This document shows, piece after piece, positions 1 through 64,000 of a DNA stretch of 64,000 bases. Location of the stretch: the NCBI GenBank assembly GCA_024400305.1, contig JAKSMX010000001.1, positions 62,001 through 126,000 of the forward strand, in the 5' to 3' direction. Below the pieces are notes generated by a model, which was not told the origin of the DNA, did no database searches, and saw only the letters and a list, made by a program, of their open reading frames with translations. Position numbers and translations under genes: made by a program. This DNA is from Bacteroidales bacterium (GTDB taxonomy: Bacteria > Bacteroidota > Bacteroidia > Bacteroidales > F082). Position 1 is the first letter of the stretch, and every line of letters starts with the position of its first letter.

Positions 1-384
1 TGTTCCTGCAAATGAGACCTTTGCATCTGCAAACAATTTTACTCTATTGAAATTGCCATAGACACAACGGAAAAATGGAGCAGCCTTCCACGTTGAAATA
101 TTGTTCTTGTACGTCACGTCATTGTCGCCATCTGTCTTCACTGAAGATATTCCATATCCGACTTCAAGACCAGCGCCAAATTTTTCATTGAACATGTAGC
201 CGACAAATGGATTGATTTCAAAGACTGTAGTTTTTGGATTGTCGCAAGTCGTTGTGACCACGTTGGTTTTTGTCTCAACTTTTCCTGAATTAAAACCGAA
301 ACCGATGTTTCCACCGACAAACATCTGCGCATTGCATAAGAATGTTCCTGCAATAATGACTAAAGATAATAAGAATTTTTTCAT
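1..384 (-). CDS. Outer-membrane beta-barrel protein (3' part cut by window edge)
   Basis: Reading leftward from the ATG at 384-382 gives an uninterrupted frame of 128 codons that runs off the window. It starts with a classic signal peptide (MKKFLLSLVIIAGTFLCNAQ) followed by MFVGGNIGFGFNSGK, then alternating polar/hydrophobic strands such as INPFVGYMFNEKFGAGLEV. This is the pattern of small Bacteroidota outer-membrane beta-barrel proteins. The stop codon and the last strands are outside the window, so length and exact family are unknown. A TAnnTTTG promoter core lies about 70 bases upstream. No enzymatic function is implied. Confidence 0.75.
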   Translation of the reverse strand, partial: MKKFLLSLVIIAGTFLCNAQMFVGGNIGFGFNSGKVETKTNVVTTTCDNPKTTVFEINPFVGYMFNEKFGAGLEVGYGISSVKTDGDNDVTYKNNISTWKAAPFFRCVYGNFNRVKLFADAKVSFAGT

Positions 385-451
385 TTGTTATTAATTTTAA
401 TTTGGCCTACTCTTGGACGAGATTTTCGGCATCCTCTCATTTAAATTTCTG

Positions 452-459
452 CAAAAATA
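452..459 (-). promoter_or_regulatory. Promoter -7 box (TATTTTTG) for the beta-barrel gene
   Basis: On the minus strand this reads TATTTTTG, matching the Bacteroidota -7 consensus TAnnTTTG. It lies about 68 bases upstream of the start at 384. A TTTG lies 15 bases further upstream, closer than the usual 19-21, so the -33 assignment is weak. Confidence 0.45.
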
Positions 460-1059
460 TAAATTTTTGCGATACAAAACTTCTTTATTGAAATTAATGT
501 TTCATAATAGATCTTGATTTTCGCAATGCAAAACTTTTATTTGAAAATGCAAACCAAGTCGGCCGAAACCAAAGTCTGACTGTTTCCGCCGAAATCAAAT
601 TGATTTACAACAGTTTCCACTTCGGCCTTTTCAACAGTGTGATAATAACCGAGCGTCAGGAAATGGAATTTCGCGAAAATCGAAAGATTACTTGTCAAGC
701 CATACGACTTCGCCGACTCCTACGGAGTTCGGGTTCGCTTTACGTCTTCCCGTTAAGTGCATGGTACCTGCTATTCGAATCCGACAAAGTGAGCATGAGC
801 AGTTACAGCCGAATCTATGGACGCTCGATCCGGCCAGTCTGCCCCTCCCGGAATTGACCTATGTCTGCCGGAGACGCACAAAGGCGAGCCTCAGGACACG
901 GCAGCCAAAAGAGATGAGAGATAAGAGATGAGAGAGGCGGGCGCGAGGGATTGTCTTCCTTGGACACCGTGTTTGGGGTCATGGCAAAAACCCTCAATGA
1001 TGTTTTTCATCTCATAAAAATATATTTCAAAAAACTATTTCCCATTGCGAAAAAAATCT
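460..1059. other. Long non-coding stretch
   Basis: The 730 bases between the barrel gene and the oxidoreductase contain only short frames without a signal peptide, a recognisable family or good start context. Around 900-940 there is a purine tract (AGAGATGAGAGATAAGAGAT) of a kind that recurs elsewhere in this window at gene ends. I see no RNA gene or mobile element here. Confidence 0.4.
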
Positions 1060-1067
1060 TACTTTTG
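1060..1067 (+). promoter_or_regulatory. Promoter -7 box (TACTTTTG) for the oxidoreductase gene
   Basis: TACTTTTG matches TAnnTTTG and is followed by GCAC, a common context after these boxes in this window. It lies 47 bases before the ATG at 1115. No well-spaced TTTG -33 element is visible. Confidence 0.5.
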
Positions 1068-1114
1068 CACTTTGTTTTTAAAAATTTATTTATCCAAAAC
1101 TAAAAAATAAAAAT

Positions 1115-4100
1115 ATGGCAGAAAAGAAATTCATGACATGTGACGGTAACTGCGCTGCTGCGCACGTCGCATACATGTTTAGCGAAGTCGCCGCCATCTA
1201 TCCTATCACTCCTTCATCACCAATGGCCGAGTACATTGACGAATGGAGCGCAGGCGGCAGAAAGAACATCTTCAACGAGAACGTCCGCGTTGTCGAAATG
1301 CAGGCTGAAAGCGGCGCCGCCGGCGCTGTCCACGGCTCATTGCAGGCCGGTGCCCTCACAAGCACCTTCACGGCATCACAGGGCCTTCTCCTTATGATCC
1401 CTAACATGTACAAGATCGCCGGTGAGTTGCTCCCAGGCGTCTTCCATGTTTCGGCCCGCGCATTGGCAGCCCAGGCTTTGTCAATCTTCGGCGACCACGC
1501 CGACGTCATGGCTTGCCGTCAGACCGGTTTCGCCATGCTGGCTACCAGCTCAGTCCAGGAAATCATGGACTTGGCTCCGGTCGCTCACCTCGCAGCTATC
1601 GAAGGCCGCGTGCCTTTCCTGCACTTCTTCGACGGTTTCCGTACCTCACACGAAATCCAGAAAGTTGAAGCCACCGACCAGGACGAAGTCGCTAAGCTCG
1701 TCAACTGGGAAGCTTTGAACGAATATCGCAAGCGTGCCCTGAATCCTGAACACCCTGTAACACGCGGTACTGCTCAGAATCCTGACATCTACTTCCAGAC
1801 ACGCGAAGCTCAGAACACTTATTATGATGCCATTCCTGACATCGTCGCCAAGTACATGAAGGAAATGAGCAAGATCACGGGCCGTGAATATGCTCCTTTC
1901 TGCTACTATGGTGCTGCAGATGCCGAAAACATCATCATCTCCATCGGTTCCATCAACGACGTCGTCCGCACAGTGGTCGACAAGCTGAACGCCGAAGGCA
2001 AGAAGGTCGGTATGGTCAATGTCCACCTCTTCCGCCCATTCAGCGTGAAGTATCTGTTTGACGTTCTTCCTAAGACAGTCAAGAAGATTACGGTCCTTGA
2101 CCGTACCAAGGAACCAGGTGCAAACGGCGATCCGCTCTATCTGGATGTCGTCGAAGCTTTCAAGAACTGCCCGAACAAGCCTGTCATCGTTGGCGGCCGT
2201 TACGGTCTTTCTTCAAAGGACACCACTCCTGCTCACATCCTCTCCGTGTTCAACAACATGGAAGCTGCCGAACCGAAGAACCAGTTCACTGTCGGTATCG
2301 TCGATGACGTTACCTTCAAGTCACTGCCTATCCTTCCTGAGTTCTCAATCCTTCCAAAGGGAACCTTCGAGGCTAAGTTCTACGGCCTTGGCGCCGACGG
2401 TACTGTGGGTGCTAACAAGAACTCCATTAAGATCATTGGTGACAACACCAACAAATACAGCCAGGCTTACTTCGACTACGACTCAAAGAAATCAGGCGGC
2501 TACACCTGCTCACACCTTCGTTTCGGTGACCAGCCAATCCTGGCTCCTTACCTCGTCGGCACTCCTGACTTCGTCGCTGTCCACGTTCCTTCATACCTCA
2601 GCAAGTATGACTGCCTGAGAGGTCTGAAAGACAATGGCACATTCCTTTACAACTCACCATGGAGCGTTGAGGAAACCAAGAACAATCTGCCTGACTTCGT
2701 GAAGAAGTATCTCGCTCTCCACAAGATCAACATGTACATCATCGATGCTACTAAGATTGCTTCAGAAATCGGCCTTGGCAACCGTACCAACACCATCCTC
2801 CAAAGTGCATTCTTCAAGATTTCAGGCGTTATTCCTTACGACCTGGCAGTCGAACAGATGAAGAAGTTCATCGTGAAGAGCTATGGCAAGAAGGGTGAAG
2901 ACATCGTCAACATGAACTATGCAGCCGTTGACCGTGGCGGTGAAATCGTGAAGGTTGAAATCCCTGCTGAATGGGCTGAACTGCCTTGCAGCACCGACTT
3001 CGTCTTCCAGCACAACGACAACGATCCTGAATTTATTAATAAGGTGATGCGTCCGATGGTTGCCCAGTGCGGTAACGACCTGCCTGTCAGCGCCTTCAAG
3101 GAAATCATCGACGGCACATTCCCGGCTGGCACCACCGCTTACGAAAAGCGTGGCGTCGCTACCGTGGTTCCTGAATGGAATCCTGCAAACTGCATCCAGT
3201 GCAACCAGTGCTCACTGATTTGCCCTCACGCAGCTATCCGTCCGGTGGTTATGACCGATGCTGAAATGGCAGCAGCTCCTGCTGGCATGAAGGCAGCCGA
3301 CATGAAGATGCCTAAGGAATTGGCCGGCATGCATTTCCGTATGCAGGTTTCAGTCCTCGACTGCACAGGTTGCGGCAACTGCGCCGACATCTGCCCTGCT
3401 AAGGAAAAGGCATTGGTGATGAAACCTCTCGAAAGCCAGATGGCTGAAGTCGAGAACTGGGAATATGGCCAGAAGAAAGTCACCTACAAGGACGACATGA
3501 TTGACAAGTTCGCCAACGTGAAGAACAGCCAATTCGCACAGCCTCTGTTTGAGTTCTCAGGCGCTTGCGCTGGTTGCGGTGAAACACCTTACATCAAGTG
3601 CCTCACCCAGTTGTTCGGCGAAAGAATGATGATCGCCAACGCAACAGGCTGCTCGTCAATCTACGGCGGTTCTGCTCCTGCAACTCCATACTGCAAGAAC
3701 AACAGAAGCGGTAAGGGCGTGGCTTGGGCTAACTCATTGTTCGAAGATAATGCTGAATTCGGCCTTGGTATGGCTACCGCTACCCGCAAGATGCGCGACC
3801 GCGTTGAACGCATCATGAAGGAAGCCATCGCCAACTGCCAGTGCTGCTCAGCAGAACTGAAGGCTATGTTCCAGGAATGGATTGACAACCGCGAAGACGG
3901 CGTCAAGACCATGGAACTGGCTCCTAAGATTGTTGCTGCTTGCGAAGCTTGCGGCTGCGACTACTGTAAACAAATCATCGACCTCAAGGATCACCTCACC
4001 AAGAAGAGCCAGTGGATCTTCGGCGGTGACGGTTGGGCTTACGATATCGGCTTCGGCGGCTTAGACCACGTTCTGGCTTCTGGTGAAGATGTCAACGTTC

Positions 4101-4651
4101 TCGTCGTCGATACTGAAGTCTATTCAAATACTGGCGGTCAGTCATCAAAGGCTACACCAGCTGGTGCTGTCGCTAAGTTTGCTGCTTCAGGTAAGAAGGT
4201 TCGCAAGAAAGACCTCGGCATGATTGCCAAGAGCTACGGCTATGTGTATGTGGCACAAGTCGCTATGGGCGCTTCACAGGCTCAGTACTTCAAGGTCATC
4301 AAGGAAGCCGAAGCTTACCGCGGACCGTCATTGATCATCTGCTACGCACCTTGCATCAACCACGGCATTAAGATTGGAATGGGCCACTCACAACTCGAAG
4401 AGAAGCTCGCCGTCGAATGCGGTTACTGGCATCTGTGGCACTTCAACCCAGAAGAGGAAGAGGCCGGTCAGAACGGCTTCCACCTCGACAGCAAGGAACC
4501 GGATTGGAGCAAGTTCCAGCAGTTCATCATGGGTGAAGTCCGTTACAACTCACTGCTTAAGACCTTCCCGGAGGAAGCCAAGGAACTCTTCGCCAAGACC
4601 GAACAGTTCGCGAAGCTGAGATACGAAGGCTACAAGAAGCTGAGCGAATAA
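1115..4651 (+). CDS. nifJ: Pyruvate:ferredoxin (flavodoxin) oxidoreductase
   Basis: This 1178-residue single-chain enzyme oxidatively decarboxylates pyruvate to acetyl-CoA and CO2 and reduces ferredoxin in the cytoplasm of anaerobes. The N-terminal domain opens with the family motif YPITPSSPMAEY. Two 4Fe-4S motifs lie near residues 690 (CIQCNQCSLICP) and 747 (CTGCGNCADICP). The third cluster begins at CAGCGET (about 818). The thiamine-diphosphate motif runs from GGDGWAYDIG (about 969) to NTGGQSS (about 1004), and the late cysteine of APCINHG is present. Length and domain order match the usual five-domain enzyme. The gene stands alone, with its own promoter and a strong terminator, and has strongly C-ending codons typical of a highly expressed gene. 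Confidence 0.97.
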   Translation: MAEKKFMTCDGNCAAAHVAYMFSEVAAIYPITPSSPMAEYIDEWSAGGRKNIFNENVRVVEMQAESGAAGAVHGSLQAGALTSTFTASQGLLLMIPNMYKIAGELLPGVFHVSARALAAQALSIFGDHADVMACRQTGFAMLATSSVQEIMDLAPVAHLAAIEGRVPFLHFFDGFRTSHEIQKVEATDQDEVAKLVNWEALNEYRKRALNPEHPVTRGTAQNPDIYFQTREAQNTYYDAIPDIVAKYMKEMSKITGREYAPFCYYGAADAENIIISIGSINDVVRTVVDKLNAEGKKVGMVNVHLFRPFSVKYLFDVLPKTVKKITVLDRTKEPGANGDPLYLDVVEAFKNCPNKPVIVGGRYGLSSKDTTPAHILSVFNNMEAAEPKNQFTVGIVDDVTFKSLPILPEFSILPKGTFEAKFYGLGADGTVGANKNSIKIIGDNTNKYSQAYFDYDSKKSGGYTCSHLRFGDQPILAPYLVGTPDFVAVHVPSYLSKYDCLRGLKDNGTFLYNSPWSVEETKNNLPDFVKKYLALHKINMYIIDATKIASEIGLGNRTNTILQSAFFKISGVIPYDLAVEQMKKFIVKSYGKKGEDIVNMNYAAVDRGGEIVKVEIPAEWAELPCSTDFVFQHNDNDPEFINKVMRPMVAQCGNDLPVSAFKEIIDGTFPAGTTAYEKRGVATVVPEWNPANCIQCNQCSLICPHAAIRPVVMTDAEMAAAPAGMKAADMKMPKELAGMHFRMQVSVLDCTGCGNCADICPAKEKALVMKPLESQMAEVENWEYGQKKVTYKDDMIDKFANVKNSQFAQPLFEFSGACAGCGETPYIKCLTQLFGERMMIANATGCSSIYGGSAPATPYCKNNRSGKGVAWANSLFEDNAEFGLGMATATRKMRDRVERIMKEAIANCQCCSAELKAMFQEWIDNREDGVKTMELAPKIVAACEACGCDYCKQIIDLKDHLTKKSQWIFGGDGWAYDIGFGGLDHVLASGEDVNVLVVDTEVYSNTGGQSSKATPAGAVAKFAASGKKVRKKDLGMIAKSYGYVYVAQVAMGASQAQYFKVIKEAEAYRGPSLIICYAPCINHGIKIGMGHSQLEEKLAVECGYWHLWHFNPEEEEAGQNGFHLDSKEPDWSKFQQFIMGEVRYNSLLKTFPEEAKELFAKTEQFAKLRYEGYKKLSE

Positions 4652-4670
4652 ATTTGAATTATTAACTCCA

Positions 4671-4697
4671 AGAGGGTGCTTATGCACCCTCTTTTTT
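4671..4697 (+). terminator. Rho-independent terminator of nifJ
   Basis: GAGGGTGC and GCACCCTC form a perfect 8-bp stem (9 bp with the flanking A-T pair) around the loop TTAT, followed directly by six T. It starts 20 bases after the nifJ stop codon. Confidence 0.9.
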
Positions 4698-4760
4698 CAG
4701 ATTAATTTGACATTATTATTTTCAAAAAACTTTTATGAGTTTTTAGTGGACACTAATCTA

Positions 4761-5897
4761 ATGACTATGACAAAAAAATCAATTTTCGTTTCTTCGGTGC
4801 TATGTGTTGCGCTTTGTGTATTTGCCGGATGTAAATCTACAGAAAATGTTGACCTCAGCAAGGCCATTGACCTTGAGCACCATTTCATTCATCCTGACTA
4901 CATAGATTATGTGAAATCCAGAACGGAATATCCATATTATAAGGAAGGGTTAGGTATCTGCTATTCCGGAACCTCATTCATCCCTATCGACACTCCTCAA
5001 AACTTCAATCAATCGGACCTTGCGAAGGGTCGGAAATTGGTAGATATCGTTACAGACCTTGATGACATCAGGATTGCCGAACTAGACGATGCCGGTGTAA
5101 GTACTGCTGTACTTTCTGCCGGTCAAGGCATTGAAGAACTCCCGCGAGAGGATGCCGTCAGATTGGCCAGAGCGACCAATGATGCGGTAGCCGCTGCAAT
5201 CAAACGTCATCCGGGCCGTTATCAGGGGTCAATCTGTCTTCCGGCCTTATATGTCGAAGAGTCTGTTGCAGAACTGGAAAGGGCCGTCAAAGAACTCGGT
5301 CTCAAATACTGGCACACTCACTCGAATTATGGTGGGCATTACCTTTTCGAGGAACAGTTCGAACCAATTCTTGCCAAATGTGCAGAATTGGGAGTCCCGT
5401 TCTATCTTCACCCGCAGTACCCTTCAACTCCATATCTGAACAGTTTCGGAATGAATATAGGAGGAGCGGGATTAGGATTCGGCGTTGACGTGACAAGAAC
5501 CGCTACCCTTCTGATTATGAATGGAATATTTGACAAATATCCTAATCTTGTGATGATTCTGGGCCACATGGCCGAATTCTTCCCTTATTGTCTGACAAGG
5601 ATGGATGACAGGTTCGGCAACGCAAAAGAAACGGGAATGGATCCTTATGACAAGAGCAAACAGTCATTCACATACTATTTTCAGCATAACATAATGATGA
5701 CTACCAGCGGAATATTCGATCCGAGTGTGGTTATGTTCGCCATCAACAAAATAGGTATTGACCATATTATGCTGGGTACCGATTTCCCTTACGAGAACTT
5801 CAGGGATGCTGTCAAATTTGTCAAGGACCTACCTATCAGCGATGAGGACAAGGCCAAGATTCTTTACAAGAATGCCGAGACCTATATCCTGAAGTAA
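4761..5897 (+). CDS. Lipoprotein amidohydrolase of the ACMSD / gamma-resorcylate decarboxylase group
   Basis: This is a metal-dependent amidohydrolase-2 family protein (PF04909 type). I chose the ATG at 4761 because it starts directly before a lipoprotein signal, SIFVSSVLCVALCVFAGC; the frame is open upstream to 4707 and 4767 is an alternative. The mature protein shows the family landmarks in order: E-x-H in LEHHF, a histidine in FYLHPQYP, GHMAEFFPY, and the metal aspartate in GTDFPYE. E-x-H with GHM.E..PY is the pattern of the decarboxylases related to gamma-resorcylate decarboxylase. A lipoprotein form is unusual because characterised members are cytoplasmic. The substrate cannot be told from sequence. 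Confidence 0.8.
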   Translation: MTMTKKSIFVSSVLCVALCVFAGCKSTENVDLSKAIDLEHHFIHPDYIDYVKSRTEYPYYKEGLGICYSGTSFIPIDTPQNFNQSDLAKGRKLVDIVTDLDDIRIAELDDAGVSTAVLSAGQGIEELPREDAVRLARATNDAVAAAIKRHPGRYQGSICLPALYVEESVAELERAVKELGLKYWHTHSNYGGHYLFEEQFEPILAKCAELGVPFYLHPQYPSTPYLNSFGMNIGGAGLGFGVDVTRTATLLIMNGIFDKYPNLVMILGHMAEFFPYCLTRMDDRFGNAKETGMDPYDKSKQSFTYYFQHNIMMTTSGIFDPSVVMFAINKIGIDHIMLGTDFPYENFRDAVKFVKDLPISDEDKAKILYKNAETYILK

Positions 5898-6203
5898 GTT
5901 TTTTCATTCCGAATTGATAGGAGACTGTAATTTAAATAATTTAGACTCTGTTTGATTCGTCACAGAAAGAATTTTCCTTGAAGAATTATAATGCTACCAT
6001 TTCTTTAGACCATTTTGTTACCAGGTTAAGGTGATATATCCTCGCTGGTTTTATATTGCAAAATTACATTTTAAATTTATACATTTCCAAATTTTAATGA
6101 AAAAAATATCTTTGTTTGGAAAATCATGCCACCCGTTTCTTCATGTAAATCTTCGGGGTCCACTTCATAAGTTACGCCACTTTCTTTTCTGACATCTCAT
6201 CTT
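5898..6203. other. Intergenic stretch with promoter-like boxes and weak hairpin
   Basis: Between two convergent genes lie a weak stem (ACCAG 6020-6024 / CTGGT 6045-6049), a minus-strand TAATTTTG box at 6059-6066 and a plus-strand TATCTTTG box at 6107-6114. Neither box points at an annotated gene. Minus-strand frames across 6120-6180 resemble a protein tail (KWTPKIYMKKRVA then stop) and may be the remnant of a lost gene. Confidence 0.3.
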
Positions 6204-6593
6204 TTATCTGAAAGTGAACATCAGATTCGCGAAGAAGTTCCACAACGTGGCGCAGCCGATGGCGAAAATCTTGCTGACATAGAAATTCCATTTGAACTTG
6301 TCGGTGAGGATCCACAATACCAACGAATTGATTCCCAAGCCTATAGCCGAGACAATCATGAACGTGCCATATTCAGTCGCGACATGCTCGTTGGTGCTCT
6401 GAAACGTCCACAGCCTGTTCAGGATATAATTGGAAGTCGCCGCACATACGAAACCCAACGCATTGCTCACATATTTGTTGATTTTCACCTTCTCCTTAAA
6501 AAGATATGTGACGCCGAAATCCACGAAAAGTCCTGAAAATCCGACAACACCGAACTTCATAAATTTGTAAATCAATATCTTATCTATTGCCAT
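6204..6593 (-). CDS. GtrA-like small membrane protein
   Basis: This 129-residue protein matches the GtrA family (PF04138): four hydrophobic helices, the conserved start KFMKFGVVGFSGLFVDFGV, and NYILNRLWTF before the third helix. GtrA proteins are thought to help flip or transfer lipid-linked sugars for surface polysaccharides. It lies 24 bases downstream of the CPBP protease gene on the same strand and may be co-transcribed with it. No glycosyltransferase partner lies beside it in this window. Confidence 0.85.
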   Translation of the reverse strand: MAIDKILIYKFMKFGVVGFSGLFVDFGVTYLFKEKVKINKYVSNALGFVCAATSNYILNRLWTFQSTNEHVATEYGTFMIVSAIGLGINSLVLWILTDKFKWNFYVSKIFAIGCATLWNFFANLMFTFR

Positions 6594-6617
6594 GCGTGAG
6601 TTAATAAAATATGAAAG

Positions 6618-7496
6618 TTATAAAATTTCCAGATTGCGTCTGCTTAAACGACGACATAAAACAAAAATTGCGACAGTGACAGCCAGACTGCCGATTATCA
6701 CGAAAATGTTTCCCGACGAGCCGAATTTCTCGACATCAACATCAACGATGTTATTGAAATTGAGATAATAAAGAACGACAATAGTGGCATTGTTGATGAA
6801 ATGCATCAGCATCGACGACCAGATTGAGCCTGTGATGTAAAACATATATCCGAGCATGATTCCGAGGATTATTCTCGGGATGAAGCCGTAGAATTCAAAA
6901 TGCATGGCCGAAAACAACACGGATGTCACCAGAATACCGACAAAGGCATTTCTGCAAATCCTTATCATAACCGGCTGTATCACAGAGCGGAAGAGCAGTT
7001 CCTCGCCTATTGCGGCAAGAGCGGCGATCATCAGTATGTTGGTGACGAGTCCGCCGACATTCCCGACATCCAGGAACTTCTTCATCAGGTCATCGGCCAT
7101 ATCCTGGACCATACGGAAATATTCCTCAAGCCGTGCCATCGACTCCGGCAGTGTGAAGCCTTCGTTCCATTCGGTGACGGCACTGTTGAAAGGAAGCACG
7201 GTGAACATCGCGGCGACGCCGAGGAGAGCCGCCGCCGGCATCTTTTTAAAACCAAGATAATCAAGAGGTTTCTCCTTCACCAACGCGGCGTAAAACAGAG
7301 GCGGCATCACGAAGCCCGCCACCTGGCTGCAAATCTGGGCGATACGGAGATTTGTCACATCGGACAACGAACCGTGGGACAGAAGCACCACCGCCGACGC
7401 GAACACACTGCCGAACACGGCACCGAACACGACAAGCAGGATGAAAATGAAAATCCTGCTTGCTGTCGTCGTATTTTTAATCATCGGGAAAAACAT
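6618..7496 (-). CDS. CPBP-family intramembrane metalloprotease
   Basis: This is a multi-pass membrane protein of the CAAX-protease/bacteriocin-processing family (PF02517). It carries the diagnostic motif EELLFR in AALAAIGEELLFRSVIQP, followed by HFEFYGFIPR and the terminal MLMHFINNATIV helix, which supply the expected Glu-Glu and His metal ligands. The frame is open to a GTG at 7517 directly abutting the previous gene's stop. I prefer the ATG at 7496, which has AAGAGA just upstream; ATG 7484 is also possible. It is translationally close to the upstream GNAT-like gene. The substrate is unknown. Confidence 0.85.
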   Translation of the reverse strand: MFFPMIKNTTTASRIFIFILLVVFGAVFGSVFASAVVLLSHGSLSDVTNLRIAQICSQVAGFVMPPLFYAALVKEKPLDYLGFKKMPAAALLGVAAMFTVLPFNSAVTEWNEGFTLPESMARLEEYFRMVQDMADDLMKKFLDVGNVGGLVTNILMIAALAAIGEELLFRSVIQPVMIRICRNAFVGILVTSVLFSAMHFEFYGFIPRIILGIMLGYMFYITGSIWSSMLMHFINNATIVVLYYLNFNNIVDVDVEKFGSSGNIFVIIGSLAVTVAIFVLCRRLSRRNLEIL

Positions 7497-7517
7497 GATA
7501 TTTCTCTTTAAATTCAC

Positions 7518-8639
7518 TTAAATATTCCTTGAAAACACGGCCCTCTTGAAATGCTCTTCACATTCGTACTGCGACTTCCACACCATAACCGCCTTGTTTC
7601 CAATGATTTGCGGGTTGGAATAGGCATATCTCAAGCCTTTCTTTATCATCGATTCGTTGAGTGCCACATGGTACAACGCATGTATGCCTCTGCAGTGCCA
7701 GTCGGTGCGCACGCCGTTGAGCAGGAAGTCGATGTCCCTATAATGTTTCATGTCGTGCAGCACCTTGGTCCAGCCGAGCGGGAACAGGCGGCCTTTGATT
7801 TTCCTGAAGGCATTGTCGAGGCACGGCATGGCTACCGCGAAGCCGATCACCTCGTCTTTCTCGTCAACGACGAACTTCACGAGTTCAGGATCCAGGACGG
7901 AAAAGTATTTCCTGACGTAATTCCTTATCTCCGTTTCAGTAAGCTCGACGAAGCCGTAAAGATTCTTGAATGCGTCATTCAGGCAGTGGAACAGCTTCGG
8001 CCCGTACGGACGCATCTCTCTCACCTTTTTGAATTCCACCAGCCTGACTTTATATTTCTCGGCTATCATCAGGCTCACCTTCTTCATTTTTTCAGGCACA
8101 GGCTGCGAAGCCGGAATCCTGTACTGGATCCATTCGCAATCGGTGGAAAAACCGGCCTGCTTTATGAAATCAATGTAATAAGAAGGATTATACAAGGTGC
8201 AGATGTTCTGCCTGTTGTCGAAGCCATCCGTGACCCAGCATTCCTTGTCCATGTCGGTGAATCCGAGAGGCCCGTGGATTTTTTCCATCCCGAAACTCTT
8301 TCCGAAATCCGACACCTTATTAATTAATGCCTTGAACACATTCTGGTCCTCAACGAAGTCGAACCATCCGAAGCGCACGAACTTCTCGTTCCACTTGCGG
8401 TTCGCACGGTTATTGATTATCGCGCCGACGCGTCCGACAATCTTTTCGCCTCTCATGGCTATCCAGAACTTCGCGTCGCAATATTTGTAAGCGGGGTTCT
8501 TCTCCCTGTATAAACTGTCACGCTCGTCGGAATCAAGACTGGGGATGAAACACGAATTATCCTTGAAAAGCTTTTTGGGAAATTCAATGAACCTGCGCCA
8601 GTCGCGATGTGTCACCACCTCTTTCAAAACCAAATCCAT
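7518..8639 (-). CDS. GNAT-fold N-acyltransferase-like protein
   Basis: This cytoplasmic protein of about 373 residues resembles the acyl-CoA N-acyltransferase-like family that includes E. coli YghO. Supporting segments are a GNAT-like central strand and loop (FWIAMRGEKIVGRVGAIINN) and a second half with ELVKFVVDEKDEVIGFAVAMP. The reading frame extends to a TTG at 8651. ATG 8639 is the better start, about 20 bases after a TATTTTTG promoter core. The acyl donor and acceptor are unknown. It heads a three-gene minus-strand run with the CPBP protease and the GtrA protein. Confidence 0.7.
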   Translation of the reverse strand: MDLVLKEVVTHRDWRRFIEFPKKLFKDNSCFIPSLDSDERDSLYREKNPAYKYCDAKFWIAMRGEKIVGRVGAIINNRANRKWNEKFVRFGWFDFVEDQNVFKALINKVSDFGKSFGMEKIHGPLGFTDMDKECWVTDGFDNRQNICTLYNPSYYIDFIKQAGFSTDCEWIQYRIPASQPVPEKMKKVSLMIAEKYKVRLVEFKKVREMRPYGPKLFHCLNDAFKNLYGFVELTETEIRNYVRKYFSVLDPELVKFVVDEKDEVIGFAVAMPCLDNAFRKIKGRLFPLGWTKVLHDMKHYRDIDFLLNGVRTDWHCRGIHALYHVALNESMIKKGLRYAYSNPQIIGNKAVMVWKSQYECEEHFKRAVFSRNI

Positions 8640-8659
8640 ATCCGTATTCAATTAAGTTG

Positions 8660-8667
8660 CAAAAATA
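8660..8667 (-). promoter_or_regulatory. Promoter -7 box (TATTTTTG) for the GNAT-CPBP-GtrA run
   Basis: The minus strand reads TATTTTTG, 20 bases upstream of ATG 8639. This supports that ATG over the earlier TTG. Confidence 0.5.
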
Positions 8668-8748
8668 CGAATTAAATTTTTACGTGCAGACGTTTTTTTT
8701 CCACACATTCAATTTTTAAACAGATGTTATTTGTTCACTTATTTTTCA

Positions 8749-8756
8749 TATTTTTG
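8749..8756 (+). promoter_or_regulatory. Promoter -7 box (TATTTTTG) for the phosphate transporter gene
   Basis: TATTTTTG lies 20 bases before ATG 8777. A TTTG at 8730-8733 is 15 bases upstream, shorter than the usual spacing. Confidence 0.5.
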
Positions 8757-8776
8757 CGCAAAAATAATTTTACGAT

Positions 8777-11005
8777 ATGGCAACAATGTTACCGATAATA
8801 CTTGGAATAGTCATCTTATTGGCTATCATGGGGTTATGTGCCGGTGTAAGCAACGATGCATGTAACTTTATGTCATCAGCTGTCGGCACCAAATCAGCGT
8901 CATACCGCATTGTGACGATAATCGCCTCCGCAGGCATTCTGGCGGGTGCGGCGATAAGCAACGGGATGATGGAAATAGCGAGGAACGGAGTGTTCGCCCC
9001 CGAATATTTCTACGCCAACGAATTGATTTACATCTTCCTGGCGGTCATCATCTCCAATCTGATACTTCTTGATGTGTTCAACAAATTAGGGCTTCCGACA
9101 TCGACATCTGTCTCGTTGGTTTTCGAGTTGATCGGTGCCACCTTCGCCATCGCCATCTTCAAGACCAATTCCAGCGGTGCCGGGCTTTCGGATCTCATCA
9201 ACACCGGCAAGGCGATGACGATGATATTGGGCATATTCGTCTCTGTGGCGATAGCTTTCGTCTTCAGCATTGTGATTCAATGGCTTACGCGAATCATTTT
9301 CACTTTCAACTACAAGAAAAACCTCAAATACAAGATAGGCGTTTTCGGCGGCATCGCAACCACCGCGTTAGTCTATTTCATGCTGATAAAAGGCTTGAAA
9401 GACGCGTCATTCATCAACGCCGGCACAAAGGCATGGATTGACACCAACACCGGCGTCATCCTCGCCGGATGTCTTGTCTTCTTCAGCATCCTGATGGAAA
9501 TTTTATATTTATGTAAGATTAACGTGTTGAAAGTCATAGTGTTGATTGGCACCTTCGCCTTGGCGATGGCGTTCGCCGGCAACGACCTCGTGAACTTCAT
9601 CGGCGTTCCGTTGGCCTGTCTCGACACATATTTGGAAGTGCGTCAGAGCGGAGCCGCACTCGACCAGCACCTCATGGGTTCGCTCAACAGCCCGGCCACG
9701 GCGAGTTTCATATATATCATGCTCGCCGGCCTCATCATGGTGGTGACGCTGCTCACCTCGAAGAAGGCGAAAGACGTGCTTCAGACCTCCCTTGACCTTT
9801 CAAAGCAAAACGCCGGCGACGAGTCGTTCGGTTCGTCGTACGCAGCCCGTGCCGTGGTGCGTTTCAGCAACAGCATGGCAGCCGCGGTGAGCGAGTCGGT
9901 GCCGGAAAAGGCGAAGGCGTGGGTCAACAGCAGGTTCAACCAGAAAGACATGATTATGGAGGACGGCGCGTCATTCGACCTCATCAGAGGCTTGGTAAGC
10001 ATCGTGTTAGCCTCCATGCTGATAGCACTCGGCACCTCGCTGAAGCTGCCGCTGTCAACGACATACGTCGTCTTCATGGTGTCGATGGGCGCGTCGTTGG
10101 CCGACAGGGCATGGTCGCGAGAGAGTGCGGTGTTCCGCGTCACGGGCGTCATCTCCGTCATCGGCGGCTGGCTCATCACCGCAGTGGCTGCGTTCCTGCT
10201 CGCATTCCTGATAGCCATCATTTTCCAACTCACGCAGACAGCCGGCATGGTGGTTATGGTAGCCCTCGCACTTTTCTTCGTCCTGAAAGACATCAGCAAC
10301 AAAAATCACGAAGACAAGGCGGAAGACAAACTGTTCGACGAAGCCATGCAGACCACCGACAAAGACACCATCGCAAGCCTCATCATCAGGCATAACAGCG
10401 AGAGCATGCAACAGCTGATAGCCGACACACGCGAGATGTACATCGGCGTGACCAAAGCCTTCATCGATGAAGACATCAAGAAACTGAGAAACATCATAAG
10501 CCAGTGCAAGATTGAGAAAACGACGATGAAAACCATGAAACGCAAGGAGTTACAGATGATGCGCCGTCTCGACGGACACGACATCTTCAAGAAAAACACA
10601 TGGTTCCATCTTAACTACAACTGCGTCGAACAGGCCCTTTATTCCCTGAGGAGAATATGCGAGCCTTGCAAGGAATATGTCGATAACTCGTTCTCGCCAC
10701 TGTCGGAAGAATACATCGAAGAACTCAGCTCCGTGATGATCAAGACGCTGAAAGCCATCGACGACGCAGGCTTCATGCTCAAATACGTCGCCGCCGACAA
10801 GCTCGCGGAGATGACCGACTCCGTCAAAAGAAACGAAGACTTCATCATGGATGTATGTATCAGACAGATGGACAGAATACAGAACAAACAGGAGAATCTT
10901 GACTTGGCGGTCCTGTACCTTAATATATTGCAGGAGTCAATGGAAATCGTGACAGAAATGAGGCACATATTGAGGAACACGGTCAAGTTGAATGAAAAAA
11001 TCTAA
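8777..11005 (+). CDS. Inorganic phosphate transporter (Pit family) with C-terminal PhoU-like region
   Basis: This 742-residue inner-membrane permease belongs to the PiT family (PF01384). The two inverted Pit signatures are visible: GLCAGVSNDACNFMSSAVGT near the N-terminus and FAGNDLVNFIGVPLA in the middle. About 12 hydrophobic segments span residues 1-510. Residues 530-742 are soluble and helical (for example DTREMYIGVTKAFIDEDIKKL), resembling PhoU-type helical bundles fused to Bacteroidota Pit proteins. The family imports phosphate by proton or cation symport. The next gene is a porin, suggesting an outer plus inner membrane route. Confidence 0.9.
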   Translation: MATMLPIILGIVILLAIMGLCAGVSNDACNFMSSAVGTKSASYRIVTIIASAGILAGAAISNGMMEIARNGVFAPEYFYANELIYIFLAVIISNLILLDVFNKLGLPTSTSVSLVFELIGATFAIAIFKTNSSGAGLSDLINTGKAMTMILGIFVSVAIAFVFSIVIQWLTRIIFTFNYKKNLKYKIGVFGGIATTALVYFMLIKGLKDASFINAGTKAWIDTNTGVILAGCLVFFSILMEILYLCKINVLKVIVLIGTFALAMAFAGNDLVNFIGVPLACLDTYLEVRQSGAALDQHLMGSLNSPATASFIYIMLAGLIMVVTLLTSKKAKDVLQTSLDLSKQNAGDESFGSSYAARAVVRFSNSMAAAVSESVPEKAKAWVNSRFNQKDMIMEDGASFDLIRGLVSIVLASMLIALGTSLKLPLSTTYVVFMVSMGASLADRAWSRESAVFRVTGVISVIGGWLITAVAAFLLAFLIAIIFQLTQTAGMVVMVALALFFVLKDISNKNHEDKAEDKLFDEAMQTTDKDTIASLIIRHNSESMQQLIADTREMYIGVTKAFIDEDIKKLRNIISQCKIEKTTMKTMKRKELQMMRRLDGHDIFKKNTWFHLNYNCVEQALYSLRRICEPCKEYVDNSFSPLSEEYIEELSSVMIKTLKAIDDAGFMLKYVAADKLAEMTDSVKRNEDFIMDVCIRQMDRIQNKQENLDLAVLYLNILQESMEIVTEMRHILRNTVKLNEKI

Positions 11006-11046
11006 CTCGTTGCACTACATTTTTGAAAGATGAAAAATTAAAATAG

Positions 11047-12132
11047 ATGAAAAGACTTTTATTTTTAACTGCTTTTGTATTATTTACTTTTACCTCATTC
11101 TCGCAGGAGAAAAAGGCAAACGATTTTTTTCAGATCAAAAATCTCGCCCTTGAGGTCAGGACTGATTTCGACTATTACAACACGAAGATTGACACGCTGT
11201 CGGGCAACACATCAGGTTTTTCGGGCAGATACCTCAACTTCAAGATAAGCGGAAACCTCACGGAGAACCTGTTTTACGCTTACCGCCAGCGGCTCAACTT
11301 CAAGGGTCTGAACAGCGCGAGCGACTTCTTTGACAAGACAGATTACATGTATCTCGGATGGCAGGCCACCGATAACTTCGCGGTTTCGGCCGGAAAGCAG
11401 GTGGTGGCGATGGGCGGCATAGAATACGACCTCGCTCCTATCGACGTTTATTACCACACCGAATTATGGAACTCGATTGCATGTTACCAGCTCGGCGTCA
11501 ACGCCATCTTCACCACAAACGACAAGAGGAACACGTTCACGGTGCAGTTCATCAACTCGCCTTTCAGCGGCGGCAGCCTCAGCGGACTCTACGGCTACAA
11601 CTTGCACTGGTGCGCCAACTACAAGCACTTCACGCCGGTCTGCTCGGTGAACATGTACGAATATTCAAACGGCAAGTTCCTCAACGTCATCGCATTGGGC
11701 ACATGGTTTCATTTCGGGCCGGTTTACGGTTACATCGACTACACCAACCGTGCCTCCGACAAACACACCAACTTCCTCTTCGACGACATGACAGTTGACG
11801 GGCGTCTCGGTGTCTATTTCCTGAAAGACAAGATGTCGGTATTTGCCAAAGTCGGCTACGATGTCAACAAGGCGCAGGACAGGACCGTCGCCGTCGAGGA
11901 CATCCACGACCATTTCATCCTGCCCGGCACCGACATCACATTCTACGGCGGCGGCGTGGAATATTTCCCGCTGAAAGGCAGACAGGACCTCCGCATCCAC
12001 GCCTTCTTCGCCGTCAACGACACGAAATGCCTCACCGAGATCGTCGATGGCGGACTTTCCTTCACCGAAGACAAACTCACATACCAGGCCAACGTCGGCA
12101 TCACATGGAGAATCAATTTCATAAAAAGATAA
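11047..12132 (+). CDS. Outer-membrane porin-like protein
   Basis: The 361 residues start with a signal peptide (MKRLLFLTAFVLFTFTSFSQ). They continue as a 14-18-strand barrel with porin-like segments (YLNFKISGNLTENLFYAYRQ; FAVSAGKQVVAMGGIEYD) and an aromatic C-terminal strand (VGITWRINF). The pattern fits the phosphate-selective porin O/P group (PF07396-like). It begins 41 bases after the phosphate transporter, so co-transcription and a phosphate role are reasonable inferences. Substrate selectivity cannot be read from the sequence. Confidence 0.75.
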   Translation: MKRLLFLTAFVLFTFTSFSQEKKANDFFQIKNLALEVRTDFDYYNTKIDTLSGNTSGFSGRYLNFKISGNLTENLFYAYRQRLNFKGLNSASDFFDKTDYMYLGWQATDNFAVSAGKQVVAMGGIEYDLAPIDVYYHTELWNSIACYQLGVNAIFTTNDKRNTFTVQFINSPFSGGSLSGLYGYNLHWCANYKHFTPVCSVNMYEYSNGKFLNVIALGTWFHFGPVYGYIDYTNRASDKHTNFLFDDMTVDGRLGVYFLKDKMSVFAKVGYDVNKAQDRTVAVEDIHDHFILPGTDITFYGGGVEYFPLKGRQDLRIHAFFAVNDTKCLTEIVDGGLSFTEDKLTYQANVGITWRINFIKR

Positions 12133-12152
12133 CAAATTAAGACCACATCGTC

Positions 12153-13322
12153 ATGAAACTCAACATCAAAAAAGTCACCATTCCGAATTTCTTCAGAAAC
12201 CGCCTCATCGAGGCCTTGATATTTTTGGCCATAATCGGACTGTTCTTCGGATTCCTCAGTGTGAAGATGGGCACCGCCAACATGCTGAACACCGTGATGC
12301 AGACGGCTTACCATCTGCTTCTCGAGACGGTCTTCTTCCTGATGGCCGTCTGCGTGCTCACCGGCGCGCTCGGCAAGCTGCTCGTGGAGTTCGGCGTCGT
12401 CCGTCTCGTGGAGTTCGTGCTGCGCCCGCTGATGAAGCCTATCTACAACCTCCCCGGCGTCGCCGCACTCGGCGGGATACTCACGTTCCTCTCCGACAAC
12501 CCGGCGATCATCACGCTGTCGAAGGACAGATATTTCTCGAGTTATTTCAAGACATACCAGCTCTGCTCGCTGACCAACTTCGGCACGGCGTTCGGCATGG
12601 GCTTGGTCGTGGTGTTTTACATGTTAGGCCTCGGGTTCCTCAACGGGGCGTTGGTGGGACTCGTCGGAGCCATCATCGGAAGCATAGTGTCAACGCGCCT
12701 GATGCAGCGTTTCACCCTGAAGTCGTTCCCGCAGCTTGACAGGTTCGAGATGCAGCAGGAGCAGTCGGCCAACGAGAACATCTCGTTCAAGAGCAGCGGC
12801 AACGCCTTCATGCGTTTCCTCGACTCCATCCTTGACGGCGGCAAGGAAGGCGTCGCCATCGGCCTCGCCATCATACCGGGCGTGCTTATCATCTCCACCG
12901 TGGTGATGATGATGACTTTCGGCGCGAGCGGCGTTGACGGCTCATACACCGGCGCCGCATACGAAGGCGTGCCGGTATTGCCTTACCTCGCCGGAAAGAT
13001 CGACTTCGTGTTCAAGTGGCTGTTCGGCTTCGAGCACCCCGAACTCGTGGCGTTCCCGATAACGTCACTCGGCGCCGTGGGCGCGGCGCTCGGCCTTCTC
13101 CCGAAATTCATCGCCGAAGGCTTCATCGACAACAACGCCATCGCAGTATGCACCGCCATCGGCATGTGCTGGAGCGGATTCCTCAGCACACACACCGCCA
13201 TGCTCGACTCACTCGGACACCGCGAACTCATCTCCAAGGCCATCGGCGCACACACCATCGGCGGCCTCGTGGCCGGCATCAGCGCACACTGGCTGTACGT
13301 GCTTCTCGCACTGATATTCTGA
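12153..13322 (+). CDS. Gate-domain (nucleoside-recognition) membrane protein
   Basis: This 389-residue multi-pass protein has the Gate / nucleoside-recognition fold (PF07670). It is related to spore maturation A/B-like and CD0519/CD1768-type membrane proteins. Supporting features are paired hydrophobic repeats, the segment GGILTFLSDNPAIITLSKDRYF and the late CTAIGMCWSGFLSTHTAMLDSLGH. It starts 20 bases after the porin gene and is probably in the same operon. The transported solute is unknown. Confidence 0.75.
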   Translation: MKLNIKKVTIPNFFRNRLIEALIFLAIIGLFFGFLSVKMGTANMLNTVMQTAYHLLLETVFFLMAVCVLTGALGKLLVEFGVVRLVEFVLRPLMKPIYNLPGVAALGGILTFLSDNPAIITLSKDRYFSSYFKTYQLCSLTNFGTAFGMGLVVVFYMLGLGFLNGALVGLVGAIIGSIVSTRLMQRFTLKSFPQLDRFEMQQEQSANENISFKSSGNAFMRFLDSILDGGKEGVAIGLAIIPGVLIISTVVMMMTFGASGVDGSYTGAAYEGVPVLPYLAGKIDFVFKWLFGFEHPELVAFPITSLGAVGAALGLLPKFIAEGFIDNNAIAVCTAIGMCWSGFLSTHTAMLDSLGHRELISKAIGAHTIGGLVAGISAHWLYVLLALIF

Positions 13323-13356
13323 TTCTTAAATCTTTAAATATTAATTTTTAAAAACA

Positions 13357-14364
13357 ATGGATCTCGTAAAATTAGGAAACACAGGTTTCACAGTCAATAA
13401 GAACGGCTTCGGCGCACTGCCCATACAGCGCATCAGCAAGGACGAAGCCGCCCGTCTCTTGAGAAAAGCATACGACAACGGAATAACATATTTCGACACC
13501 GCCCGTTTCTACACCGACAGCGAAGAGAAAATTGGTTGCGCGATGGCCGACATACGAGATAAAATCATCATCGCGACGAAGACCGGCGCCACAACAGCCG
13601 AAGGATTCTGGAAAGACCTCGAGACAAGCCTCGGACTGCTCAAGACTGACTACATCGACATCTATCAGTTCCACAACCCGTCGTTCTGCCCGAAGCCGGG
13701 CGACGACAGCGGACTCTATGAGGCAATGCTCGAAGCAAGGAAGCAAGGCAAGATACGTCACATCGGCATCACCAGCCACCGCCTCAACGTAGCCAAAGAG
13801 TCGATAGAATCGGGGCTTTACGAGACACTTCAGTTCCCGTTCTCATACCTCGCGTCGGACAAAGACCTCGAACTCGTGAACCTCTGCAAGGAAGCGGGAA
13901 TGGGCTTCATCTGCATGAAGGCGTTGTCGGGCGGCCTCATCACCGACTCGGCGACGGCCTACGCCTACCTCAACCAGTTCGACCACGTGCTTCCGATATG
14001 GGGCGTGCAGAAAGAAACGGAACTCGACGAATTCATCTCCTATCAGAAAGAAGCACCGGTGATGACCGACGAACGCCGTGAGAAAATCAGGAAAGACAAA
14101 GAGATGCTCTCCGGCGACTTCTGCCGCGGATGCGGTTACTGCCTGCCCTGCCCCGCCGGGATTTACATCCCCGACTGCGCCAGAATGAGCCTCTACCTCC
14201 GCCGCGCACCGCTCAACGTGTATCTCGGCGACGAATACAAAGAGAAAATGGACAAGGTCAAGGACTGCCTCCACTGCGGACAGTGCAAGAAAAAATGCCC
14301 TTACGGACTCGACACACCAACACTGCTTGAAAAAAATTACGAGGATTTCCTGACGTTCTTGTAA
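13357..14364 (+). CDS. Aldo/keto reductase with C-terminal 4Fe-4S ferredoxin domain
   Basis: The 335-residue protein has an NAD(P)H-dependent TIM-barrel oxidoreductase domain in residues 1-250. The catalytic set is visible: Asp and Tyr in YFDTARFYTDSEEK, Lys in IATKTGA, His in YQFHNPS. The C-terminal 85 residues carry two cysteine clusters, CRGCGYCLPCPAGI and CLHCGQCKKKCPYG, consistent with a 4Fe-4S ferredoxin-like domain. Such fused reductases are common in anaerobes and may couple to ferredoxin. It follows the Gate-domain gene by 34 bases. The substrate is unknown. Confidence 0.88.
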   Translation: MDLVKLGNTGFTVNKNGFGALPIQRISKDEAARLLRKAYDNGITYFDTARFYTDSEEKIGCAMADIRDKIIIATKTGATTAEGFWKDLETSLGLLKTDYIDIYQFHNPSFCPKPGDDSGLYEAMLEARKQGKIRHIGITSHRLNVAKESIESGLYETLQFPFSYLASDKDLELVNLCKEAGMGFICMKALSGGLITDSATAYAYLNQFDHVLPIWGVQKETELDEFISYQKEAPVMTDERREKIRKDKEMLSGDFCRGCGYCLPCPAGIYIPDCARMSLYLRRAPLNVYLGDEYKEKMDKVKDCLHCGQCKKKCPYGLDTPTLLEKNYEDFLTFL

Positions 14365-14752
14365 TGAAAAACAACCCGATTCAGAGAATATAAAAACTCA
14401 CAATCCGGCATCTTGTGCTTTTTAAGTCGAGCATAAACCATTGATTCCTAATGATTTTGGTGAGATTTCCGATTGAGTTACCTGAAATCATCGGGCTTGA
14501 AGTGCGTGCCTTCATCACGTACATCCTCGGCGCAGTTTATCTCATAAACATATTCTTTGACATAAGCGGCATTTTCTCATATTACGTGATTTACAGCGTG
14601 ATAACGACAAAACATGACCATTATTGCATGACGTATAGGTCTATATTTTTCCTCATTTCATTAACGTTTTTAAGTTTGACGATAATTTAACAGTTTCATT
14701 CGCAAAATCACATATTTTTCATTAATCTCATCATAATTCAATAAACTTTTTC
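14365..14752. other. Intergenic stretch
   Basis: This AT-rich, roughly 390-base region has no convincing gene. A 79-codon plus-strand frame at 14451-14690 is hydrophobic but lacks a family, a signal or a plausible start. No terminator with a clear stem and T run was found after the aldo/keto reductase gene. Confidence 0.35.
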
Positions 14753-14760
14753 TATCTTTG
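14753..14760 (+). promoter_or_regulatory. Promoter -7 box (TATCTTTG)
   Basis: TATCTTTG is an exact TAnnTTTG match. It lies 24 bases before the ATG at 14785 and supports that start over the upstream in-frame ATG at 14758, which overlaps the box. Confidence 0.55.
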
Positions 14761-14784
14761 CAGAAATTTTTAAAACATAAAAAT

Positions 14785-14973
14785 ATGGTTGGAACAATTA
14801 TCTACATTCTTGGCGTCATCCTCGGCGTAAAGGCGGTTATCGAAATCTTCAGGGAACCTATCAGCGGAACAGGAAAACTTATCACAACCCTCGTGGTGCT
14901 TCTCCTCAGTTGGATCGGAATCGCAATCTATTACGTTTTCATGAGAGGGAACCTCACAAAATGGTTCAAGTAA
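14785..14973 (+). CDS. Small two-helix membrane protein (PLDc_N-like)
   Basis: This 62-residue protein has two membrane segments (VGTIIYILGVILGVKAVIEIF and LITTLVVLLLSWIGIAIYYVF). The second resembles the PLDc_N / cardiolipin synthase N-terminal domain (PF13396), with its typical WIG.aiYY pattern. The promoter box at 14753-14760 fixes the start. It lies 12 bases before the LTA-synthase-like gene, so the two may act together at the envelope. No catalytic residues are present. Confidence 0.65.
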   Translation: MVGTIIYILGVILGVKAVIEIFREPISGTGKLITTLVVLLLSWIGIAIYYVFMRGNLTKWFK

Positions 14974-14985
14974 TGTCATTTTCAA

Positions 14986-16932
14986 ATGACAAAAAAGTTT
15001 TTCAAACATGACCTCATTGTGTTGATCATCAGGCTGCTGCCTCTTTATGCAGTCCTGATGATCACGCAAACCGTTTTTTATTTTTATAACAGAGACATCC
15101 TCGGTGAAATAACAGGCTCCGAATTCGGGAAGTTGATATACGGAAGCCTGAAATTTGACACCATTTCGATATTCTACCTCAACTGCGTTTTCATAGTTTT
15201 TTCTGCAATACCGTTCAAATTCAGATGGAAAGACTGGTATCAGAAGATGCTTTTCTGGATTTATACTGTCACTAACACCTTGGGAATCATCGTGTTGAAT
15301 CTCGCTGACGTGGTTTATTTCCGTTACGCATTCAAAAGAATCACTCTTGAGGAACTTCATTTTTTCAAGGAAGACGACAACAACGGCGTGCTGATTCTCG
15401 ACTTCATGCTTGAGAATTGGTATCTGGTGATAATAGGATTGCTTCTTATTGCGTTTATCGTATTCATTTACAAAAAGATACAATTCAGAAAAAGCACAGA
15501 CTCCAAGCCGATGCTGTTTTATCCTGCAAATGCGCTGCTGTTCTGCATCGCGGTGTTCCTTTGGGTCGTCGGCGTGAGGGGAAGTTTTGATTTTCAGGCG
15601 AGGCCATATACGGTGACAAACGCTGCGTATTACACGAAGTCGGCGGCGAAAACCTCGTTGATCCTGAGCAATCCGTTCTGTGTGATTAGGACTGCGAGAG
15701 TCAGCGATTTCAAGGTCTTGCATTATTTTGACGATGATGAGGCAGCGGAACTTTTCACGCCGTATCATTATCCAGACAGCACTTACAACAGCTGCATAGG
15801 TAAGAAAAACGTAGTTGTTTTCGTGCTTGAAGGCTTCAGCCGCGAACACTCGCAATATCTCATGCCGCATCTCAACAAAGACGGCGGCTACACTCCGTTC
15901 CTCGACTCACTGATGCGTGAAGGCTACGCTTTCCGCAACGCTTTCGCCAACGGGATGAAGTCTATCGAGGCACTTCCGTCGGTGATCTCGTCGATACCGT
16001 CGTACAGGGCGCCGTTTCCGCTTCTGCCGCAGTCGGTGGCTGAATTGGAAGGTCTGCCGTATATGATTGAAAAAGAAGGCTATTCGTCGCATTTCTTCTG
16101 CGGTGCGCACGGAAACCAGATGGGTTTCGAGGCTTATTGCAAACTTAACGGGATGGAACATTTCTACGACAGGTCGCATTTTGAAATGGAAAACAACGAC
16201 CCGGCGATGGCAAACAGTTGGGGAATCTGGGACATGCCGTGGCTGCAATACATGGCGCGGCAGCTCGATACAGTCGAGACACCATTCTACGCAACGGTGT
16301 TCACCCTGACATCGCATCATCCGTATGATTTGCCGGAGGAATATGAATATCTGCTCGGAAAAGGAACGACACCCATGCATCACGGGGTGCTTTACACCGA
16401 CCTCTCGATAAGGAGATTCTTCGAGACCGCCTCGAAGATGGACTGGTTTGAAAACACGCTATTCGTGTTCACCGCCGACCACGTCTCGCCTCAGATGGCG
16501 CACGAAGAAACGATGACGACGAAGGGAAACACAGAGATTCTGCTTTTCATGTTTACTCCCGACGGCTCGCTGAAAGGCAGCACCGATGAAATCGTCCAAC
16601 AGCTTGACATCATGCCTACAGTCCTCGGTCTGGTCGGAAATCGGCAGCCGTACTTCGCTTTCGGACGCGACATCTTCAACGAGAAAGACAGATTCAAGAT
16701 GGCGACGAATTGCGTTCATCAAGTGTATCAATGCATTACGGATTCATACAGCCTGTATTCCGACGGTGAGAACATTCTCCATGTTTATGCCGCAGACGAC
16801 ACTTTGCAGAAAAATGACATCATCGGTGACACCAATGCGGAGATTCTTGATGTCGAAAGGCATTTCAAGGCGATCTTGCAATCTTATACAAAACATGTCC
16901 ACGACAAAGATTATATAATTCATGTAAAATGA
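14986..16932 (+). CDS. LTA-synthase-family sulfatase-fold membrane protein
   Basis: The 648-residue protein has about five N-terminal membrane helices (residues 1-200) and an extracytoplasmic alkaline-phosphatase/sulfatase domain (PF00884). It shows VVVFVLEGFSREHS, a nucleophile region NGMKSIEALPSVISSIPSY, the metal motif FVFTADHVSP and SHHPYDLPEEY. This is the architecture of LtaS-like phosphoglycerol or phosphoethanolamine transferases. A Gram-negative host lacks lipoteichoic acid, so a lipid A or glycan phosphotransferase role is more plausible, but this is inference. Its stop overlaps the next start by 4 bases (ATGA). Confidence 0.85.
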   Translation: MTKKFFKHDLIVLIIRLLPLYAVLMITQTVFYFYNRDILGEITGSEFGKLIYGSLKFDTISIFYLNCVFIVFSAIPFKFRWKDWYQKMLFWIYTVTNTLGIIVLNLADVVYFRYAFKRITLEELHFFKEDDNNGVLILDFMLENWYLVIIGLLLIAFIVFIYKKIQFRKSTDSKPMLFYPANALLFCIAVFLWVVGVRGSFDFQARPYTVTNAAYYTKSAAKTSLILSNPFCVIRTARVSDFKVLHYFDDDEAAELFTPYHYPDSTYNSCIGKKNVVVFVLEGFSREHSQYLMPHLNKDGGYTPFLDSLMREGYAFRNAFANGMKSIEALPSVISSIPSYRAPFPLLPQSVAELEGLPYMIEKEGYSSHFFCGAHGNQMGFEAYCKLNGMEHFYDRSHFEMENNDPAMANSWGIWDMPWLQYMARQLDTVETPFYATVFTLTSHHPYDLPEEYEYLLGKGTTPMHHGVLYTDLSIRRFFETASKMDWFENTLFVFTADHVSPQMAHEETMTTKGNTEILLFMFTPDGSLKGSTDEIVQQLDIMPTVLGLVGNRQPYFAFGRDIFNEKDRFKMATNCVHQVYQCITDSYSLYSDGENILHVYAADDTLQKNDIIGDTNAEILDVERHFKAILQSYTKHVHDKDYIIHVK

Positions 16933-17456
16933 TGGAAAAGAAAGAGTTACGTGCCAATATCAAGGCGTTGAAGAAACAGCATACAAAAGAACAGCTTCTT
17001 GAGCAGTCAGAGTTGATCTTGGCGAAATTGGAGCAGGACGAGGATTTTAAAAAAGCATGTATTGTAATGATTTACAGTGCGTTGCCGGATGAAGTCCAGA
17101 CGCAGGCGTTTCTTGAAAAGTGGCGTCACGAGAAGAAAATCATTCTCCCGACGGTTGTCGGTGATGACATCATTCCGGTTGAACTCGCGGAAGACACCGG
17201 CTTCGCGGTCGGCGACTTTAACATCCTTGAACCGCAGAACGAGCCATATACAGGCGGCTACGATTTGATTGTCGTCCCCGGCGTTGCCTTCGACAGAAAC
17301 GGAAACCGCATCGGACGTGGCCGTGGATATTACGACAGGTTTCTTTGCAAACATCTGAATGTCAGACGTATAGGTGTCTGTTTCGACTTTCAGCTTGTTG
17401 ACGAGGTGCCTACCGAGCCGAATGACATCCGCATGGATAAAATTATTTCTTTGTAA
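16929..17456 (+). CDS. 5-formyltetrahydrofolate cyclo-ligase
   Basis: The 175-residue protein is of the MTHFS family (PF01812), which converts 5-formyl-THF to 5,10-methenyl-THF with ATP. Recognisable blocks are the N-terminal LRANIKALKKQHT, the central MIYSALPDEVQTQAFLEKW and the signature VPGVAFDRNGNRIGRGRGYY with the glycine-rich nucleotide loop. Length is normal. Overlap with the previous gene implies translational coupling; the functional link to the sulfatase is not obvious. Confidence 0.93.
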   Translation: MMEKKELRANIKALKKQHTKEQLLEQSELILAKLEQDEDFKKACIVMIYSALPDEVQTQAFLEKWRHEKKIILPTVVGDDIIPVELAEDTGFAVGDFNILEPQNEPYTGGYDLIVVPGVAFDRNGNRIGRGRGYYDRFLCKHLNVRRIGVCFDFQLVDEVPTEPNDIRMDKIISL

Positions 17457-17466
17457 TAAAAAAATG

Positions 17467-17497
17467 TTTGTTTTTAATTAATAAAGATGTAATTTTG
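17467..17497 (+). promoter_or_regulatory. Bacteroidota promoter (TTTG, 19-bp spacer, TAATTTTG)
   Basis: TTTG at 17467-17470 and TAATTTTG at 17490-17497 are separated by 19 bases, the canonical -33/-7 arrangement. The box is 53 bases before ATG 17551. This is one of the two best promoters in the window. Confidence 0.7.
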
Positions 17498-17550
17498 CAA
17501 GGTTTTAGAAAATTAACAGTTAAACAAGTTATTAACATAAATTATTAGTT

Positions 17551-18039
17551 ATGAAACGTTTAGGTTTGCTTTTAGCAATTTTGTGCATGTTTGGCATGGT
17601 TGCCAACGCACAGCAGGATTTTCAAAAAGGTAATTGCATTCTCAATGCAGGTGTCGGTGTTGGTTATGGTATGCCGGTTTCAGTATCAGCAGAATGGCCT
17701 GTCGCGACCAATATGATTAAAGGCAGAAACGGAGCCATCGGCATCGGTCCATACCTCGGCTTCAACCTTCCATGCATTGACAGAAACACAGGTTTTGACC
17801 TTGGCGTCAGAGGTGCGTTCCATTATCAATGGCCTGAAAAACTTGACACTTACGCAGGTCTGAATTTCAGTTTCCATGGATATAATGACAATGATCTCGA
17901 TGAGTTCAAATCGGATGTGGCCTGCTCGTTGTTTGTCGGAGCAAGATACTATTTCTGGAACAAAATTGGTCTCTTTGCCGAAATCGGCGGCGGCCTCAAC
18001 TTCGGCGCGTTGAGCATCGGCGCATGTTTCAAACTGTAA
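17551..18039 (+). CDS. Small outer-membrane beta-barrel protein
   Basis: The 162 residues have a signal peptide ending MVANAQQ and about eight amphipathic strands (LNAGVGVGYGMPVSVSAEW; GAIGIGPYLGFNLP; CSLFVGARYYFWNKIGLFAEI), ending in an aromatic/hydrophobic strand (GACFKL). This fits a small OmpW/OmpX-like barrel. It has its own canonical promoter and a 13-bp hairpin after the stop, so it is probably monocistronic. Function is unknown. Confidence 0.8.
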   Translation: MKRLGLLLAILCMFGMVANAQQDFQKGNCILNAGVGVGYGMPVSVSAEWPVATNMIKGRNGAIGIGPYLGFNLPCIDRNTGFDLGVRGAFHYQWPEKLDTYAGLNFSFHGYNDNDLDEFKSDVACSLFVGARYYFWNKIGLFAEIGGGLNFGALSIGACFKL

Positions 18040-18055
18040 ACAAATCTTTACAAAT

Positions 18056-18093
18056 AAGGAAGCAGTGTTCGGTAATGCGGACACTGCTTCCTT
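18056..18093. terminator. Bidirectional 13-bp hairpin between convergent genes
   Basis: AAGGAAGCAGTGT (18056-18068) and ACACTGCTTCCTT (18081-18093) are perfect reverse complements around a 12-base loop. It sits between the stops of the barrel gene and pbpC. No long T run follows on either strand, so it may end transcription in both directions with moderate efficiency. Confidence 0.7.
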
Positions 18094-18105
18094 GTGATTG
18101 AATGT

Positions 18106-20382
18106 TTATTTTATCGTGATGTTTCTTGAAATCTCGTTGCCGTCTTCATCAACGCATCTTAAGATGTAACTTCCTGGTTCTGAATTGATTGGCATTTGAT
18201 GAATGTTTGATGTCACACCCAAAGGCATTTCGTTTAATGTCCAATAGACTCTTTTTTTCGGGTTGCGGTGCGCGATTTCAAAAATGATTGCCTGTCTGTC
18301 GCCTTTGATTCCTTTCGGTATGATGAGCGATGCCGCTTCTTCCGGATAGATGAACGACATCACCGACTCTTGTTTTCCCGTGTTGCATCCAGGCATCACG
18401 GGCGGCAGCGAGCGGTAAAGCGGATTCGTCTTCCTGTAAAACCATTCCATCACAGGTGGCAGGGAATAATATATCTCAAAGTTTTCATTATCAACATCAT
18501 AGCAATCTGGAAACACTTGATATTGGTGTGTTTTGTCGAGAAAAATTTTCTTGTGATAAGGACAAACGCCTGTCATTATTTCTGTCTTCGGCATTCTTAC
18601 CATCTTTGTCTCCGTGCAAAATTGCGATTTCGGCATTCCAGACTCCGCACAAACTTCAACGAGCATTTCTTCGTTTTCATCAATGTTTTCAATTGGAGAG
18701 GCGTTGTCGTTCAAGATGTTGACGACATCGAACAGCACCGGTGCCGCCACGCTGATTCCTGTCAGTCCGGGACGTCCTTCGCCGTCGGCGTTGCCGCACC
18801 AGACCCCGATGACGTAACGGTTTGTGATGCCGACGGCCCACGCGTCCTTGAAACCGAAACTCGTGCCGGTTTTCCATGCAATCTTCTTTGATGATGCGAA
18901 ATATCTCCAACCTGACTGGTCGTTGGGACGGTTCAATCCGCGCATCGCCTCGAATGTCAAGGCGATTGATGTTTTTGAAAATGGAATGTTTGTGCTGTCG
19001 GAAAATAATTTCTTCGCCATTGAACCATAAGCATTTACGATGTCAAACAACGATGCCTCGGCGCCACCGAGAATCAGCGAGTAGCCATAATGGTCAGGTT
19101 CGAAGACGATGCCCGAAAGTCCGATTTCCTTTAAAAGATGATGGAATTTCGGCACGCTGTATTGCCGCAGGAGATGTACGAAAGGCGTGTTCAGTGATTT
19201 CTGAAGCGCGACATCGGCGGGGACGGCGCCGCTGTATTCGCCAGTGTAGTTTTGCGGAGTGTAACCTGAAAGGTTTATCGGCACGTCGGGCAAAATCATT
19301 GCCGGGAAAAGCAGGCCTTCATCGAGACATGCGGCATAAAGAAACGGCTTCAAAATACTTCCGGTAGAACGTTGCGCCCTGACCATGTCAACCATCGCCG
19401 CGTCTTTCGCGCCAAGATGATTTCCGATGTAAGCAATTGTTTTTTGTTCTTGAAAATCAATGATATAAATCCCGATGTTTTCAATTCCGTTGGCGGAATT
19501 TATGTTATAATGTTTACTGGCGATTTCATCGACTTTTGTCTGGATCTCATAATTTATTGAGGAAACCGTGTTCTCGCCTTTGTGATTTTTTTCGGTTTCA
19601 CACACAAAATGAAATGCCAAAGTCGGCAAATCGTATGGTTTTGGCGGGATGTTCTCAAGCAGAGAAAGCTCAAAATCTTCTTCGTCAAAAATCTCGTTTT
19701 TGAATCTTTTCGGAATGTAAGCTTCTGATTCACAAAGATTTGATAATAAGGTATCTCGTTTCTTTTTCAGTTCATTTCTTCCTTTTGACGGGTTGACGAG
19801 TGAAGGTGAATTTGGCAGGACAGCCAATGTCGCCGCCTCGCTCCACGTCAGCCGGTCGGGTGTGGTGTTGAAATAACGCCACGCCGCCGCGTCGATGCCC
19901 ACGACGTTGCCGCCGAAAGGTGCGTGTGCGGCGTACAAATCGAAAATCTCCTTTTTGGAATAATGCAGCTCAAGACGCATTGCAAGAACCACCTCGATGA
20001 TTTTCTCCTTGAATGTGCGTTGTTTCCCGTTCCGCGAAAGCCTCACGACCTGCATCGTGACGGTGCTTCCGCCGCGCAGAATACGCCCGGCCCTGATGTT
20101 GTCAACGGCGGCATCGATGAACGACACGGGATTGAAACCCGGATGCATGAAGAAATATTTGTCTTCGTATTCCAATACGCAACGAAGGTATTTCTCTGAA
20201 TAACAATTAGTTGCCGGAAATCTCCATTGTCCGTCGTCAGCAACGCGGGCGCCAAGAAGATTCCTCTCCGCATCAGTGACCACTGTCGAGTACGATGTCT
20301 CAAACTTTGGGACTGGTATGAAAAGGAATCCGATCAGTGCCGCGGAAAGTATCGTTGATATTACAGTGCGTTTCCGTTTCAT
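18106..20382 (-). CDS. pbpC: Penicillin-binding protein 1C (bifunctional peptidoglycan glycosyltransferase/transpeptidase)
   Basis: The protein has about 758 residues. After a short membrane anchor (VISTILSAALIGFLFIPVP) comes a GT51 glycosyltransferase domain with the catalytic glutamate motif EDKYFFMHPG and GGSTVTMQ. The transpeptidase domain has the SxxK motif in STGSILKPF and KTGTS in the KTGTSFGFKDAWAVG block. The C-terminal ~90 residues resemble BiPBP_C (VYWTLNEMPLG). I chose ATG 20382 because it overlaps the macroglobulin stop by four bases (ATGA) and precedes MKRKRTVIS; the frame is open to 20448. Pairing with alpha-2-macroglobulin is conserved in many bacteria. Confidence 0.95.
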   Translation of the reverse strand: MKRKRTVISTILSAALIGFLFIPVPKFETSYSTVVTDAERNLLGARVADDGQWRFPATNCYSEKYLRCVLEYEDKYFFMHPGFNPVSFIDAAVDNIRAGRILRGGSTVTMQVVRLSRNGKQRTFKEKIIEVVLAMRLELHYSKKEIFDLYAAHAPFGGNVVGIDAAAWRYFNTTPDRLTWSEAATLAVLPNSPSLVNPSKGRNELKKKRDTLLSNLCESEAYIPKRFKNEIFDEEDFELSLLENIPPKPYDLPTLAFHFVCETEKNHKGENTVSSINYEIQTKVDEIASKHYNINSANGIENIGIYIIDFQEQKTIAYIGNHLGAKDAAMVDMVRAQRSTGSILKPFLYAACLDEGLLFPAMILPDVPINLSGYTPQNYTGEYSGAVPADVALQKSLNTPFVHLLRQYSVPKFHHLLKEIGLSGIVFEPDHYGYSLILGGAEASLFDIVNAYGSMAKKLFSDSTNIPFSKTSIALTFEAMRGLNRPNDQSGWRYFASSKKIAWKTGTSFGFKDAWAVGITNRYVIGVWCGNADGEGRPGLTGISVAAPVLFDVVNILNDNASPIENIDENEEMLVEVCAESGMPKSQFCTETKMVRMPKTEIMTGVCPYHKKIFLDKTHQYQVFPDCYDVDNENFEIYYSLPPVMEWFYRKTNPLYRSLPPVMPGCNTGKQESVMSFIYPEEAASLIIPKGIKGDRQAIIFEIAHRNPKKRVYWTLNEMPLGVTSNIHQMPINSEPGSYILRCVDEDGNEISRNITIK

Positions 20383-23300
20383 TTGACGACAGTCGTCTTC
20401 TTTGCTGCTGTTGTGTGCCAGATCTGGTTGTTGTACATGTCTTCGCACGTCACCGACGGAATCATGAACGTTCCTTGGTAAGCAGCGTTCATCGACAAAC
20501 GGAACGTCTTCGTGTCGTATGGAGTCATGTCGAAGAAGAAGTTGACATAATCATCTTGATATTCAATGTGTTTCGCCTGTGCTTCGTTCCGGCTGTTGTC
20601 ACCGAAGAGGCGGCTGTTGATGATTTCCCAACCTGCCGCGGCGTGATACGACAATGCGTTTTCTGTCACCTGGTATTCATGCGGGTTCGACACGGTGATG
20701 ACAACGTCAAAGTCGGTGTTCTGCTTGATCTGGGCGGTGTTGATCTCGTTGCCTTCCTTGTCGAAATATTTCACCGTCATATCGTACCAGGCACCGGTGT
20801 CTTCTCTTTGATATTCAGCCACTTTACCTTTCGTGAATAAAGTTATGAAGACGGATTCGCTGCCGTTGTTTGTCACGGTGACGGAATTGTCGCCGCGTTT
20901 CGATTGCATGTTGTAAGTGATTGAAGTCCTGTTTGTTGTGATGTTTTCGGTTCTGTCTCCTTCTTTGACAACCAGAGCGATGGAATTGTCTTTTATGCCG
21001 AGTTTCTCTGCATATTTGCCGAGAACGAACATCGCCATCGCGGTGGTCTGCGTGTCAATCCAGCGGTCGCTGCCGAGTATTCTGCACAGTTCCTCAATGT
21101 CATTCCGAACCATTTCTGCGTTGTCGTTGGCGAGCATTTCCGCATAAATGCACATTGACATGTCGCGTACTTTTGAACCTAAAGTGATGTAATAGTCTGA
21201 AGTCCAGTCTTTTGCGTTGAAATCAATCGTGGGGATGAGACCGGATGCCATGTCAGCTTTTCCGACCAAAGCGTAAGAGGCGGCGGTCAATGCTTTTGTG
21301 AGCGTGAACTTCATCTCAAGTTCCTTGAAACGGTTCATCGCTCCGATTTCGGCCGTGTTGTTCAAGGCTAACACGAATAATCTGTAAGCCTGGATTGTTT
21401 CAACATTTGGTGCGTCGGCACTGAAATTCCATGATTTTGCGCGGTTGGTCTGACGTTTTATCATGCCGTCAATCAATGAGTTAGTGACATTATAACCTTG
21501 ATTCCTCGCCTCTATCAGGAAATGCAGGGCGTAAAGCTCGCTCCAAGGGTCAACGTAATTTCCGTTCGGCCAGCTTGTCATCGAGAAATCCGGAAGCAGA
21601 AATGCGTTCATGTTCGCAATCACATTTTCGATATTTGTCTTCATTTCCGCTTTAGTCATCTCATCAAATGCGGCCAAATTATGCAGATAAAGCTGCGGGA
21701 ACGCTTTTGAAACAGTCTGTTCCAGGCAGCCGTAAGGATAGGAGGTGAGGTAATCAATATGCTTGAAGAGGTCAACGGGTATGCCGGTGTTTGCGACGAG
21801 TTTTGTCTCAATTGTGCCGTCAAAGCCTTGACAGTCAATGTGTAATGTCGCAGTTTCGTTAGGTTTGACCTCTTGTTTCACCGAATTGTATTTGTTGCTT
21901 GACGGCATCCGTATCGGCATGGCGACGGATTTCACGCTTTCAAAACCATTGCATGAAACGTTCACGGTGATTTTTGCATTTCCTTTGATTTCCTTGGCTT
22001 TAACGGAAAATGCGATGTCAGCCTCTCCGTTTTCATCCAATGAAACTGAAGTCGGAATGTTGCTCTTTGCTTCAAGATTTTCGAGTTTCACATTGATGTT
22101 GGCGGATTTGCGGGCAAATTCAGAAGCGATGACTTTCATGTTCACGACGACTTCATCGCCGATTCCTATTACTCGCGGTGCTGTCGGCAGAATCATGATT
22201 TTGTCTTTGACGGTCACGTTCTTTTGTGTGGAGCCGAAAGCGTCTTTCCCGTTTGTCGCCACGACCATTACTCTCAGTGAACCATTGTAATCTGGAATGT
22301 TAAAGTGTTGAATGTCAGTATTTCCGGCTTCGAGTTCGAAAGGTCCCATCATCATTGCCACGGCTTGGAAACGTTCAAGCAATGTCGTCTCCGGCTTGAT
22401 GAACAGGTCGCCGCCGGCCGCCAGAGTGCCTTGCATCATGTCGGTGATTGCGCTCACGATGTAATCATAATTGTCCCACGTCTTGACTCCCAAAGCGCGT
22501 TTGCTGAAGAAATGTCCGCACGGATCCGCCGTTTTGTAGCCGGTGAGTCCGAGGATTCCTTCATCAACGACAGCAACGGTATAATACATCTTATTGCCTT
22601 GTTTTTCAGACACTTTAATGTCGATTGCCTTGTTGGAGGTGGCGTTTTCAGGAACTTCGGCAACGGGATTGATGATGGTTTTGCTGTCGGACACTTTGAA
22701 AGGCACGACACCGTACATCCTGATCGGCATTCCATTTTCATTTCTGAACGGTTGTATGAGCGAGACGGAGACGTAGGCGTTGGGAAGCATCTCTTCGGTG
22801 ACAGGAATGCTTATCATTGCGTCTTTGCCAAGGTCTTGAACATGAATGACTTTGATGACTTTTGAAGAAGTCTCGACGGTGACGATTGCCTTTGAATTTT
22901 CGTTTGCCGGGAAAGAAACTTTCATCGTTTCGCCAACGTTGTAGCAGTCTTTGTCGGTTTTCAAGGTGATGAGTGCCGGTGCGTCTCCGACCGATGACGA
23001 GCGTGCGCCGTCGGCCCAGTCGAAACTGATGACTTTCGAGAAAGTGTGTTTCCCGATCGGGTCGCTGACAACGAGGAGATATGAACCCCAGTCTGCGTCT
23101 TTGATATTGAGAGTCAACGATGTCCTGCCGTTTTTCGCCTCAAGCACGCCGCTCTTGACAGGACGTTTGTAACTTCCTCTTACATAACGCATTAAGTCGT
23201 AGTAATCGTTGTCCCACCACCAATAATTATCGAGTTTGTAAAGCTGGTATTCGAGCTCGGTTTCGTTTTGTGCCAGACTGCCGTCCTCATTCACGACCGC

Positions 23301-25886
23301 GACATCGAATTTCCAGTCATCGTTCGTGAAATAATAATCGCCCCACTTCGACTTCATCTCCGGCAACATGACGCCCACGTATCTGCAAAACGGCGATATT
23401 TTCCCGCTGCGGCTCGTGATGCTGAACTCGCCGCTGCTCTCGAACACCTTTATATTATATGTGGCTTTCATGAAACCCGGAGCCGAAATGTCTTTCAATG
23501 CGTCGAACGAAATCATCGCCTTGCCTTCCGCATTCAAGGCCGCACTGAAAAGCGAAACCTCCCTGCTGTAGAAATCGTTTGCGACGCAGTCGAAGTCGTA
23601 TTTCTCAAAACCTTTGAATGTGATTTTCGCATTTGATAAGATAACCGACACTTCGGCTTTCAAGTCTTTGACATTCAAACCATTAAGACGTTCTGAATGA
23701 AGCATGACCTTCTCTTTGGCATTCAGACTGATCAATTTTCCTGATTCAAAATCAATTTTCAGACGGTTCGGCTTCACGGTTTCAATTCTCAAATTCTTTG
23801 AAAACACCTGACTTCCGATTTTGAAACGTGCGTTCCACGTTCCGGTCGGGTCAGTGGCTAAAGTGTTGATTGTGAATGCGTAAATCTTTCCGACAGGAGA
23901 ATTGTTGGCTTTTTTAAGATACAGCCTGCCGTTCGGGTCGATGACTTCCATGACGACAGGGTAATCGTTTGTGAAATAGTCGTTTTTGTCGGAAATCATG
24001 AGGTTGAGCTGGATGGAGTCGCCGGGACGCCAGACATCACGGTTGCTGTAAACGAAGCCGTCAACTTCATGCTCAACGGCATTGCCGGAAACATCGAACT
24101 TGCTGAGTGACAATGACTTGTTTTTGTCCAATGGCAGATATGACTTGTTGCCGTCTGAAGCTTCCGCGACAAGGCAGAACGGTTTGTTGGTGAAGGCGAC
24201 TCTTGCGTAACCGTCGTTGTCGGTGGAAGATTCGCCGGTGATTTGCTGTTGATAATCATAGAGATAAAGGCTGACACCTGGTCTCGGATTCGCGTCAGTG
24301 ATGTTTTTTGCGAAAACGTCAATGAAATTTTCATCGGAACCCTTCGCTGTCAAAGCCAAGTTGCTGACGTACAGGTTTTTACGAATGTCAACGTAGTTGT
24401 AGAACGAGCGGCTGCACGGATTGTTGTAATCATAATCATCGTAATAATAAACACGGTAATCATAGTTTTCATTATCCCAGTAGTTTTCGTTGTAGCCTTT
24501 TGCAACTTTCTCATTATCACAGGCATACGGGTAACACGTCATGTCAAAGTCAAGGTTTATCTGATACATGTCGCCGGCTTTCAGATTGACATAATCCGAA
24601 AGATTGATGTTGTATGTTTTCCAGCTGTCATAATTCGTCTGCTCAAGCGGAATGCGTACTTTCTTCACGAGACGACCGACACGGCATGTCCTTCCGTATG
24701 CGTCCTTCATGCTGTTTTCCTGCAAAAACGACATTATGTTCGAGTCGTAAACTTTTATTATCCTCAAAATCACTTGGTTAAGACACATTGCGTCGAATGA
24801 AACCGTTGCGTCTCCGGCTTCCGGCACAATGACACCGTCGTCGCTCCATTTCACTTGCGGCTTCAGCGATTTTAGATTTATTCCGTTGATAATGAAATCG
24901 TTGGCAAGACGATTGCCTTTTGTCGGAATGATGCCGTAGCGTATCGTCATGTCGAAATCTTCGTAGTAATAGTATGTTTTTGAGCAGAAAACACTCAAGC
25001 GGTTTCCATCGATTGAGGTCGTGAACGGGACGTTGTTTGAAAATTCAATCATGCCGGTCAGATTCTGGTTCTTTGAAAGCTCGTCGGAGAAACAGACATC
25101 GATTTTGCTTTCCTTGACGTCAATGTTATAAGTAACGACATGGAAATTCCCTTCTGCCGGAATCGTCAGTGTTTTCTTGACGGAACGATTGATTCCCAAT
25201 GGTTTGCCATCAATTTCAATGTTGATTTCATAACCTTTTTCCGTTCTGCTTATATTCGAGACAGCAAGCTGGATGTCTGTCTGGGAAATTTCTTTCGCGG
25301 AACATTCATAATTTTCCAACGTTTTTTTGTCGAGCAGCGAAAGTGCTGATTCTGAATTGATTGGCTTCGCGAATTTCAAGTCAATGATGTACGAACATCT
25401 GCCGTTTTCATCACTATGATAAGATGTGTTCACGAGTTCGAAATCCTGTTTCTTCAGAATGAAGGAAGTTTTCATAACTCTCTCGTTTGCAGGCATTTCG
25501 ACGAGCATTCCGATGTTGAAGTCAACGTTGTAAGGGGTGCTTTCCTTCGGATTTTCGTCAAATTGGAAGCCGATTGTGTTTTTGTCAATCCAGATTGCGT
25601 GTCCGGCGACTTTCGGCGTTATTTCAAAAAGTTTCGATGGCAGTTCCTCGCCGAACTGTTTTTTCATTTTCAGTCCTTGCACGAACTTGAATTTCAGCGG
25701 CTCCGTCTCTGTAACCAGCCCCGAAGTGTAGCTTTCGACGATTCCGACTATCGCCTCGTCAAAAACCGGGATTTTTTCGACGTAAGTTGTTGCTGATTCA
25801 GAATGTCCCGAACCGCATGAATTAAATAAAGCTATTGTCAATAAACTGATTAACAATAAATTAAATGTTGCAAATAATTTTTTCAT
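20379..25886 (-). CDS. Bacterial alpha-2-macroglobulin lipoprotein (thioester type)
   Basis: The protein is about 1835 residues, starting at ATG 25886 with a lipoprotein signal ending LTIALFNSCGSG; an upstream in-frame ATG at 25910 is less likely. Bacterial A2M proteins are periplasmic protease traps guarding the envelope, usually co-encoded with PBP1C. The thioester motif is intact as YPYGCLEQ with Cys at about residue 1387. MG-type beta domains precede it (GFVYSNRDVWRPGDSIQLNL is the MG2/MG3 hallmark) and the alpha-helical thioester domain follows (WPNGNYVDPWSELYALHFL). A 4-base overlap with pbpC implies coupled translation. Confidence 0.93.
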   Translation of the reverse strand: MKKLFATFNLLLISLLTIALFNSCGSGHSESATTYVEKIPVFDEAIVGIVESYTSGLVTETEPLKFKFVQGLKMKKQFGEELPSKLFEITPKVAGHAIWIDKNTIGFQFDENPKESTPYNVDFNIGMLVEMPANERVMKTSFILKKQDFELVNTSYHSDENGRCSYIIDLKFAKPINSESALSLLDKKTLENYECSAKEISQTDIQLAVSNISRTEKGYEINIEIDGKPLGINRSVKKTLTIPAEGNFHVVTYNIDVKESKIDVCFSDELSKNQNLTGMIEFSNNVPFTTSIDGNRLSVFCSKTYYYYEDFDMTIRYGIIPTKGNRLANDFIINGINLKSLKPQVKWSDDGVIVPEAGDATVSFDAMCLNQVILRIIKVYDSNIMSFLQENSMKDAYGRTCRVGRLVKKVRIPLEQTNYDSWKTYNINLSDYVNLKAGDMYQINLDFDMTCYPYACDNEKVAKGYNENYWDNENYDYRVYYYDDYDYNNPCSRSFYNYVDIRKNLYVSNLALTAKGSDENFIDVFAKNITDANPRPGVSLYLYDYQQQITGESSTDNDGYARVAFTNKPFCLVAEASDGNKSYLPLDKNKSLSLSKFDVSGNAVEHEVDGFVYSNRDVWRPGDSIQLNLMISDKNDYFTNDYPVVMEVIDPNGRLYLKKANNSPVGKIYAFTINTLATDPTGTWNARFKIGSQVFSKNLRIETVKPNRLKIDFESGKLISLNAKEKVMLHSERLNGLNVKDLKAEVSVILSNAKITFKGFEKYDFDCVANDFYSREVSLFSAALNAEGKAMISFDALKDISAPGFMKATYNIKVFESSGEFSITSRSGKISPFCRYVGVMLPEMKSKWGDYYFTNDDWKFDVAVVNEDGSLAQNETELEYQLYKLDNYWWWDNDYYDLMRYVRGSYKRPVKSGVLEAKNGRTSLTLNIKDADWGSYLLVVSDPIGKHTFSKVISFDWADGARSSSVGDAPALITLKTDKDCYNVGETMKVSFPANENSKAIVTVETSSKVIKVIHVQDLGKDAMISIPVTEEMLPNAYVSVSLIQPFRNENGMPIRMYGVVPFKVSDSKTIINPVAEVPENATSNKAIDIKVSEKQGNKMYYTVAVVDEGILGLTGYKTADPCGHFFSKRALGVKTWDNYDYIVSAITDMMQGTLAAGGDLFIKPETTLLERFQAVAMMMGPFELEAGNTDIQHFNIPDYNGSLRVMVVATNGKDAFGSTQKNVTVKDKIMILPTAPRVIGIGDEVVVNMKVIASEFARKSANINVKLENLEAKSNIPTSVSLDENGEADIAFSVKAKEIKGNAKITVNVSCNGFESVKSVAMPIRMPSSNKYNSVKQEVKPNETATLHIDCQGFDGTIETKLVANTGIPVDLFKHIDYLTSYPYGCLEQTVSKAFPQLYLHNLAAFDEMTKAEMKTNIENVIANMNAFLLPDFSMTSWPNGNYVDPWSELYALHFLIEARNQGYNVTNSLIDGMIKRQTNRAKSWNFSADAPNVETIQAYRLFVLALNNTAEIGAMNRFKELEMKFTLTKALTAASYALVGKADMASGLIPTIDFNAKDWTSDYYITLGSKVRDMSMCIYAEMLANDNAEMVRNDIEELCRILGSDRWIDTQTTAMAMFVLGKYAEKLGIKDNSIALVVKEGDRTENITTNRTSITYNMQSKRGDNSVTVTNNGSESVFITLFTKGKVAEYQREDTGAWYDMTVKYFDKEGNEINTAQIKQNTDFDVVITVSNPHEYQVTENALSYHAAAGWEIINSRLFGDNSRNEAQAKHIEYQDDYVNFFFDMTPYDTKTFRLSMNAAYQGTFMIPSVTCEDMYNNQIWHTTAAKKTTVVK

Positions 25887-25926
25887 AATATTATTATTCC
25901 GATTTTTCATTAAACAAATTAACGTG

Positions 25927-25934
25927 CAAAGTTA
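25927..25934 (-). promoter_or_regulatory. Promoter -7 box (TAACTTTG) of the A2M-pbpC operon
   Basis: The minus strand reads TAACTTTG followed by CACG, 40 bases upstream of ATG 25886. It is an exact TAnnTTTG match. Confidence 0.55.
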
Positions 25935-26062
25935 TTAAAAATTTTTAGTTTTTGCTGAATTGTTATACAAGTTGCCGGTGAAGTTTTATAAAGGTGAAAA
26001 AACCTTCGGCAATTTTTGTGAAAATTCAATATCTTTGCCACCGTGAATTAGTTGAAAGAGTA

Positions 26063-26084
26063 GAGACGCATCGCAGTGCGTCTA
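26063..26084. repeat. Dispersed palindrome AGACGCA...TGCGTCT, copy 1
   Basis: AGACGCA (26064-26070) and TGCGTCT (26077-26083) form a 7-bp stem with a 6-base loop. The stop codon of the AAA ATPase gene lies inside it. Related copies lie at 55311-55330 and 63285-63306, all at gene 3' ends. Confidence 0.7.
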
Positions 26085-27221
26085 AAACAGCTCTCCTCTC
26101 CAGAGCATCTTCAGGAAATCGAAGATGTAAATGCTCTCCACATTCCCAATATGGCGGTTGAACTTGTCGCGCGACACCACGATGCAGCGGCTGCCGGGGA
26201 ATTCCTCCGAATAGGCCTTGAAGTTTGTGAGATGTCGCGGCTGCACTTCCTCCGACGATTTTATCTCAATTCCAATCTCCGCCTCGCCAATGATGGCGTC
26301 AATCTCCTTGCCGTTGTATGTGTGCCAATAACTCAGTTTCTTATCGTTGTGAGTGTAGCCGATGTATGCTTTAAGTTCTTGAATCACAAAGTGTTCAAAA
26401 CAATGGCCGTATTCCGCGCTGCCTGTGGGCAATGAGGTGCGGTGCATCAGGTAGTTGTAAACCCCGACATCAAAGTAATAGAACTTCGGGGCTTGCACCA
26501 CTTTGCGTTTCTGTGTCTTTACGTATGCTGGAATCATGTAGCCGATCAAGGTATCTTCAAGAATGTTGAAATATTCCTTCACGGTCTTGGCACTCACCCC
26601 GCAGTCGCTGGCAATGTTCGTGTAATTCACTATCTCTGAATTGGTCATCGCGGCGGCTTCGAGGAAATGCTGGAAGCCGTCAAGATTTCGCACAATTGCC
26701 TCTTCTTTTATCTCTTCCTTCAAATATACATCAATATAGCCCGAAAGAAGTTTCTGCGGCCTTGCGCTAAGATAATGCGTCGGCAGCATACCGTACAGCA
26801 ACGCCTTGTCAAGGTCAAGGTTCGGAAGCTCGGCGCTCACAAAAGGGTAAAAATAACAAGGCAACGCTCTGCCGCCCAATGTGTTGTAGCCCTTTCGCTT
26901 TAACTTGCGCGCACTGCTTCCGCAAAGCACAAAACGATGGTGCCTTTTCTGTATGAGCCGGTGAACCTCATTCAGAAGCTCCGGAATCTCGGGTATCTCG
27001 TCAATGACGACAATGCTGCCTTCCTCTTTGTCAACCAACATGTTATATAAAAGTTCAGGATGAGATTTCAAACGCCTTTTTGTCTCGCTGTCGAGAAGGT
27101 CGAAAAATATTGCATCCCCGAACTGCTCTTCCAAAAGGGTGCTTTTTCCGGTCTGACGTGCGCCAAAGAGAAATATGCTTCCTTCTAACTCGTCTTTTAA
27201 TTGAAAATAACGTTTTATCAT
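26082..27221 (-). CDS. AAA ATPase with DUF4143 C-terminal domain
   Basis: This 379-residue member of the AAA_14/DUF4143 family has Walker A (GARQTGKSTLLE) near residue 20, Walker B (SIVVIDEIPEIPELL) near 70 and a sensor-like VLCGSSARKL. The C-terminal half carries the DUF4143 nuclease-like region ending WHTYNGKEIDAIIGEAEIGIEIKSS, with E/D and ExK residues of a PD-(D/E)XK-like fold. These genes are common and often mobile in Bacteroidota, with uncertain function. It appears to be a single-gene unit, and its stop codon lies within a repeated palindrome. Confidence 0.85.
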   Translation of the reverse strand: MIKRYFQLKDELEGSIFLFGARQTGKSTLLEEQFGDAIFFDLLDSETKRRLKSHPELLYNMLVDKEEGSIVVIDEIPEIPELLNEVHRLIQKRHHRFVLCGSSARKLKRKGYNTLGGRALPCYFYPFVSAELPNLDLDKALLYGMLPTHYLSARPQKLLSGYIDVYLKEEIKEEAIVRNLDGFQHFLEAAAMTNSEIVNYTNIASDCGVSAKTVKEYFNILEDTLIGYMIPAYVKTQKRKVVQAPKFYYFDVGVYNYLMHRTSLPTGSAEYGHCFEHFVIQELKAYIGYTHNDKKLSYWHTYNGKEIDAIIGEAEIGIEIKSSEEVQPRHLTNFKAYSEEFPGSRCIVVSRDKFNRHIGNVESIYIFDFLKMLWRGELF

Positions 27222-27309
27222 TTATAATCAATAATATAATAAATTTTATATTCCGTATTTTTGTGAAAAATCCGAAGTAGTACTTCCGATTTTCATAAAA
27301 AATCCGACG

Positions 27310-27317
27310 CAAAAATA
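27310..27317 (-). promoter_or_regulatory. Promoter -7 box (TATTTTTG) for the AAA ATPase gene
   Basis: TATTTTTG on the minus strand, about 88 bases upstream of ATG 27221. The leader contains two near-copies of AATCCG around a GAAGT/ACTTC stem (about 27273-27285). Confidence 0.4.
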
Positions 27318-27387
27318 CAAAATAAATTAATCTGCGGGAGAAATTTCATGAGATTCGTGAAATTCGTGGTGAAAATTTTTGTGGTGA

Positions 27388-27427
27388 CAAAAAGAGCGCA
27401 CCAAGACTTCAAGTCCTGACGCGCTCT
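27388..27427 (-). terminator. Rho-independent terminator of glyA
   Basis: On the minus strand AGAGCGC and GCGCTCT pair with an inner imperfect stem, followed by a run of T (the A run at 27389-27393 on the plus strand). It lies about 35 bases after the glyA stop. Confidence 0.8.
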
Positions 27428-27461
27428 CTTAACTCTACTCTTTTATCTCTTAACCCTAAGA

Positions 27462-28760
27462 TTACCAGGCGAAGAGCGGGTAGTCGGCCATGATTGCGTT
27501 GACTTTCTCCTTCACCATGTTGATCTTGGCGTCAGGTGCTGTCTTCGCGACAGGGTCGATTGCCGAGATGACATCGTCGATCATGTCAACGATCGGTTCC
27601 ATCATGTCTTCCTTCAAGCCACGTGTCGTGATGGCCGGCGTGCCGATGCGGAGACCTGACGTGAGGAACGGTGAACGGCTGTCGAACGGCACCATGTTCT
27701 TGTTGACGGTGATGTCAGCGAGGACGAGGGTGTTCTCGACCATCTTACCTGTGATTTCCGGGAACTTGGTGCGCAGGTCAATGAGCATCAGGTGGTTGTC
27801 GGTGCCGCCGCTGATGATCTTGTAGCCTCTCTCGTTGAATGCCTTTGCCATTGCAGCGGCATTCTTCTTCACCTGAAGGATGTACTCGAAGTATTCATCC
27901 GACAAAGCCTCGCCGAAAGCGACTGCCTTTGATGCGATGACGTGTTCGAGCGGGCCGCCCTGGACGCCGGGGAACACCGCGCTGTTGAGCAGTGCCGACA
28001 TCATCTTCACCTCGCCCTTCGGTGTCGTGTAACCCCACGGGTTCTCGAAGTCCTCGCGCATCATGATCATGCCGCCGCGTGGTCCGCGGAGTGTCTTGTG
28101 TGTCGTCGTCGTGACGATGTGGCAGTATTCGAGCGGGTCGTTGAGGATGCCGCGTGCGATGAGACCTGCCGGGTGGCTGATGTCGGCCATCAGGATGGCG
28201 CCGACGGAGTCAGCGGCCTTGCGCATGCGTGCGTAGTCCCAGTCACGTGAATATGCCGAGGCGCCGGCGATGATGAGTTTCGGCTTGTACTGCGCCACTT
28301 TCTTCTCCATGTCGTCGTAGTCAACCATGCCTGTCTCAGGGCTTACCTGATAGGCGACCGGGTTGTAGAGCAAACCTGATGAGTTGACCGGTGAACCGTG
28401 TGAGAGGTGTCCGCCGTGTGAGAGGTCGAGGCCCATGAAGGTGTCACCCGGTTTCAGGCAGGCGAGGAGCACCGCCATGTTGGCCTGCGCGCCAGAGTGA
28501 GGCTGCACGTTCACATATTTCGCCTGGAAGAGTTCGCCCGCGCGGTCGATTGCGATCTGCTCGGTCTGGTCAACGATCTGGCAGCCGCCGTAGTAACGTT
28601 TGCCGGGATAACCTTCAGCGTATTTGTTTGTCATCACCGAACCCATGGCCTTCAAGACCTGGTCGCTGACGAAATTTTCCGATGCGATAAGCTCAATACC
28701 GCCCATCTGACGCTTCTTTTCCTTGAGAATCAGATTGAAAACCTGTGTGTCTTTTTTCAT
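27462..28760 (-). CDS. glyA: Serine hydroxymethyltransferase
   Basis: The 432-residue PLP enzyme interconverts serine and glycine with tetrahydrofolate, supplying one-carbon units in the cytoplasm. Diagnostic blocks are [29 protein letters not shown], and the PLP-lysine segment [34 protein letters not shown] is also typical. The length is normal and the start ATG is followed by [10 protein letters not shown]. It is transcribed alone, divergently from the polyprenyl synthase gene, with a promoter box upstream and a strong terminator downstream. Confidence 0.97.
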
Positions 28761-28823
28761 TTTAATTTGTATTTAGTTGATATTCAATTGTTTGAAAAAT
28801 TCATTCGTTTTTATTTGAGGTTT

Positions 28824-28831
28824 CAAAATTA
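28824..28831 (-). promoter_or_regulatory. Promoter -7 box (TAATTTTG) of glyA
   Basis: The minus strand reads TAATTTTG, with TTTTG 15 bases upstream. It lies about 63 bases before the glyA start. Confidence 0.5.
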
Positions 28832-28868
28832 TAAATTTTTCTTTAACAAAACGCATTTTAATTTTTTT

Positions 28869-28876
28869 TAATTTTG
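28869..28876 (+). promoter_or_regulatory. Promoter -7 box (TAATTTTG) of the polyprenyl synthase gene
   Basis: TAATTTTG ends 11 bases before ATG 28888, implying a very short or nearly absent 5' untranslated leader. Confidence 0.5.
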
Positions 28877-28887
28877 CAAAAAAAATC

Positions 28888-29859
28888 ATGACACTTGACG
28901 AGATAAAATCGGTGGTCGCGCCGGAGCTTTCACGTTTCGATGATTATTACAGGGATGCGCTTCGTTCCGACAATTCGCTGTTGGACAAGATCGGTGCTTA
29001 CACGTTGAAACACAAGGGGAAACAGCTGCGTCCGCTGTTCGTGTTCCTCTCGGCGAAGTGTTTCGGCGATGTCAACGGCAAGACGTTACGCGCCGCCACT
29101 TTCATCGAGCTGCTTCACTCCGCAACGCTCATCCACGACGATGTCGTCGATGACGCCTCCGAACGCCGCGGCTTCGCTTCGATAAACGCTCTTTATAAAA
29201 ACAAAATCGCCGTGCTTTCCGGCGACTATCTCCTTGCAAAAGGCATGATGATAGCCTTGGAAAACAAAGAATATCAGATGCTTGACATGATTTCCGAATC
29301 GGTCGCCAAAATCGGTGAAGGCGAGATTTCGCAGCTCGACAAGGCCAAGCGCATGGACATTTCCGAAGACGAATATTATCAGATCATCGAGAAGAAAACC
29401 GCCTCGCTCATCGCCTCGTGCTGTGCCATCGGAGCCGTCTCGACAAACGCCGACGCACCACAGGTCGAGACAATGAAACAATTCGGAACATACGCCGGCA
29501 TCGCCTTCCAGATTCGTGACGACATCTTTGATTATCAACCAGATAACATGTCTGGAAAAGGCTTCGGCAACGATATTCAGGAACATAAGATGACGCTTCC
29601 GCTCATCCATCTGCTGAAGGAAAGTCCGGCGTTGGAAAGGGAAATAATCAAAGGGAAAATCCTTCTCAGCGGAAAGAAAATGAAAACCATCAAGCAGATT
29701 ATCGCCCTCGCAAACGAAAAACACAGCCTCGAATACTGCACCGAAAAGATGAACGAATTTGTGGAAAAAGCTGAAAATCAATTAGATAAAATAGACGATT
29801 CTGAAGCGAAAACTGCGTTGAAGAATCTAATGTATTATTGTGTAAATAGAAATAAATAA
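28888..29859 (+). CDS. Trans-polyprenyl diphosphate synthase
   Basis: This 323-residue isoprenoid chain-elongating enzyme (PF00348) adds isopentenyl diphosphate units to make the side chain of menaquinone or a related lipid. The first aspartate-rich motif is in LIHDDVVDDASERRG, the second in QIRDDIFDYQPD, with KHKGKQLRPLFVFLSAK upstream. The size fits hepta/octaprenyl synthases (IspB/HepT-like), but chain length cannot be assigned safely. It is divergent from glyA and followed after 50 bases by a barrel gene. Confidence 0.93.
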   Translation: MTLDEIKSVVAPELSRFDDYYRDALRSDNSLLDKIGAYTLKHKGKQLRPLFVFLSAKCFGDVNGKTLRAATFIELLHSATLIHDDVVDDASERRGFASINALYKNKIAVLSGDYLLAKGMMIALENKEYQMLDMISESVAKIGEGEISQLDKAKRMDISEDEYYQIIEKKTASLIASCCAIGAVSTNADAPQVETMKQFGTYAGIAFQIRDDIFDYQPDNMSGKGFGNDIQEHKMTLPLIHLLKESPALEREIIKGKILLSGKKMKTIKQIIALANEKHSLEYCTEKMNEFVEKAENQLDKIDDSEAKTALKNLMYYCVNRNK

Positions 29860-29860
29860 A

Positions 29861-29901
29861 AACTTGTGCAACTTGTGTCAATAAACTCGTGCAACTTGTG
29901 T
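29861..29901. repeat. Two-copy 18-bp direct repeat
   Basis: AACTTGTGCAACTTGTGT (29861-29878) recurs with one mismatch at 29884-29901, in the gap between the polyprenyl synthase and barrel genes. No coding role is seen. Confidence 0.7.
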
Positions 29902-29909
29902 TAAAAAAT

Positions 29910-30533
29910 ATGAAAAAACTCTTCTTACTCCTCGCAATCAGCGTGATATTCGCTGCAAATGCAACTTCCCAGTCGTTTTACGGCGGTGTCGCCCTCGGTG
30001 CGGTAACCTCGCAGGTCGATGGCGACGGCAACAACGGCTTTCATAAAATCGGCTTCACCGGCGGCGGTTTCGTCGGACTTGAACTGAACGAATTTTTTGA
30101 TGTTCAACTGGAAATCAAATACATACAAAAAGGATCCAAGTCGGCTGCCGATGAATATCCGTCTTTCAAAATCCGTCTCGACTATGTTGAGATGCCGTTG
30201 GTTGCGTCGGCGAACCTCGGTTTCATTAAAGTCAACGGGAGGAAGATCGACTGGATCACTTTCGAACTCGGATTGAGCCTCGACGCACTCGTTTATTCCA
30301 ACAACACGTTCAACGCCGCGAATGAGGCGACCGATATGTGGCGGCCGCTCTGCCTCAACGGAATCCTCGGTCTTAAATTCAGACTGATGCCGAAACTCGA
30401 ACTCGGCTTCCGCGTAATCACTTCAGTGACATCGGCTTACAAAGGCAACTTCAACGAAGGCACGGTGCGTTTCGGGCAAAAAGGCGCATTCAACGACGTT
30501 CTCGAATTGGTCCTTTATTACAGGTTTAAATGA
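29910..30533 (+). CDS. Outer-membrane beta-barrel protein (porin family)
   Basis: This is a roughly 207-residue exported barrel starting at ATG 29910, directly before MKKLFLLLAISVIFAANATSQ; the upstream in-frame start at 29889 would put seven extra residues before the signal peptide. The body fits the Bacteroidota outer-membrane beta-barrel domain (PF13568-like): IGFTGGGFVGLELNEFFDVQ, FKIRLDYVEMPLVASANLGF and the closing LVLYYRFK. The RLDYVEMPL strand is especially typical. Function is unknown. Confidence 0.85.
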   Translation: MKKLFLLLAISVIFAANATSQSFYGGVALGAVTSQVDGDGNNGFHKIGFTGGGFVGLELNEFFDVQLEIKYIQKGSKSAADEYPSFKIRLDYVEMPLVASANLGFIKVNGRKIDWITFELGLSLDALVYSNNTFNAANEATDMWRPLCLNGILGLKFRLMPKLELGFRVITSVTSAYKGNFNEGTVRFGQKGAFNDVLELVLYYRFK

Positions 30534-30541
30534 TTTGAAGA

Positions 30542-31816
30542 ATGAAACATATTAATAAGGTGTATAAATTCGGCGGCGCATCGGTAAAAGATGCCGGTGC
30601 TGTCAGGAATCTTTTGCATATCCTTGAAAATGAAGACTGCGGCGACTTGCTGCTTGTCGTTTCCGCAATGGGAAAGACGACAAATGCTATCGAGAAGGCT
30701 TTGAAAGACTTCCGCGAAAACGACGGCCATCTTGAAATCAGCGCATTGGAAACACTTATGGATTACCATGAGAAGATAATGCTCGATTTGTTCGATGGCG
30801 ATTCGCAACATCCTGTGTTTGAAAGAGTTGCGAATCTGTTTCTGGATTTGTATGACAATCTTCGTGAGACTGGCTACGACTACGATTACCAGTACGACCA
30901 GACTGTGAGTTTCGGCGAACTGCTCTCCACCACGATCATTTCGGCGTTTCTGAATGACAACGGATTGAAAAACAAACTGTTGGATGCACGCGAATATGTC
31001 ATCACCGACCACAGTTTCCGCTCCGCCAATGTCGATTTCGACGAGAGCCGGTTGAGAATTGAGAAACTTAATGAAAACCACGACGGCACGATGTTTCTGA
31101 CGCAGGGCTTCATCGCCGCTTCCACGAAGCCGGCGGTGACGACGACCTTGGGACGCGAGGGATCCGACTATACTGCGGCGATATTCGCCAATTTACTGAA
31201 TGTCAAGGAGATGTCGGTGTGGAAAGACGTTGACGGCGTGCGCAACGCCGACCCGAAACGTTTCCCGAAGACTGAAAAAATCGGACATCTCACATATTCC
31301 GAGGCAACGGAGCTGACGTTCTACGGAGCCACCGTGCTTCATCCGAAGACGATGAAGCCGTTGCAGAACAAGAACATCCCTCTGAAGGTGCGCTGCTTCC
31401 TCGACTCAAAGCTCGAACCGACTGTCATCGACGGCAGCGAGGAGTTCATCAATTACGTCCCGTCGTTCATCGTCAAAGACAACCAGGTTCTTGTGACAAT
31501 CCGGCCGCGCGACTATTCGTTCATGAACGAGCGGAATCTCGGTGTTCTTTTCGCCATGCTCAACGAGCTGAACATCCACGCCAACATGATTCAGACCTCC
31601 GCCTTGAACCTCTCGATCTGTTTTGACGAGAATATGCATAAACTCAACGCATTTATTGCTTCGATAGAGCAGTCGTTTGAAGTCAGATATAATGCGGGAT
31701 TGCAGCTTTTTACAGTCCGTCATTACAAGGAAGGTGTTGAGAATGAGTTTGTTAAAGGAAAGAAAGTCTTCGTTGAGCAACGGAGCAGAAGCACAGTTCA
31801 GATTGTTCTGGGGTGA
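30542..31816 (+). CDS. Aspartate kinase (monofunctional)
   Basis: The 424-residue enzyme phosphorylates aspartate, the first step to lysine, threonine and methionine. It has the N-terminal KFGGASVKD motif, LLLVVSAMGKTTNAIEKAL, and the catalytic block TTLGREGSDYTAAIFANLL. The C-terminal ~130 residues form ACT-like regulatory domains (LLFAMLNELNIHANMIQTSA-type segments). It starts 8 bases after the barrel gene stop. No homoserine dehydrogenase domain is attached, so it is a stand-alone kinase; allosteric control by an end product is expected but not shown here. Confidence 0.93.
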   Translation: MKHINKVYKFGGASVKDAGAVRNLLHILENEDCGDLLLVVSAMGKTTNAIEKALKDFRENDGHLEISALETLMDYHEKIMLDLFDGDSQHPVFERVANLFLDLYDNLRETGYDYDYQYDQTVSFGELLSTTIISAFLNDNGLKNKLLDAREYVITDHSFRSANVDFDESRLRIEKLNENHDGTMFLTQGFIAASTKPAVTTTLGREGSDYTAAIFANLLNVKEMSVWKDVDGVRNADPKRFPKTEKIGHLTYSEATELTFYGATVLHPKTMKPLQNKNIPLKVRCFLDSKLEPTVIDGSEEFINYVPSFIVKDNQVLVTIRPRDYSFMNERNLGVLFAMLNELNIHANMIQTSALNLSICFDENMHKLNAFIASIEQSFEVRYNAGLQLFTVRHYKEGVENEFVKGKKVFVEQRSRSTVQIVLG

Positions 31817-31882
31817 AGATTAAAAAAACACCCCTTATTAACCCAAACCAAAACCCAAACTGCAGACACCGCCGGGCTTGCG

Positions 31883-32161
31883 GGCTGCCCGCAGGGCAGT
31901 ACTTCAGTAACCGGGTACGCGGCACGCGTGCCCGTGAAAAAAAATAAAAAAAACCGCTCTCCGTATCGAAAAATGCTGTATCTTTGCTGCCGCTATGAAA
32001 TTTGAGAGTTTGCAATATGAAAATCGGCGTTGCGGTCTGCCTGATGCGGCGGACAGGGTAATTGCAATTACCCCCCCCAGTGTGCAAAATATTGTAAATC
32101 AATCACTTGTATTACAAACAAGAACATAGCCTCTGGCATCGTGCCGGGGGCTTTCGGCGTT
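31883..32161 (+). repeat. Cassette leader element, copy A (promoter plus folded leader)
   Basis: This is a roughly 280-base element found three times (A here; B 34634-34889; C 55803-56080, minus strand). From 5' to 3' it holds: a CTGCCC-GCA-GGGCAG hairpin, the palindrome GGCACGCGTGCC, an A-rich tract, CCGCTCTCCGTAT, a TATCTTTG promoter box (31979-31986), a GTCTGCC/GGCGGAC stem (32035-32041 / 32048-32054), the palindrome GGGTAATTGCAATTACCC (32056-32073), and a 9-bp hairpin GCCTCTGGC/GCCGGGGGC (32129-32151) followed by TTTCGGCG. The T run seen after this in copy C is absent here. It lies upstream of the small exported protein gene. Confidence 0.8.
31979..31986 (+). promoter_or_regulatory. Promoter -7 box (TATCTTTG) inside leader A
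   Basis: TATCTTTG matches TAnnTTTG exactly and is conserved at the same place in leader C but deleted in leader B. The predicted transcript has a roughly 245-base leader before the ATG at 32239. Confidence 0.6.
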
Positions 32162-32178
32162 CACTACGAGCCTTTCTC

Positions 32179-32211
32179 ACCTAATCACCTAATTACCTTA
32201 AACACCTAAAA
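32179..32211 (+). repeat. 8-bp tandem repeat ACCTAATY in leader A
   Basis: About four imperfect units (ACCTAATC, ACCTAATT, ACCTTAAA, ACCTAAAA) lie just before gene A1. Five units of the related ACCTGATT occupy the same position in cassette B (34999-35038). Confidence 0.6.
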
Positions 32212-32238
32212 CAACTAAAATAACTAATAAATACAGTA

Positions 32239-32553
32239 ATGAGAAAAAAGATCAGAGACAAGATTGCGCTGGCGGCGGTGCTGCTGGCGCTGACGACGCC
32301 CTGCGCCTGTGCGTACGGGCAGAGCGACGGCTTTTTCAACAGCTGTCAGAGTTACCGCGATGTTGACGATTTTTCAGGAGACATCAACAACCAGAGTTTC
32401 GGTGACGGCGGCAATGAGATTACCAACCAGACATTCGGCGAGGCCCCGCTCGGCGGCGGCATGGCCATCCTCGTGGCATCAGCCGCGGGCTACGCACTCC
32501 TGAAGAGGAGGAGAGACAGCAAACAAACGGAATTCACAAACGATCAAATTTAA
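32239..32553 (+). CDS. Cassette A gene 1: small exported protein with PLGGG-membrane-basic C-terminus
   Basis: The protein has 104 residues. A signal peptide (1-28) ends PCACAYGQ. The middle (29-68) is rich in Asn, Gly and Asp with repeated F-G turns (NNQSFGDGG; TNQTFGEAP). The C-terminus is tripartite: APLGGG (69-74), a hydrophobic segment MAILVASAAGYALL and the basic tail KRRRDSK. The same layout occurs in B1 and C1. It resembles the short C-terminal sorting signals described in Bacteroidota (PID-CTERM-like), but that match is from memory and unverified. It lies 4 bases before the lipoprotein-like gene. Function is unknown. Confidence 0.75.
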   Translation: MRKKIRDKIALAAVLLALTTPCACAYGQSDGFFNSCQSYRDVDDFSGDINNQSFGDGGNEITNQTFGEAPLGGGMAILVASAAGYALLKRRRDSKQTEFTNDQI

Positions 32554-32557
32554 AAAA

Positions 32558-33718
32558 ATGAAGAAAACATTGTTAATGGTCATGGCGGCACTGTCCATGC
32601 TTTTCACACAGTGCAAGAAAACGGAATCGGCATCACCCCTCGCGCCGGCGGGCGACGGACAGGTGAGCATAACACTCGATGTTGACGGCGGCAACTCAAA
32701 GGCCGACGTGAACACCCTGTCGGGCGTGGTGACATTCAAATCCGGCGACGTGATTTATGTCGCAAGCAACGGCGCATACGTCGGCTATCTGACATACAGC
32801 GACGGAACGAGCAGATTCGAAGGCACGCTCACCAATCCTACGGAAGGACAACCTCTGTATTTCTACTTCCTCGGCAACAAAGGCCCTGCGACGGCGAATC
32901 TGGCAACAGGTACTGCAGAACTCACCGCCGACATCAGCGACCAGAGCGACGGACTCCCTGTGATTTCGGGCGCCGCGTCGGACAGGAACTATACGTCAGA
33001 CGTGACAGGCTATTCGGCCAGACTGCTGAACATGTGCGCCTTGGTGAAGTTCGATGTCCAGAACTACGACGGCGACGGCCCGGTGAGCATCACCCCCACG
33101 GACGGCTACCACATGAACAACAAGGTGACGGTGGATTTAGGCAGCAAGAGTTTCAGCTATGATGAAACCAATAACGGCAAGATAACCATCAACCACAAAT
33201 CAGGCAGCAGCGAGTACTGGGCGATACTTCTCCCGCAGGATGAAGTGCCTGGTGGCACAGCTTCGTTTCCTGATGGTAGGAGCGGCGCCTTCATCAACAT
33301 GCCTAAGATAGAATGCAATGCATTTCTGACCAATGCGATAAATGTCATTCTAGTTGATGGAAAGATTACTAATTTTACAATGGAAGACGATGACGAAAGT
33401 AAAGATTATCTAAATTTCAACTTCACGATTGAGCCAAACGCTGGATGCGGTTTTAATAGTGATGCATGCTTATGCCTCTCTATTTACAATGACCATCCAG
33501 AGATTGATGATTGTGATATAAGTATAGTGTGTGAATATCCGTATAACACTGGTTCTATTTCGAAAGATGAAATAAAAAATCATGATTACCAAAGTGGTAA
33601 TACGTTTTATATCCGTCTTTGGGCCGAATTTAAAGACGATAATGGTTATTGTGGTGAGTCAGTGTACGTTTACAGTGATGTAATTGAAGCAAGCTTCACA
33701 TTTGGGGATGATGAATAG
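32558..33718 (+). CDS. Cassette A gene 2: exported fimbrillin-like protein with a replaced C-terminal domain
   Basis: The protein has 386 residues. A signal peptide leads to Cys in SMLFTQCKKTE. Gln at -1 is unusual for a lipobox, but all three paralogues share QC(K/R)K. Residues 25-260 resemble fimbrillin/Mfa-like proteins (GDVIYVASNGAYVGYLTYSD) and align with C2 up to about AINVILVDG. Residues 265-386 do not resemble C2: they are encoded by a much more AT-rich segment (about 33340-33716) and contain several Cys (GCGFNSDACLCLSIY; GYCGESVYV). A TAG stop follows, and the C2-like module then continues in the same frame downstream. This looks like a domain exchange. Confidence 0.75.
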   Translation: MKKTLLMVMAALSMLFTQCKKTESASPLAPAGDGQVSITLDVDGGNSKADVNTLSGVVTFKSGDVIYVASNGAYVGYLTYSDGTSRFEGTLTNPTEGQPLYFYFLGNKGPATANLATGTAELTADISDQSDGLPVISGAASDRNYTSDVTGYSARLLNMCALVKFDVQNYDGDGPVSITPTDGYHMNNKVTVDLGSKSFSYDETNNGKITINHKSGSSEYWAILLPQDEVPGGTASFPDGRSGAFINMPKIECNAFLTNAINVILVDGKITNFTMEDDDESKDYLNFNFTIEPNAGCGFNSDACLCLSIYNDHPEIDDCDISIVCEYPYNTGSISKDEIKNHDYQSGNTFYIRLWAEFKDDNGYCGESVYVYSDVIEASFTFGDDE

Positions 33719-34462
33719 CTCACTACGAGACATCGAGGTCACGGGAACGCGGGGATACGAGGTTTCCCGGAATCCAGCGTCGGTGAGAACAGCACGGTAG
33801 AGTTCGCCCCGGGCAACCTGTGGTACGGCAAAGCTGATGGTGAAGAAACAGCAGCTTTCCATTTCGAGGCGAACCAGTGGGACACGGATCCGACGTCCGA
33901 AGGTCTATGGAATCCCTCTCACGTGAGCCATTTCCTGTGGAGTCCGGACAAGAGTGTTGCAGTAGGCACAAGCACATCGGTGTCCGGCAGTACGTCCGAT
34001 GTGTTCTTCACGAATGATCCGGAGGATGAGACAAAGCCAAACGCAAATTTCCACGTGAACGGTGAGACCGGCACGAACCAGTGGCGCACGTTGAGCAATG
34101 CCGAGTGGAACTACCTTTTGAACAGCCGCGCCAACGCCACGTCCCTCCGCGCCTGGAAGGAACTTGACGACGGCACGCATAAAGGTCTTGTGATACTTCC
34201 AGACGACACGGATGCGTTAGTGATGAGCAGCATAACTTCGACAGCCAACCTTGCCAGCTCCGGCGCTGTCTTCCTCCCTGCCGCCGGCAACCGCAACGTT
34301 ACGGACGTGAACTATGTCGGCTCTTACGGCTACTACTGGTCGAGTACTCCCGACAAGGACAACGGAGGCCTCGCGTTCATCATGTACTTCTGTTCGGACA
34401 GCAGTGTGAGCGCGCGCCTCGGCCTTCGGTACCTCGGGAACTCGGTTCGCCTCGTTCGGTAG
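33719..34462 (+). pseudogene. Orphaned FISUMP / C-type-lectin-like C-terminal module of cassette A
   Basis: After the A2 stop the same reading frame stays open to 34462. From about 33776 it encodes SVGENSTVEFAPGNLWYG, DVFFTNDPEDETKPNANF, WRTLSNAEWNYLLNSRAN and finally GYYWSSTPDKD...NSVRLVR. This matches the C-terminal half of C2 (53728-55242), with 58 of 59 identical bases at 33995-34053. The motif order resembles the Fibrobacter-type FISUMP/DUF1566 C-lectin-like domain. There is no good start codon and the first ~19 codons look random, so it is probably not expressed as an independent protein. Confidence 0.75.
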
Positions 34463-34558
34463 TTCTTGCAGGAGTTCCCTTCTCCCCATGGGAGAGTACA
34501 AAAAGCACAGCAGAAGGGTATGGTGTGGAAACCGGCATCCCATACAATAACTCAAATG

Positions 34559-34596
34559 AAAGGTCTCACTTCGTTTTCGGAGTGGGGCCTTTTTTT
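34559..34596 (+). terminator. Rho-independent terminator of cassette A
   Basis: AGGTCTCACT (34561-34570) pairs with AGTGGGGCCT (34581-34590), including two G-U pairs, followed by six T. The same stem with compensating changes ends cassette C. Confidence 0.85.
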
Positions 34597-34633
34597 GAGT
34601 GTTGAGAGTGGAGTGTTGAGAGTGGAGAGTGGA

Positions 34634-34889
34634 GGCTGCCCGCAGGGCAGCACCTCGGTAACCGGGTATGCGGCACGCGTGCCCGTGAAAAAAAATAAAA
34701 AAAACCGCTCTCCGTATCAAAAAACGCCGTTTCAATATAAAAATCGGCGTTGCGGTCTGCCTGATGCGGCGGACAGGGTGATTGCAATTACCCCCCCCCT
34801 ATGTGCAAGTTGTTGATAATCAATTAGTCAGGCTTTTTGAAAATAAAAATGTTAGCTGTCAGCCACTGGCTGACGGCTTTTGGCGTTTG
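34634..34889 (+). repeat. Cassette leader element, copy B (promoter box deleted)
   Basis: The element matches leaders A and C through CCGCTCTCCGTAT and again from AATATAAAAATCGGCG onward. About 30 bases that carry the TATCTTTG box in the other two copies are missing at about 34730. The distal hairpin has a different sequence but the same shape: GCTGTCAGCC (34855-34864) with GGCTGACGGC (34868-34877), followed by TTTTGGCG. Confidence 0.8.
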
Positions 34890-34963
34890 CATGCGTGCAT
34901 ACATCCCACCGTACCATATTTTACAGGTGCGAAGCCATCCGCACGTCACTTTTTCATAGCACC

Positions 34964-34997
34964 GCCCGCCGTGTGGTGGGGGCGGCGGGCTTTTTTT
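34964..34997 (+). terminator. Strong GC hairpin with T run inside leader B
   Basis: GCCCGCCG (34964-34971) pairs perfectly with CGGCGGGC (34983-34990) and is followed by seven T. It lies about 80 bases before gene B1, so it would block transcription into B1 from upstream or act as an attenuator. Confidence 0.8.
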
Positions 34998-34998
34998 C

Positions 34999-35038
34999 AC
35001 CTGATTACCTGATCACCTGATTACCTGAATACCTGAAA
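34999..35038 (+). repeat. 8-bp tandem repeat ACCTGATT in leader B
   Basis: Five consecutive 8-base units (ACCTGATT, ACCTGATC, ACCTGATT, ACCTGAAT, ACCTGAAA) lie between the leader terminator and gene B1. A related array lies at 32179-32211. Confidence 0.75.
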
Positions 35039-35078
35039 CAACTTAAATAACTAATAAAAAAGAAAGGAGTAAAATGAG

Positions 35079-35429
35079 ATGAAATGTAAAAAGATGAGGG
35101 ACATGATGTGCGCGGCGGCACTATTGCTTGCGCTGACAGTCCCGTCGGCGGCTTACGGTCAGAGCGACGGCTTCTTCAGCAACGTGAATGGCGCGCGCGA
35201 CGGCAACTACAACGGCATTGGCTGGAACGGACTGACCGGCGGCGGCTTGTAGGGCAACTTCAACAACATCGACCCCGACGACAACACCGACGGTAGCGGT
35301 TCGTGGGGCAACTTCAATAATACGTCCCCCGAAGCCGACTTAGGCGGCGGCCTCGCCCTGCTCACGGTGGCAGGCTTCGGCTATGCCTGCGCCAAACGCA
35401 GGAAGGCGAAGAAACAGGAGCTTCATTAA
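35079..35429 (+). pseudogene. Cassette B gene 1: small exported PLGGG-type protein interrupted by an amber codon
   Basis: The start ATG 35079 follows AAAGGAGTAAAATGAG, matching the ribosome-binding context of C1. The frame encodes a signal peptide ending PSAAYGQ, SDGFFSNVNGARDGNYN, then a TAG at 35250-35252. It continues in frame as GNFNNIDPDDN, GSWGNFNNTSPEADLGGG, a hydrophobic segment (LALLTVAGFGYAC) and the basic tail AKRRKAKKQELH. The internal repeat WGNFNN suggests the TAG was a TGG tryptophan codon. Without suppression the product would be 57 residues and lack the membrane tail. Confidence 0.75.
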
Positions 35430-35497
35430 AATGCGCTGACCTGTTGCAGAATCGAAAGTATAAACAAATGTAATTCAACAATTAACAAACACAAAAA

Positions 35498-36040
35498 ATG
35501 AGGAAGAAATTAGTTATCATTGCGATGGCGGTCTTGGCACTGTTCGCCGCACAGTGCAAGAAAAACGAACCGAAACCGAGCGAGAAAGTCATGGTGCCTA
35601 TCACCGGCACTGTTGATTTTGGCGGCTCGAAGACCGAAATCACCACGACGGGTTACATCACCCCTAAGGAGAATGACAGGATTTACATCTACAGTGGAAA
35701 CCAGAATGTGGGTTATGTGGACTGCACGTCCACAAGCGGACAGCAGTTCAACTGCTCTGGCTTGATTGAGGATGACTACCTCGGAACCACCTGCACCTTC
35801 ATGTATTTAGGCACGGGCAGCACCGATGCTAATGGTAATGCCATCGACGGCAGCAGCAGCACCATCAGCTTTGCCAACCAGACCACAGTGAGCGTCAATG
35901 AGGGCAAGGTTGCCAACCTGAACAAGTTCCATGTGGGCAGCTGCAAGGCATTGGTTTCGCAGCAAGGCACTGTCACTCTATTAATTCATAAATTCGAGTG
36001 GAAGCTGTTCCGTTTTTTATCGAAATATCATACTAAATAA
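35498..36040 (+). CDS. Cassette B gene 2: truncated fimbrillin-like exported protein
   Basis: This 180-residue frame starts with a signal peptide and the cassette-typical FAAQCKKNE. The following fimbrillin-like repeat has ENDRIYIYSGNQNVGYVDC, parallel to A2 and C2. Homology ends around GTVT at about 35980. The last ~20 residues (LLIHKFEWKLFRFLSKYHTK) are encoded by AT-rich DNA unlike the paralogues. The remainder of the N-terminal half and the whole C-terminal module are missing, so it is probably a non-functional remnant. Confidence 0.65.
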   Translation: MRKKLVIIAMAVLALFAAQCKKNEPKPSEKVMVPITGTVDFGGSKTEITTTGYITPKENDRIYIYSGNQNVGYVDCTSTSGQQFNCSGLIEDDYLGTTCTFMYLGTGSTDANGNAIDGSSSTISFANQTTVSVNEGKVANLNKFHVGSCKALVSQQGTVTLLIHKFEWKLFRFLSKYHTK

Positions 36041-36744
36041 CTGATTATTAGCAAGTTAATTTATAGAACAGCCCTAAAGTGGAAAGTTTGTAAAGTTCAT
36101 AAAGTAGAAAGTGGCTGGCGCATGACGGATGACAGCCTCATGTTTTCTCCTTGATGACTTTTCAAATTCGGACTTTCGAAAGTAATTGGGATTTTGAGAA
36201 ATTTGAGAAATTTTATCGAAAAAAATGTAACATTTTGATTTTTTCGGTACTATAAGAGTGAAAAAGAAAAGTAAAATATAAAAAATGAAAGATTTATGAT
36301 AGTACAATGTCCAGTCATTTTCACAAACGTCCGCAACGGGCTTGCGCTGAAAACCTTTGAGGTGAACGGCATTGACAATCTGTCAAAGCCGGTTATCAAT
36401 GAAGGCGTGGAAAGAAATGTCAAAAAAAATCAAATTTTTTTCTGCAAAAGACACGACCATTCTGATATTTTTTGTAATTTTGCACCTCAAAACAAGGATG
36501 AGGAAAAACAACATTAATCATACTTTCTTGTTCCGAAATATGATAATGATTTTTTTTGCATAAAGATCTGCAAGTCAAGGGGACAGCGGGTACAAAGGCT
36601 CCAATTCTCCATTGGGGTTTTATACAATCCTTCTCACACTGCTAAATGTCACTAACAATTTTTGCCCGCAGTCTCCCTTGACTTTTTGTTTTGAAAAAAT
36701 CATTTCACTGCCGTAGAAAATAAATTTCACTGAATCTGACGGAT
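36041..36744. other. Non-coding, AT-rich region beyond cassette B
   Basis: This 700-base stretch has no supported gene. It holds an inverted repeat GCTGTTC/GAACAGC (about 36004-36073, overlapping the B2 tail), an isolated TAATTTTG promoter-like box at 36475-36482 and a pair of ~20-base inverted repeats at 36572-36684. Together with the abrupt end of B2, it looks like scar tissue from insertion or deletion, but no transposase remnant could be recognised. Confidence 0.4.
36572..36684. repeat. 113-bp segment bounded by imperfect inverted repeats
   Basis: The left end AAGTCAAGGGGACAGCGGG (36572-36590) matches the reverse complement of the right end GCCCGCAGTCTCCCTTGACT (from 36664), with one gap and one mismatch. 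The interior has no open frame. A miniature transposable element or solo insertion-sequence end is possible. Confidence 0.5.
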
Positions 36745-38697
36745 TTATTCGGCGAACCGTTTCATCACAACGTAGGCCTCCTTGACACCAAGCTCGCCGG
36801 CCTTGCTCAGATCCTTCTTCGCCAGCTCGTTCTTACGAAGGAAAAGCAATGTCAAAGCCCTGTTGTAATACGCCTCGGCGAGATTCGAGTCATACTTTAT
36901 GGCCATTGTGTAGTCGTCGATCGCATGAGGATAGTCTTTCATCTGCAAATGTATGTTACCCAAATCGTACCAGAGATAGGCATTCCGTTTGTTTTTCGCC
37001 AACGCCGCTTCCAATGTGGCCGCTGACTCCTGATAATCAGGCTCGGCCTTCGAATAGTTGTAGGTTTTACCGCTCACCCTCTTCTGCGTGATATACACTG
37101 AATTGTCGAAGTTGTCGTCAACAAGCACCAATTCCGCCTTTGCGTAAAGCATGGCGGCAAGATTGATGCTCGCATAGACACCGAGCACCGGATCATCGAG
37201 CAACGAACGGAAGATGTCGGCCCCGCGCTGGTAATTGCTCACCTCCAGATTGTACAAGCCGGTCAGGAAATCGCGCAGCGAAGTGCTTTTCGCATGATTT
37301 ATCACCGAGTCGTTGATATTCGAGACGTGTCCGTCCTCTCTGACATCATTTATCACGTAGGCGAGGCTGCCGTTCAGGATTTCCGTTTCCGACAGCTGGC
37401 TCAACGTCGCGTCAACATGCGGGTTCTTGTCAGTCACGATGTTGACGACATAGCTTTTAAACGGCATGATGGTGACGTCGGCGAACTGTGTGTAGTTTCC
37501 GTGAGCGTCGCCGCTTACGAAATCCGACTCAAACTGTATGATTTTGTTGTAATCCTTTCCCGCATACTGTCTGTAAAGCGAATCGATGTTGGCGTCTTTC
37601 TCGCTGACGAACGCCATGATCTCCCTTGCGTGGTATCTGTCCGTCTCGGCGCCTTTCATGTCGTTTTTCTCAAACCGCACCGCCGCCCTGTTGACCCAGG
37701 CATCGATGAAGTCGGGGAACAAATCGATGACGGTGGTGAAATCCTCTTCGGCGGCGTCCCACATCTCAAGTTTATAATACAAGACACCTCTGTTGAAATA
37801 TCCGTAAATATTGCCCGGATTGATTTCTATTGTCTTGTTATACAACGCCATAGCGACATCATATTCGCCGAGTTCAGAATATATGATCGCCCTGTTGAAA
37901 TACGTCAGCGCATTACGTTGGTCGAGGTTGTTGACTTTTTCATAATCTTTCAACGCGGCTGTCGTGTCACCGAGATTGAGGTAGGCCACGGCTCTGTTGA
38001 AATAGATGAAAGGATTTTCCCTGTCCATCTTCAAGGCCTCGTTGAAATCCTTCATCGCCAGCTCATAGTTCTCGCGCTCAATCTCAATCATTCCGCGGCG
38101 TATGACTGCCTCCACATTGAAGAAATCATTATAGACAGCGAGATTGAGATCCTGAACGGCTCCGTCGAGGTCTTCGATATATCTTTTAGCGATACCTCTG
38201 GAAATCAATGCGTTGGAATTATCCGGATTGATAATCAAAGCCGTGTCGAATTCCGCTATGGCTGCTTTGTAATCGTTCAGATGCATGAGCGTGGAGCCAT
38301 AGGCGAGATGAAGTTCCTCGTTATACGGATCCATGGTTATCGCATAACGGAAATCATCCATCGCCGATGAATAATTCGACAGGTTGTCATTCGCAATGCC
38401 TCGGTATTGATATGCTCTGACGTAAAGAGGATGAAGCTCAATGGTTCTCGTGAAATCCTCAATCGCACCGCTGAAATCGGAGAGGCTGTATTTCGCGATG
38501 CCGCGAAGGAAATATCCCTCGAAATCATTGGGTTTCGCGAGGATTGCGATGTTGAAATTCTGTATCGCATCAGAATACTGCTGGTTCGACAGGTCGATTC
38601 TTCCCATAAGGATATAATGCCTGTGGTTATATTGAGCCTTGGCTTCTTGCATCGGAATCAACGCCGTCAACAGCAGAATTGCAATGAATCTTTTCAT
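36745..38697 (-). CDS. Exported tetratricopeptide-repeat protein
   Basis: The 650 residues have a signal peptide ending PMQEAKAQ. About ten consecutive TPR units follow (for example NALTYFNRAIIYSELGEYDVAMALYNKTIEINPGN), then a non-TPR middle and two more TPRs at the C-terminus (AYLWYDLGNIHLQMKDYPHAIDDYTMAIKYD). TPR arrays mediate protein-protein contact; the partner is unknown. Its ATG overlaps the stop of the LytTR gene by four bases, so the two are translationally coupled. Confidence 0.9.
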   Translation of the reverse strand: MKRFIAILLLTALIPMQEAKAQYNHRHYILMGRIDLSNQQYSDAIQNFNIAILAKPNDFEGYFLRGIAKYSLSDFSGAIEDFTRTIELHPLYVRAYQYRGIANDNLSNYSSAMDDFRYAITMDPYNEELHLAYGSTLMHLNDYKAAIAEFDTALIINPDNSNALISRGIAKRYIEDLDGAVQDLNLAVYNDFFNVEAVIRRGMIEIERENYELAMKDFNEALKMDRENPFIYFNRAVAYLNLGDTTAALKDYEKVNNLDQRNALTYFNRAIIYSELGEYDVAMALYNKTIEINPGNIYGYFNRGVLYYKLEMWDAAEEDFTTVIDLFPDFIDAWVNRAAVRFEKNDMKGAETDRYHAREIMAFVSEKDANIDSLYRQYAGKDYNKIIQFESDFVSGDAHGNYTQFADVTIMPFKSYVVNIVTDKNPHVDATLSQLSETEILNGSLAYVINDVREDGHVSNINDSVINHAKSTSLRDFLTGLYNLEVSNYQRGADIFRSLLDDPVLGVYASINLAAMLYAKAELVLVDDNFDNSVYITQKRVSGKTYNYSKAEPDYQESAATLEAALAKNKRNAYLWYDLGNIHLQMKDYPHAIDDYTMAIKYDSNLAEAYYNRALTLLFLRKNELAKKDLSKAGELGVKEAYVVMKRFAE

Positions 38698-39611
38698 CTT
38701 AAATTGTCTTGACCGGAATATTTCATGAAAGCCTCAATGATTGAATCGTAATAAGTCTTTGTCAACGTCACGTCTTTGATGCTTGTAGTGTCGAACTCAA
38801 GGCTCAACTCGTCTTTGTCATGTTTTATTGACGAGACGTGAACAAGATTTATCATATATGAACGGTGACAGCGGCGCAGAGGCGTGTTCAGCATGTCCTC
38901 CTCAACGTTTTTTAGTTTGTTCCTGAGCAGGTAATCGGACACTCCGTCGTTGCCTACATACTTGATATGCACATAGTTGTCGGCGGCCACGATGTAAAGT
39001 ATGTTTTCGAGCGCGGTCGAGAAGCGTATTTCGCCCCTTTCGTCCTTGAACTGAATTATCCTGCCCGCGGGTTTGCTTTCGATTTCGATGACCTTTCTCC
39101 GGAGGTCTTCATTGCTGAGAAACAAAAGCGCAATGGTGTATGGAATCAGGAGCATCCATATCGTGTTGACGGCGGCTTTTCTGAAAATGTCAAAAAGCGC
39201 CACCCACAATGTCGTATTCGGCGTGTTGGCCAGATAATTCTCCACGAAACCGACCTTATATGCGATGAAGACGTAAAAAGCGGCGAGCATGAACGACTCG
39301 AAGACAATCCAGAAGATGTATTCAGTATATCCGATTTGTATTTTCCTGACGAAATAATGCATTGCCAGACGGCTCAGCGAAATCACCACCATCCCGACGA
39401 CAACCATCAGCGACGAGTACATGAAGTAATTGGTGCTGTTGCCGTTAGGGATCCAATTCTCCGAATTGAACGGCCTGAAAATATTGATGAAAACGAGGGA
39501 ATAAACCGTCGTGAAGAAAATCATTCTTACGACGTTACGGCGTTCAAGGAAATAAGACGGGAGGTCTTTGTTTCCGAAGAGTCTGAAGTTGTATTTATTC
39601 TTTCTTTCCAC
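38694..39611 (-). CDS. Membrane-anchored LytTR-family transcriptional regulator
   Basis: The 305 residues have four predicted membrane helices in residues 25-165 and a C-terminal LytTR DNA-binding domain (PF04397). The latter shows the typical ENILYIVAADNYVHIKYV, LLRNKLKNVEEDM and PLRRCHRSYMINLVHV blocks. The architecture suggests a one-component sensor acting at the membrane. It is translationally coupled to the exported TPR protein, which may form its signal-input partner (inference). Confidence 0.9.
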   Translation of the reverse strand: MERKNKYNFRLFGNKDLPSYFLERRNVVRMIFFTTVYSLVFINIFRPFNSENWIPNGNSTNYFMYSSLMVVVGMVVISLSRLAMHYFVRKIQIGYTEYIFWIVFESFMLAAFYVFIAYKVGFVENYLANTPNTTLWVALFDIFRKAAVNTIWMLLIPYTIALLFLSNEDLRRKVIEIESKPAGRIIQFKDERGEIRFSTALENILYIVAADNYVHIKYVGNDGVSDYLLRNKLKNVEEDMLNTPLRRCHRSYMINLVHVSSIKHDKDELSLEFDTTSIKDVTLTKTYYDSIIEAFMKYSGQDNLR

Positions 39612-39646
39612 GTAATCAACAAATTACAAGCATTGATAAAACTGCG

Positions 39647-39654
39647 CAAAAATA
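39647..39654 (-). promoter_or_regulatory. Promoter -7 box (TATTTTTG) of the LytTR-TPR operon
   Basis: The minus strand reads TATTTTTG followed by GCGC, about 36 bases upstream of the LytTR start. The box overlaps the T tail of the preceding tonB terminator. Confidence 0.5.
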
Positions 39655-39686
39655 ACAAAAAAAAGAGACATTCAGCATGTCTCTTT
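39655..39686 (-). terminator. Rho-independent terminator of tonB
   Basis: AAAGAGACA (39662-39670) and TGTCTCTTT (39678-39686) form a 9-bp stem around a 7-base loop. On the minus strand it is followed by a long T run. It starts 22 bases after the tonB stop. Confidence 0.85.
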
Positions 39687-39707
39687 CATATTTTTCTGCA
39701 TCAGATC

Positions 39708-40394
39708 TTACTGAAGTTTGAAAACGATAGGCACCATGTACTGCACACGGACCGGTGCGCCACGCTGCTTGCCTGGTTTCCATTTAGGCATTGACTGGAC
39801 GACGCGCACAGCCTCTTCGTCGCAGCCGCCGCCGATACCGCGGAGCACCTGAACTTTTGAGATCGATCCGTCAGGCTCGACAACGAACTGTACGAAAACC
39901 TTGCCTTGGATGTCGCTTTCGCGGGCCATCATCGGGTATTTGATGTTCTTGCCGATATATTCAAGGAGCTTTGCCGTTCCGCCGGGGAACTCAGGCATCT
40001 CTTCCACTACCTTGAAGATTTCAGCTTCGACGATTTCTTCTTCTTCCATTGCAGGGGCCTCATAGGTGTATTCTTCGATGACTTCGTCCTGCGAGACTTC
40101 GGCGTTAAGGTCGAGGTCGTCTTCAACCTCCACGTCGTCTTCAACGATTTCAATCTTTGTCACCTGAGGTTTTGGTGCCTCGGTCTGAGGTTTCGGCTGT
40201 TCCTGTTTTGTGATTTCAACCATTTCTTCCTCAATGACTTCTGTTGTTCTTTCAAAGATTTCAGCCACTTGCTTGTCATAGCTCTTGTATTCAAATACGC
40301 GCCAGACGATAAACAGTGAAACTACTAATCCGATAAGGGTGAACGTCAACTTCTTGCCGTCCAGATCCGCTTTAGGTGATTTCTTTATTTCCAT
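39708..40394 (-). CDS. tonB: Energy transducer TonB
   Basis: The 228-residue protein has one N-terminal membrane helix (LTFTLIGLVVSLFIVWRVF), a Glu/Pro-rich periplasmic linker (KQEQPKPQTEAPKPQVTK), and a C-terminal TonB domain (VFVQFVVEPDGSISKVQVLRG; SMPKWKPGKQRGAPVRVQYMVPIVF). It transmits proton-motive energy from ExbB/ExbD to outer-membrane receptors. No exbBD lie next to it here. A related GCTATCTTCG box (40429-40436) may be a variant promoter core. Confidence 0.95.
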   Translation of the reverse strand: MEIKKSPKADLDGKKLTFTLIGLVVSLFIVWRVFEYKSYDKQVAEIFERTTEVIEEEMVEITKQEQPKPQTEAPKPQVTKIEIVEDDVEVEDDLDLNAEVSQDEVIEEYTYEAPAMEEEEIVEAEIFKVVEEMPEFPGGTAKLLEYIGKNIKYPMMARESDIQGKVFVQFVVEPDGSISKVQVLRGIGGGCDEEAVRVVQSMPKWKPGKQRGAPVRVQYMVPIVFKLQ

Positions 40395-40447
40395 ATTTTT
40401 TAACTTTTATTCTGTTATAAAAACGCTGCGAAGATAGCAAATTTTAT

Positions 40448-40861
40448 TTAATCGCAAGTCAATTTTTTCAACTTTTTTTTATATATCATTCTAAAGATGA
40501 AAACTCCTAATAAACAACCGATTACATCTGCAAGAAAGTCATATATGCTCCCGCTTCTGCGCAATGCCGGTATCTTTTGCAGCAATTCCGTCGCTCCGCC
40601 GTATGCCATTGACAGCAGAAATGACAGCCACAGCAATCTCTTCCCGAACGACTTTTCATCTTGGCAATATTTTTCCCTGTATCCGAAGGGTATCAGGAAT
40701 GCCAGCGACCCGAACATTATAAGGTGGACGATTTTGTCGGGGCTGAGCCATTGCCAGAATGACTTAACCGTTGGAAAACAAGGCCCCGGCATTGTCGTCA
40801 GTATCAATATTATGACACCGCAAACCAGGCCGGGGCAGGTATTTCTTGTGATGCGCATCAA
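40448..40861 (-). CDS. VanZ-like membrane protein
   Basis: The 137-residue protein has four hydrophobic segments and the VanZ-family pattern (PF04892): DKIVHLIMFGSLAFLIPFG, YGGATELLQ and the closing SIYDFLADVIGCLLGVFIF. VanZ-like proteins affect glycopeptide sensitivity in some species, but most chromosomal members have no known role. It starts 3 bases after the gcvH stop and is co-transcribed with it. Confidence 0.85.
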   Translation of the reverse strand: MMRITRNTCPGLVCGVIILILTTMPGPCFPTVKSFWQWLSPDKIVHLIMFGSLAFLIPFGYREKYCQDEKSFGKRLLWLSFLLSMAYGGATELLQKIPALRRSGSIYDFLADVIGCLLGVFIFRMIYKKKLKKLTCD

Positions 40862-40864
40862 GGA

Positions 40865-41242
40865 TTAGCCGATGAGAGCTTTGTAAGCTTCGGCGTCGAG
40901 AAGACCTTCAACGTCAGCTGCGTTGTTGACTTCAATCTTGATCATCCAGCCTTCGCCGTATGGGTCTTTGTTGACCAATTCAGGAGCGTCAGCAAGCGCC
41001 TCGTTGAATTCGACGACCTTGCCAGCGACCGGCAGGAAAAGTTCTGATGATGTCTTGACAGCCTCGACTGTGCCGAATGTCTCTTCAGCTTCGAGTGTTT
41101 CGTCAACTGTATCAACGTCAACGAAAACAATGTCACCTAATTCATGCTGTGCATAGTCTGTAATGCCGACGTATGCTGTTTCACCTTCCAAACGGATCCA
41201 TTCGTGATCCTTTGTGTACTTTAAATTTGATGGAGTATTCAT
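40865..41242 (-). CDS. gcvH: Glycine cleavage system H protein
   Basis: This 125-residue lipoyl carrier shuttles the aminomethyl group between the P and T proteins of the glycine cleavage complex. It shows [21 protein letters not shown] at the start, [15 protein letters not shown], and the lipoylation lysine in [14 protein letters not shown]. gcvT and gcvP are not nearby, so the system must be completed elsewhere or H used only as a lipoyl carrier. It has one of the clearest promoters in the window. Confidence 0.95.
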
Positions 41243-41274
41243 ATTTTTTATAAAAAATTATTTTTTTCACGCTG

Positions 41275-41307
41275 CAAAATTACAACTTTTATCTTATCAT
41301 TTTCAAA
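41275..41307 (-). promoter_or_regulatory. Promoter of gcvH-vanZ (TTTG, 21-bp spacer, TAATTTTG)
   Basis: On the minus strand TTTG (41307-41304) and TAATTTTG (41282-41275) are separated by 21 bases, a near-canonical -33/-7 pair, about 33 bases upstream of the gcvH ATG. Confidence 0.65.
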
Positions 41308-41322
41308 TATCTGAAAATATTT

Positions 41323-44300
41323 TTATTGCGTCAGGCTGAACCTCAAAGTAACGCCCGCATAGACGTTGGTTGTCTTGTAGGAATTGGCTACGAAAGGATC
41401 AGACATGTCGTATTTGAAGAACGCCTGCGACGAAAGCCTCTGGCTGAAATTGTAGTCAGCGGTCAGATAAACGTTTACTTTGTTCTGGCCGGAAGAAATC
41501 TGGCTGTAGTTCTCGTCAATGCTGCGTAAGGTTGTCTTGTCTCTTCTGAATCCGATATCGAGTTTCAAAGTGAGGTCGTTCTTGACTTTCCGGGTGGAAG
41601 CGCCGTCCAATGCCGCTATCGTGAAGCCCAGGTCCTTGAATGTGTATCCGCATCCAATGACGATTTCACGTCCTTCAACCTCGGTCACCTGGTTGTTGCT
41701 GTACGACAATGTGAGCGTCCTCGACTTCTTGTATTCGAATTTCGGGGCGAAGCTGTTGTTCAACGCCATCGTGACTCCGATAAGCGGCGCGTACTGCTCG
41801 GTCAATGTAATCTGCGACATGTCGTACTGCGGAATCCTGATGTTGGTGCCTTCAAACATTGACATGGAATTATCAGCATCATAATTGACATTAGATCCCC
41901 ATGTTGAAATGTTATACGTTGACTTGTATGAATGTGAGATATTTACAGTCTTGAACACTTTCTTGATTGCAGGAATCTTTGTGAGACCAGTGAAATTCAA
42001 CGTCCAGTTCGGCAATGCGAATTTCCTGAAGAGCTCAAGCGAGACCTTCGAGCCGTTTTCCCCCGAATATGCGCCGAGGAAAGAATACGTCAGAACTTCC
42101 TGCGATGTCGAGCCGTATCCCAACGGGAAATAGCCGTGTCCGATGCTGTCATAGACCATCGGCCTGCCCATCTCCACCCATTTCGGGTTGTCTTCGGCGA
42201 GACGCAATGCCACGTCCTGACGATTCGCCAACATGTTGTCGAACAGAGCGTTTCCGTTTGAGAACGATGTCGAAGCCATCAGATACGAGATGCTGTAGTT
42301 GCCGGTGTTTGTCGGGGTGTAGAACTGGAACTGCCCCGCCATGTCAGCGCGGAAATATTCCTGGAAGTTCTCGGCGTAAGTCCTGTTGCCTGTCACCTCG
42401 ATCTTGATGTCGGTGTAAGGTTCGAGTTGCACCTTATAATTATATTGGTCGCTCTTCTTCTCCGAATACGGTGAGTTGAACGTCGAGTCGGTGCTGAGCC
42501 ATCCGTTGGCGATAGACCGGTTCATGATGTCGCCGTTCTGTCCGGCGATGAAAGCGAACCCAGGAGCCTGCGAGCCTGATGTCATCCCGAAGAAGTCGGG
42601 CGACTGCATGAAGCCCGGCAGCGTGGTGCCTGCGCTTTGCGAATAGCTGAACGTCACCTTTTTGACCATGCAGATGATATGAAGCGCGGCGTCACCGACC
42701 GCCTTGCCTGTATTTGGCCTTTCTTTCTTGACGACAGTGTCGTTCTTTGGCTTCTCATCTTCCTTTTTCGGCTTTGAATTTTTATTATTGGTACGCTTCG
42801 GCGAGAGTGCCTTCTTTAAATAAGGTATCTTGTTGTAAAGTTTTGACAGATCGGCGCTTGCGGAAAGCTGGACGCTGTTGTCGTTCTGTATGGTGTTGCC
42901 GAGACGTTTCTGCAAGGCGTGTGAATTGGCCGTCCAGCGGTAGTTGCCTGCATAATTGAACGTGGAGCCGAGCCAGTCGCAGAAAGGCAGCTTGTTGACC
43001 GGGATGTTGTAACTCACCTTCATGTTTTGGGTGAAATTATCCATGGAACCGAGTTTGGCGAGTTCCCTGTTGATGGTGTCGCGGTTCAGCCTCCATTCTT
43101 CGCTGTCTTTTTCAGGATTTCCGGCGGGTTCGTAGATATACGCATTGGCCGTGGAGTGATACGTGAAATTCAGTCCCTTCGAGATGTCCCAGCGGAAGTC
43201 GTAGTTGCGCGACCAATCCCAGTCTTTGGCGATTGTCGGCCTGATAATCAACAGGCCTGATGACTTGTTACGCATCTTCTGTTCCTGGAACGTCCTGAAC
43301 ATTTCAGTATTGAAGCTGAAGCTCTTGGGCATATAATACAAGTTGAAGTCCTTGATGAGCGCAAGATGTTTGGACTGCGCCCATTTTGCTTTCGCGAAAG
43401 GCTCCCACGGTTTCGAGTTGGTCGTGTATGCGTAGCCCAATCCGCCGCGGTGTGAAGTCTGCGAGTTGTTCTCGTAATCAGGTGTGGTGTGTTCCTGGTT
43501 GGTGTATGCATACGACGCGCTCAGGTTCTCGACGTCCCAGAAATGCGGTTTCTTGCTGCCGACACGGTTCTTCTTCAAGTTGTTGACGTTGAAGTTCGTC
43601 TGAGATGTCACGTCACGCACCATTGAGTTGAGCGAATCTTTGCCGTCGTTGTCAAGGTTGTTCAAGGCGGTCTTGAGTTTCACGTCCGGGTCGAGGGCGT
43701 TGTATTCAGGGGTGAGTGTCGTCTGGTTCTTGTCGAAATGCACCGGCACCGACATCCCCGACTTCTGCGGGGCCATGAATTTGCCGAGGTCGATGTCTGC
43801 CGAGACACTGTAATATCCCGACGACTGCATCTGGTTCTGTGTCACCTTGGTCTCAAGAGACCCGTATCCGGCCGACTGATACGTCCCCGCCACTGTCACG
43901 CGTCCGAGGTCGGCGAGTTGCACCTCCGCACGTCCCGTGGCAGCGACACCGCCGTTGTTGTTAAGGTCGGTCATCCTCAACTCATTGACCCACAAGATGA
44001 CGCTCTTGTCTTCGGCGACTTCGCCGTCACGTTTCGGATTCCTGATACCTATCATCATCGAACGCACCTCGCTGATGGTCGGATTACCCAACACCTTCAC
44101 GTAGTTCTTCCCGTCCATCTCGGTGTAGAGACGGTTCACCTTCACCTCCTTGTTGCCGTTGGCGATGGCTTCGTTTCTGTTCACCTTCACCTTTATTATC
44201 TCATCGAAAACAATCTCGAAGTTGTTCTCTTCCGGCCATATCCCATATTCATCGGTGACCGACGCGCCCCAAGGCGTTATCTTCAGCGGCACCTCGTATT

Positions 44301-47300
44301 CGTAGTAGTTGTCGGTCAGGTCGGAGCCGAACCTGATGAAAGCCGAGACCTCGTAGTCTCTCACGTCTTCGCTGAAGTTCATGCTCTCGGCATGTACGAA
44401 CATCTTCAGTTTCTTGTAATATCTGAAATCGAATTCGGTTGTCTTATAGACAGCGCGCGCGTCGCCGTCAACGAGGTTCTTTACCGACATCTGAAGTGCC
44501 TGTTCGTTTTGTTTCACTGTGGTCGTCAGACCTGTGTAAACCTCCTGCTGCACTCCCGGCGGGATGCAGTAAGGCACCGGAGTGCGGCTGCTGTTCTCCT
44601 CGATGTTCACGGCCGACATCTCGAACGTTGTGTGGTTCGACTGGTCGCCGGGCTGGTATTCGCCCGGAGCCATGATTGCGTTGGTGTAAGTGCGCCATTC
44701 GCCTCTCACAAGGTCGAGGGTGGCGAAACGCAACACGATGTCATTCTTGAATCCCTTGAGGAACATCCTCATGAATCTGATTGAGTTGAAGCCTTCGATG
44801 TTACCGACCACCTTGTCAGGTTCCCTTATCGGGATGCGGAACTGATACCATTTCACTCTCTTCGTCTCGCCGTTGACGGTGCGCACATTCACTTCCTGGA
44901 TGTCGGCGATGCGGTTCTGCCCGGTCATGGTCATCTTCGCAGGGTCGAGATCGATGACATATTGGTAATAATTTTCAGATTCACTCAAAGTGTTATCCTT
45001 ATTAATATCCTCCACATCAGGCAGCGTGCTGTTGTTGGTGGTGTAGCTGCCGGAGGTTTGCGTCTCCGAAGGCGAGTTGCCTTCGTTGCCGTTGTATTTC
45101 TTATAGCGTTCAAGGATTCCTGCATTCGCATTGTCGTAATCATCACCTCTGAAATAATGATAGTCATCAGACGAAGGGTCTTCATTCAGTTTGGCGAACG
45201 CCTCCGGACTCAGCCTCTGCTGCATCTTGGCGAGGAAGTCGGCATGGAACGAACGCTCATCGGAATCCGAGAGACCGTCGTAGCCTACATCCTGATACTG
45301 ACGTGAGTCGGGGTTGTTGTCGAACGACTCCACGAGAGCCTGCAGCGACGGCACGCGGCCCCAGATCGTGGTGTCAACATTGACCACATCCGACGTTGTA
45401 GGGAACCCGTTCTCATACGACTTGCGGCCGTCACGCAAAATATCTTCGGAGACATCACCCAAGTTGAAATACAGTCTGCCGGTGTTCGTCTGATCCATGG
45501 TGTCGTAATACGGGTCCATCATCCAGAACTCGATGTATTCCACATTGGTCGAGTTGAAATCCGACGACTCGATGGCACGCATCATGCCGCCCCATCTGTC
45601 CTCCGGGTTGGTGAAGGTGCCGTCCTCGTTGACATTCTCCGTGTCAAAGTTGTACGCGCCGCGTTCTTTAGGATAATACGCAAGGTTGAGCACCGACATG
45701 TTGGTCGCCGTTCCGGATTCAATGTCGCGGTTGGGATATATTTCGGTCAGAAGCACCTGACGCACACGGTTGTCGGAGAGCTCGTCGTTGGTGATGTTCT
45801 TCGGCAGCAACGTCCCGTATCTGTCGTAGAACACCGACTGGTCGATGATATACCATGAAAGTCTGGCTCGGTTGAAGCCGTTTTCAATACCTATGACATC
45901 GCCTTCAGGGAACAGTCCCTGCTGGTGCTGCGGCGTGCTGGCGAGATGCCAGTAATGCCACTGGCGCAGGTCGATGGTTGACTTCGCGCCTTCAAAGTCG
46001 TCGATGTACGACGTGCCGACGTTCTGGCCTGCGTTCTTGTTTATGCCTTGGATGAACTGCGCGAACTCGCCGTAGAGCGTGATTCTCGACTTTGTGCTTG
46101 TCTCATAAAGCGGCAGCTTGTCAAGCACGTCTGTAAGCCATTGTGATTCAGTCTGATAATTGACATCGAAGCCGTAAATCGTATTGGAGATCGGTTCATC
46201 GCTGTAGTTGACTTTCGTCGTGTATGACCTTTCCGAAAGGTGAAGGATCGTACCTCCGAGGATGAAATTCGGGTCGAATTCATGTTCCACACGCACGCCC
46301 AGGTAATTCTTGCGCATCGTCGAAAGCGAGGTGTTGTTTTCCAAAGACACATTGATTGCTGCGCCGGAGTTGAGCAGGGCCTCGTTGAGGATCGTGACGC
46401 GGCCGAGGGTGTAGTCAACGGTGTAATCGACGTTCTCGACCAACGGCATCCCGCCCGCGGTGACAGTCACCGAACCAGGCTCGACATTAAGTGCGTTAAG
46501 ATTGATTTCCGCACCAGACGAAGAGGTGTAAGAACCCTCCATGCGGAATTTGTTCTTTTCGGAATATTGTTTCGCCATCACTTTCGTGGTTCTGTAAAGT
46601 GAATCGAAAGCGTATTTCTCGGCGAGCGCCGGGTCGTCGGCGAAAATCTCCCTGATTCTGCTGCCGAACGGCTCCAGGACAGTGAAATAGATTCGTCCCG
46701 TCGCCGCGTTGATGGTGCCACCGCTCGTGGTGGCTCCGTTGATGAAGTCGAACATTCCGTCGCCGCCATCGACAGGGTTGTTCTGGTTGTTCAAACGGTC
46801 CATGCCCATAAGGTTCAGAAGCGACCTGCCTTTCACATCATTTTTCGCGTCGGCGAAATAACCCGTCGAGACACCATTGACGTTTCCGAGGTAAAGGATG
46901 TTCATCACGAAGTTGCTTGCACCGATCTGATAAGCCCTCATGTTATAGACGTTCTTCATCATAAGGTCCCACATAGGCATCCTCGTGTTGATGGTCGTGG
47001 CCTTCAACAGCTTCGCGACAAGCATCTTAGGCTCGGTGATGCCCTGGTCGGAGAACTCACCGACCTGGAAGACGCCTTCCTGACCGATGACGGTATATTG
47101 ATACGCCACGGCGAGCGACTGATTGCTGTTGAGCATGATATTCAACGTGATGAAACCCAATTTCGGGTTGTAGGAATATTCTGAAGCCGACAGCTTCCTC
47201 GCCTTCTGGATCTTCTCGAAATCAAGGCCTGAAGTGTAACCTTGTAAGGTGAGGTATGAAGTGACCGTGTTCAAATCCCTGATCCGGACGGTATCCATGT

Positions 47301-48477
47301 TCATGACGAGGTTGTTGGCGTAGTTGTCGGGGAACTCCATGTTGTACGACAAATTGCTGCTGACCTTGCCGTGATTGTAAATCCACTCATCCCTGTATTC
47401 ACCCAAGTCGGTGAAAGCGATGATGTTACGGTTGTTGTCGTAGGTGGAACTCGTATTTGTGACCCAGACTTCAAGTTTTGTGATGTTGATGCTTGAATTG
47501 ACTGTCGGGAGATTTGCGAGAGCCTCCTCATAATGGTCGCGGAAATACTGGCTGAGGAAAAAGTGCCTGTTCTCTTCGTAATCGACACATTCGATTTCGT
47601 ATTCCTGTTTCATCGCGCCTCCGTTGACGGCGATGTTCTGTGTCTCACTCTCCTGATATGAAGCGATGGCCGTGACTGTCGTCTTTCCGAACTTCAGCTT
47701 CGTCTTGAAACCGAAGAGAGACTGCGTGCCGGTGATCAACGAGCTGCGGAGCGGCATGCTGACGTCACCTGCTTCGAGGAGCTGGATGATGTCGTCTTCG
47801 TCGCCTTCGTATTTCAAGGTGAACTTGTTCTCGAAACTGAATTGAGTCTCAGTGTTATAGTTCAATTTGAAGTTGATTTTCTCACCGATCTTCGCCGCCG
47901 CGCTGATCTGCATGTGCATGTCAAAGTCGAAATTTGTCGTGTTCTGCTGCGCCGTCGTGAGTGACGGGTCCTTACGTCTCTGCTTCTTCAGACCAAAGGT
48001 CACGTCGGCGGAACCTTGCAGCTTGATGTCGATGGTGTTGCTGCCGAAAATCTTGTCGAACACCTTCCCTCCGACATACATCGTCGGAATCAGCTGGTTT
48101 CCGTTGCTGTTGCCGGCCGAGGAGTCGCGGCGTTCCTTCCAATAATCTTTGATAGCCTTGTCGCGGTAATATTCCAGATACTGTTCCTGCGTCATCGTGT
48201 AAGGGTCGCGGTAAGTGAAGTCACCGATCTTGTTCACAAAGACATACTGCCCCGTCACCGGATCGTATTCGATGCTGCGCGTGATGTTCGGCGGGTCCTG
48301 GAAATAAAGCCCCGACTGGTTTCCTTGTTCAAATGGGTTGCCGTTATCCCGAGGTATCGGGTAAACCAACTCACCCGGTCTGACAACGCTTGCGGTATCG
48401 GCCTTCTGAGCTTGTGCGAGGACGCTCACACACAGCAACACAGCCACGAAATAATATTTCAACTTATTCAAAATCAT
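41323..48477 (-). CDS. sprA: SprA, outer-membrane translocon of the type IX secretion system
   Basis: The 2384-residue exported protein is of the gliding-motility SprA family, a very large barrel forming the T9SS translocation pore. It has a signal peptide ending VSVLAQAQ. Family-typical blocks are FEQGNQSGLYFQDPPNITRS near the N-terminus, SYIDDFEGAKSTIDLRQWHY in the first third, and repeated barrel strands to the C-terminal FVANSYKTTNVYAGVTLRFS. Length agrees with known SprA proteins (about 2300-2500). It lies 15 bases after ruvA and shares its promoter. Its presence indicates T9SS-dependent secretion, although no other T9SS genes are in the window. Confidence 0.95.
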   Translation of the reverse strand: MILNKLKYYFVAVLLCVSVLAQAQKADTASVVRPGELVYPIPRDNGNPFEQGNQSGLYFQDPPNITRSIEYDPVTGQYVFVNKIGDFTYRDPYTMTQEQYLEYYRDKAIKDYWKERRDSSAGNSNGNQLIPTMYVGGKVFDKIFGSNTIDIKLQGSADVTFGLKKQRRKDPSLTTAQQNTTNFDFDMHMQISAAAKIGEKINFKLNYNTETQFSFENKFTLKYEGDEDDIIQLLEAGDVSMPLRSSLITGTQSLFGFKTKLKFGKTTVTAIASYQESETQNIAVNGGAMKQEYEIECVDYEENRHFFLSQYFRDHYEEALANLPTVNSSINITKLEVWVTNTSSTYDNNRNIIAFTDLGEYRDEWIYNHGKVSSNLSYNMEFPDNYANNLVMNMDTVRIRDLNTVTSYLTLQGYTSGLDFEKIQKARKLSASEYSYNPKLGFITLNIMLNSNQSLAVAYQYTVIGQEGVFQVGEFSDQGITEPKMLVAKLLKATTINTRMPMWDLMMKNVYNMRAYQIGASNFVMNILYLGNVNGVSTGYFADAKNDVKGRSLLNLMGMDRLNNQNNPVDGGDGMFDFINGATTSGGTINAATGRIYFTVLEPFGSRIREIFADDPALAEKYAFDSLYRTTKVMAKQYSEKNKFRMEGSYTSSSGAEINLNALNVEPGSVTVTAGGMPLVENVDYTVDYTLGRVTILNEALLNSGAAINVSLENNTSLSTMRKNYLGVRVEHEFDPNFILGGTILHLSERSYTTKVNYSDEPISNTIYGFDVNYQTESQWLTDVLDKLPLYETSTKSRITLYGEFAQFIQGINKNAGQNVGTSYIDDFEGAKSTIDLRQWHYWHLASTPQHQQGLFPEGDVIGIENGFNRARLSWYIIDQSVFYDRYGTLLPKNITNDELSDNRVRQVLLTEIYPNRDIESGTATNMSVLNLAYYPKERGAYNFDTENVNEDGTFTNPEDRWGGMMRAIESSDFNSTNVEYIEFWMMDPYYDTMDQTNTGRLYFNLGDVSEDILRDGRKSYENGFPTTSDVVNVDTTIWGRVPSLQALVESFDNNPDSRQYQDVGYDGLSDSDERSFHADFLAKMQQRLSPEAFAKLNEDPSSDDYHYFRGDDYDNANAGILERYKKYNGNEGNSPSETQTSGSYTTNNSTLPDVEDINKDNTLSESENYYQYVIDLDPAKMTMTGQNRIADIQEVNVRTVNGETKRVKWYQFRIPIREPDKVVGNIEGFNSIRFMRMFLKGFKNDIVLRFATLDLVRGEWRTYTNAIMAPGEYQPGDQSNHTTFEMSAVNIEENSSRTPVPYCIPPGVQQEVYTGLTTTVKQNEQALQMSVKNLVDGDARAVYKTTEFDFRYYKKLKMFVHAESMNFSEDVRDYEVSAFIRFGSDLTDNYYEYEVPLKITPWGASVTDEYGIWPEENNFEIVFDEIIKVKVNRNEAIANGNKEVKVNRLYTEMDGKNYVKVLGNPTISEVRSMMIGIRNPKRDGEVAEDKSVILWVNELRMTDLNNNGGVAATGRAEVQLADLGRVTVAGTYQSAGYGSLETKVTQNQMQSSGYYSVSADIDLGKFMAPQKSGMSVPVHFDKNQTTLTPEYNALDPDVKLKTALNNLDNDGKDSLNSMVRDVTSQTNFNVNNLKKNRVGSKKPHFWDVENLSASYAYTNQEHTTPDYENNSQTSHRGGLGYAYTTNSKPWEPFAKAKWAQSKHLALIKDFNLYYMPKSFSFNTEMFRTFQEQKMRNKSSGLLIIRPTIAKDWDWSRNYDFRWDISKGLNFTYHSTANAYIYEPAGNPEKDSEEWRLNRDTINRELAKLGSMDNFTQNMKVSYNIPVNKLPFCDWLGSTFNYAGNYRWTANSHALQKRLGNTIQNDNSVQLSASADLSKLYNKIPYLKKALSPKRTNNKNSKPKKEDEKPKNDTVVKKERPNTGKAVGDAALHIICMVKKVTFSYSQSAGTTLPGFMQSPDFFGMTSGSQAPGFAFIAGQNGDIMNRSIANGWLSTDSTFNSPYSEKKSDQYNYKVQLEPYTDIKIEVTGNRTYAENFQEYFRADMAGQFQFYTPTNTGNYSISYLMASTSFSNGNALFDNMLANRQDVALRLAEDNPKWVEMGRPMVYDSIGHGYFPLGYGSTSQEVLTYSFLGAYSGENGSKVSLELFRKFALPNWTLNFTGLTKIPAIKKVFKTVNISHSYKSTYNISTWGSNVNYDADNSMSMFEGTNIRIPQYDMSQITLTEQYAPLIGVTMALNNSFAPKFEYKKSRTLTLSYSNNQVTEVEGREIVIGCGYTFKDLGFTIAALDGASTRKVKNDLTLKLDIGFRRDKTTLRSIDENYSQISSGQNKVNVYLTADYNFSQRLSSQAFFKYDMSDPFVANSYKTTNVYAGVTLRFSLTQ

Positions 48478-48492
48478 AGTCTTAATTAAAAA

Positions 48493-49080
48493 TCACAACA
48501 ATCTCAAAGCTTCTTTTATAAGATCTTCCACAGAAGGATTTGTCATCTGTTTGAGGAGCTTGTCCAAAGCTTTCTCAATACTCAATTTATTGAAGCCCAA
48601 GACCATTAATGCTGATAACGCTTCCTCTTTCAATGTATTGTATCCGACCGGCGAATTTTCATCGGCTGCCGCCTCCGTCATCTTCCCGACCTTGTCGTGG
48701 AGGTCAACGACGATGCGCTGGGCGGTCTTCGCACCGATGCCTTTCACCGACTGAATCATCTTGATGTTGCTCGTGGCGATGGCGTCAACGGCCTCTTTCA
48801 CCGTCATCGACGACAGTATCAGCCGCGCCGTGTTGCACCCGACACCCGACACGGTGATGAGCTGAAGAAACAACGAACGCTCCTGCTCGGTGTAAAAACC
48901 GTACATGACATGCGCGTCTTCACGTATCGCAAGATGCACGAAAAGTTTCACCTTCTCCTTCTCGCCAATGGCCGTAAAAGTATTCAATGTTATATTGATT
49001 AAGTACCCAATCCCTTGATTATCAATTACAACAAAGGCAGGATTCTTCTCAACGACAGTCCCGGATATATAACTATACAT
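48493..49080 (-). CDS. ruvA: Holliday junction branch migration protein RuvA
   Basis: The 195-residue DNA-repair protein binds Holliday junctions and loads RuvB. It has an N-terminal OB-fold (MYSYISGTVVEKNPAFVVIDN), two helix-hairpin-helix motifs (VSGVGCNTARLIL and VKGIGAKTAQRIVVDL) and the C-terminal RuvB-contact domain (EALSALMVLGFNKLSIEKAL). It is the first gene of a two-gene unit with sprA. Confidence 0.96.
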   Translation of the reverse strand: MYSYISGTVVEKNPAFVVIDNQGIGYLINITLNTFTAIGEKEKVKLFVHLAIREDAHVMYGFYTEQERSLFLQLITVSGVGCNTARLILSSMTVKEAVDAIATSNIKMIQSVKGIGAKTAQRIVVDLHDKVGKMTEAAADENSPVGYNTLKEEALSALMVLGFNKLSIEKALDKLLKQMTNPSVEDLIKEALRLL

Positions 49081-49109
49081 CTGTGTTTTTCAACTTAAAA
49101 TTTAAACTG

Positions 49110-49117
49110 CAAAAGTA
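49110..49117 (-). promoter_or_regulatory. Promoter -7 box (TACTTTTG) of ruvA-sprA
   Basis: The minus strand reads TACTTTTG, 29 bases upstream of the ruvA ATG, in the divergent region with the phosphofructokinase gene. Confidence 0.55.
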
Positions 49118-49205
49118 ACAAAATTTTTGACAGCAGCACCAATTATTATTATTTATAAGCAAACTATTTTTTCAAAAAAACATGCTGACGATGGAAATTA
49201 TTTTT

Positions 49206-49213
49206 TACTTTTG
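49206..49213 (+). promoter_or_regulatory. Promoter -7 box (TACTTTTG) of the phosphofructokinase gene
   Basis: TACTTTTG followed by GCAC lies 22 bases before ATG 49236. It rules out the further-upstream ATG at 49182 as the main start. Confidence 0.55.
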
Positions 49214-49235
49214 CACGTTTAACAAAATCATTAAA

Positions 49236-50450
49236 ATGAGATCAATCGTAATACTCGCCGGCGGCGGCCCGGCACCGGGAATCAACACGGTAATAAGCAC
49301 TGTCGCCAAGACGTTTCTGAAGGACAACTACAGGGTCATCGGACTTCACGAAGGTTACAAGAACCTGTTCAAGCCGAATCCGAGGATAGTTGACATCGAC
49401 TTCCTCTATGCCGATCAGATCATGAAGATGGGCGGCTCGGCCTTGCAGATGAGCCGTTACAAACCGAAAGACGAAGAGTTCAACGTCGATTTCTTCGTGA
49501 AAAACGATGTCAACCTGCTCGTGACAATCGGCGGCGACGACACGGCTTCGACCGCCAACAGAATCTCCAAATTCTTGAGAGCCAACAATGTGGAGGTCCA
49601 GAACATCCACGTTCCGAAGACCATCGACAACGACCTCCCGCTTCCTGAAGGAAGTCCTACCTTCGGATATTATTCCGCCAAGGAAGCCGGCGTGAAGATT
49701 TCGCAGACGGTGTATGAAGACGCGCGCACGAGCGGCAACTGGTTCGTCGTCTCGGCGATGGGACGCGAGGCCGGACACCTCGCCTTCGCCATGGGCGCGG
49801 CATGTCACTACCCGATGATCATCATCCCGGAAATGTTCTACAACACGGAGGTCACATTTGAAAAGATTCTCAACCTCACCATCAGCGCGATGATAAAACG
49901 CAAGATGATAGGCGTCGGATACGGCGTCGTCATCATCAGCGAAGGCGTGTTCCACTTCATGTCGGATGACGAAATCAAGAATTCAGGCGTCAACTTCACA
50001 TACGACGAACACGGTCATCCGGAGCTTGGTAATGTAAGTAAGGCTCACATCTTCAACATGTTGCTGCAGGAGAAACTGAAAAAGCTCAACATAAGCATCA
50101 AGAGCCGCCCGGTGGAAATCGGTTACGAGATACGCTGCGTTGATCCGTGCGCCTTCGACCTTTATTACTGCTCCATCCTCGGCTACGGCGTGAAGAAACT
50201 TTACGACCAGGGCGTGACCGGCGCGATGGTGACGGCAAACCAGGTCGGCGAAATCGCCCCGTTGTATCTCAAGGATGTGGAAGACGAAAACGGCAAGGTG
50301 AAACCGCGTCTCGTCAACATGAAAGGCGGCAAGGCACGGCTTGTATTCAGCGAATGCCTGCAATACATCACGCCTCTCGACTACGAAGCCGCGAGGAAAT
50401 ACGTCGAGAATCCGGAGGATTACGACTTCAAGAGAATCCTCAACTGGTAA
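49236..50450 (+). CDS. Phosphofructokinase, pyrophosphate-type active site
   Basis: This roughly 404-residue protein of the PFK-A superfamily phosphorylates fructose 6-phosphate. The start ATG 49236 gives MRSIVILAGGGPAPGINTV. The two positions that distinguish donors are both of the diphosphate type: GGDDT (about residue 99) instead of GGDGS/T, and PKTIDNDLPL (about 127) instead of PGTIDND. The phosphate-binding and sugar-binding blocks (MGREAGHLAFAMG, GYEIRCVDP) are intact. I therefore expect a PPi-dependent, reversible enzyme, though databases may label it ATP-dependent. Confidence 0.88.
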   Translation: MRSIVILAGGGPAPGINTVISTVAKTFLKDNYRVIGLHEGYKNLFKPNPRIVDIDFLYADQIMKMGGSALQMSRYKPKDEEFNVDFFVKNDVNLLVTIGGDDTASTANRISKFLRANNVEVQNIHVPKTIDNDLPLPEGSPTFGYYSAKEAGVKISQTVYEDARTSGNWFVVSAMGREAGHLAFAMGAACHYPMIIIPEMFYNTEVTFEKILNLTISAMIKRKMIGVGYGVVIISEGVFHFMSDDEIKNSGVNFTYDEHGHPELGNVSKAHIFNMLLQEKLKKLNISIKSRPVEIGYEIRCVDPCAFDLYYCSILGYGVKKLYDQGVTGAMVTANQVGEIAPLYLKDVEDENGKVKPRLVNMKGGKARLVFSECLQYITPLDYEAARKYVENPEDYDFKRILNW

Positions 50451-50507
50451 TGGCTTAACGGGGCAAGGTCGATTTGTAATCACCTTGCTCCGTTGTCTTT
50501 CAATTGT

Positions 50508-51332
50508 TTACACGAACCTTATCCTGTCGGCGAGCATCAGGAAGTAGTCGTTCGACCAGATTTCGAGGTCGCGGGGGTCAATGACGTAACTTGAGACATC
50601 ATCCTTAACGCTGTCGATATTACCATTGGCAAGACGTTCACGAAGTATTTCCATAAAAGATTCTCTTGTCAGCTCCACACCGTTAAATTCCCTGACTCTT
50701 TCTTGCAAATGATTGAAATCCAAAGGTATTTCATGTCTCACATACCAATCGAAATCATACCAGTCACGACCCTTGATACGGTTCTTCCACTGACGGAAAA
50801 CAAGTGCGTGCATCTTTCCGGCGTAAAGGTCCGGGAGTGTAAAGCAACGGGTCATGAATGAATACGGTTCAAACAACATCTTTTGTTCGGTATTGAACTT
50901 CAACGGCGGTTGCGTATCAACCTCAATTTTTATTTTCAACGTTTTCTCGGTTTGAAATGTCAAATTGTAAACGTCTGTGTTGTCTTTTAAAAATGCAGAT
51001 TCAACCTTGCCGAAAGTCCGTTTGTCTTTCTTTGTTATCGTAACCTCGCGGCCAAGCAGGTGACATTCCTCAATTATTGCTGGAAAAAACTTTTCAAGAT
51101 TGAAATCAGGATTTTTCTCAAGCAACGAAAAGTCCATATCTTCAGAATATCGTCTCATTCCATGGAAAATACGCAGACATGTACCACCATAAAACGCCGC
51201 CTCCTTAAAAAAACCTCCACGGTACAAACCGCTCAAAACAATCTGCTGCATAACCTCGTAAAGTGCGTTATGCTCGCCATCAGCCCCGCCTTCGTTATGC
51301 TTGCGAAGCATCTCCTCAAAAATCTTATTCAT
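50508..51332 (-). CDS. AbiEii-type nucleotidyltransferase toxin
   Basis: The 274-residue protein is of the AbiEii/AbiGii family (PF08843). It shows the nucleotidyltransferase signature in YGGTCLRIFHGMRRYSEDMD (G-G-T, R-x-S, D-x-D) and the downstream KGRDWYDFDWYV block. AbiEii proteins are nucleotidyltransferase toxins of type IV toxin-antitoxin systems that can abort phage infection. The start overlaps the antitoxin stop by 8 bases, the usual operon order (AbiEi then AbiEii). Confidence 0.9.
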   Translation of the reverse strand: MNKIFEEMLRKHNEGGADGEHNALYEVMQQIVLSGLYRGGFFKEAAFYGGTCLRIFHGMRRYSEDMDFSLLEKNPDFNLEKFFPAIIEECHLLGREVTITKKDKRTFGKVESAFLKDNTDVYNLTFQTEKTLKIKIEVDTQPPLKFNTEQKMLFEPYSFMTRCFTLPDLYAGKMHALVFRQWKNRIKGRDWYDFDWYVRHEIPLDFNHLQERVREFNGVELTRESFMEILRERLANGNIDSVKDDVSSYVIDPRDLEIWSNDYFLMLADRIRFV

Positions 51333-51951
51333 GACACATAAATTTTATTAAAGTATTTATACTCTGTTGTTTACGACTGAATTTTGCAATTTCGCAAATA
51401 AGATTAACATCCATCTTTTTAAGATAATCAATGTCAAATCGTATGTCTTCCTCAAGATAAATCCCAACATCTTTCATGAATCTGAGGTTAAGATTTTTGC
51501 TGTAATTTATCACATCACAAAGTGCCTTTTCCGGCGAGGCAATCAAAAAACTTCCTTCATTTTCATTTTTCATGGTAATACCCAAATGAAAGTATTCAGG
51601 TTCGCAATGCTGGTAACTATAAATTCCAGTAGGATTCTCAAACACTCTTGAATGCTTGGTAGTCATCGAGCTAATCTTATAAACCCTTTCCGGTATCAAA
51701 CCGTAATATCTCAAAGCCGTTTCAAGACTCACATACGACGGACCATACAAATGATTGGCTATCAATCTATTCGACAATGCAACTCCTGTTTCTTCAGCAC
51801 TTGCCACATAATAGCCCCTTTTCAGCCTGACTATCCGGCCAGCTGTTTCAAGTGTCTGCGCCTTTCCCGCTATATACCCACAATTTGGAAAAACCGATGC
51901 GAGTATGTTCATGTCAAAAGGCACATTACCTATGTTTACAAATGGTGACAT
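51325..51951 (-). CDS. AbiEi-type antitoxin / transcriptional repressor
   Basis: The protein has about 208 residues starting at ATG 51951 (MSPFVNIGNVPFD). The frame is open to 52188, but the extra residues are low-complexity and cross the promoter. It has an N-terminal winged-helix-like region (AGRIVRLKRGYYVASAEETG) and the AbiEi domain (YGPSYVSLETALRYYGLIPE). AbiEi proteins neutralise AbiEii and repress their own promoter by binding inverted repeats. A 19-bp inverted repeat lies just upstream. Confidence 0.85.
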   Translation of the reverse strand: MSPFVNIGNVPFDMNILASVFPNCGYIAGKAQTLETAGRIVRLKRGYYVASAEETGVALSNRLIANHLYGPSYVSLETALRYYGLIPERVYKISSMTTKHSRVFENPTGIYSYQHCEPEYFHLGITMKNENEGSFLIASPEKALCDVINYSKNLNLRFMKDVGIYLEEDIRFDIDYLKKMDVNLICEIAKFSRKQQSINTLIKFMCHE

Positions 51952-51967
51952 ATTTTTAAATTTTTTG

Positions 51968-51975
51968 CAAAAATA
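51968..51975 (-). promoter_or_regulatory. Promoter -7 box (TATTTTTG) of the AbiE operon
   Basis: The minus strand reads TATTTTTG, 16 bases upstream of ATG 51951. The operator-like inverted repeat begins 5 bases further upstream. Confidence 0.55.
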
Positions 51976-51980
51976 GTAAA

Positions 51981-52025
51981 ATTTTGTACAGTAAATAATG
52001 TTTTTTATTATTTTCTGTACAAAAT
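51981..52025. promoter_or_regulatory. 19-bp inverted repeat, probable AbiEi operator
   Basis: ATTTTGTACAGTAAATAAT (51981-51999) and ATTATTTTCTGTACAAAAT (52007-52025) are reverse complements with a single mismatch, separated by 7 bases. They cover the -33 region of the AbiE promoter, where AbiEi-type repressors are known to bind inverted repeats. Confidence 0.65.
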
Positions 52026-52159
52026 ATGACGGTTTTGCGCTTGAAACCAAAAAACAAAAAATCTTCTTCACGTCAGAAATCCATGAGAAAACCATTTCTG
52101 AAATCATGGCGAAGGTGCAATACCTCGAAAAAACAAATTCAACCGACATGTTTTTTTTG

Positions 52160-52167
52160 TAATTTTG
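52160..52167 (+). promoter_or_regulatory. Promoter -7 box (TAATTTTG) of the MFS transporter gene
   Basis: TAATTTTG followed by GCGG lies 22 bases before the GTG start at 52190. Confidence 0.5.
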
Positions 52168-52189
52168 CGGCGTTTTAAATGGATACAAA

Positions 52190-53392
52190 GTGAAAACATC
52201 AGAATCCGCCCCGAAGGAGAAACTCTGGAACTCAAACTATATCAAGGTGATGGCGACGAACTTCACCTTGTTTTTCGCGTTTTACCTTTTGACGCCGCTG
52301 CTGCCTCTTTACCTCAGCGAGACGTTCAACGCCACGAAAGACATGATCGGGCTTGTGCTTTCGGGCTACACCCTGATTGCCATCCTGATGCGTCCGTTCA
52401 GCGGGTTCCTCGTTGACAGCTTCCCGCGGAAGAAAGTCCTGCTTATATGTCTTTTCGTGTGTTTCCTGTTTTTCGGGAGCTACCTCACGGCCGGCAGCCT
52501 GACGCTTTTCGCGGTGATAAGGACTTTGCACGGCGGCCCGTTCGGAGCCTGCACCGTGGCTAACTCCACGATGGCGATTGACGTCCTGCCGTCGTCGCGG
52601 CGCAACGAAGGCATCGGTTTCTACGGCATCAGCAACAATCTCGCCTCCGCCATCGCCCCGACGGTCGCGATTTTCATCTACCACTATGTCAACGACTTCG
52701 ACGTGCTTTTCTGGCTCGCGTTCATCGTCGCCGGCCTCGGCCTCGTCAGCGCGGCGACATTGAAGGTGACACCGAAACCGATCGAGAAAAAAAGCCGGAA
52801 ACTCTCGCTCGACAGGTTCTTCCTGCTCCGCGGATGGTTTCTCGCACTCAACTTATGCTTCTTCGGATTCTGCTGGGGCGTGATGAGCAACTACCTCGCC
52901 ATCTACGGCAAGGAACGTCTCGGAATAACTTCCGGCACCGGCACTTTCTTCATGATCCTGTCGGCCGGACTGATTCTCTCCCGTCTTTGGGGAAACAAGA
53001 CACTGCGCGAAGGCAAACTGACTCACAACGCCTTAGAGGGCATCATCTTATCGACACTCGGCTACACAATTTTCGTCGCATGTCCTTCGATGGCAGGCTA
53101 TTACACCGCCGCGGTGCTTATCGGTCTCGGCAACGGGCACATCTGGCCGGCGTTCCAGAACATGATCATCGCCATCGCCCGCCACGACGAGCGCGGCACC
53201 GCCAACAGCACCATCCTGACGTCGTGGGACCTCGGCATCGGACTCGGCGTGCTGCTCGGAGGCGTCATCGCCGAATACTGCGGCTACAACGCCATCTTCT
53301 GGATGATAGCGGCCGTCCACGCCGCCGGACTCGTCACGTTCCTGGTTCTTACAAGAAAGAAATTCGGGGAAGTGAGCGGGAACATGAAATGA
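52190..53392 (+). CDS. Major facilitator superfamily transporter
   Basis: The 400-residue inner-membrane protein has 12 predicted helices. The MFS loop 2-3 signature is visible as FSGFLVDSFPRKKVLL, and the second half repeats it at LWGNKTLREGKL. The start is a GTG (VKTSESAPKEKLW); the nearby ATG at 52179 is closed after three codons. The sequence resembles drug/sugar exporters of the DHA1 type, but the substrate is not predictable. It is transcribed divergently from the AbiE operon. Confidence 0.9.
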   Translation: MKTSESAPKEKLWNSNYIKVMATNFTLFFAFYLLTPLLPLYLSETFNATKDMIGLVLSGYTLIAILMRPFSGFLVDSFPRKKVLLICLFVCFLFFGSYLTAGSLTLFAVIRTLHGGPFGACTVANSTMAIDVLPSSRRNEGIGFYGISNNLASAIAPTVAIFIYHYVNDFDVLFWLAFIVAGLGLVSAATLKVTPKPIEKKSRKLSLDRFFLLRGWFLALNLCFFGFCWGVMSNYLAIYGKERLGITSGTGTFFMILSAGLILSRLWGNKTLREGKLTHNALEGIILSTLGYTIFVACPSMAGYYTAAVLIGLGNGHIWPAFQNMIIAIARHDERGTANSTILTSWDLGIGLGVLLGGVIAEYCGYNAIFWMIAAVHAAGLVTFLVLTRKKFGEVSGNMK

Positions 53393-53584
53393 AGACATAT
53401 CCTTGTCTTTCATGGTCAAAAGTTGTTTTTACACCTTATTTCGTGAAAAATTTCTTTTAACGCGTTGGCGGAATTAATCCCATTAGGGGGCCTAAACAGC
53501 CTGATTAATTCCGCCAACGTGTTACTTTATGAAACTTCATAAGGTTTTTGTGCTGCCGGGCACTCTTATCTCTCATCTCTTAAC
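53393..53584. other. Convergent intergenic region with a long cruciform
   Basis: After the MFS stop this region holds the 20-bp stem described at 53460-53522 and a purine/pyrimidine tract (TCTTATCTCTCATCTCTTAA) at about 53564-53583. No gene is supported. Confidence 0.5.
53460..53522. repeat. 63-bp inverted repeat with 20-bp near-perfect arms
   Basis: ACGCGTTGGCGGAATTAATC (53460-53479) and GATTAATTCCGCCAACGTGT (53503-53522) are reverse complements except one pair that can form G-U in RNA. The loop holds a smaller TTAGG/CCTAA hairpin. No T run follows on either strand, so it is not a standard terminator. Confidence 0.7.
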
Positions 53585-53614
53585 AAAAAAAGCCCCACTA
53601 TGACAGTGAGGCTT
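53585..53614 (-). terminator. Rho-independent terminator of cassette C (distal copy)
   Basis: The minus strand reads AAGCCTCACT-GTCAT-AGTGGGGCTT followed by T7: a 10-bp stem with one G-U pair. The same 30 bases recur exactly at 56115-56144, upstream of the cassette. Confidence 0.85.
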
Positions 53615-53727
53615 TCGTATGAAGTATAGTGCTGGTTTACGCTCCGCGAGTACCGGCGCCCGATGCTTTTCACCCATTGCGCGTCGCCTCTCTGCGGCGT
53701 GGGAAGGGTAAGCCTGCAAAAGGGCGA

Positions 53728-55242
53728 CTAACGCACGAGGCGGACGGCGCTACCGATGTCCCGAGTCACGGGCATACGATATATGTAATTATCCTCGAAG
53801 TCGATGGCGTGCGCTTGATGCGCTTGATCTGAGTCACTGTACTCGCCGGAAGTACTCGACCAGTAGAAGCTCGAAGTAAGCCCATGACAGATGGTCGTGC
53901 CAACGCGGTAGCCGCCGTCTATAGGGAAGAAGACAGCGCCGGAGTCCGCGACCAACTTCGTGGTGGTCACTCCGCTCGCAGTCTCATCTGATTTGTCTGG
54001 AAGTATCACAAAACCATTTACACCGTCGTCCAAGCAGACAAACCCACAGAGGCTTGACGCATTGGCGCGGCTGTGCAAAAGGTAGTCCCACTCGTCTATG
54101 GACAGCGTGCGCCACGTGCCTTTCTCCTGTCCAGACACCTGGAAATTTGCGTTTGGCTTTGTCTCATCCTCCGGATCATTCGTGAAGAACACGTCGGACT
54201 CTGAAGCATCGCCGTCACTGTAACTTTCACCGTATGCAACCGACTCGCTATTACTCCAGTAGAAATATCTCACGTGGGTGCAATCCCATTGATCATAGGG
54301 CTGCTCACACTGGTTCGCCTCGAAATGGAACGCGCTGCCGTCCCAGTACAGGTCGTCAGGAGCGAACTCTACCGTGCTGTTCTCACCGACGCTGAACTTC
54401 GGCGCTGGGGCAGCCGCCTCCAGCGTCACCGCTATCGCGTCCTTCATGCCGTAGAGCTTGTTCGCCTGAAGGCCCGGAACCTTGCCTTCGCCTTCATCCG
54501 AACTGCCGGCGAACGTCAGGGTCTGCTCAGTAGCGTCGCCCGTGGGAACAAGCATAACGTAACGCTCCGCATTGCCAGAGCCGAGGGTGATATTGCCAGT
54601 CGTCTTGCCTTTGAACGTCCCAGCGAAATCCACCGTCATTTCATTATAGATGTTGTCGCCGTTCAATGTCAGTGCGTCTGTGTAATCGGCACCATCCTTC
54701 GTGAAGCTGAAGCGGGCCAACGCCACCTTGCTGACCAGAGTCACATTGATGCCTGTCACAACGCCGTCCTTAACAGTGCCCTTCGCAGTGCCGTAGCCCA
54801 CATGCTGGGCGCTCGCGTTCTCCAGCTTGCCATTATTGTTGTAGATGTTCTGGCTCGAAAAATCAACTTCGGCCGATCCATCTCCAACCGCCAATGTACG
54901 CTCGGCACTGCCTAAATAGTAGAAATGGAACGTCTGCTCGGTGCCATCCGTGATGCCAGTCAGCGCAACGTCGCCGCTGAAAGTGCCTGTGGCTGAACCA
55001 GCACTGCTCACCAATGTGAGGTAGCCGACGTATGTGCCATTGTGACCGACATAAATCTTGTCGTTATCGCTCCATTTTATCGCACCCGCGGGGGTGATGT
55101 CTGTCTTGCTGCCAGGGCCCGCCGTGACGGTCATCCTGACGGTGTTTGCCTCCGGCATCACAGCCGGCATTTCATCTTTCCTGCACTGCGTCATAAGAAG
55201 CAACGCAGCCGCCATGATCATAATTGATAATGTCTTCTTCAT
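53728..55242 (-). CDS. Cassette C gene 2: exported fimbrillin-like protein with FISUMP / C-type-lectin-like module
   Basis: The 504-residue protein begins MKKTLSIMIMAAALLLMTQC, a signal peptide with the cassette-typical QCRK. Residues 30-290 are fimbrillin/Mfa-like (IKWSDNDKIYVGHNGTYVGY). Residues 300-504 form a module with SVGENSTVEFAPDDLYW, DVFFTNDPEDETKPNANF, WRTLSIDEWDYLL, FYWSSTSGEY and the final SAVRLVR, matching the FISUMP/DUF1566-like, C-lectin-like pattern. This is the only copy in which both halves are in one frame. It is probably surface-exposed; the ligand is unknown. Confidence 0.8.
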   Translation of the reverse strand: MKKTLSIMIMAAALLLMTQCRKDEMPAVMPEANTVRMTVTAGPGSKTDITPAGAIKWSDNDKIYVGHNGTYVGYLTLVSSAGSATGTFSGDVALTGITDGTEQTFHFYYLGSAERTLAVGDGSAEVDFSSQNIYNNNGKLENASAQHVGYGTAKGTVKDGVVTGINVTLVSKVALARFSFTKDGADYTDALTLNGDNIYNEMTVDFAGTFKGKTTGNITLGSGNAERYVMLVPTGDATEQTLTFAGSSDEGEGKVPGLQANKLYGMKDAIAVTLEAAAPAPKFSVGENSTVEFAPDDLYWDGSAFHFEANQCEQPYDQWDCTHVRYFYWSNSESVAYGESYSDGDASESDVFFTNDPEDETKPNANFQVSGQEKGTWRTLSIDEWDYLLHSRANASSLCGFVCLDDGVNGFVILPDKSDETASGVTTTKLVADSGAVFFPIDGGYRVGTTICHGLTSSFYWSSTSGEYSDSDQAHQAHAIDFEDNYIYRMPVTRDIGSAVRLVR

Positions 55243-55310
55243 TTTTTCGCTAATTTGCTAATTTTAATTTTTAATGAACTTGATTTCTGCTTTTTTAGTT
55301 TTGACATCTC

Positions 55311-55330
55311 AGACGCACTGCGGTGCGTCT
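55311..55330. repeat. Dispersed palindrome AGACGCAC...GTGCGTCT, copy 2
   Basis: AGACGCAC (55311-55318) and GTGCGTCT (55323-55330) form a perfect 8-bp stem with the loop TGCG. It lies 7 bases beyond the C1 stop codon. Confidence 0.75.
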
Positions 55331-55337
55331 CTACTCT

Positions 55338-55649
55338 CTAATCTCTCCTCGCTCCTCTCTTAACTTTCGCCGCTCCGTAGCACACGCCCGAAAGCGCAAG
55401 CACGAGCAGGCCGCCGCCCAACGGCGTCTCGCCGCCGTCCTCGAAGCCGCTCCACGTGGCCTCGCCACCGGTGTTCTCGCCGAAGCCGAGCCACGAGCCG
55501 GTGCCGCCTGTGCTCCCGCCGCGATGCCCGTCATCGTTGACGTTGAAGAAATTGTCTGTCGTCGTCTGGCCGTACGCCGCCGACGGGACTGCCAGCGCAA
55601 GCAGCAGCGCCGCCGACGCGATGATGTCCCTCATCTTTCTGAATCTCAT
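55338..55649 (-). CDS. Cassette C gene 1: small exported protein with PLGGG-membrane-basic C-terminus
   Basis: The 103-residue protein starts at ATG 55649, 9 bases after GGAG (AAAGGAGTAAAATGAG). The signal peptide ends PSAAYGQ. The middle is Gly/Thr/Asn-rich with repeats GSWLGFGENTGG and ATWSGFEDGG. The C-terminus has TPLGGG (75-80), the hydrophobic LLVLALSGVCYGAA and the basic tail KVKRGARRD. Layout and motifs equal A1 and B1. The next cassette gene, C2, starts 95 bases downstream. Function is unknown; membrane anchoring or sorting of the C-terminus is inferred. Confidence 0.75.
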   Translation of the reverse strand: MRFRKMRDIIASAALLLALAVPSAAYGQTTTDNFFNVNDDGHRGGSTGGTGSWLGFGENTGGEATWSGFEDGGETPLGGGLLVLALSGVCYGAAKVKRGARRD

Positions 55650-55802
55650 CTCATTTTACTCCTTTCTTTAGATTGGTTATACATTTTATAAGTTTTACGT
55701 TTGATATTTCAACCTTTGAATCTTATATCCTTTCACTTTTCAACTCCACTCCCCACTCTCAAAACCCCGCTCTCTTAACTTTCATCTCTTGTCTCTAATC
55801 TG

Positions 55803-56080
55803 AAAAAAACGCCGAAAGCCCCCGGCGCGATGCCGGAGGCCATGTTCTTGTCTGTAATGTAAATAATTGATTTACAATATTTTGCGCATAGGGGTAATTG
55901 CAATCACCCTGTCCGCCACATCAGGCGGACAACAACGCCGATTTTTATATTGCAAATGTTCTATTTTCATAGTGGCGGCAAAGATACGGCGTTTTTCAAT
56001 ACGGAGAACGGTTTTTTTTATTTTTTGCCGTGCACGCGTGCCGCGCACCCTGTTACTGAAGTACTGCCCTGCGGGCAGCC
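55803..56080 (-). repeat. Cassette leader element, copy C (promoter plus overlapping hairpins)
   Basis: On the minus strand this copy has all leader parts: CTGCCC-GCA-GGGCAG, GCACGCGTGC, the A tract, the TATCTTTG box (55986-55979), a perfect GTCCGCC/GGCGGAC stem and GGGTGATTGCAATTACCC. The distal end holds two mutually exclusive hairpins. One is GCCTCCGGC with GCCGGGGGC. The other is CGCCG with CGGCG followed by seven U (55803-55809), which uses part of the first hairpin. This is the arrangement of an attenuator or of a small RNA with its own terminator, upstream of gene C1. Confidence 0.8.
55979..55986 (-). promoter_or_regulatory. Promoter -7 box (TATCTTTG) inside leader C
   Basis: Exact TAnnTTTG match on the minus strand, in the same position as in leader A. 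The predicted leader before C1 is about 330 bases. Confidence 0.6.
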
Positions 56081-56114
56081 TCCACTCTCCACTCTCAACA
56101 CTCCACTCTCAACT

Positions 56115-56144
56115 AAAAAAAGCCCCACTATGACAGTGAGGCTT
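56115..56144 (-). terminator. Terminator of the His/Cys-repeat gene, identical to the cassette C terminator
   Basis: Thirty bases are identical to 53585-53614, forming the 10-bp stem AAGCCTCACT/AGTGGGGCTT with U7 on the minus strand. It ends the gene at 56173-56829 and immediately precedes cassette leader C. Confidence 0.85.
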
Positions 56145-56172
56145 CCGTTTGATTATCATGCTTACTCCTCTC

Positions 56173-56829
56173 TTAACGATCCTCGCACTGATGTTCGCAG
56201 CCTTCGTGGTTGCCTTCGCATTCGTGCTTCGGAGCGCATTTCTCGTGCATCACCATCATGAAGCCCTTGCAGTGGTGGAGTTTGCAGCAAAGAACGGCTT
56301 TCTGCTCATCCATTGTGAGTGAATCGAAAGCAGCCCATTTTGCTTCGCATTCTTCTTTTGTCAACATGCCTTCGCATCTGTGCTGTTCGCCGCACTTCGT
56401 AGCGATGCTGTCGTGATTGCAGCCTTCGTGGTTGCCTTCGCACTTGTGGCCTTCACCCTCGTGGTTGCATTCGTGCTTGCAGCCCTCGTGGTTGCCTTCG
56501 CATTTCGCTTCGCCTTCGTGGTTGCAGCATTTGCCGGCAGCTTCCATCTCGGCTTTCTTGGCTTCGCATTTCTCGACGCGTGCCTTCGCCATCGCGATGC
56601 CTGCGGCTTTCAACGAGTCGCTGGCGTTCTCCCAGTTCATCATGATGTCGATGATGCCTTCGATTTCAGCTCTGTCTTCAGCTGTCATCTCGTGGCATTT
56701 CTTCACGCTGTCGCACCGGACTGTCTGTTCTTCACATTTGGCTTCTTTGTTTTCCTTGTTTTCCTGACCTCCGCAGCATGAAGTCATCATTAATGCCGCG
56801 AGACCGATTGCTAAGAATAATCTCTTCAT
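56173..56829 (-). CDS. Lipoprotein with repeated CEGNHEGC metal-binding-like motifs
   Basis: The 218-residue protein has a lipoprotein signal (AIGLAALMMTSCCGG). Residues 45-95 resemble small periplasmic Asp/Glu-rich helices (EMTAEDRAEIEGIIDIMMNW). From about 98 on, Cys and His are extremely frequent: CEGNHEGC occurs three times (CEGNHEGCKHEC, CEGNHEGCNH, CEGNHEGCEHQC), with CNHEGE-type spacers and CCKLHHCKG. Such clusters suggest binding of zinc, copper or another soft metal. I recognise no family. The leader between promoter and ATG holds a small CAGAC/GTCTG hairpin. It is monocistronic. Confidence 0.8.
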   Translation of the reverse strand: MKRLFLAIGLAALMMTSCCGGQENKENKEAKCEEQTVRCDSVKKCHEMTAEDRAEIEGIIDIMMNWENASDSLKAAGIAMAKARVEKCEAKKAEMEAAGKCCNHEGEAKCEGNHEGCKHECNHEGEGHKCEGNHEGCNHDSIATKCGEQHRCEGMLTKEECEAKWAAFDSLTMDEQKAVLCCKLHHCKGFMMVMHEKCAPKHECEGNHEGCEHQCEDR

Positions 56830-56905
56830 TTTAATAATTTTAATTGATTTGAATTGAATGTATTACTTTGAAAATTCCAGACTTTCTTGTCTGAAAAATC
56901 CGCGG

Positions 56906-56913
56906 CAAAATTA
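56906..56913 (-). promoter_or_regulatory. Promoter -7 box (TAATTTTG) of the His/Cys-repeat gene
   Basis: The minus strand reads TAATTTTG, about 76 bases upstream of the ATG. The intervening leader contains a CAGAC/GTCTG stem at 56878-56893. Confidence 0.5.
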
Positions 56914-56955
56914 TAAAAAAATACAATACGTTCACAATTGATTTTGATAAATTAT

Positions 56956-56963
56956 TATTTTTG
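56956..56963 (+). promoter_or_regulatory. Promoter -7 box (TATTTTTG) of the sialidase gene
   Basis: TATTTTTG followed by GCAT lies 26 bases before ATG 56990. Confidence 0.5.
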
Positions 56964-56989
56964 CATTTTAATTGTAAAACATTCATTTT

Positions 56990-58102
56990 ATGACGAAAAG
57001 ACTCACGCTGATGTTATTAGTTCTGCTGACTTTTGCAGGATGCAGGAAAGAGCCGTTTTTCATGCGGACGACATTGTTCCGTTCTGGCAACTACAACTCG
57101 CAGAACTACCGCATTCCGGCGATAATCACGGCGAAGGACGGCACTATCGTGACCCTGACCGACAAACGCAAATGCAACGACCTCGACCTACCGCAGGACA
57201 TCGACGTGGTGTGCCGTTACAGCGAGGACATGGGCGCGACATGGAGCGAACCTGTCACCGTGGCTGAAGGCACCGGCCGCAAGCACGGCTACGGCGACGC
57301 GGCCATCGCCCTCACCAACGACCCGAACGGACTGATAAGCGTGTTCGTCGGCGGCACGGGGTTCTGGCAATCGACACCGACAAATTCAAACCGCACATAC
57401 AAATCAATGAGTTATGACGGCGGCCGCACCTGGACCGAGCCGGAAGACATCACACATTTCATCTTCGGCAAAGACTGCGGCGACAGCATACGCCGCCATT
57501 GGCGCGGCTCGTTCTGCGCCTCCGGCAACGGCCTGCTCACAAGCACCGGAAGAATAATGTTCGTGGCTGCGGTGCACGAAGACGCCGAATGGGTCGCCAC
57601 GAACTACGTGGTCTATTCCGACGACAACGGCGCGACGTGGAACGTCTCCGGACGAGCCTCCGTCGGCGGCGATGAGGCCAAGGTCGTCGAACTCGGGAAC
57701 GGCGACATCCTGATGAGCATGCGACATCAGGGAAACCGATGGTACAACATCTCGCATGACGGCGGCGTGACATGGAACGACACCGTCGCCGAATGGACCG
57801 ACCTCACCGGACCGGCGTGCAATGGCGACATCATACCTTATTATATTAATGGGAAACGGGTGCTTCTGCATTCGCTGCCCGCAAGCGACAGACGCGAGAA
57901 CGTCGCCGTCTATGTGTCTGAAGATGAAGGCAAGACGTGGTCGCACAAGAAAATCATCGTGCCGTATTTCTCGGCCTACTCGTCGCTCTGCGTGCTTCCC
58001 GACAACACCATCGGCCTCTACGTCGAGGAGTGCATGTACGAAGACGAAGGCTACGAGATGGTGTTTTACCGATTTGATTACGATTACCTAATGAACAATT
58101 AA
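56990..58102 (+). CDS. Lipoprotein exo-alpha-sialidase (BNR/Asp-box)
   Basis: The 370-residue protein has a lipoprotein signal (LMLLVLLTFAGCRKE). It has the sialidase arginine motif in NYRIPAIITAKDG, DKRKCNDLDLPQDIDV, and four Asp-boxes: SEDMGATWSEP, SYDGGRTWTEP, SDDNGATWNVS and SHDGGVTWNDT, with a fifth like SEDEGKTWSHK. The size fits a GH33 catalytic domain without extra carbohydrate modules. It would release terminal sialic acid from host or dietary glycans at the cell surface. No nan genes are nearby. Confidence 0.93.
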   Translation: MTKRLTLMLLVLLTFAGCRKEPFFMRTTLFRSGNYNSQNYRIPAIITAKDGTIVTLTDKRKCNDLDLPQDIDVVCRYSEDMGATWSEPVTVAEGTGRKHGYGDAAIALTNDPNGLISVFVGGTGFWQSTPTNSNRTYKSMSYDGGRTWTEPEDITHFIFGKDCGDSIRRHWRGSFCASGNGLLTSTGRIMFVAAVHEDAEWVATNYVVYSDDNGATWNVSGRASVGGDEAKVVELGNGDILMSMRHQGNRWYNISHDGGVTWNDTVAEWTDLTGPACNGDIIPYYINGKRVLLHSLPASDRRENVAVYVSEDEGKTWSHKKIIVPYFSAYSSLCVLPDNTIGLYVEECMYEDEGYEMVFYRFDYDYLMNN

Positions 58103-58108
58103 TCCAAA

Positions 58109-58153
58109 ACTAACGACTAACGACTAATGACTAACGACTAATGACTAACGACT
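58109..58153. repeat. 7-bp tandem repeat ACTAACG/ACTAATG (six units)
   Basis: Six units alternate ACTAACG and ACTAATG between the convergent stops of the sialidase and FtsB-like genes. The FtsB-like stop codon lies in the last full unit. Confidence 0.85.
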
Positions 58154-58441
58154 CCTCTCTAAAACATAAATCACCTCGTCGTCGCGTTTCATCTTGTGCT
58201 GTTCGCGGGCCACTTTCTCGAGATAGGCGGTGTCGGTCTTGAGCTTGTGGATCGTCTCCTCCTGCTTCCGGATTTCGGTGTCGTAATACTCCACCTGCTT
58301 CTTCACCTTGTGCAGTTTCTTGAAACTCCTGGTCTGCTCGAACACATTGTATTGGTCGAAAAAGACAATTACCGCCGCGAAGATTAAAGTCGCGATGACG
58401 TATTTGTTTGAAAGTTTTTTCAGTAAGTTCTTGAAATTCAT
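58145..58441 (-). CDS. FtsB/DivIC-family septum formation protein
   Basis: This roughly 98-residue protein starts at ATG 58441 (MNFKNLLKKLSNKYV); the longer frame to 58510 adds an unlikely N-terminus. It has one membrane helix (VIATLIFAAVIVFFDQYNVF) and a coiled coil (YYDTEIRKQEETIHKLKTD) ending VAREQHKMKRDDEVIYVLE, the hallmark of FtsB/DivIC proteins of the divisome. Its stop codon lies in a 7-bp tandem repeat. Confidence 0.85.
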   Translation of the reverse strand: MNFKNLLKKLSNKYVIATLIFAAVIVFFDQYNVFEQTRSFKKLHKVKKQVEYYDTEIRKQEETIHKLKTDTAYLEKVAREQHKMKRDDEVIYVLERSR

Positions 58442-58568
58442 AATATTTATTTGTTTGAAATTGTTTGCTTTTACTATTATGACACAGCCATGTTTTTTCA
58501 GAATTTCCAAGGTGCAAAAATAGCAATAATTTTCAAAGCGGAATGGTTTTATTATAAAAAATTCAATT

Positions 58569-60662
58569 CTACATTATCTTGAAGATCAGCTCCGCATTGA
58601 CGTAACGGCTTGTGGTCTTTTCCGTTGAGAAGAAGCGGTACGTCGGTTGGTTTATGGTGTTGTCGGTGCGGTTCCAGTCGAACAGGTCGTTCACGTTGAC
58701 CAGAAGCGACAGACGGTTCTTGAAGAAATCCGCTTTCATGCCGCAGTCGATGCCGTATGGCGTCTGCGAGAATGAGTAGAGAGCCTGCGTCTCCGAATTG
58801 TAATACGCCTCGGCGTGAAGCTCGAGCCGGCTCCACAGCTTCGTCCACACATTCACGGTGAAATTGTAACAGAACATGTCGCTTCTCACCACGTCGTCGG
58901 GGTCAGCACCATCGTTCTTCGGCTCCTCGAGATGCGAGTTGTAAAGATTCGCGTAAAACCTCACGTTGAGCATCGCAGACGGACGGTATGTGACGTTGAA
59001 CTCGCCGCCGGCATCGTAATAGCCGCCGAGGTTGATAGGATGCGTGTAGGTGACATATCGTCCGTATATCGGGCTGAAAACAGAATATTGCACCTGGTTG
59101 ATGTAATCCGACGAGCCTTTGTAGTAGGCGTTGATCCCGACGGAGCCGAACTTCTCCCAGTATTTCGTCCATTCCGCCTTCAGGACGTGCGTCGATGCCG
59201 GCCTCAGGTCAGGGTTCCCGGCATCGAACGAATCCTCCTGGTAAAGGATCCTCGGCGAGAAATATCTCACGTAAGGATAGTCGGTCTTGTGAGTGTAACC
59301 GATGCTGAAATTATGCTGGTTTTCAGTGCTGTACGTGATGAAAAGCGACGGATGCACCTTGAAGAAATCCTTGTTGAAATCATACCACGGTTCATTCGGG
59401 AAGATGCCTTCCACTTCGGTGTATTCAAGATCGACGCCGGGCTTGAAAGTGAAGCGTCCGACATGCTGTTGCACGTTGACAATCAACTCATTCTTGTCAG
59501 TATAATAATTCCTGATTTCGGTTCTCAAAGTGTCGCGCGACCATTCATCCTCCACCAAGGTGTCGAAAAAAAGCTTGTTCCCGTCGGGCTTGTGGGTTTT
59601 CAGGAATGCGATGTACAGCTCGCCGTTGCCGGAATACGGAAGGTTGTATTCCACTTTCGCATCCCAGTGCAGGTCGGAATAGTCGTTCTGCTCGCGCGTG
59701 GTGCGGTCGGCGGCGTCACCAAGATTATATGCCCTGTCAGAGACGCAGTCGGAATAGCCCGGCATCAGGAGGAAATTCAGGTTCGCCGAGATCTGATGTC
59801 CTTTTTCATTGAAAAGATGCTGGAAAGTGACACCCGACTTGCCTTCAAAGCCCCAGTATTTGTAATTTTTCCCGGTGATATAGTCAAAAATCCCTTTGCC
59901 TGAATCATCAAATTCCTTGCGGAAAGTGCTGTCGTAAGTCGTTGTCTTTCTGTCGCTATAATCTCCGCTTATATAAAACGCGACGTTGTTTTTCCCATTG
60001 AATTTGTAATTCATGTTGAAATCGGCCTTGAGGTTCAGACTCCTCTCGTCGGAATGTTCGTAATTGCGGATGAGGTTCAATGTGTCGATGCCGTCATCAT
60101 CAAACGAGATTCCTTCGGAATTGGCGTCAGTGGCCTGCTTGTAATATGTCGCCTTGACGTCAGCGGAGAATGAAAGTTTGTTTTTACTGTAACTATATGA
60201 CAGCCAAGGAGATATATTCGGCAATGTATTAGTTTGCACGCCGACGTTCAAGGCTTGGTTTGTCTTTTTCTCGTCTTTTAGGATAATATTGATGATTCCT
60301 GTGTCAATCGCCGTAGTATATCTCGCCGACGGGTTTGCCATGATGCGTATCTCCTTGATATTCAAGACAGAAGTCTGCTGGATGTAATTTTTCTGTGCGT
60401 CCTCGCTGAAATGTGACGGATAGTCATTGATGAAAATCTCCACATTGCCGACACCGCGCATGGTGATATTGCCTTCCATATCGACGCGCACTCCGGGCAG
60501 GTTCTGTATTGCGTCCGACACCGTCCCGCCCTGCACACTCGCATCAAGGGCGACTCTGTAAATGACCGTCTCACCTTCGTTTCCGAAAGTCTCCTGCGCC
60601 GCAACTGACTGATTTACAGCAACGGCGAAAAGAAATATCAATATTTTGAGAATGCGTTTCAC
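58569..60662 (-). CDS. Outer-membrane beta-barrel receptor-like protein with TonB-receptor plug
   Basis: The 697-residue protein has a signal peptide ending NQSVAAQ. A plug-like region follows (GGTVSDAIQNLPGVRVDMEGNITMRG and EIFINDYPSHFSE), then a long barrel (GYTHKTDYPYVRYFSPRILY) ending ELIFKIM. This resembles the outer-membrane beta-barrel family of TonB-dependent receptors (PF14905-like), without an N-terminal carboxypeptidase-like domain. The GTG start at 60662 overlaps the stop of the upstream DAHP synthase gene by four bases (GTGA). The ligand is unknown. Confidence 0.8.
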   Translation of the reverse strand: MKRILKILIFLFAVAVNQSVAAQETFGNEGETVIYRVALDASVQGGTVSDAIQNLPGVRVDMEGNITMRGVGNVEIFINDYPSHFSEDAQKNYIQQTSVLNIKEIRIMANPSARYTTAIDTGIINIILKDEKKTNQALNVGVQTNTLPNISPWLSYSYSKNKLSFSADVKATYYKQATDANSEGISFDDDGIDTLNLIRNYEHSDERSLNLKADFNMNYKFNGKNNVAFYISGDYSDRKTTTYDSTFRKEFDDSGKGIFDYITGKNYKYWGFEGKSGVTFQHLFNEKGHQISANLNFLLMPGYSDCVSDRAYNLGDAADRTTREQNDYSDLHWDAKVEYNLPYSGNGELYIAFLKTHKPDGNKLFFDTLVEDEWSRDTLRTEIRNYYTDKNELIVNVQQHVGRFTFKPGVDLEYTEVEGIFPNEPWYDFNKDFFKVHPSLFITYSTENQHNFSIGYTHKTDYPYVRYFSPRILYQEDSFDAGNPDLRPASTHVLKAEWTKYWEKFGSVGINAYYKGSSDYINQVQYSVFSPIYGRYVTYTHPINLGGYYDAGGEFNVTYRPSAMLNVRFYANLYNSHLEEPKNDGADPDDVVRSDMFCYNFTVNVWTKLWSRLELHAEAYYNSETQALYSFSQTPYGIDCGMKADFFKNRLSLLVNVNDLFDWNRTDNTINQPTYRFFSTEKTTSRYVNAELIFKIM

Positions 60663-61717
60663 AGCTGGCGTCCTATTGAATCCTTATGAATTATTTCAAA
60701 AATCTCCTTCACCGAACCTTCGTTCAAACCGAGTTTCACACCTTTATTAATATGGTCTTCAAGAACCTGTTTCCATCTGTCGATTTGCAAGACCGTCAGG
60801 CCATGCTCTTTTTTGTAAACGCCGATTTTATCAGAGACATTCATTCTTTTTGCCAAAAGATTTAAAATTTCATCGTCGATCTTATCAATCTCCTCTCGGA
60901 AAATCTTCAGTTTCTCCTCATCGGAATTTACATTTTTTAATCTTATAACAAATTGATTTATAAGGATATTAAGATTTTCAGGTGTTATCTGTTGTTTACC
61001 ATCGGTCAAGGCTGCGTCGGGGTTGCAATGCGACTCAATCATGAAGCCGTTTGTGGCGAGGTCGAGGGCTTTCTGTGCGGTGTCTTGAAGAAGTTCGCGG
61101 CAGCCGCAGATGTGGCTCACGTCGGTAACAATCGGGATGTCAGGTCGCAGCCTGTTCAACTCGATGGGGATCTCCCAGAGCGGTGCGTTTCTGTACGGCG
61201 ACTCGTCATATGACGAAAAACCGCGGTGTATCGCACCGAGGTATTTCAGTCCGGCGCTCTCAAGACGCTCGACAGCACCGAGCCAGAGTTTCACATCGGG
61301 GGCGATGGGGTTTTTGACGAACACCGGTATGTCGTTGCCTTTCAGACTGTTGGCGAGTTCCTGGACCGAGAACGGGTTCACCACCGTGCGCGCCCCGACC
61401 CACAGTATGTCGATGCCGTTCTCAATGGCAAGCTCGACATGCTCCGGTGTCGCCACCTCAGTCATGGTGAGGAAGCCGAACCTCTCTTTCGCCTCGCGCA
61501 TCCATCCCAATCCAATCTCTCCAATTCCCTCAAACGCATCCGGACGCGTGCGCGGTTTCCATATCCCGCCGCGCAACACCTTGACACTCGGTATCTTACT
61601 CAATCCCGACGCCGTATCAAGCAGCTGCTGCTCCGACTCCACGCTGCACGGGCCGCTGATTATCAGCAGTCCAGCCCTGCTCTTGAACCACGTTTTTATA
61701 TCAAAATCTCTGACCAT
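60659..61717 (-). CDS. Bifunctional DAHP synthase / chorismate mutase (type II)
   Basis: This roughly 352-residue fusion starts at ATG 61717 (MVRDFDIKTWF); the longer frame to 62008 overlaps asnS and is unlikely. Residues 1-255 are the 3-deoxy-7-phosphoheptulonate synthase domain (LLIISGPCSVES, KVLRGGIWKPRTRPDAFEG, CGCRELLQ, FMIESHCNPDAAL). Residues 270-352 are an AroQ chorismate mutase domain (REEIDKIDDEILNLLAKRM). The enzyme makes the first shikimate-pathway intermediate and diverts chorismate to prephenate. Its stop overlaps the barrel gene start. Confidence 0.93.
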   Translation of the reverse strand: MVRDFDIKTWFKSRAGLLIISGPCSVESEQQLLDTASGLSKIPSVKVLRGGIWKPRTRPDAFEGIGEIGLGWMREAKERFGFLTMTEVATPEHVELAIENGIDILWVGARTVVNPFSVQELANSLKGNDIPVFVKNPIAPDVKLWLGAVERLESAGLKYLGAIHRGFSSYDESPYRNAPLWEIPIELNRLRPDIPIVTDVSHICGCRELLQDTAQKALDLATNGFMIESHCNPDAALTDGKQQITPENLNILINQFVIRLKNVNSDEEKLKIFREEIDKIDDEILNLLAKRMNVSDKIGVYKKEHGLTVLQIDRWKQVLEDHINKGVKLGLNEGSVKEIFEIIHKDSIGRQL

Positions 61718-61731
61718 CCAATATTTTTTTG

Positions 61732-61739
61732 CAAATATA
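61732..61739 (-). promoter_or_regulatory. Promoter -7 box (TATATTTG) of the DAHP synthase gene
   Basis: The minus strand reads TATATTTG, 14 bases upstream of ATG 61717. This supports the short start and a nearly leaderless transcript. Confidence 0.5.
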
Positions 61740-61773
61740 AAAATTAAACTATCACAATTCAGCAAAAATTTGC

Positions 61774-61781
61774 TATTTTTG
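61774..61781 (+). promoter_or_regulatory. Promoter -7 box (TATTTTTG) of asnS
   Basis: TATTTTTG followed by TGCT lies 29 bases before the GTG start at 61811. Confidence 0.5.
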
Positions 61782-61810
61782 TGCTTTAAAAATTTAAAAA
61801 GGAAAAAATC

Positions 61811-63250
61811 GTGAAACGTACAGAGATTAAAGCAGCTCTGGCAATGCAAGAGCTTGATAATGAAATAAATGTAAAAGGCTGGGTACGCAACAAACGTGGC
61901 AGCAAGAATGTCGCTTTCATCGCATTGAACGATGGTTCGACCATCAACAACCTGCAGTTGGTCATCGACTTGGAGAAAATTCCGGAGGAAAGTCTCGCGC
62001 TGATGCACGCCGGCGCGTCTGTCTCGGCGACGGGCAGGCTCGTCCGTTCAGCCGGCAACGGCCAGAGCGTCGAACTCGCCGTCAACAACATCGAGCTTCT
62101 CGGAGCGGCCAACCCCGATGAATATCCGATTCAGCCGAAGAAACACTCACTCGAATTCCTGCGCGACATCTCACACCTGCGTTTCCGCACAAACACCTTC
62201 GGAGCAGTGTTCCGCATCCGTCACGCCATGGTGTTCGCCATCCATAACTTCTTCAACAGCAAAGGTTTCTATAACATCCACACCCCGCTCATCACAGCCT
62301 CCGACTGCGAAGGAGCCGGCGAGATGTTCCAAGTCACCACTCTCGACATGAACAACCTCCCGAAAAACGAAGAAGGCAAGATTGACTACACACAAGATTT
62401 CTTCGGCAAACAGTCGAACCTGACGGTTTCAGGCCAGCTCGAAGGCGAGCTTGCGGCAACGGCACTCTCGAAGATTTACACCTTCGGACCAACATTCCGC
62501 GCCGAGAACTCAAATACGACACGCCACCTCGCCGAGTTCTGGATGATAGAGCCGGAAATGGCATTCTACGACATCACCGATAACATGGACCTCGCAGAAG
62601 AGATGCTCAAGTATCTGATCCAGTACGCTTTGGACAACTGCATGGACGACCTTCAGTTCCTCAGCAAACGCCTTCAGGAAGAAGAAAAGAACAAGAAAGA
62701 AGAAGACAAATCGATGGAGCTCATCGAGAAACTTCATTTTGTCCTCGAACACGATTTCGTAAGACTGACATACACAGAGGCCATCGACATCCTCAGAAAC
62801 TGCAACTACAACAAGAAAAACAAGTTCCAATATCCCGTCACAGGCTGGGGCATCGACCTTCAGTCGGAACATGAACGCTATCTCGTCGAGAAACATTTCA
62901 AGAAGCCTGTCATCCTGACGGATTACCCGATGGAAATCAAGGCGTTCTACATGAAACAGAACGAGGACGGCAAGACGGTCCGCGCCATGGACGTCTTGTT
63001 CCCCGGCATCGGCGAGATCATCGGCGGCTCGGAACGTGAGACCGACATGGGCAAGCTCCTCAAGAGAATGGACGAGGTCGGCATCCCGAAAGAGTCGATG
63101 GAATGGTACCTCGACTCACGCAGGTTCGGCTCGGTGCCTCATTCAGGCTACGGCCTCGGCTTCGAACGCCTCCTGCTCTTCGTGACCGGCATGACCAACA
63201 TCCGCGACGTCATCCCGTTCCCGAGGACTCCGAAGAACTGCTTGTATTAG
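61811..63250 (+). CDS. asnS: Asparaginyl-tRNA synthetase
   Basis: The 479-residue class II synthetase charges tRNA-Asn. An N-terminal OB-fold anticodon-binding domain ([20 protein letters not shown]) is followed by the catalytic core: motif 2 region [20 protein letters not shown] and motif 3 [33 protein letters not shown] ends the protein, as usual for AsnRS. The start codon is GTG (61811), 29 bases after a promoter box. Confidence 0.97.
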
Positions 63251-63284
63251 TGTTAAGTGTGGAGTGTTAAGAGTTAAGAGATTG

Positions 63285-63306
63285 GAGACGCATTATTGTG
63301 CGTCTC
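63285..63306. repeat. Dispersed palindrome GAGACGCA...TGCGTCTC, copy 3
   Basis: GAGACGCA (63285-63292) and TGCGTCTC (63299-63306) form an 8-bp stem with a 6-base loop. It follows the asnS stop after a GTTAAGAG-type purine tract. Confidence 0.75.
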
Positions 63307-63342
63307 TATTTATCATAAAACATCATCAAACAATATCAAAGG

Positions 63343-64000
63343 ATGGGGAAACAAAGTTTATCTCAGATTCAAAAGCTTCAGCAGAACCTCTCGCCGCAGC
63401 AAATACAGCTCATGCAGCTGATCCAGGTGCCGACGATGGAACTCGCCATGCGGATAAAAGAGGAGATCGAGACGAACCCGGCTCTTGAATTTGATGATAA
63501 CGACAGCGACGAAGACAACCTCAACAACGACAACGTTGACACCTTCGACGACGAACAAGGCGACGACGAACACTATGACCCGCTTTCAGACTTCGACGAC
63601 TACCTCAACGATGACGACGAAGACGACGCAGCTTACAAACGCTACGCAAACAACAGCAGCCCCGACGACGAACACTACGAGGCGCCGATCTCAAACGAGA
63701 CGAGTTTCCAGGATTCGCTTCTCGAACAGCTTGCTTTCCGCAAACTCGACGAACGCAAACAGAAAATCGGGGAGTACATCATCGGGAACATCGACGACTC
63801 CGGCTACCTGTCGAGACCGATAAGCGGCATCTCCGACGACCTCATCTTCTCACAGAACATCGATGTCAGCGACGAGGAGATACGCGAAGTGCTCGACGTC
63901 ATCAAGGAGTTCGACCCGGCCGGCGTCGGAGCCGAGAACCTCCGCGACTGCCTCCTGATACAACTCAAACGCCTTGAAGACGAAGATTTTGAAGAAGACT
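63343..64000 (+). CDS. rpoN: RNA polymerase sigma-54 factor (5' part, cut by window edge)
   Basis: The frame from ATG 63343 (MGKQSLSQIQKLQQNLSPQQ) runs off the right edge after 219 codons. Region I has the Gln-rich QNLSPQQIQLMQLIQVPTME and EEIETNPALEF that contact bEBP activators. An acidic linker follows (DNDSDEDNLNNDN; DDYLNDDDEDDA), then the start of the core-binding domain (QLAFRKLDERKQKIGEYIIG; GVGAENLRDCLLIQLKRLE). The DNA-binding RpoN box lies outside the window. Confidence 0.95.
   Translation, partial: MGKQSLSQIQKLQQNLSPQQIQLMQLIQVPTMELAMRIKEEIETNPALEFDDNDSDEDNLNNDNVDTFDDEQGDDEHYDPLSDFDDYLNDDDEDDAAYKRYANNSSPDDEHYEAPISNETSFQDSLLEQLAFRKLDERKQKIGEYIIGNIDDSGYLSRPISGISDDLIFSQNIDVSDEEIREVLDVIKEFDPAGVGAENLRDCLLIQLKRLEDEDFEED

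Follow-up and report, generated by a model that had tools for sequence, protein, structure and literature searches.

Three copies of a cassette (A, B and, inverted, C) in a 64,000-nucleotide stretch of a Bacteroidales genome (the whole stretch analysed, hereafter the window) appear to encode a matched pair of exported proteins, a small candidate substrate of an X-type exosortase and a lipoprotein of which it would be the dedicated partner, with expression probably controlled by a leader RNA; we place the probability of this reading as a whole at roughly 0.6. The copies, their order, gene fusions, retained processing signals, co-occurrence with an exosortase and pairing in the leader RNA were observed directly. 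The gene pair, which is fused in some relatives with both signals kept, suggests a joint, protease-processed surface system. The features of the three cassettes are as follows.

31979..32168, + strand: leader RNA of A (alignment, covariation and covariance model)
31979-31986, + strand: TATCTTTG, putative -7 element of the A leader
32035-32054, + strand: hairpin 1 of the A leader (alignment and covariation)
32071-32078, + strand: C-tract of 8 in the A leader
32130-32150, + strand: terminator-like hairpin 2 of the A leader (alignment and covariation)
32239..32553, + strand: A1, exported small protein of 104 aa, with a predicted mature start near QSDGFFN and a C-terminal PLGGG, hydrophobic stretch and KRRR
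32558..33718, + strand: A2, lipoprotein of 386 aa, with lipobox ...MLFTQC and a fimbrillin-like N-terminal part; its stop precedes any FISUMP module
about 33770..34462, + strand: FISUMP/C-lectin-like remainder past the A2 stop, in the same frame as A2
about 34562..34597, + strand: terminator-like hairpin and T run 3' of A (direct reading)
34728..34894, + strand: leader RNA of B, with a C-tract of 9 and a hairpin 2 stem that is altered yet paired
35079..35430, + strand: B1, small-protein pseudogene with an in-frame TAG at 35250-35252
35498..36040, + strand: B2, shortened lipoprotein ORF of 180 aa, matching C2 residues 1-163
55802..55986, - strand: leader RNA of C, with a C-tract of 4 and a T run directly 3' of its terminator-like hairpin
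55338..55649, - strand: C1, exported small protein of 103 aa with a PLGGG sorting signal
53728..55242, - strand: C2, lipoprotein of 504 aa, with LLLMTQC, a fimbrillin-like N-terminal part and a FISUMP/C-lectin-like C-terminal part
about 53584..53616, - strand: terminator-like hairpin and T run 3' of C (direct reading)

Leader, small gene and lipoprotein gene were found at A, B and C at the places and in the order originally predicted. All three parts are present in each, but B is a decayed copy, with a deletion in its leader, a stop codon in its small gene and a shortened lipoprotein ORF. The genome holds six cassettes, the three in the window and three elsewhere, together with two additional lipoproteins cut off by contig ends, and a search for further loci in the same order also returned cassettes in related species. 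The predicted recurrence of the terminator shape was confirmed for A and C by direct reading; a consensus scan did not return the terminator of A.

The PLGGG-hydrophobic-basic end ascribed to the small protein was present; its exosortase-type nature is a reading that we add here, as the original prediction had not recognised it. With a signal peptide, PxG[GS]G, a membrane helix and a basic tail, the protein looks like a candidate X-type exosortase substrate. The layout of a CTERM signal (motif, helix and basic tail at the extreme C-terminus of an exported protein) was found in the split forms, encoded by separate genes, and in forms linked to type IX secretion, whereas fusion places it inside the chain. 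PID_CTERM (NF046080), presumably the signal paired with XrtX, matched all seven small proteins tested from this genome at 12.1-19.5 bits and all four tested from outside the genus at 22.2-25.3 bits, in every case under its cut-off of 26. For some of the seven, unrelated models scored higher or close, and NF008667 (15.3 bits) and NF033802 (15.6 bits) outranked it in two.

One exosortase is encoded in the genome, passing the TIGR04178 cut-off of 23 with 54.0 bits (56.2 in the genome search). Its best named family was XrtX (NF046081) at 87.7 bits, which misses the curated cut-off of 170, a value passed in 0 of 295 genomes; scores were 48.2 bits against XrtF (cut-off 90) and 22.7-24.9 bits, just under the cut-off of 25.7, against Pfam EpsH (PF09721). 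Cys103, Arg144 and His163, which we take to be the catalytic residues, were invariant in 31 of 31 aligned exosortases. Within the genus the small protein occurred in 72/72 genomes and the exosortase in 70/72, the two genomes with small proteins and no exosortase match being 89% (G001) and 80% (G061) complete. Outside it, 28 of the 32 genomes with the small protein had an exosortase, compared to 86 of the 259 without (p 3.2e-9), the 32 excluding ten genomes whose match spans the signal peptide only; four of those ten have the enzyme, and counting them in gives 32/42. Small proteins and no exosortase match were found in four of the 32 (G145, G250, G271 and G328) and in one of five other genomes (G084), and, as the 86 genomes indicate, the exosortase is often present where no small protein was detected. 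In G365 the two genes adjoin, in the order type IX-tailed protein, small gene, exosortase (L221), separated by 11 and 20 nt.

In related species we found 25 genes that encode the small protein and the lipoprotein in one frame. The fused genes retain GxG in 25/25, the Pro of PxGxG in 24/25 and the lipobox Cys after the signal peptide in 25/25, a pattern to be expected if cleavage continues at both sites; the corresponding values in split pairs are 24/25, 24/25 and 25/25, and 20 of these 25 pairs have an intergenic gap no longer than 44 nt. The linker between the helices of the fused proteins carries a net charge of +1 to +5 in all 25, as expected for a cytoplasmic loop. A quick tree, which contains one very long branch (L131) and leaves out L082, whose lipobox pattern was unmatched, required at least nine switches between the fused and split forms, at least three of them on well-supported branches. 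On this tree, fused and split forms interchange repeatedly in evolution, and the relative numbers of the two are not frequencies, since long open frames were chosen deliberately and the small-gene loci were the best-scoring and not random ones.

The low PID_CTERM scores of every small protein tested may also indicate that the protein is never cut and acts, tethered to the membrane, as an assembly or chaperone factor whose PxGGG end is a mere anchor, helix and basic tail being a generic one. The fusions would then remain in one piece or be cleaved by signal peptidase II alone. We consider this unlikely. A plain anchor needs no Pro or Gly, and the retention of the Pro and of the two Gly that precede the helix in 24-25 of 25 proteins, split or fused, therefore counts against it, as do the co-occurrence with the exosortase within and beyond the genus and the adjacency of the two genes in G365.

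The original prediction had placed the small gene in the cassette, but it is not specific to it. In a census of 83 distinct small-protein ORFs, 46 lay directly 3' of a type IX-tailed protein, as judged by a tail model built from 12 tails of the same loci and thus partly circular; 18 lay directly 5' of a lipoprotein of the family and seven were fused to one, one was fused to a different exported protein, one had a type IX protein downstream only, and ten had no recognised partner. TIGR04183 provides an independent check, and its cut-off of 23 was passed by three of four type IX-tailed partners tested (35.4, 29.7 and 25.7 bits), the partner in G365 scoring 21.3 bits. All five non-cassette copies in this genome likewise follow a type IX protein, so that the small gene occurs independently of the cassette, which is part of what had been named as counting against the original prediction, and outside the genus it follows a type IX-secreted protein at 10 of 12 loci. 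Since small genes mostly follow type IX-secreted proteins, the cassette seems to be a redeployment of this wider pairing. What persists of the predicted composition, in the genome and in relatives, is a conserved leader, a tiny partner and a variable large protein. The small proteins also fall into subclasses: an HG motif was present in 24/47 type IX-linked and 0/47 lipoprotein-linked proteins, and an ITNQxFG-like motif in 0/47 and 17/47, respectively.

These subclasses, which track the type of partner, bear on whether the cassettes are a product of local duplication, that is, a repeat family spread by recombination in which the small gene is a hitchhiker with no role. Copies do cluster by repeats and contig ends, the leaders are flanked by repeats and a minisatellite, and B has decayed. 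However, the gene order is kept across many species at low identity, and both parts survive repeated fusion and fission, so we regard this explanation as quite improbable.

Similarity does extend into the untranslated leaders, as had been predicted, the columns of the alignment of A, B and C being 73% identical on average. The leader had been described as structured over about 280 bases; the structured part is about 190 nt in A, and on its 5' side lies a repeat of some 50 nt, which also occurs without the leader. In B, alignment with A and C showed that a 31-nt deletion took the putative -7 element and the 5' part of the leader. A search of the genome with the A leader gave 22 matches at E <= 0.001, nine of them longer than 150 bases, a result far beyond chance. 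Pairing was maintained in 95.1% of cells, compared to 75.0% in shuffled and at most 51.3% in slid alignments, and covariation was present. Rfam 15 gave no match at gathering score across the window, and its five matches to the leader (E 1.1-3.1) scored far under gathering. By alignment and covariation the leader forms an RNA element of two hairpins, hitherto undescribed, with a variable C-tract.

Across genomes, a leader match was obtained in 13 of 119 under stricter filters, the leader being missing or unrecognised before many cassettes, and a C or G tract lay 5' of 14/23 split and 5/24 fused genes. The leader at L189 has both a small gene and a lipoprotein downstream, and four lipoproteins have a leader and no small gene (L188, L198, L201 and L203). 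Family lipoproteins with no small gene visibly adjoining were found at L198, L201 and 11.7-15.3 kb of contig C1. Five leaders in the genome (C1:17, C2:1, C30, C40 and C42) lie some 100 nt or less from a contig end and are thus uninformative, either way, on stand-alone leaders.

The leader might instead encode a 32-codon peptide and work by way of its translation, which would control hairpin 2; several leaders share a frame of about that length, with ITPP near its end. We dropped this reading as highly improbable, since codon-position counts gave no coding signal: divergent leaders had no excess of third-position substitutions (for example 14, 15 and 13 for sC1 and L057), the frame is interrupted in sC40 and lost in B, and part of the conservation is explained by pairing.

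The large protein was predicted to be fimbrillin-like. It is a lipoprotein by its invariant lipobox Cys, which in most family members is preceded by Gln or Asn; the usual residue at this position is Gly, Ala or Ser. Its resemblance to fimbrillins is weak, with PF13149 (Mfa_like_1) matching two of the 24 family members tested (at best 1.5e-4) and NF038041 matching A2 weakly (E 0.012). For the head, TIGR02145 (FISUMP) matched three of the 24 (best 1.6e-7) and PF07603 (Lcl_C) matched six, C2 itself reaching E 0.073 with PF07603. The FISUMP module attributed to A exists, but it lies past the A2 stop and hence outside the 386-aa protein; this remainder is 54% identical to C2 residues 281-504 and matched PF09603 (E 0.0017) and PF07603 (E 0.0039), both under cut-off. 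A PDB sequence search with C2 gave no match, and one with alignment A4 gave a single match at chance level (E 0.86). These weak family matches hint at fimbrillin and lectin folds. The large proteins had been suggested to be interchangeable, and exchange by recombination is a conjecture here: the 3' end of A is a mosaic, and the sole diversifying machinery searched for, a reverse transcriptase, was not found in this genome. The possibility that the lipoproteins are targets of a diversity-generating retroelement, with a fimbrillin stalk and a variable C-lectin head, is close to negligible and was rejected for this genome, for although the variable C-lectin-like C-terminal module ends in VRLVR and C-lectin folds are known scaffolds of such elements (PMC5006420 and PMC6328139), a search of the genome for reverse transcriptases (PF00078, E 0.01) was negative, a control search being positive in 3 of 14 genomes.

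From these sequences we infer cleavage, a partner role and regulation as follows for the exosortase substrate and its lipoprotein. The small protein would be exported by Sec, lose its N-terminus to signal peptidase I and be held in the inner membrane by PxG[GS]G, helix and basic tail. The exosortase would then cut near PxG[GS]G, and a short peptide starting near QSDGFF could be freed or transferred to an acceptor. The large protein, cut by signal peptidase II, would combine a fimbrillin-like stalk with a variable FISUMP/C-lectin-like head, and the processed peptide might serve this neighbour as a dedicated escort, assembly or anchoring factor; in the wider arrangement, the same exosortase, together with small proteins of this kind, may also serve type IX-secreted proteins. 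In leader-bearing copies, expression would begin at the leader, where terminator-like hairpin 2 and the C-tract are placed such that they could attenuate or vary it. A fused chain, bearing both processing signals on one polypeptide, would be cut into the same two products. We tentatively propose, at somewhat less than even odds, that it is a surface polyprotein in which an exosortase site lies between two export signals. Three enzymes, signal peptidase I, an X-type exosortase and signal peptidase II, would divide it into a small partner peptide and a lipoprotein with a lectin head; this form would be evolutionarily interchangeable with the two-gene form and derived from the order-wide pairing of small exosortase substrates with type IX-secreted proteins.

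The targets and purpose of Bacteroidota exosortases could be approached through these loci, which offer dozens of candidate substrates, each linked by position or fusion to one surface protein, so that the question becomes testable pair by pair. They may also tie exosortases both to the surface lipoproteins of gut Bacteroidales and to type IX secretion, and the natural fused chains could be used as ready-made cleavage reporters. The present system was not found in the literature covered on Bacteroidota exosortases, PID-CTERM, FISUMP, type IX secretion and polyproteins, a scope that leaves out most subscription papers and bioRxiv preprints, nor in the available parts of PMC10936215 and PMC7468200.

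Among the closest known systems is XrtF of Flavobacterium johnsoniae, likewise a Bacteroidota exosortase, although the present enzyme is nearer to XrtX; in the accessible portion of PMC10936215, strains lacking xrtF colonise surfaces less and form less biofilm, substrates are deferred to future work, and no substrate pairs or fusions were found. Type V pilins and fimbrillins (PF13149, NF038041) share with the lipoproteins a lipobox, occurrence in Bacteroidales and the weakly matching fimbrillin-like N-terminal part, but the cassette differs by its C-lectin/FISUMP head and by having a gene for a small partner. Cargo proteins of type IX secretion carry the tail (TIGR04183) that is also borne by partners of the other small-protein subclass, whereas the partner in the window's cassettes is a lipoprotein. 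With exosortase/PEP-CTERM-type sorting (EpsH; PMC1569441) and XrtX/PID-CTERM (NF046081, NF046080) the system has the tripartite C-terminal signal in common, and, as in exosortase/PEP-CTERM systems, one enzyme has many candidate substrates, enzyme and signal are found together in genomes, and Cys, Arg and His are present. It differs from the XrtX/PID-CTERM families in its PxG[GS]G motif and in scores under both curated cut-offs, and from PEP-CTERM and PID-CTERM alike in that the putative substrate is tiny and stands alone, tied to a neighbouring type IX or lipoprotein partner, or is fused before it.

On direct inspection the window was found to contain three cassettes, A, B and C, each made up of a leader RNA, a small PLGGG protein and a fimbrillin-like/FISUMP lipoprotein, in the layout described by the original prediction. 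Many further copies had been thought possible. We searched the Bacteroidales assembly that holds the window (G000, contig C1, 62001-126000; 2.86 Mb, 98.8% complete, 76 contigs) with the leader, the small protein and the lipoprotein, and found six copies in all:

Window, A: leader, small gene (A1) and lipoprotein (A2)
Window, B: leader, small gene (B1) and lipoprotein (B2)
Window, C: leader, small gene (C1) and lipoprotein (C2)
Contig C8, 17.8-20.0 kb: leader, small gene and lipoprotein
Contig C12, 112.0-113.5 kb: leader, small gene and lipoprotein
Contig C33: small gene and lipoprotein only, starting at the contig end

Copy B is decayed, with part of the promoter deleted, an in-frame TAG inside the small gene and a shortened lipoprotein. 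Beyond the stop of the copy A lipoprotein the FISUMP stretch continues in the same frame; the end of A2 ahead of this stop and the FISUMP remainder (window 33330-33720) differs from the reading of its nearest relatives and is perhaps a mosaic junction. A contig end truncates each of two more family lipoproteins, C8:2-1324 and C12:175645-177344, and any small gene beside them would be hidden from view; five additional leaders reach contig ends within about 100 nt. Wherever the flank was readable (contigs C30 and C42), a GAGTGGAGTTTTGA-type minisatellite came next after the leader. Some cassettes were therefore probably broken in assembly between leader and small gene, and the minisatellite is the probable cause. 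It occurs at the contig ends of C30 and C42 and at window 34596-34633. Two adjoining lipoproteins of the cassette family lie at G000:C1:11661-15329 (loci L047 and L175), and neither was seen to have a small gene as neighbour.

Seven small proteins of this genome form an alignment in which an N-terminal signal peptide leads to a mature start near QSDGFF, followed by a variable linker and a P[LV]GGG-helix-basic tail. All seven matched the sorting-signal family PID_CTERM weakly (12.1-19.5 bits, under the cut-off of 26), and for some of them unrelated models scored near or above it. Named relatives in which the protein was matched include Candidatus Limimorpha caballi and a Bacteroidales bacterium from horse faeces. 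The genome encodes one exosortase, which scored 54 bits with the general signature model (cut-off 23), fell slightly below the Pfam cut-off and was nearest to XrtX, at 87.7 bits under a cut-off of 170. XrtX and PID-CTERM form an enzyme-signal pair. C103, R144 and H163 were invariant in an alignment of 31 exosortases (our own enzyme and 30 loci returned by the genome-set search).

Across 119 genomes, the small protein was present in 72/72 of the genus and 5/47 others, and the exosortase in 70/72 and 20/47, including 4 of the 5 non-genus genomes with the small protein. In 295 genomes of the order, a broader small-protein profile (A3) matched 46 and an XrtX-like exosortase was found in 118, none above the XrtX family cut-off. 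Outside the genus, the exosortase was present in 28 of 32 genomes with the sorting signal versus 86 of the 259 that lack it (Fisher p 3.2e-9), in a test that omits the genus (4 genomes) and 10 genomes whose matches span the signal peptide alone.

A fimbrillin-like partner, which the original prediction expected beside the small gene, was found in the cassette copies, but the five other small genes of this genome (contigs C75, C67, C43, C76 and C17) all lie directly behind a type IX secretion tail. The genome has 92 such tails, 91 of them above the cut-off. At 10 of 12 loci fetched from outside the genus, with tails scored at a lenient threshold, the small gene stands 7-37 nt behind a type IX-tailed protein; L231 has tandem small genes behind such a protein, and at L224 another gene intervenes. 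In genome G365 (L221) a type IX-tailed protein (TIGR04183, 21.3 bits, under the cut-off of 23) is followed by the small gene and then the exosortase. A census of the 83 distinct small-protein frames in the loci collected for it placed 46 directly after a type IX tail, 18 directly ahead of a cassette-family lipoprotein and 7 fused to one; one, in L085, was joined to a different exported protein bearing a second signal peptide of its own, one had a type IX protein solely downstream, and 10 had no recognised partner. The small proteins differ according to partner kind: an HG motif occurs in 24/47 type IX-linked and 0/47 lipoprotein-linked proteins, and an ITNQxFG-like motif in 17/47 lipoprotein-linked and 0/47 type IX-linked ones. 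In the L085 fusion (459-2219; also L173, G022:C133) the small-protein domain heads a very long exported chain, not a lipoprotein, with an open frame of 2721 aa.

Small protein and lipoprotein share one frame in 25 distinct genes from 12 assemblies (11 compared genomes and the named record L061, possibly one of those 11). The fused chain runs from a signal peptide through a QSDGFF-like region, PxGSG, a helix and RRK to a short basic linker (net charge +1 to +5), a second hydrophobic stretch, the lipobox Cys and the fimbrillin-like part, with a VRLV-type FISUMP-like end in most. When the 25 fused genes were aligned with 25 split pairs, Pro was kept in 24/25 of each, the two Gly in 25/25 fused and 24/25 split, and both Tyr and the lipobox Cys in 25/25 of each. 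By a simple hydropathy rule, all three hydrophobic segments were present in 24/25 fused genes. Signal peptidases I and II cut at signals of the kinds seen here. A chain in need of a single anchor is not expected to retain this whole set of signals; the most economical interpretation is continued processing at both sites. In a tree built from 49 lipoprotein parts, the fused or split state changed at least nine times, at least three of these changes falling on well-supported branches. Long frames were selected deliberately, which enriches the sample for fusions.

Fourteen leaders (nine from this genome, five from horse-derived relatives) share two hairpins around a conserved AUUACCC(C)n stretch. 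Over 16 pairs, 95.1% of cells were paired versus 75.0% in shuffles, and both-side changes numbered 42 cells versus 13.2; slid alignments paired in at most 51.3% of cells. On two weaker measures, 20 and 56 of 500 shuffles did as well. Hairpin 2 is terminator-like, and the T run after it, which A has lost, is long in the leader of C and in four contig-end leaders. An Rfam search with the leader matched no family. A short frame that recurs among the leaders was considered as a leader peptide and rejected, as it had no coding signature. The leader model matched 29 places in 13/119 genomes. The 14 matches outside this genome and G069 lay upstream of split cassettes (5; L184, L185, L186, L187, L189), at fused-gene starts (4; L190, L192, L193, L197), ahead of a lipoprotein without a small gene (3; L188, L198, L201), heading to a contig end (L191) and elsewhere (L194, E 0.0099).

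The C-tract differs in length (4, 6, 8, 9, 9, 9, 10) among otherwise similar leaders of this genome. C or G runs six or more bases long occur upstream of 14/23 split, 5/24 fused and 0/47 type IX-linked small genes (p 3.9e-7), and it is a reasonable guess that slippage in the tract varies expression. At L131, L137 and L180 a G run replaces the C run upstream of the cassette, possibly marking a second leader class. A REP-like element of about 50 nt, a repeat that contains two palindromes (GGCTGCCCGCAGGGCAG... CGGGTACGCGGCACGCGTGCCCG), stands before leaders and also alone, in at least six other genome places without a leader. Its window sites are:

31883-31934
34634-34690
56080-56020

Four cassette lipoproteins are followed, within 1 kb, by an AAA-ATPase_like gene (PF09820; 11 matches in this genome); the chance of 4 of 11 copies falling at eight target sites is about 2e-8. 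The copies near cassettes are:

G000:C33:2317-3897
C8:1723-3309
C8:20.1-20.7 kb, fragment
C12:173480-175063

The C8 copy also carries PF08011. In a horse relative such a gene (L057:8505-10061) follows one cassette lipoprotein. Adjoining cassette C is a 218-aa exported protein (window 56173-56829, minus strand) with repeated Cys/His/Glu-rich motifs (CEGNHEGC...), for which a Pfam search gave no match; it perhaps binds metal. The gene beside it (56990-58102) looks sialidase-like.

CTERM signals are the proposed sites of exosortase action (PMC1569441). Beyond the observed conserved pairing, fusion, signal retention, co-occurrence and RNA structure, the small protein would be cleaved as an exosortase substrate, and the freed peptide may serve the neighbouring protein as an escort across the envelope, a surface-fibre subunit or an anchor. 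In the literature searched, we found no small exosortase substrate that stands regularly beside type IX-secreted proteins and lectin-like lipoproteins, nor one fused into a chain carrying two export signals. The system would work like the exosortase/CTERM class, where the general signature of its enzyme places it; however, as enzyme and signal each fall under the curated cut-off, we do not class it as XrtX or PID-CTERM proper.
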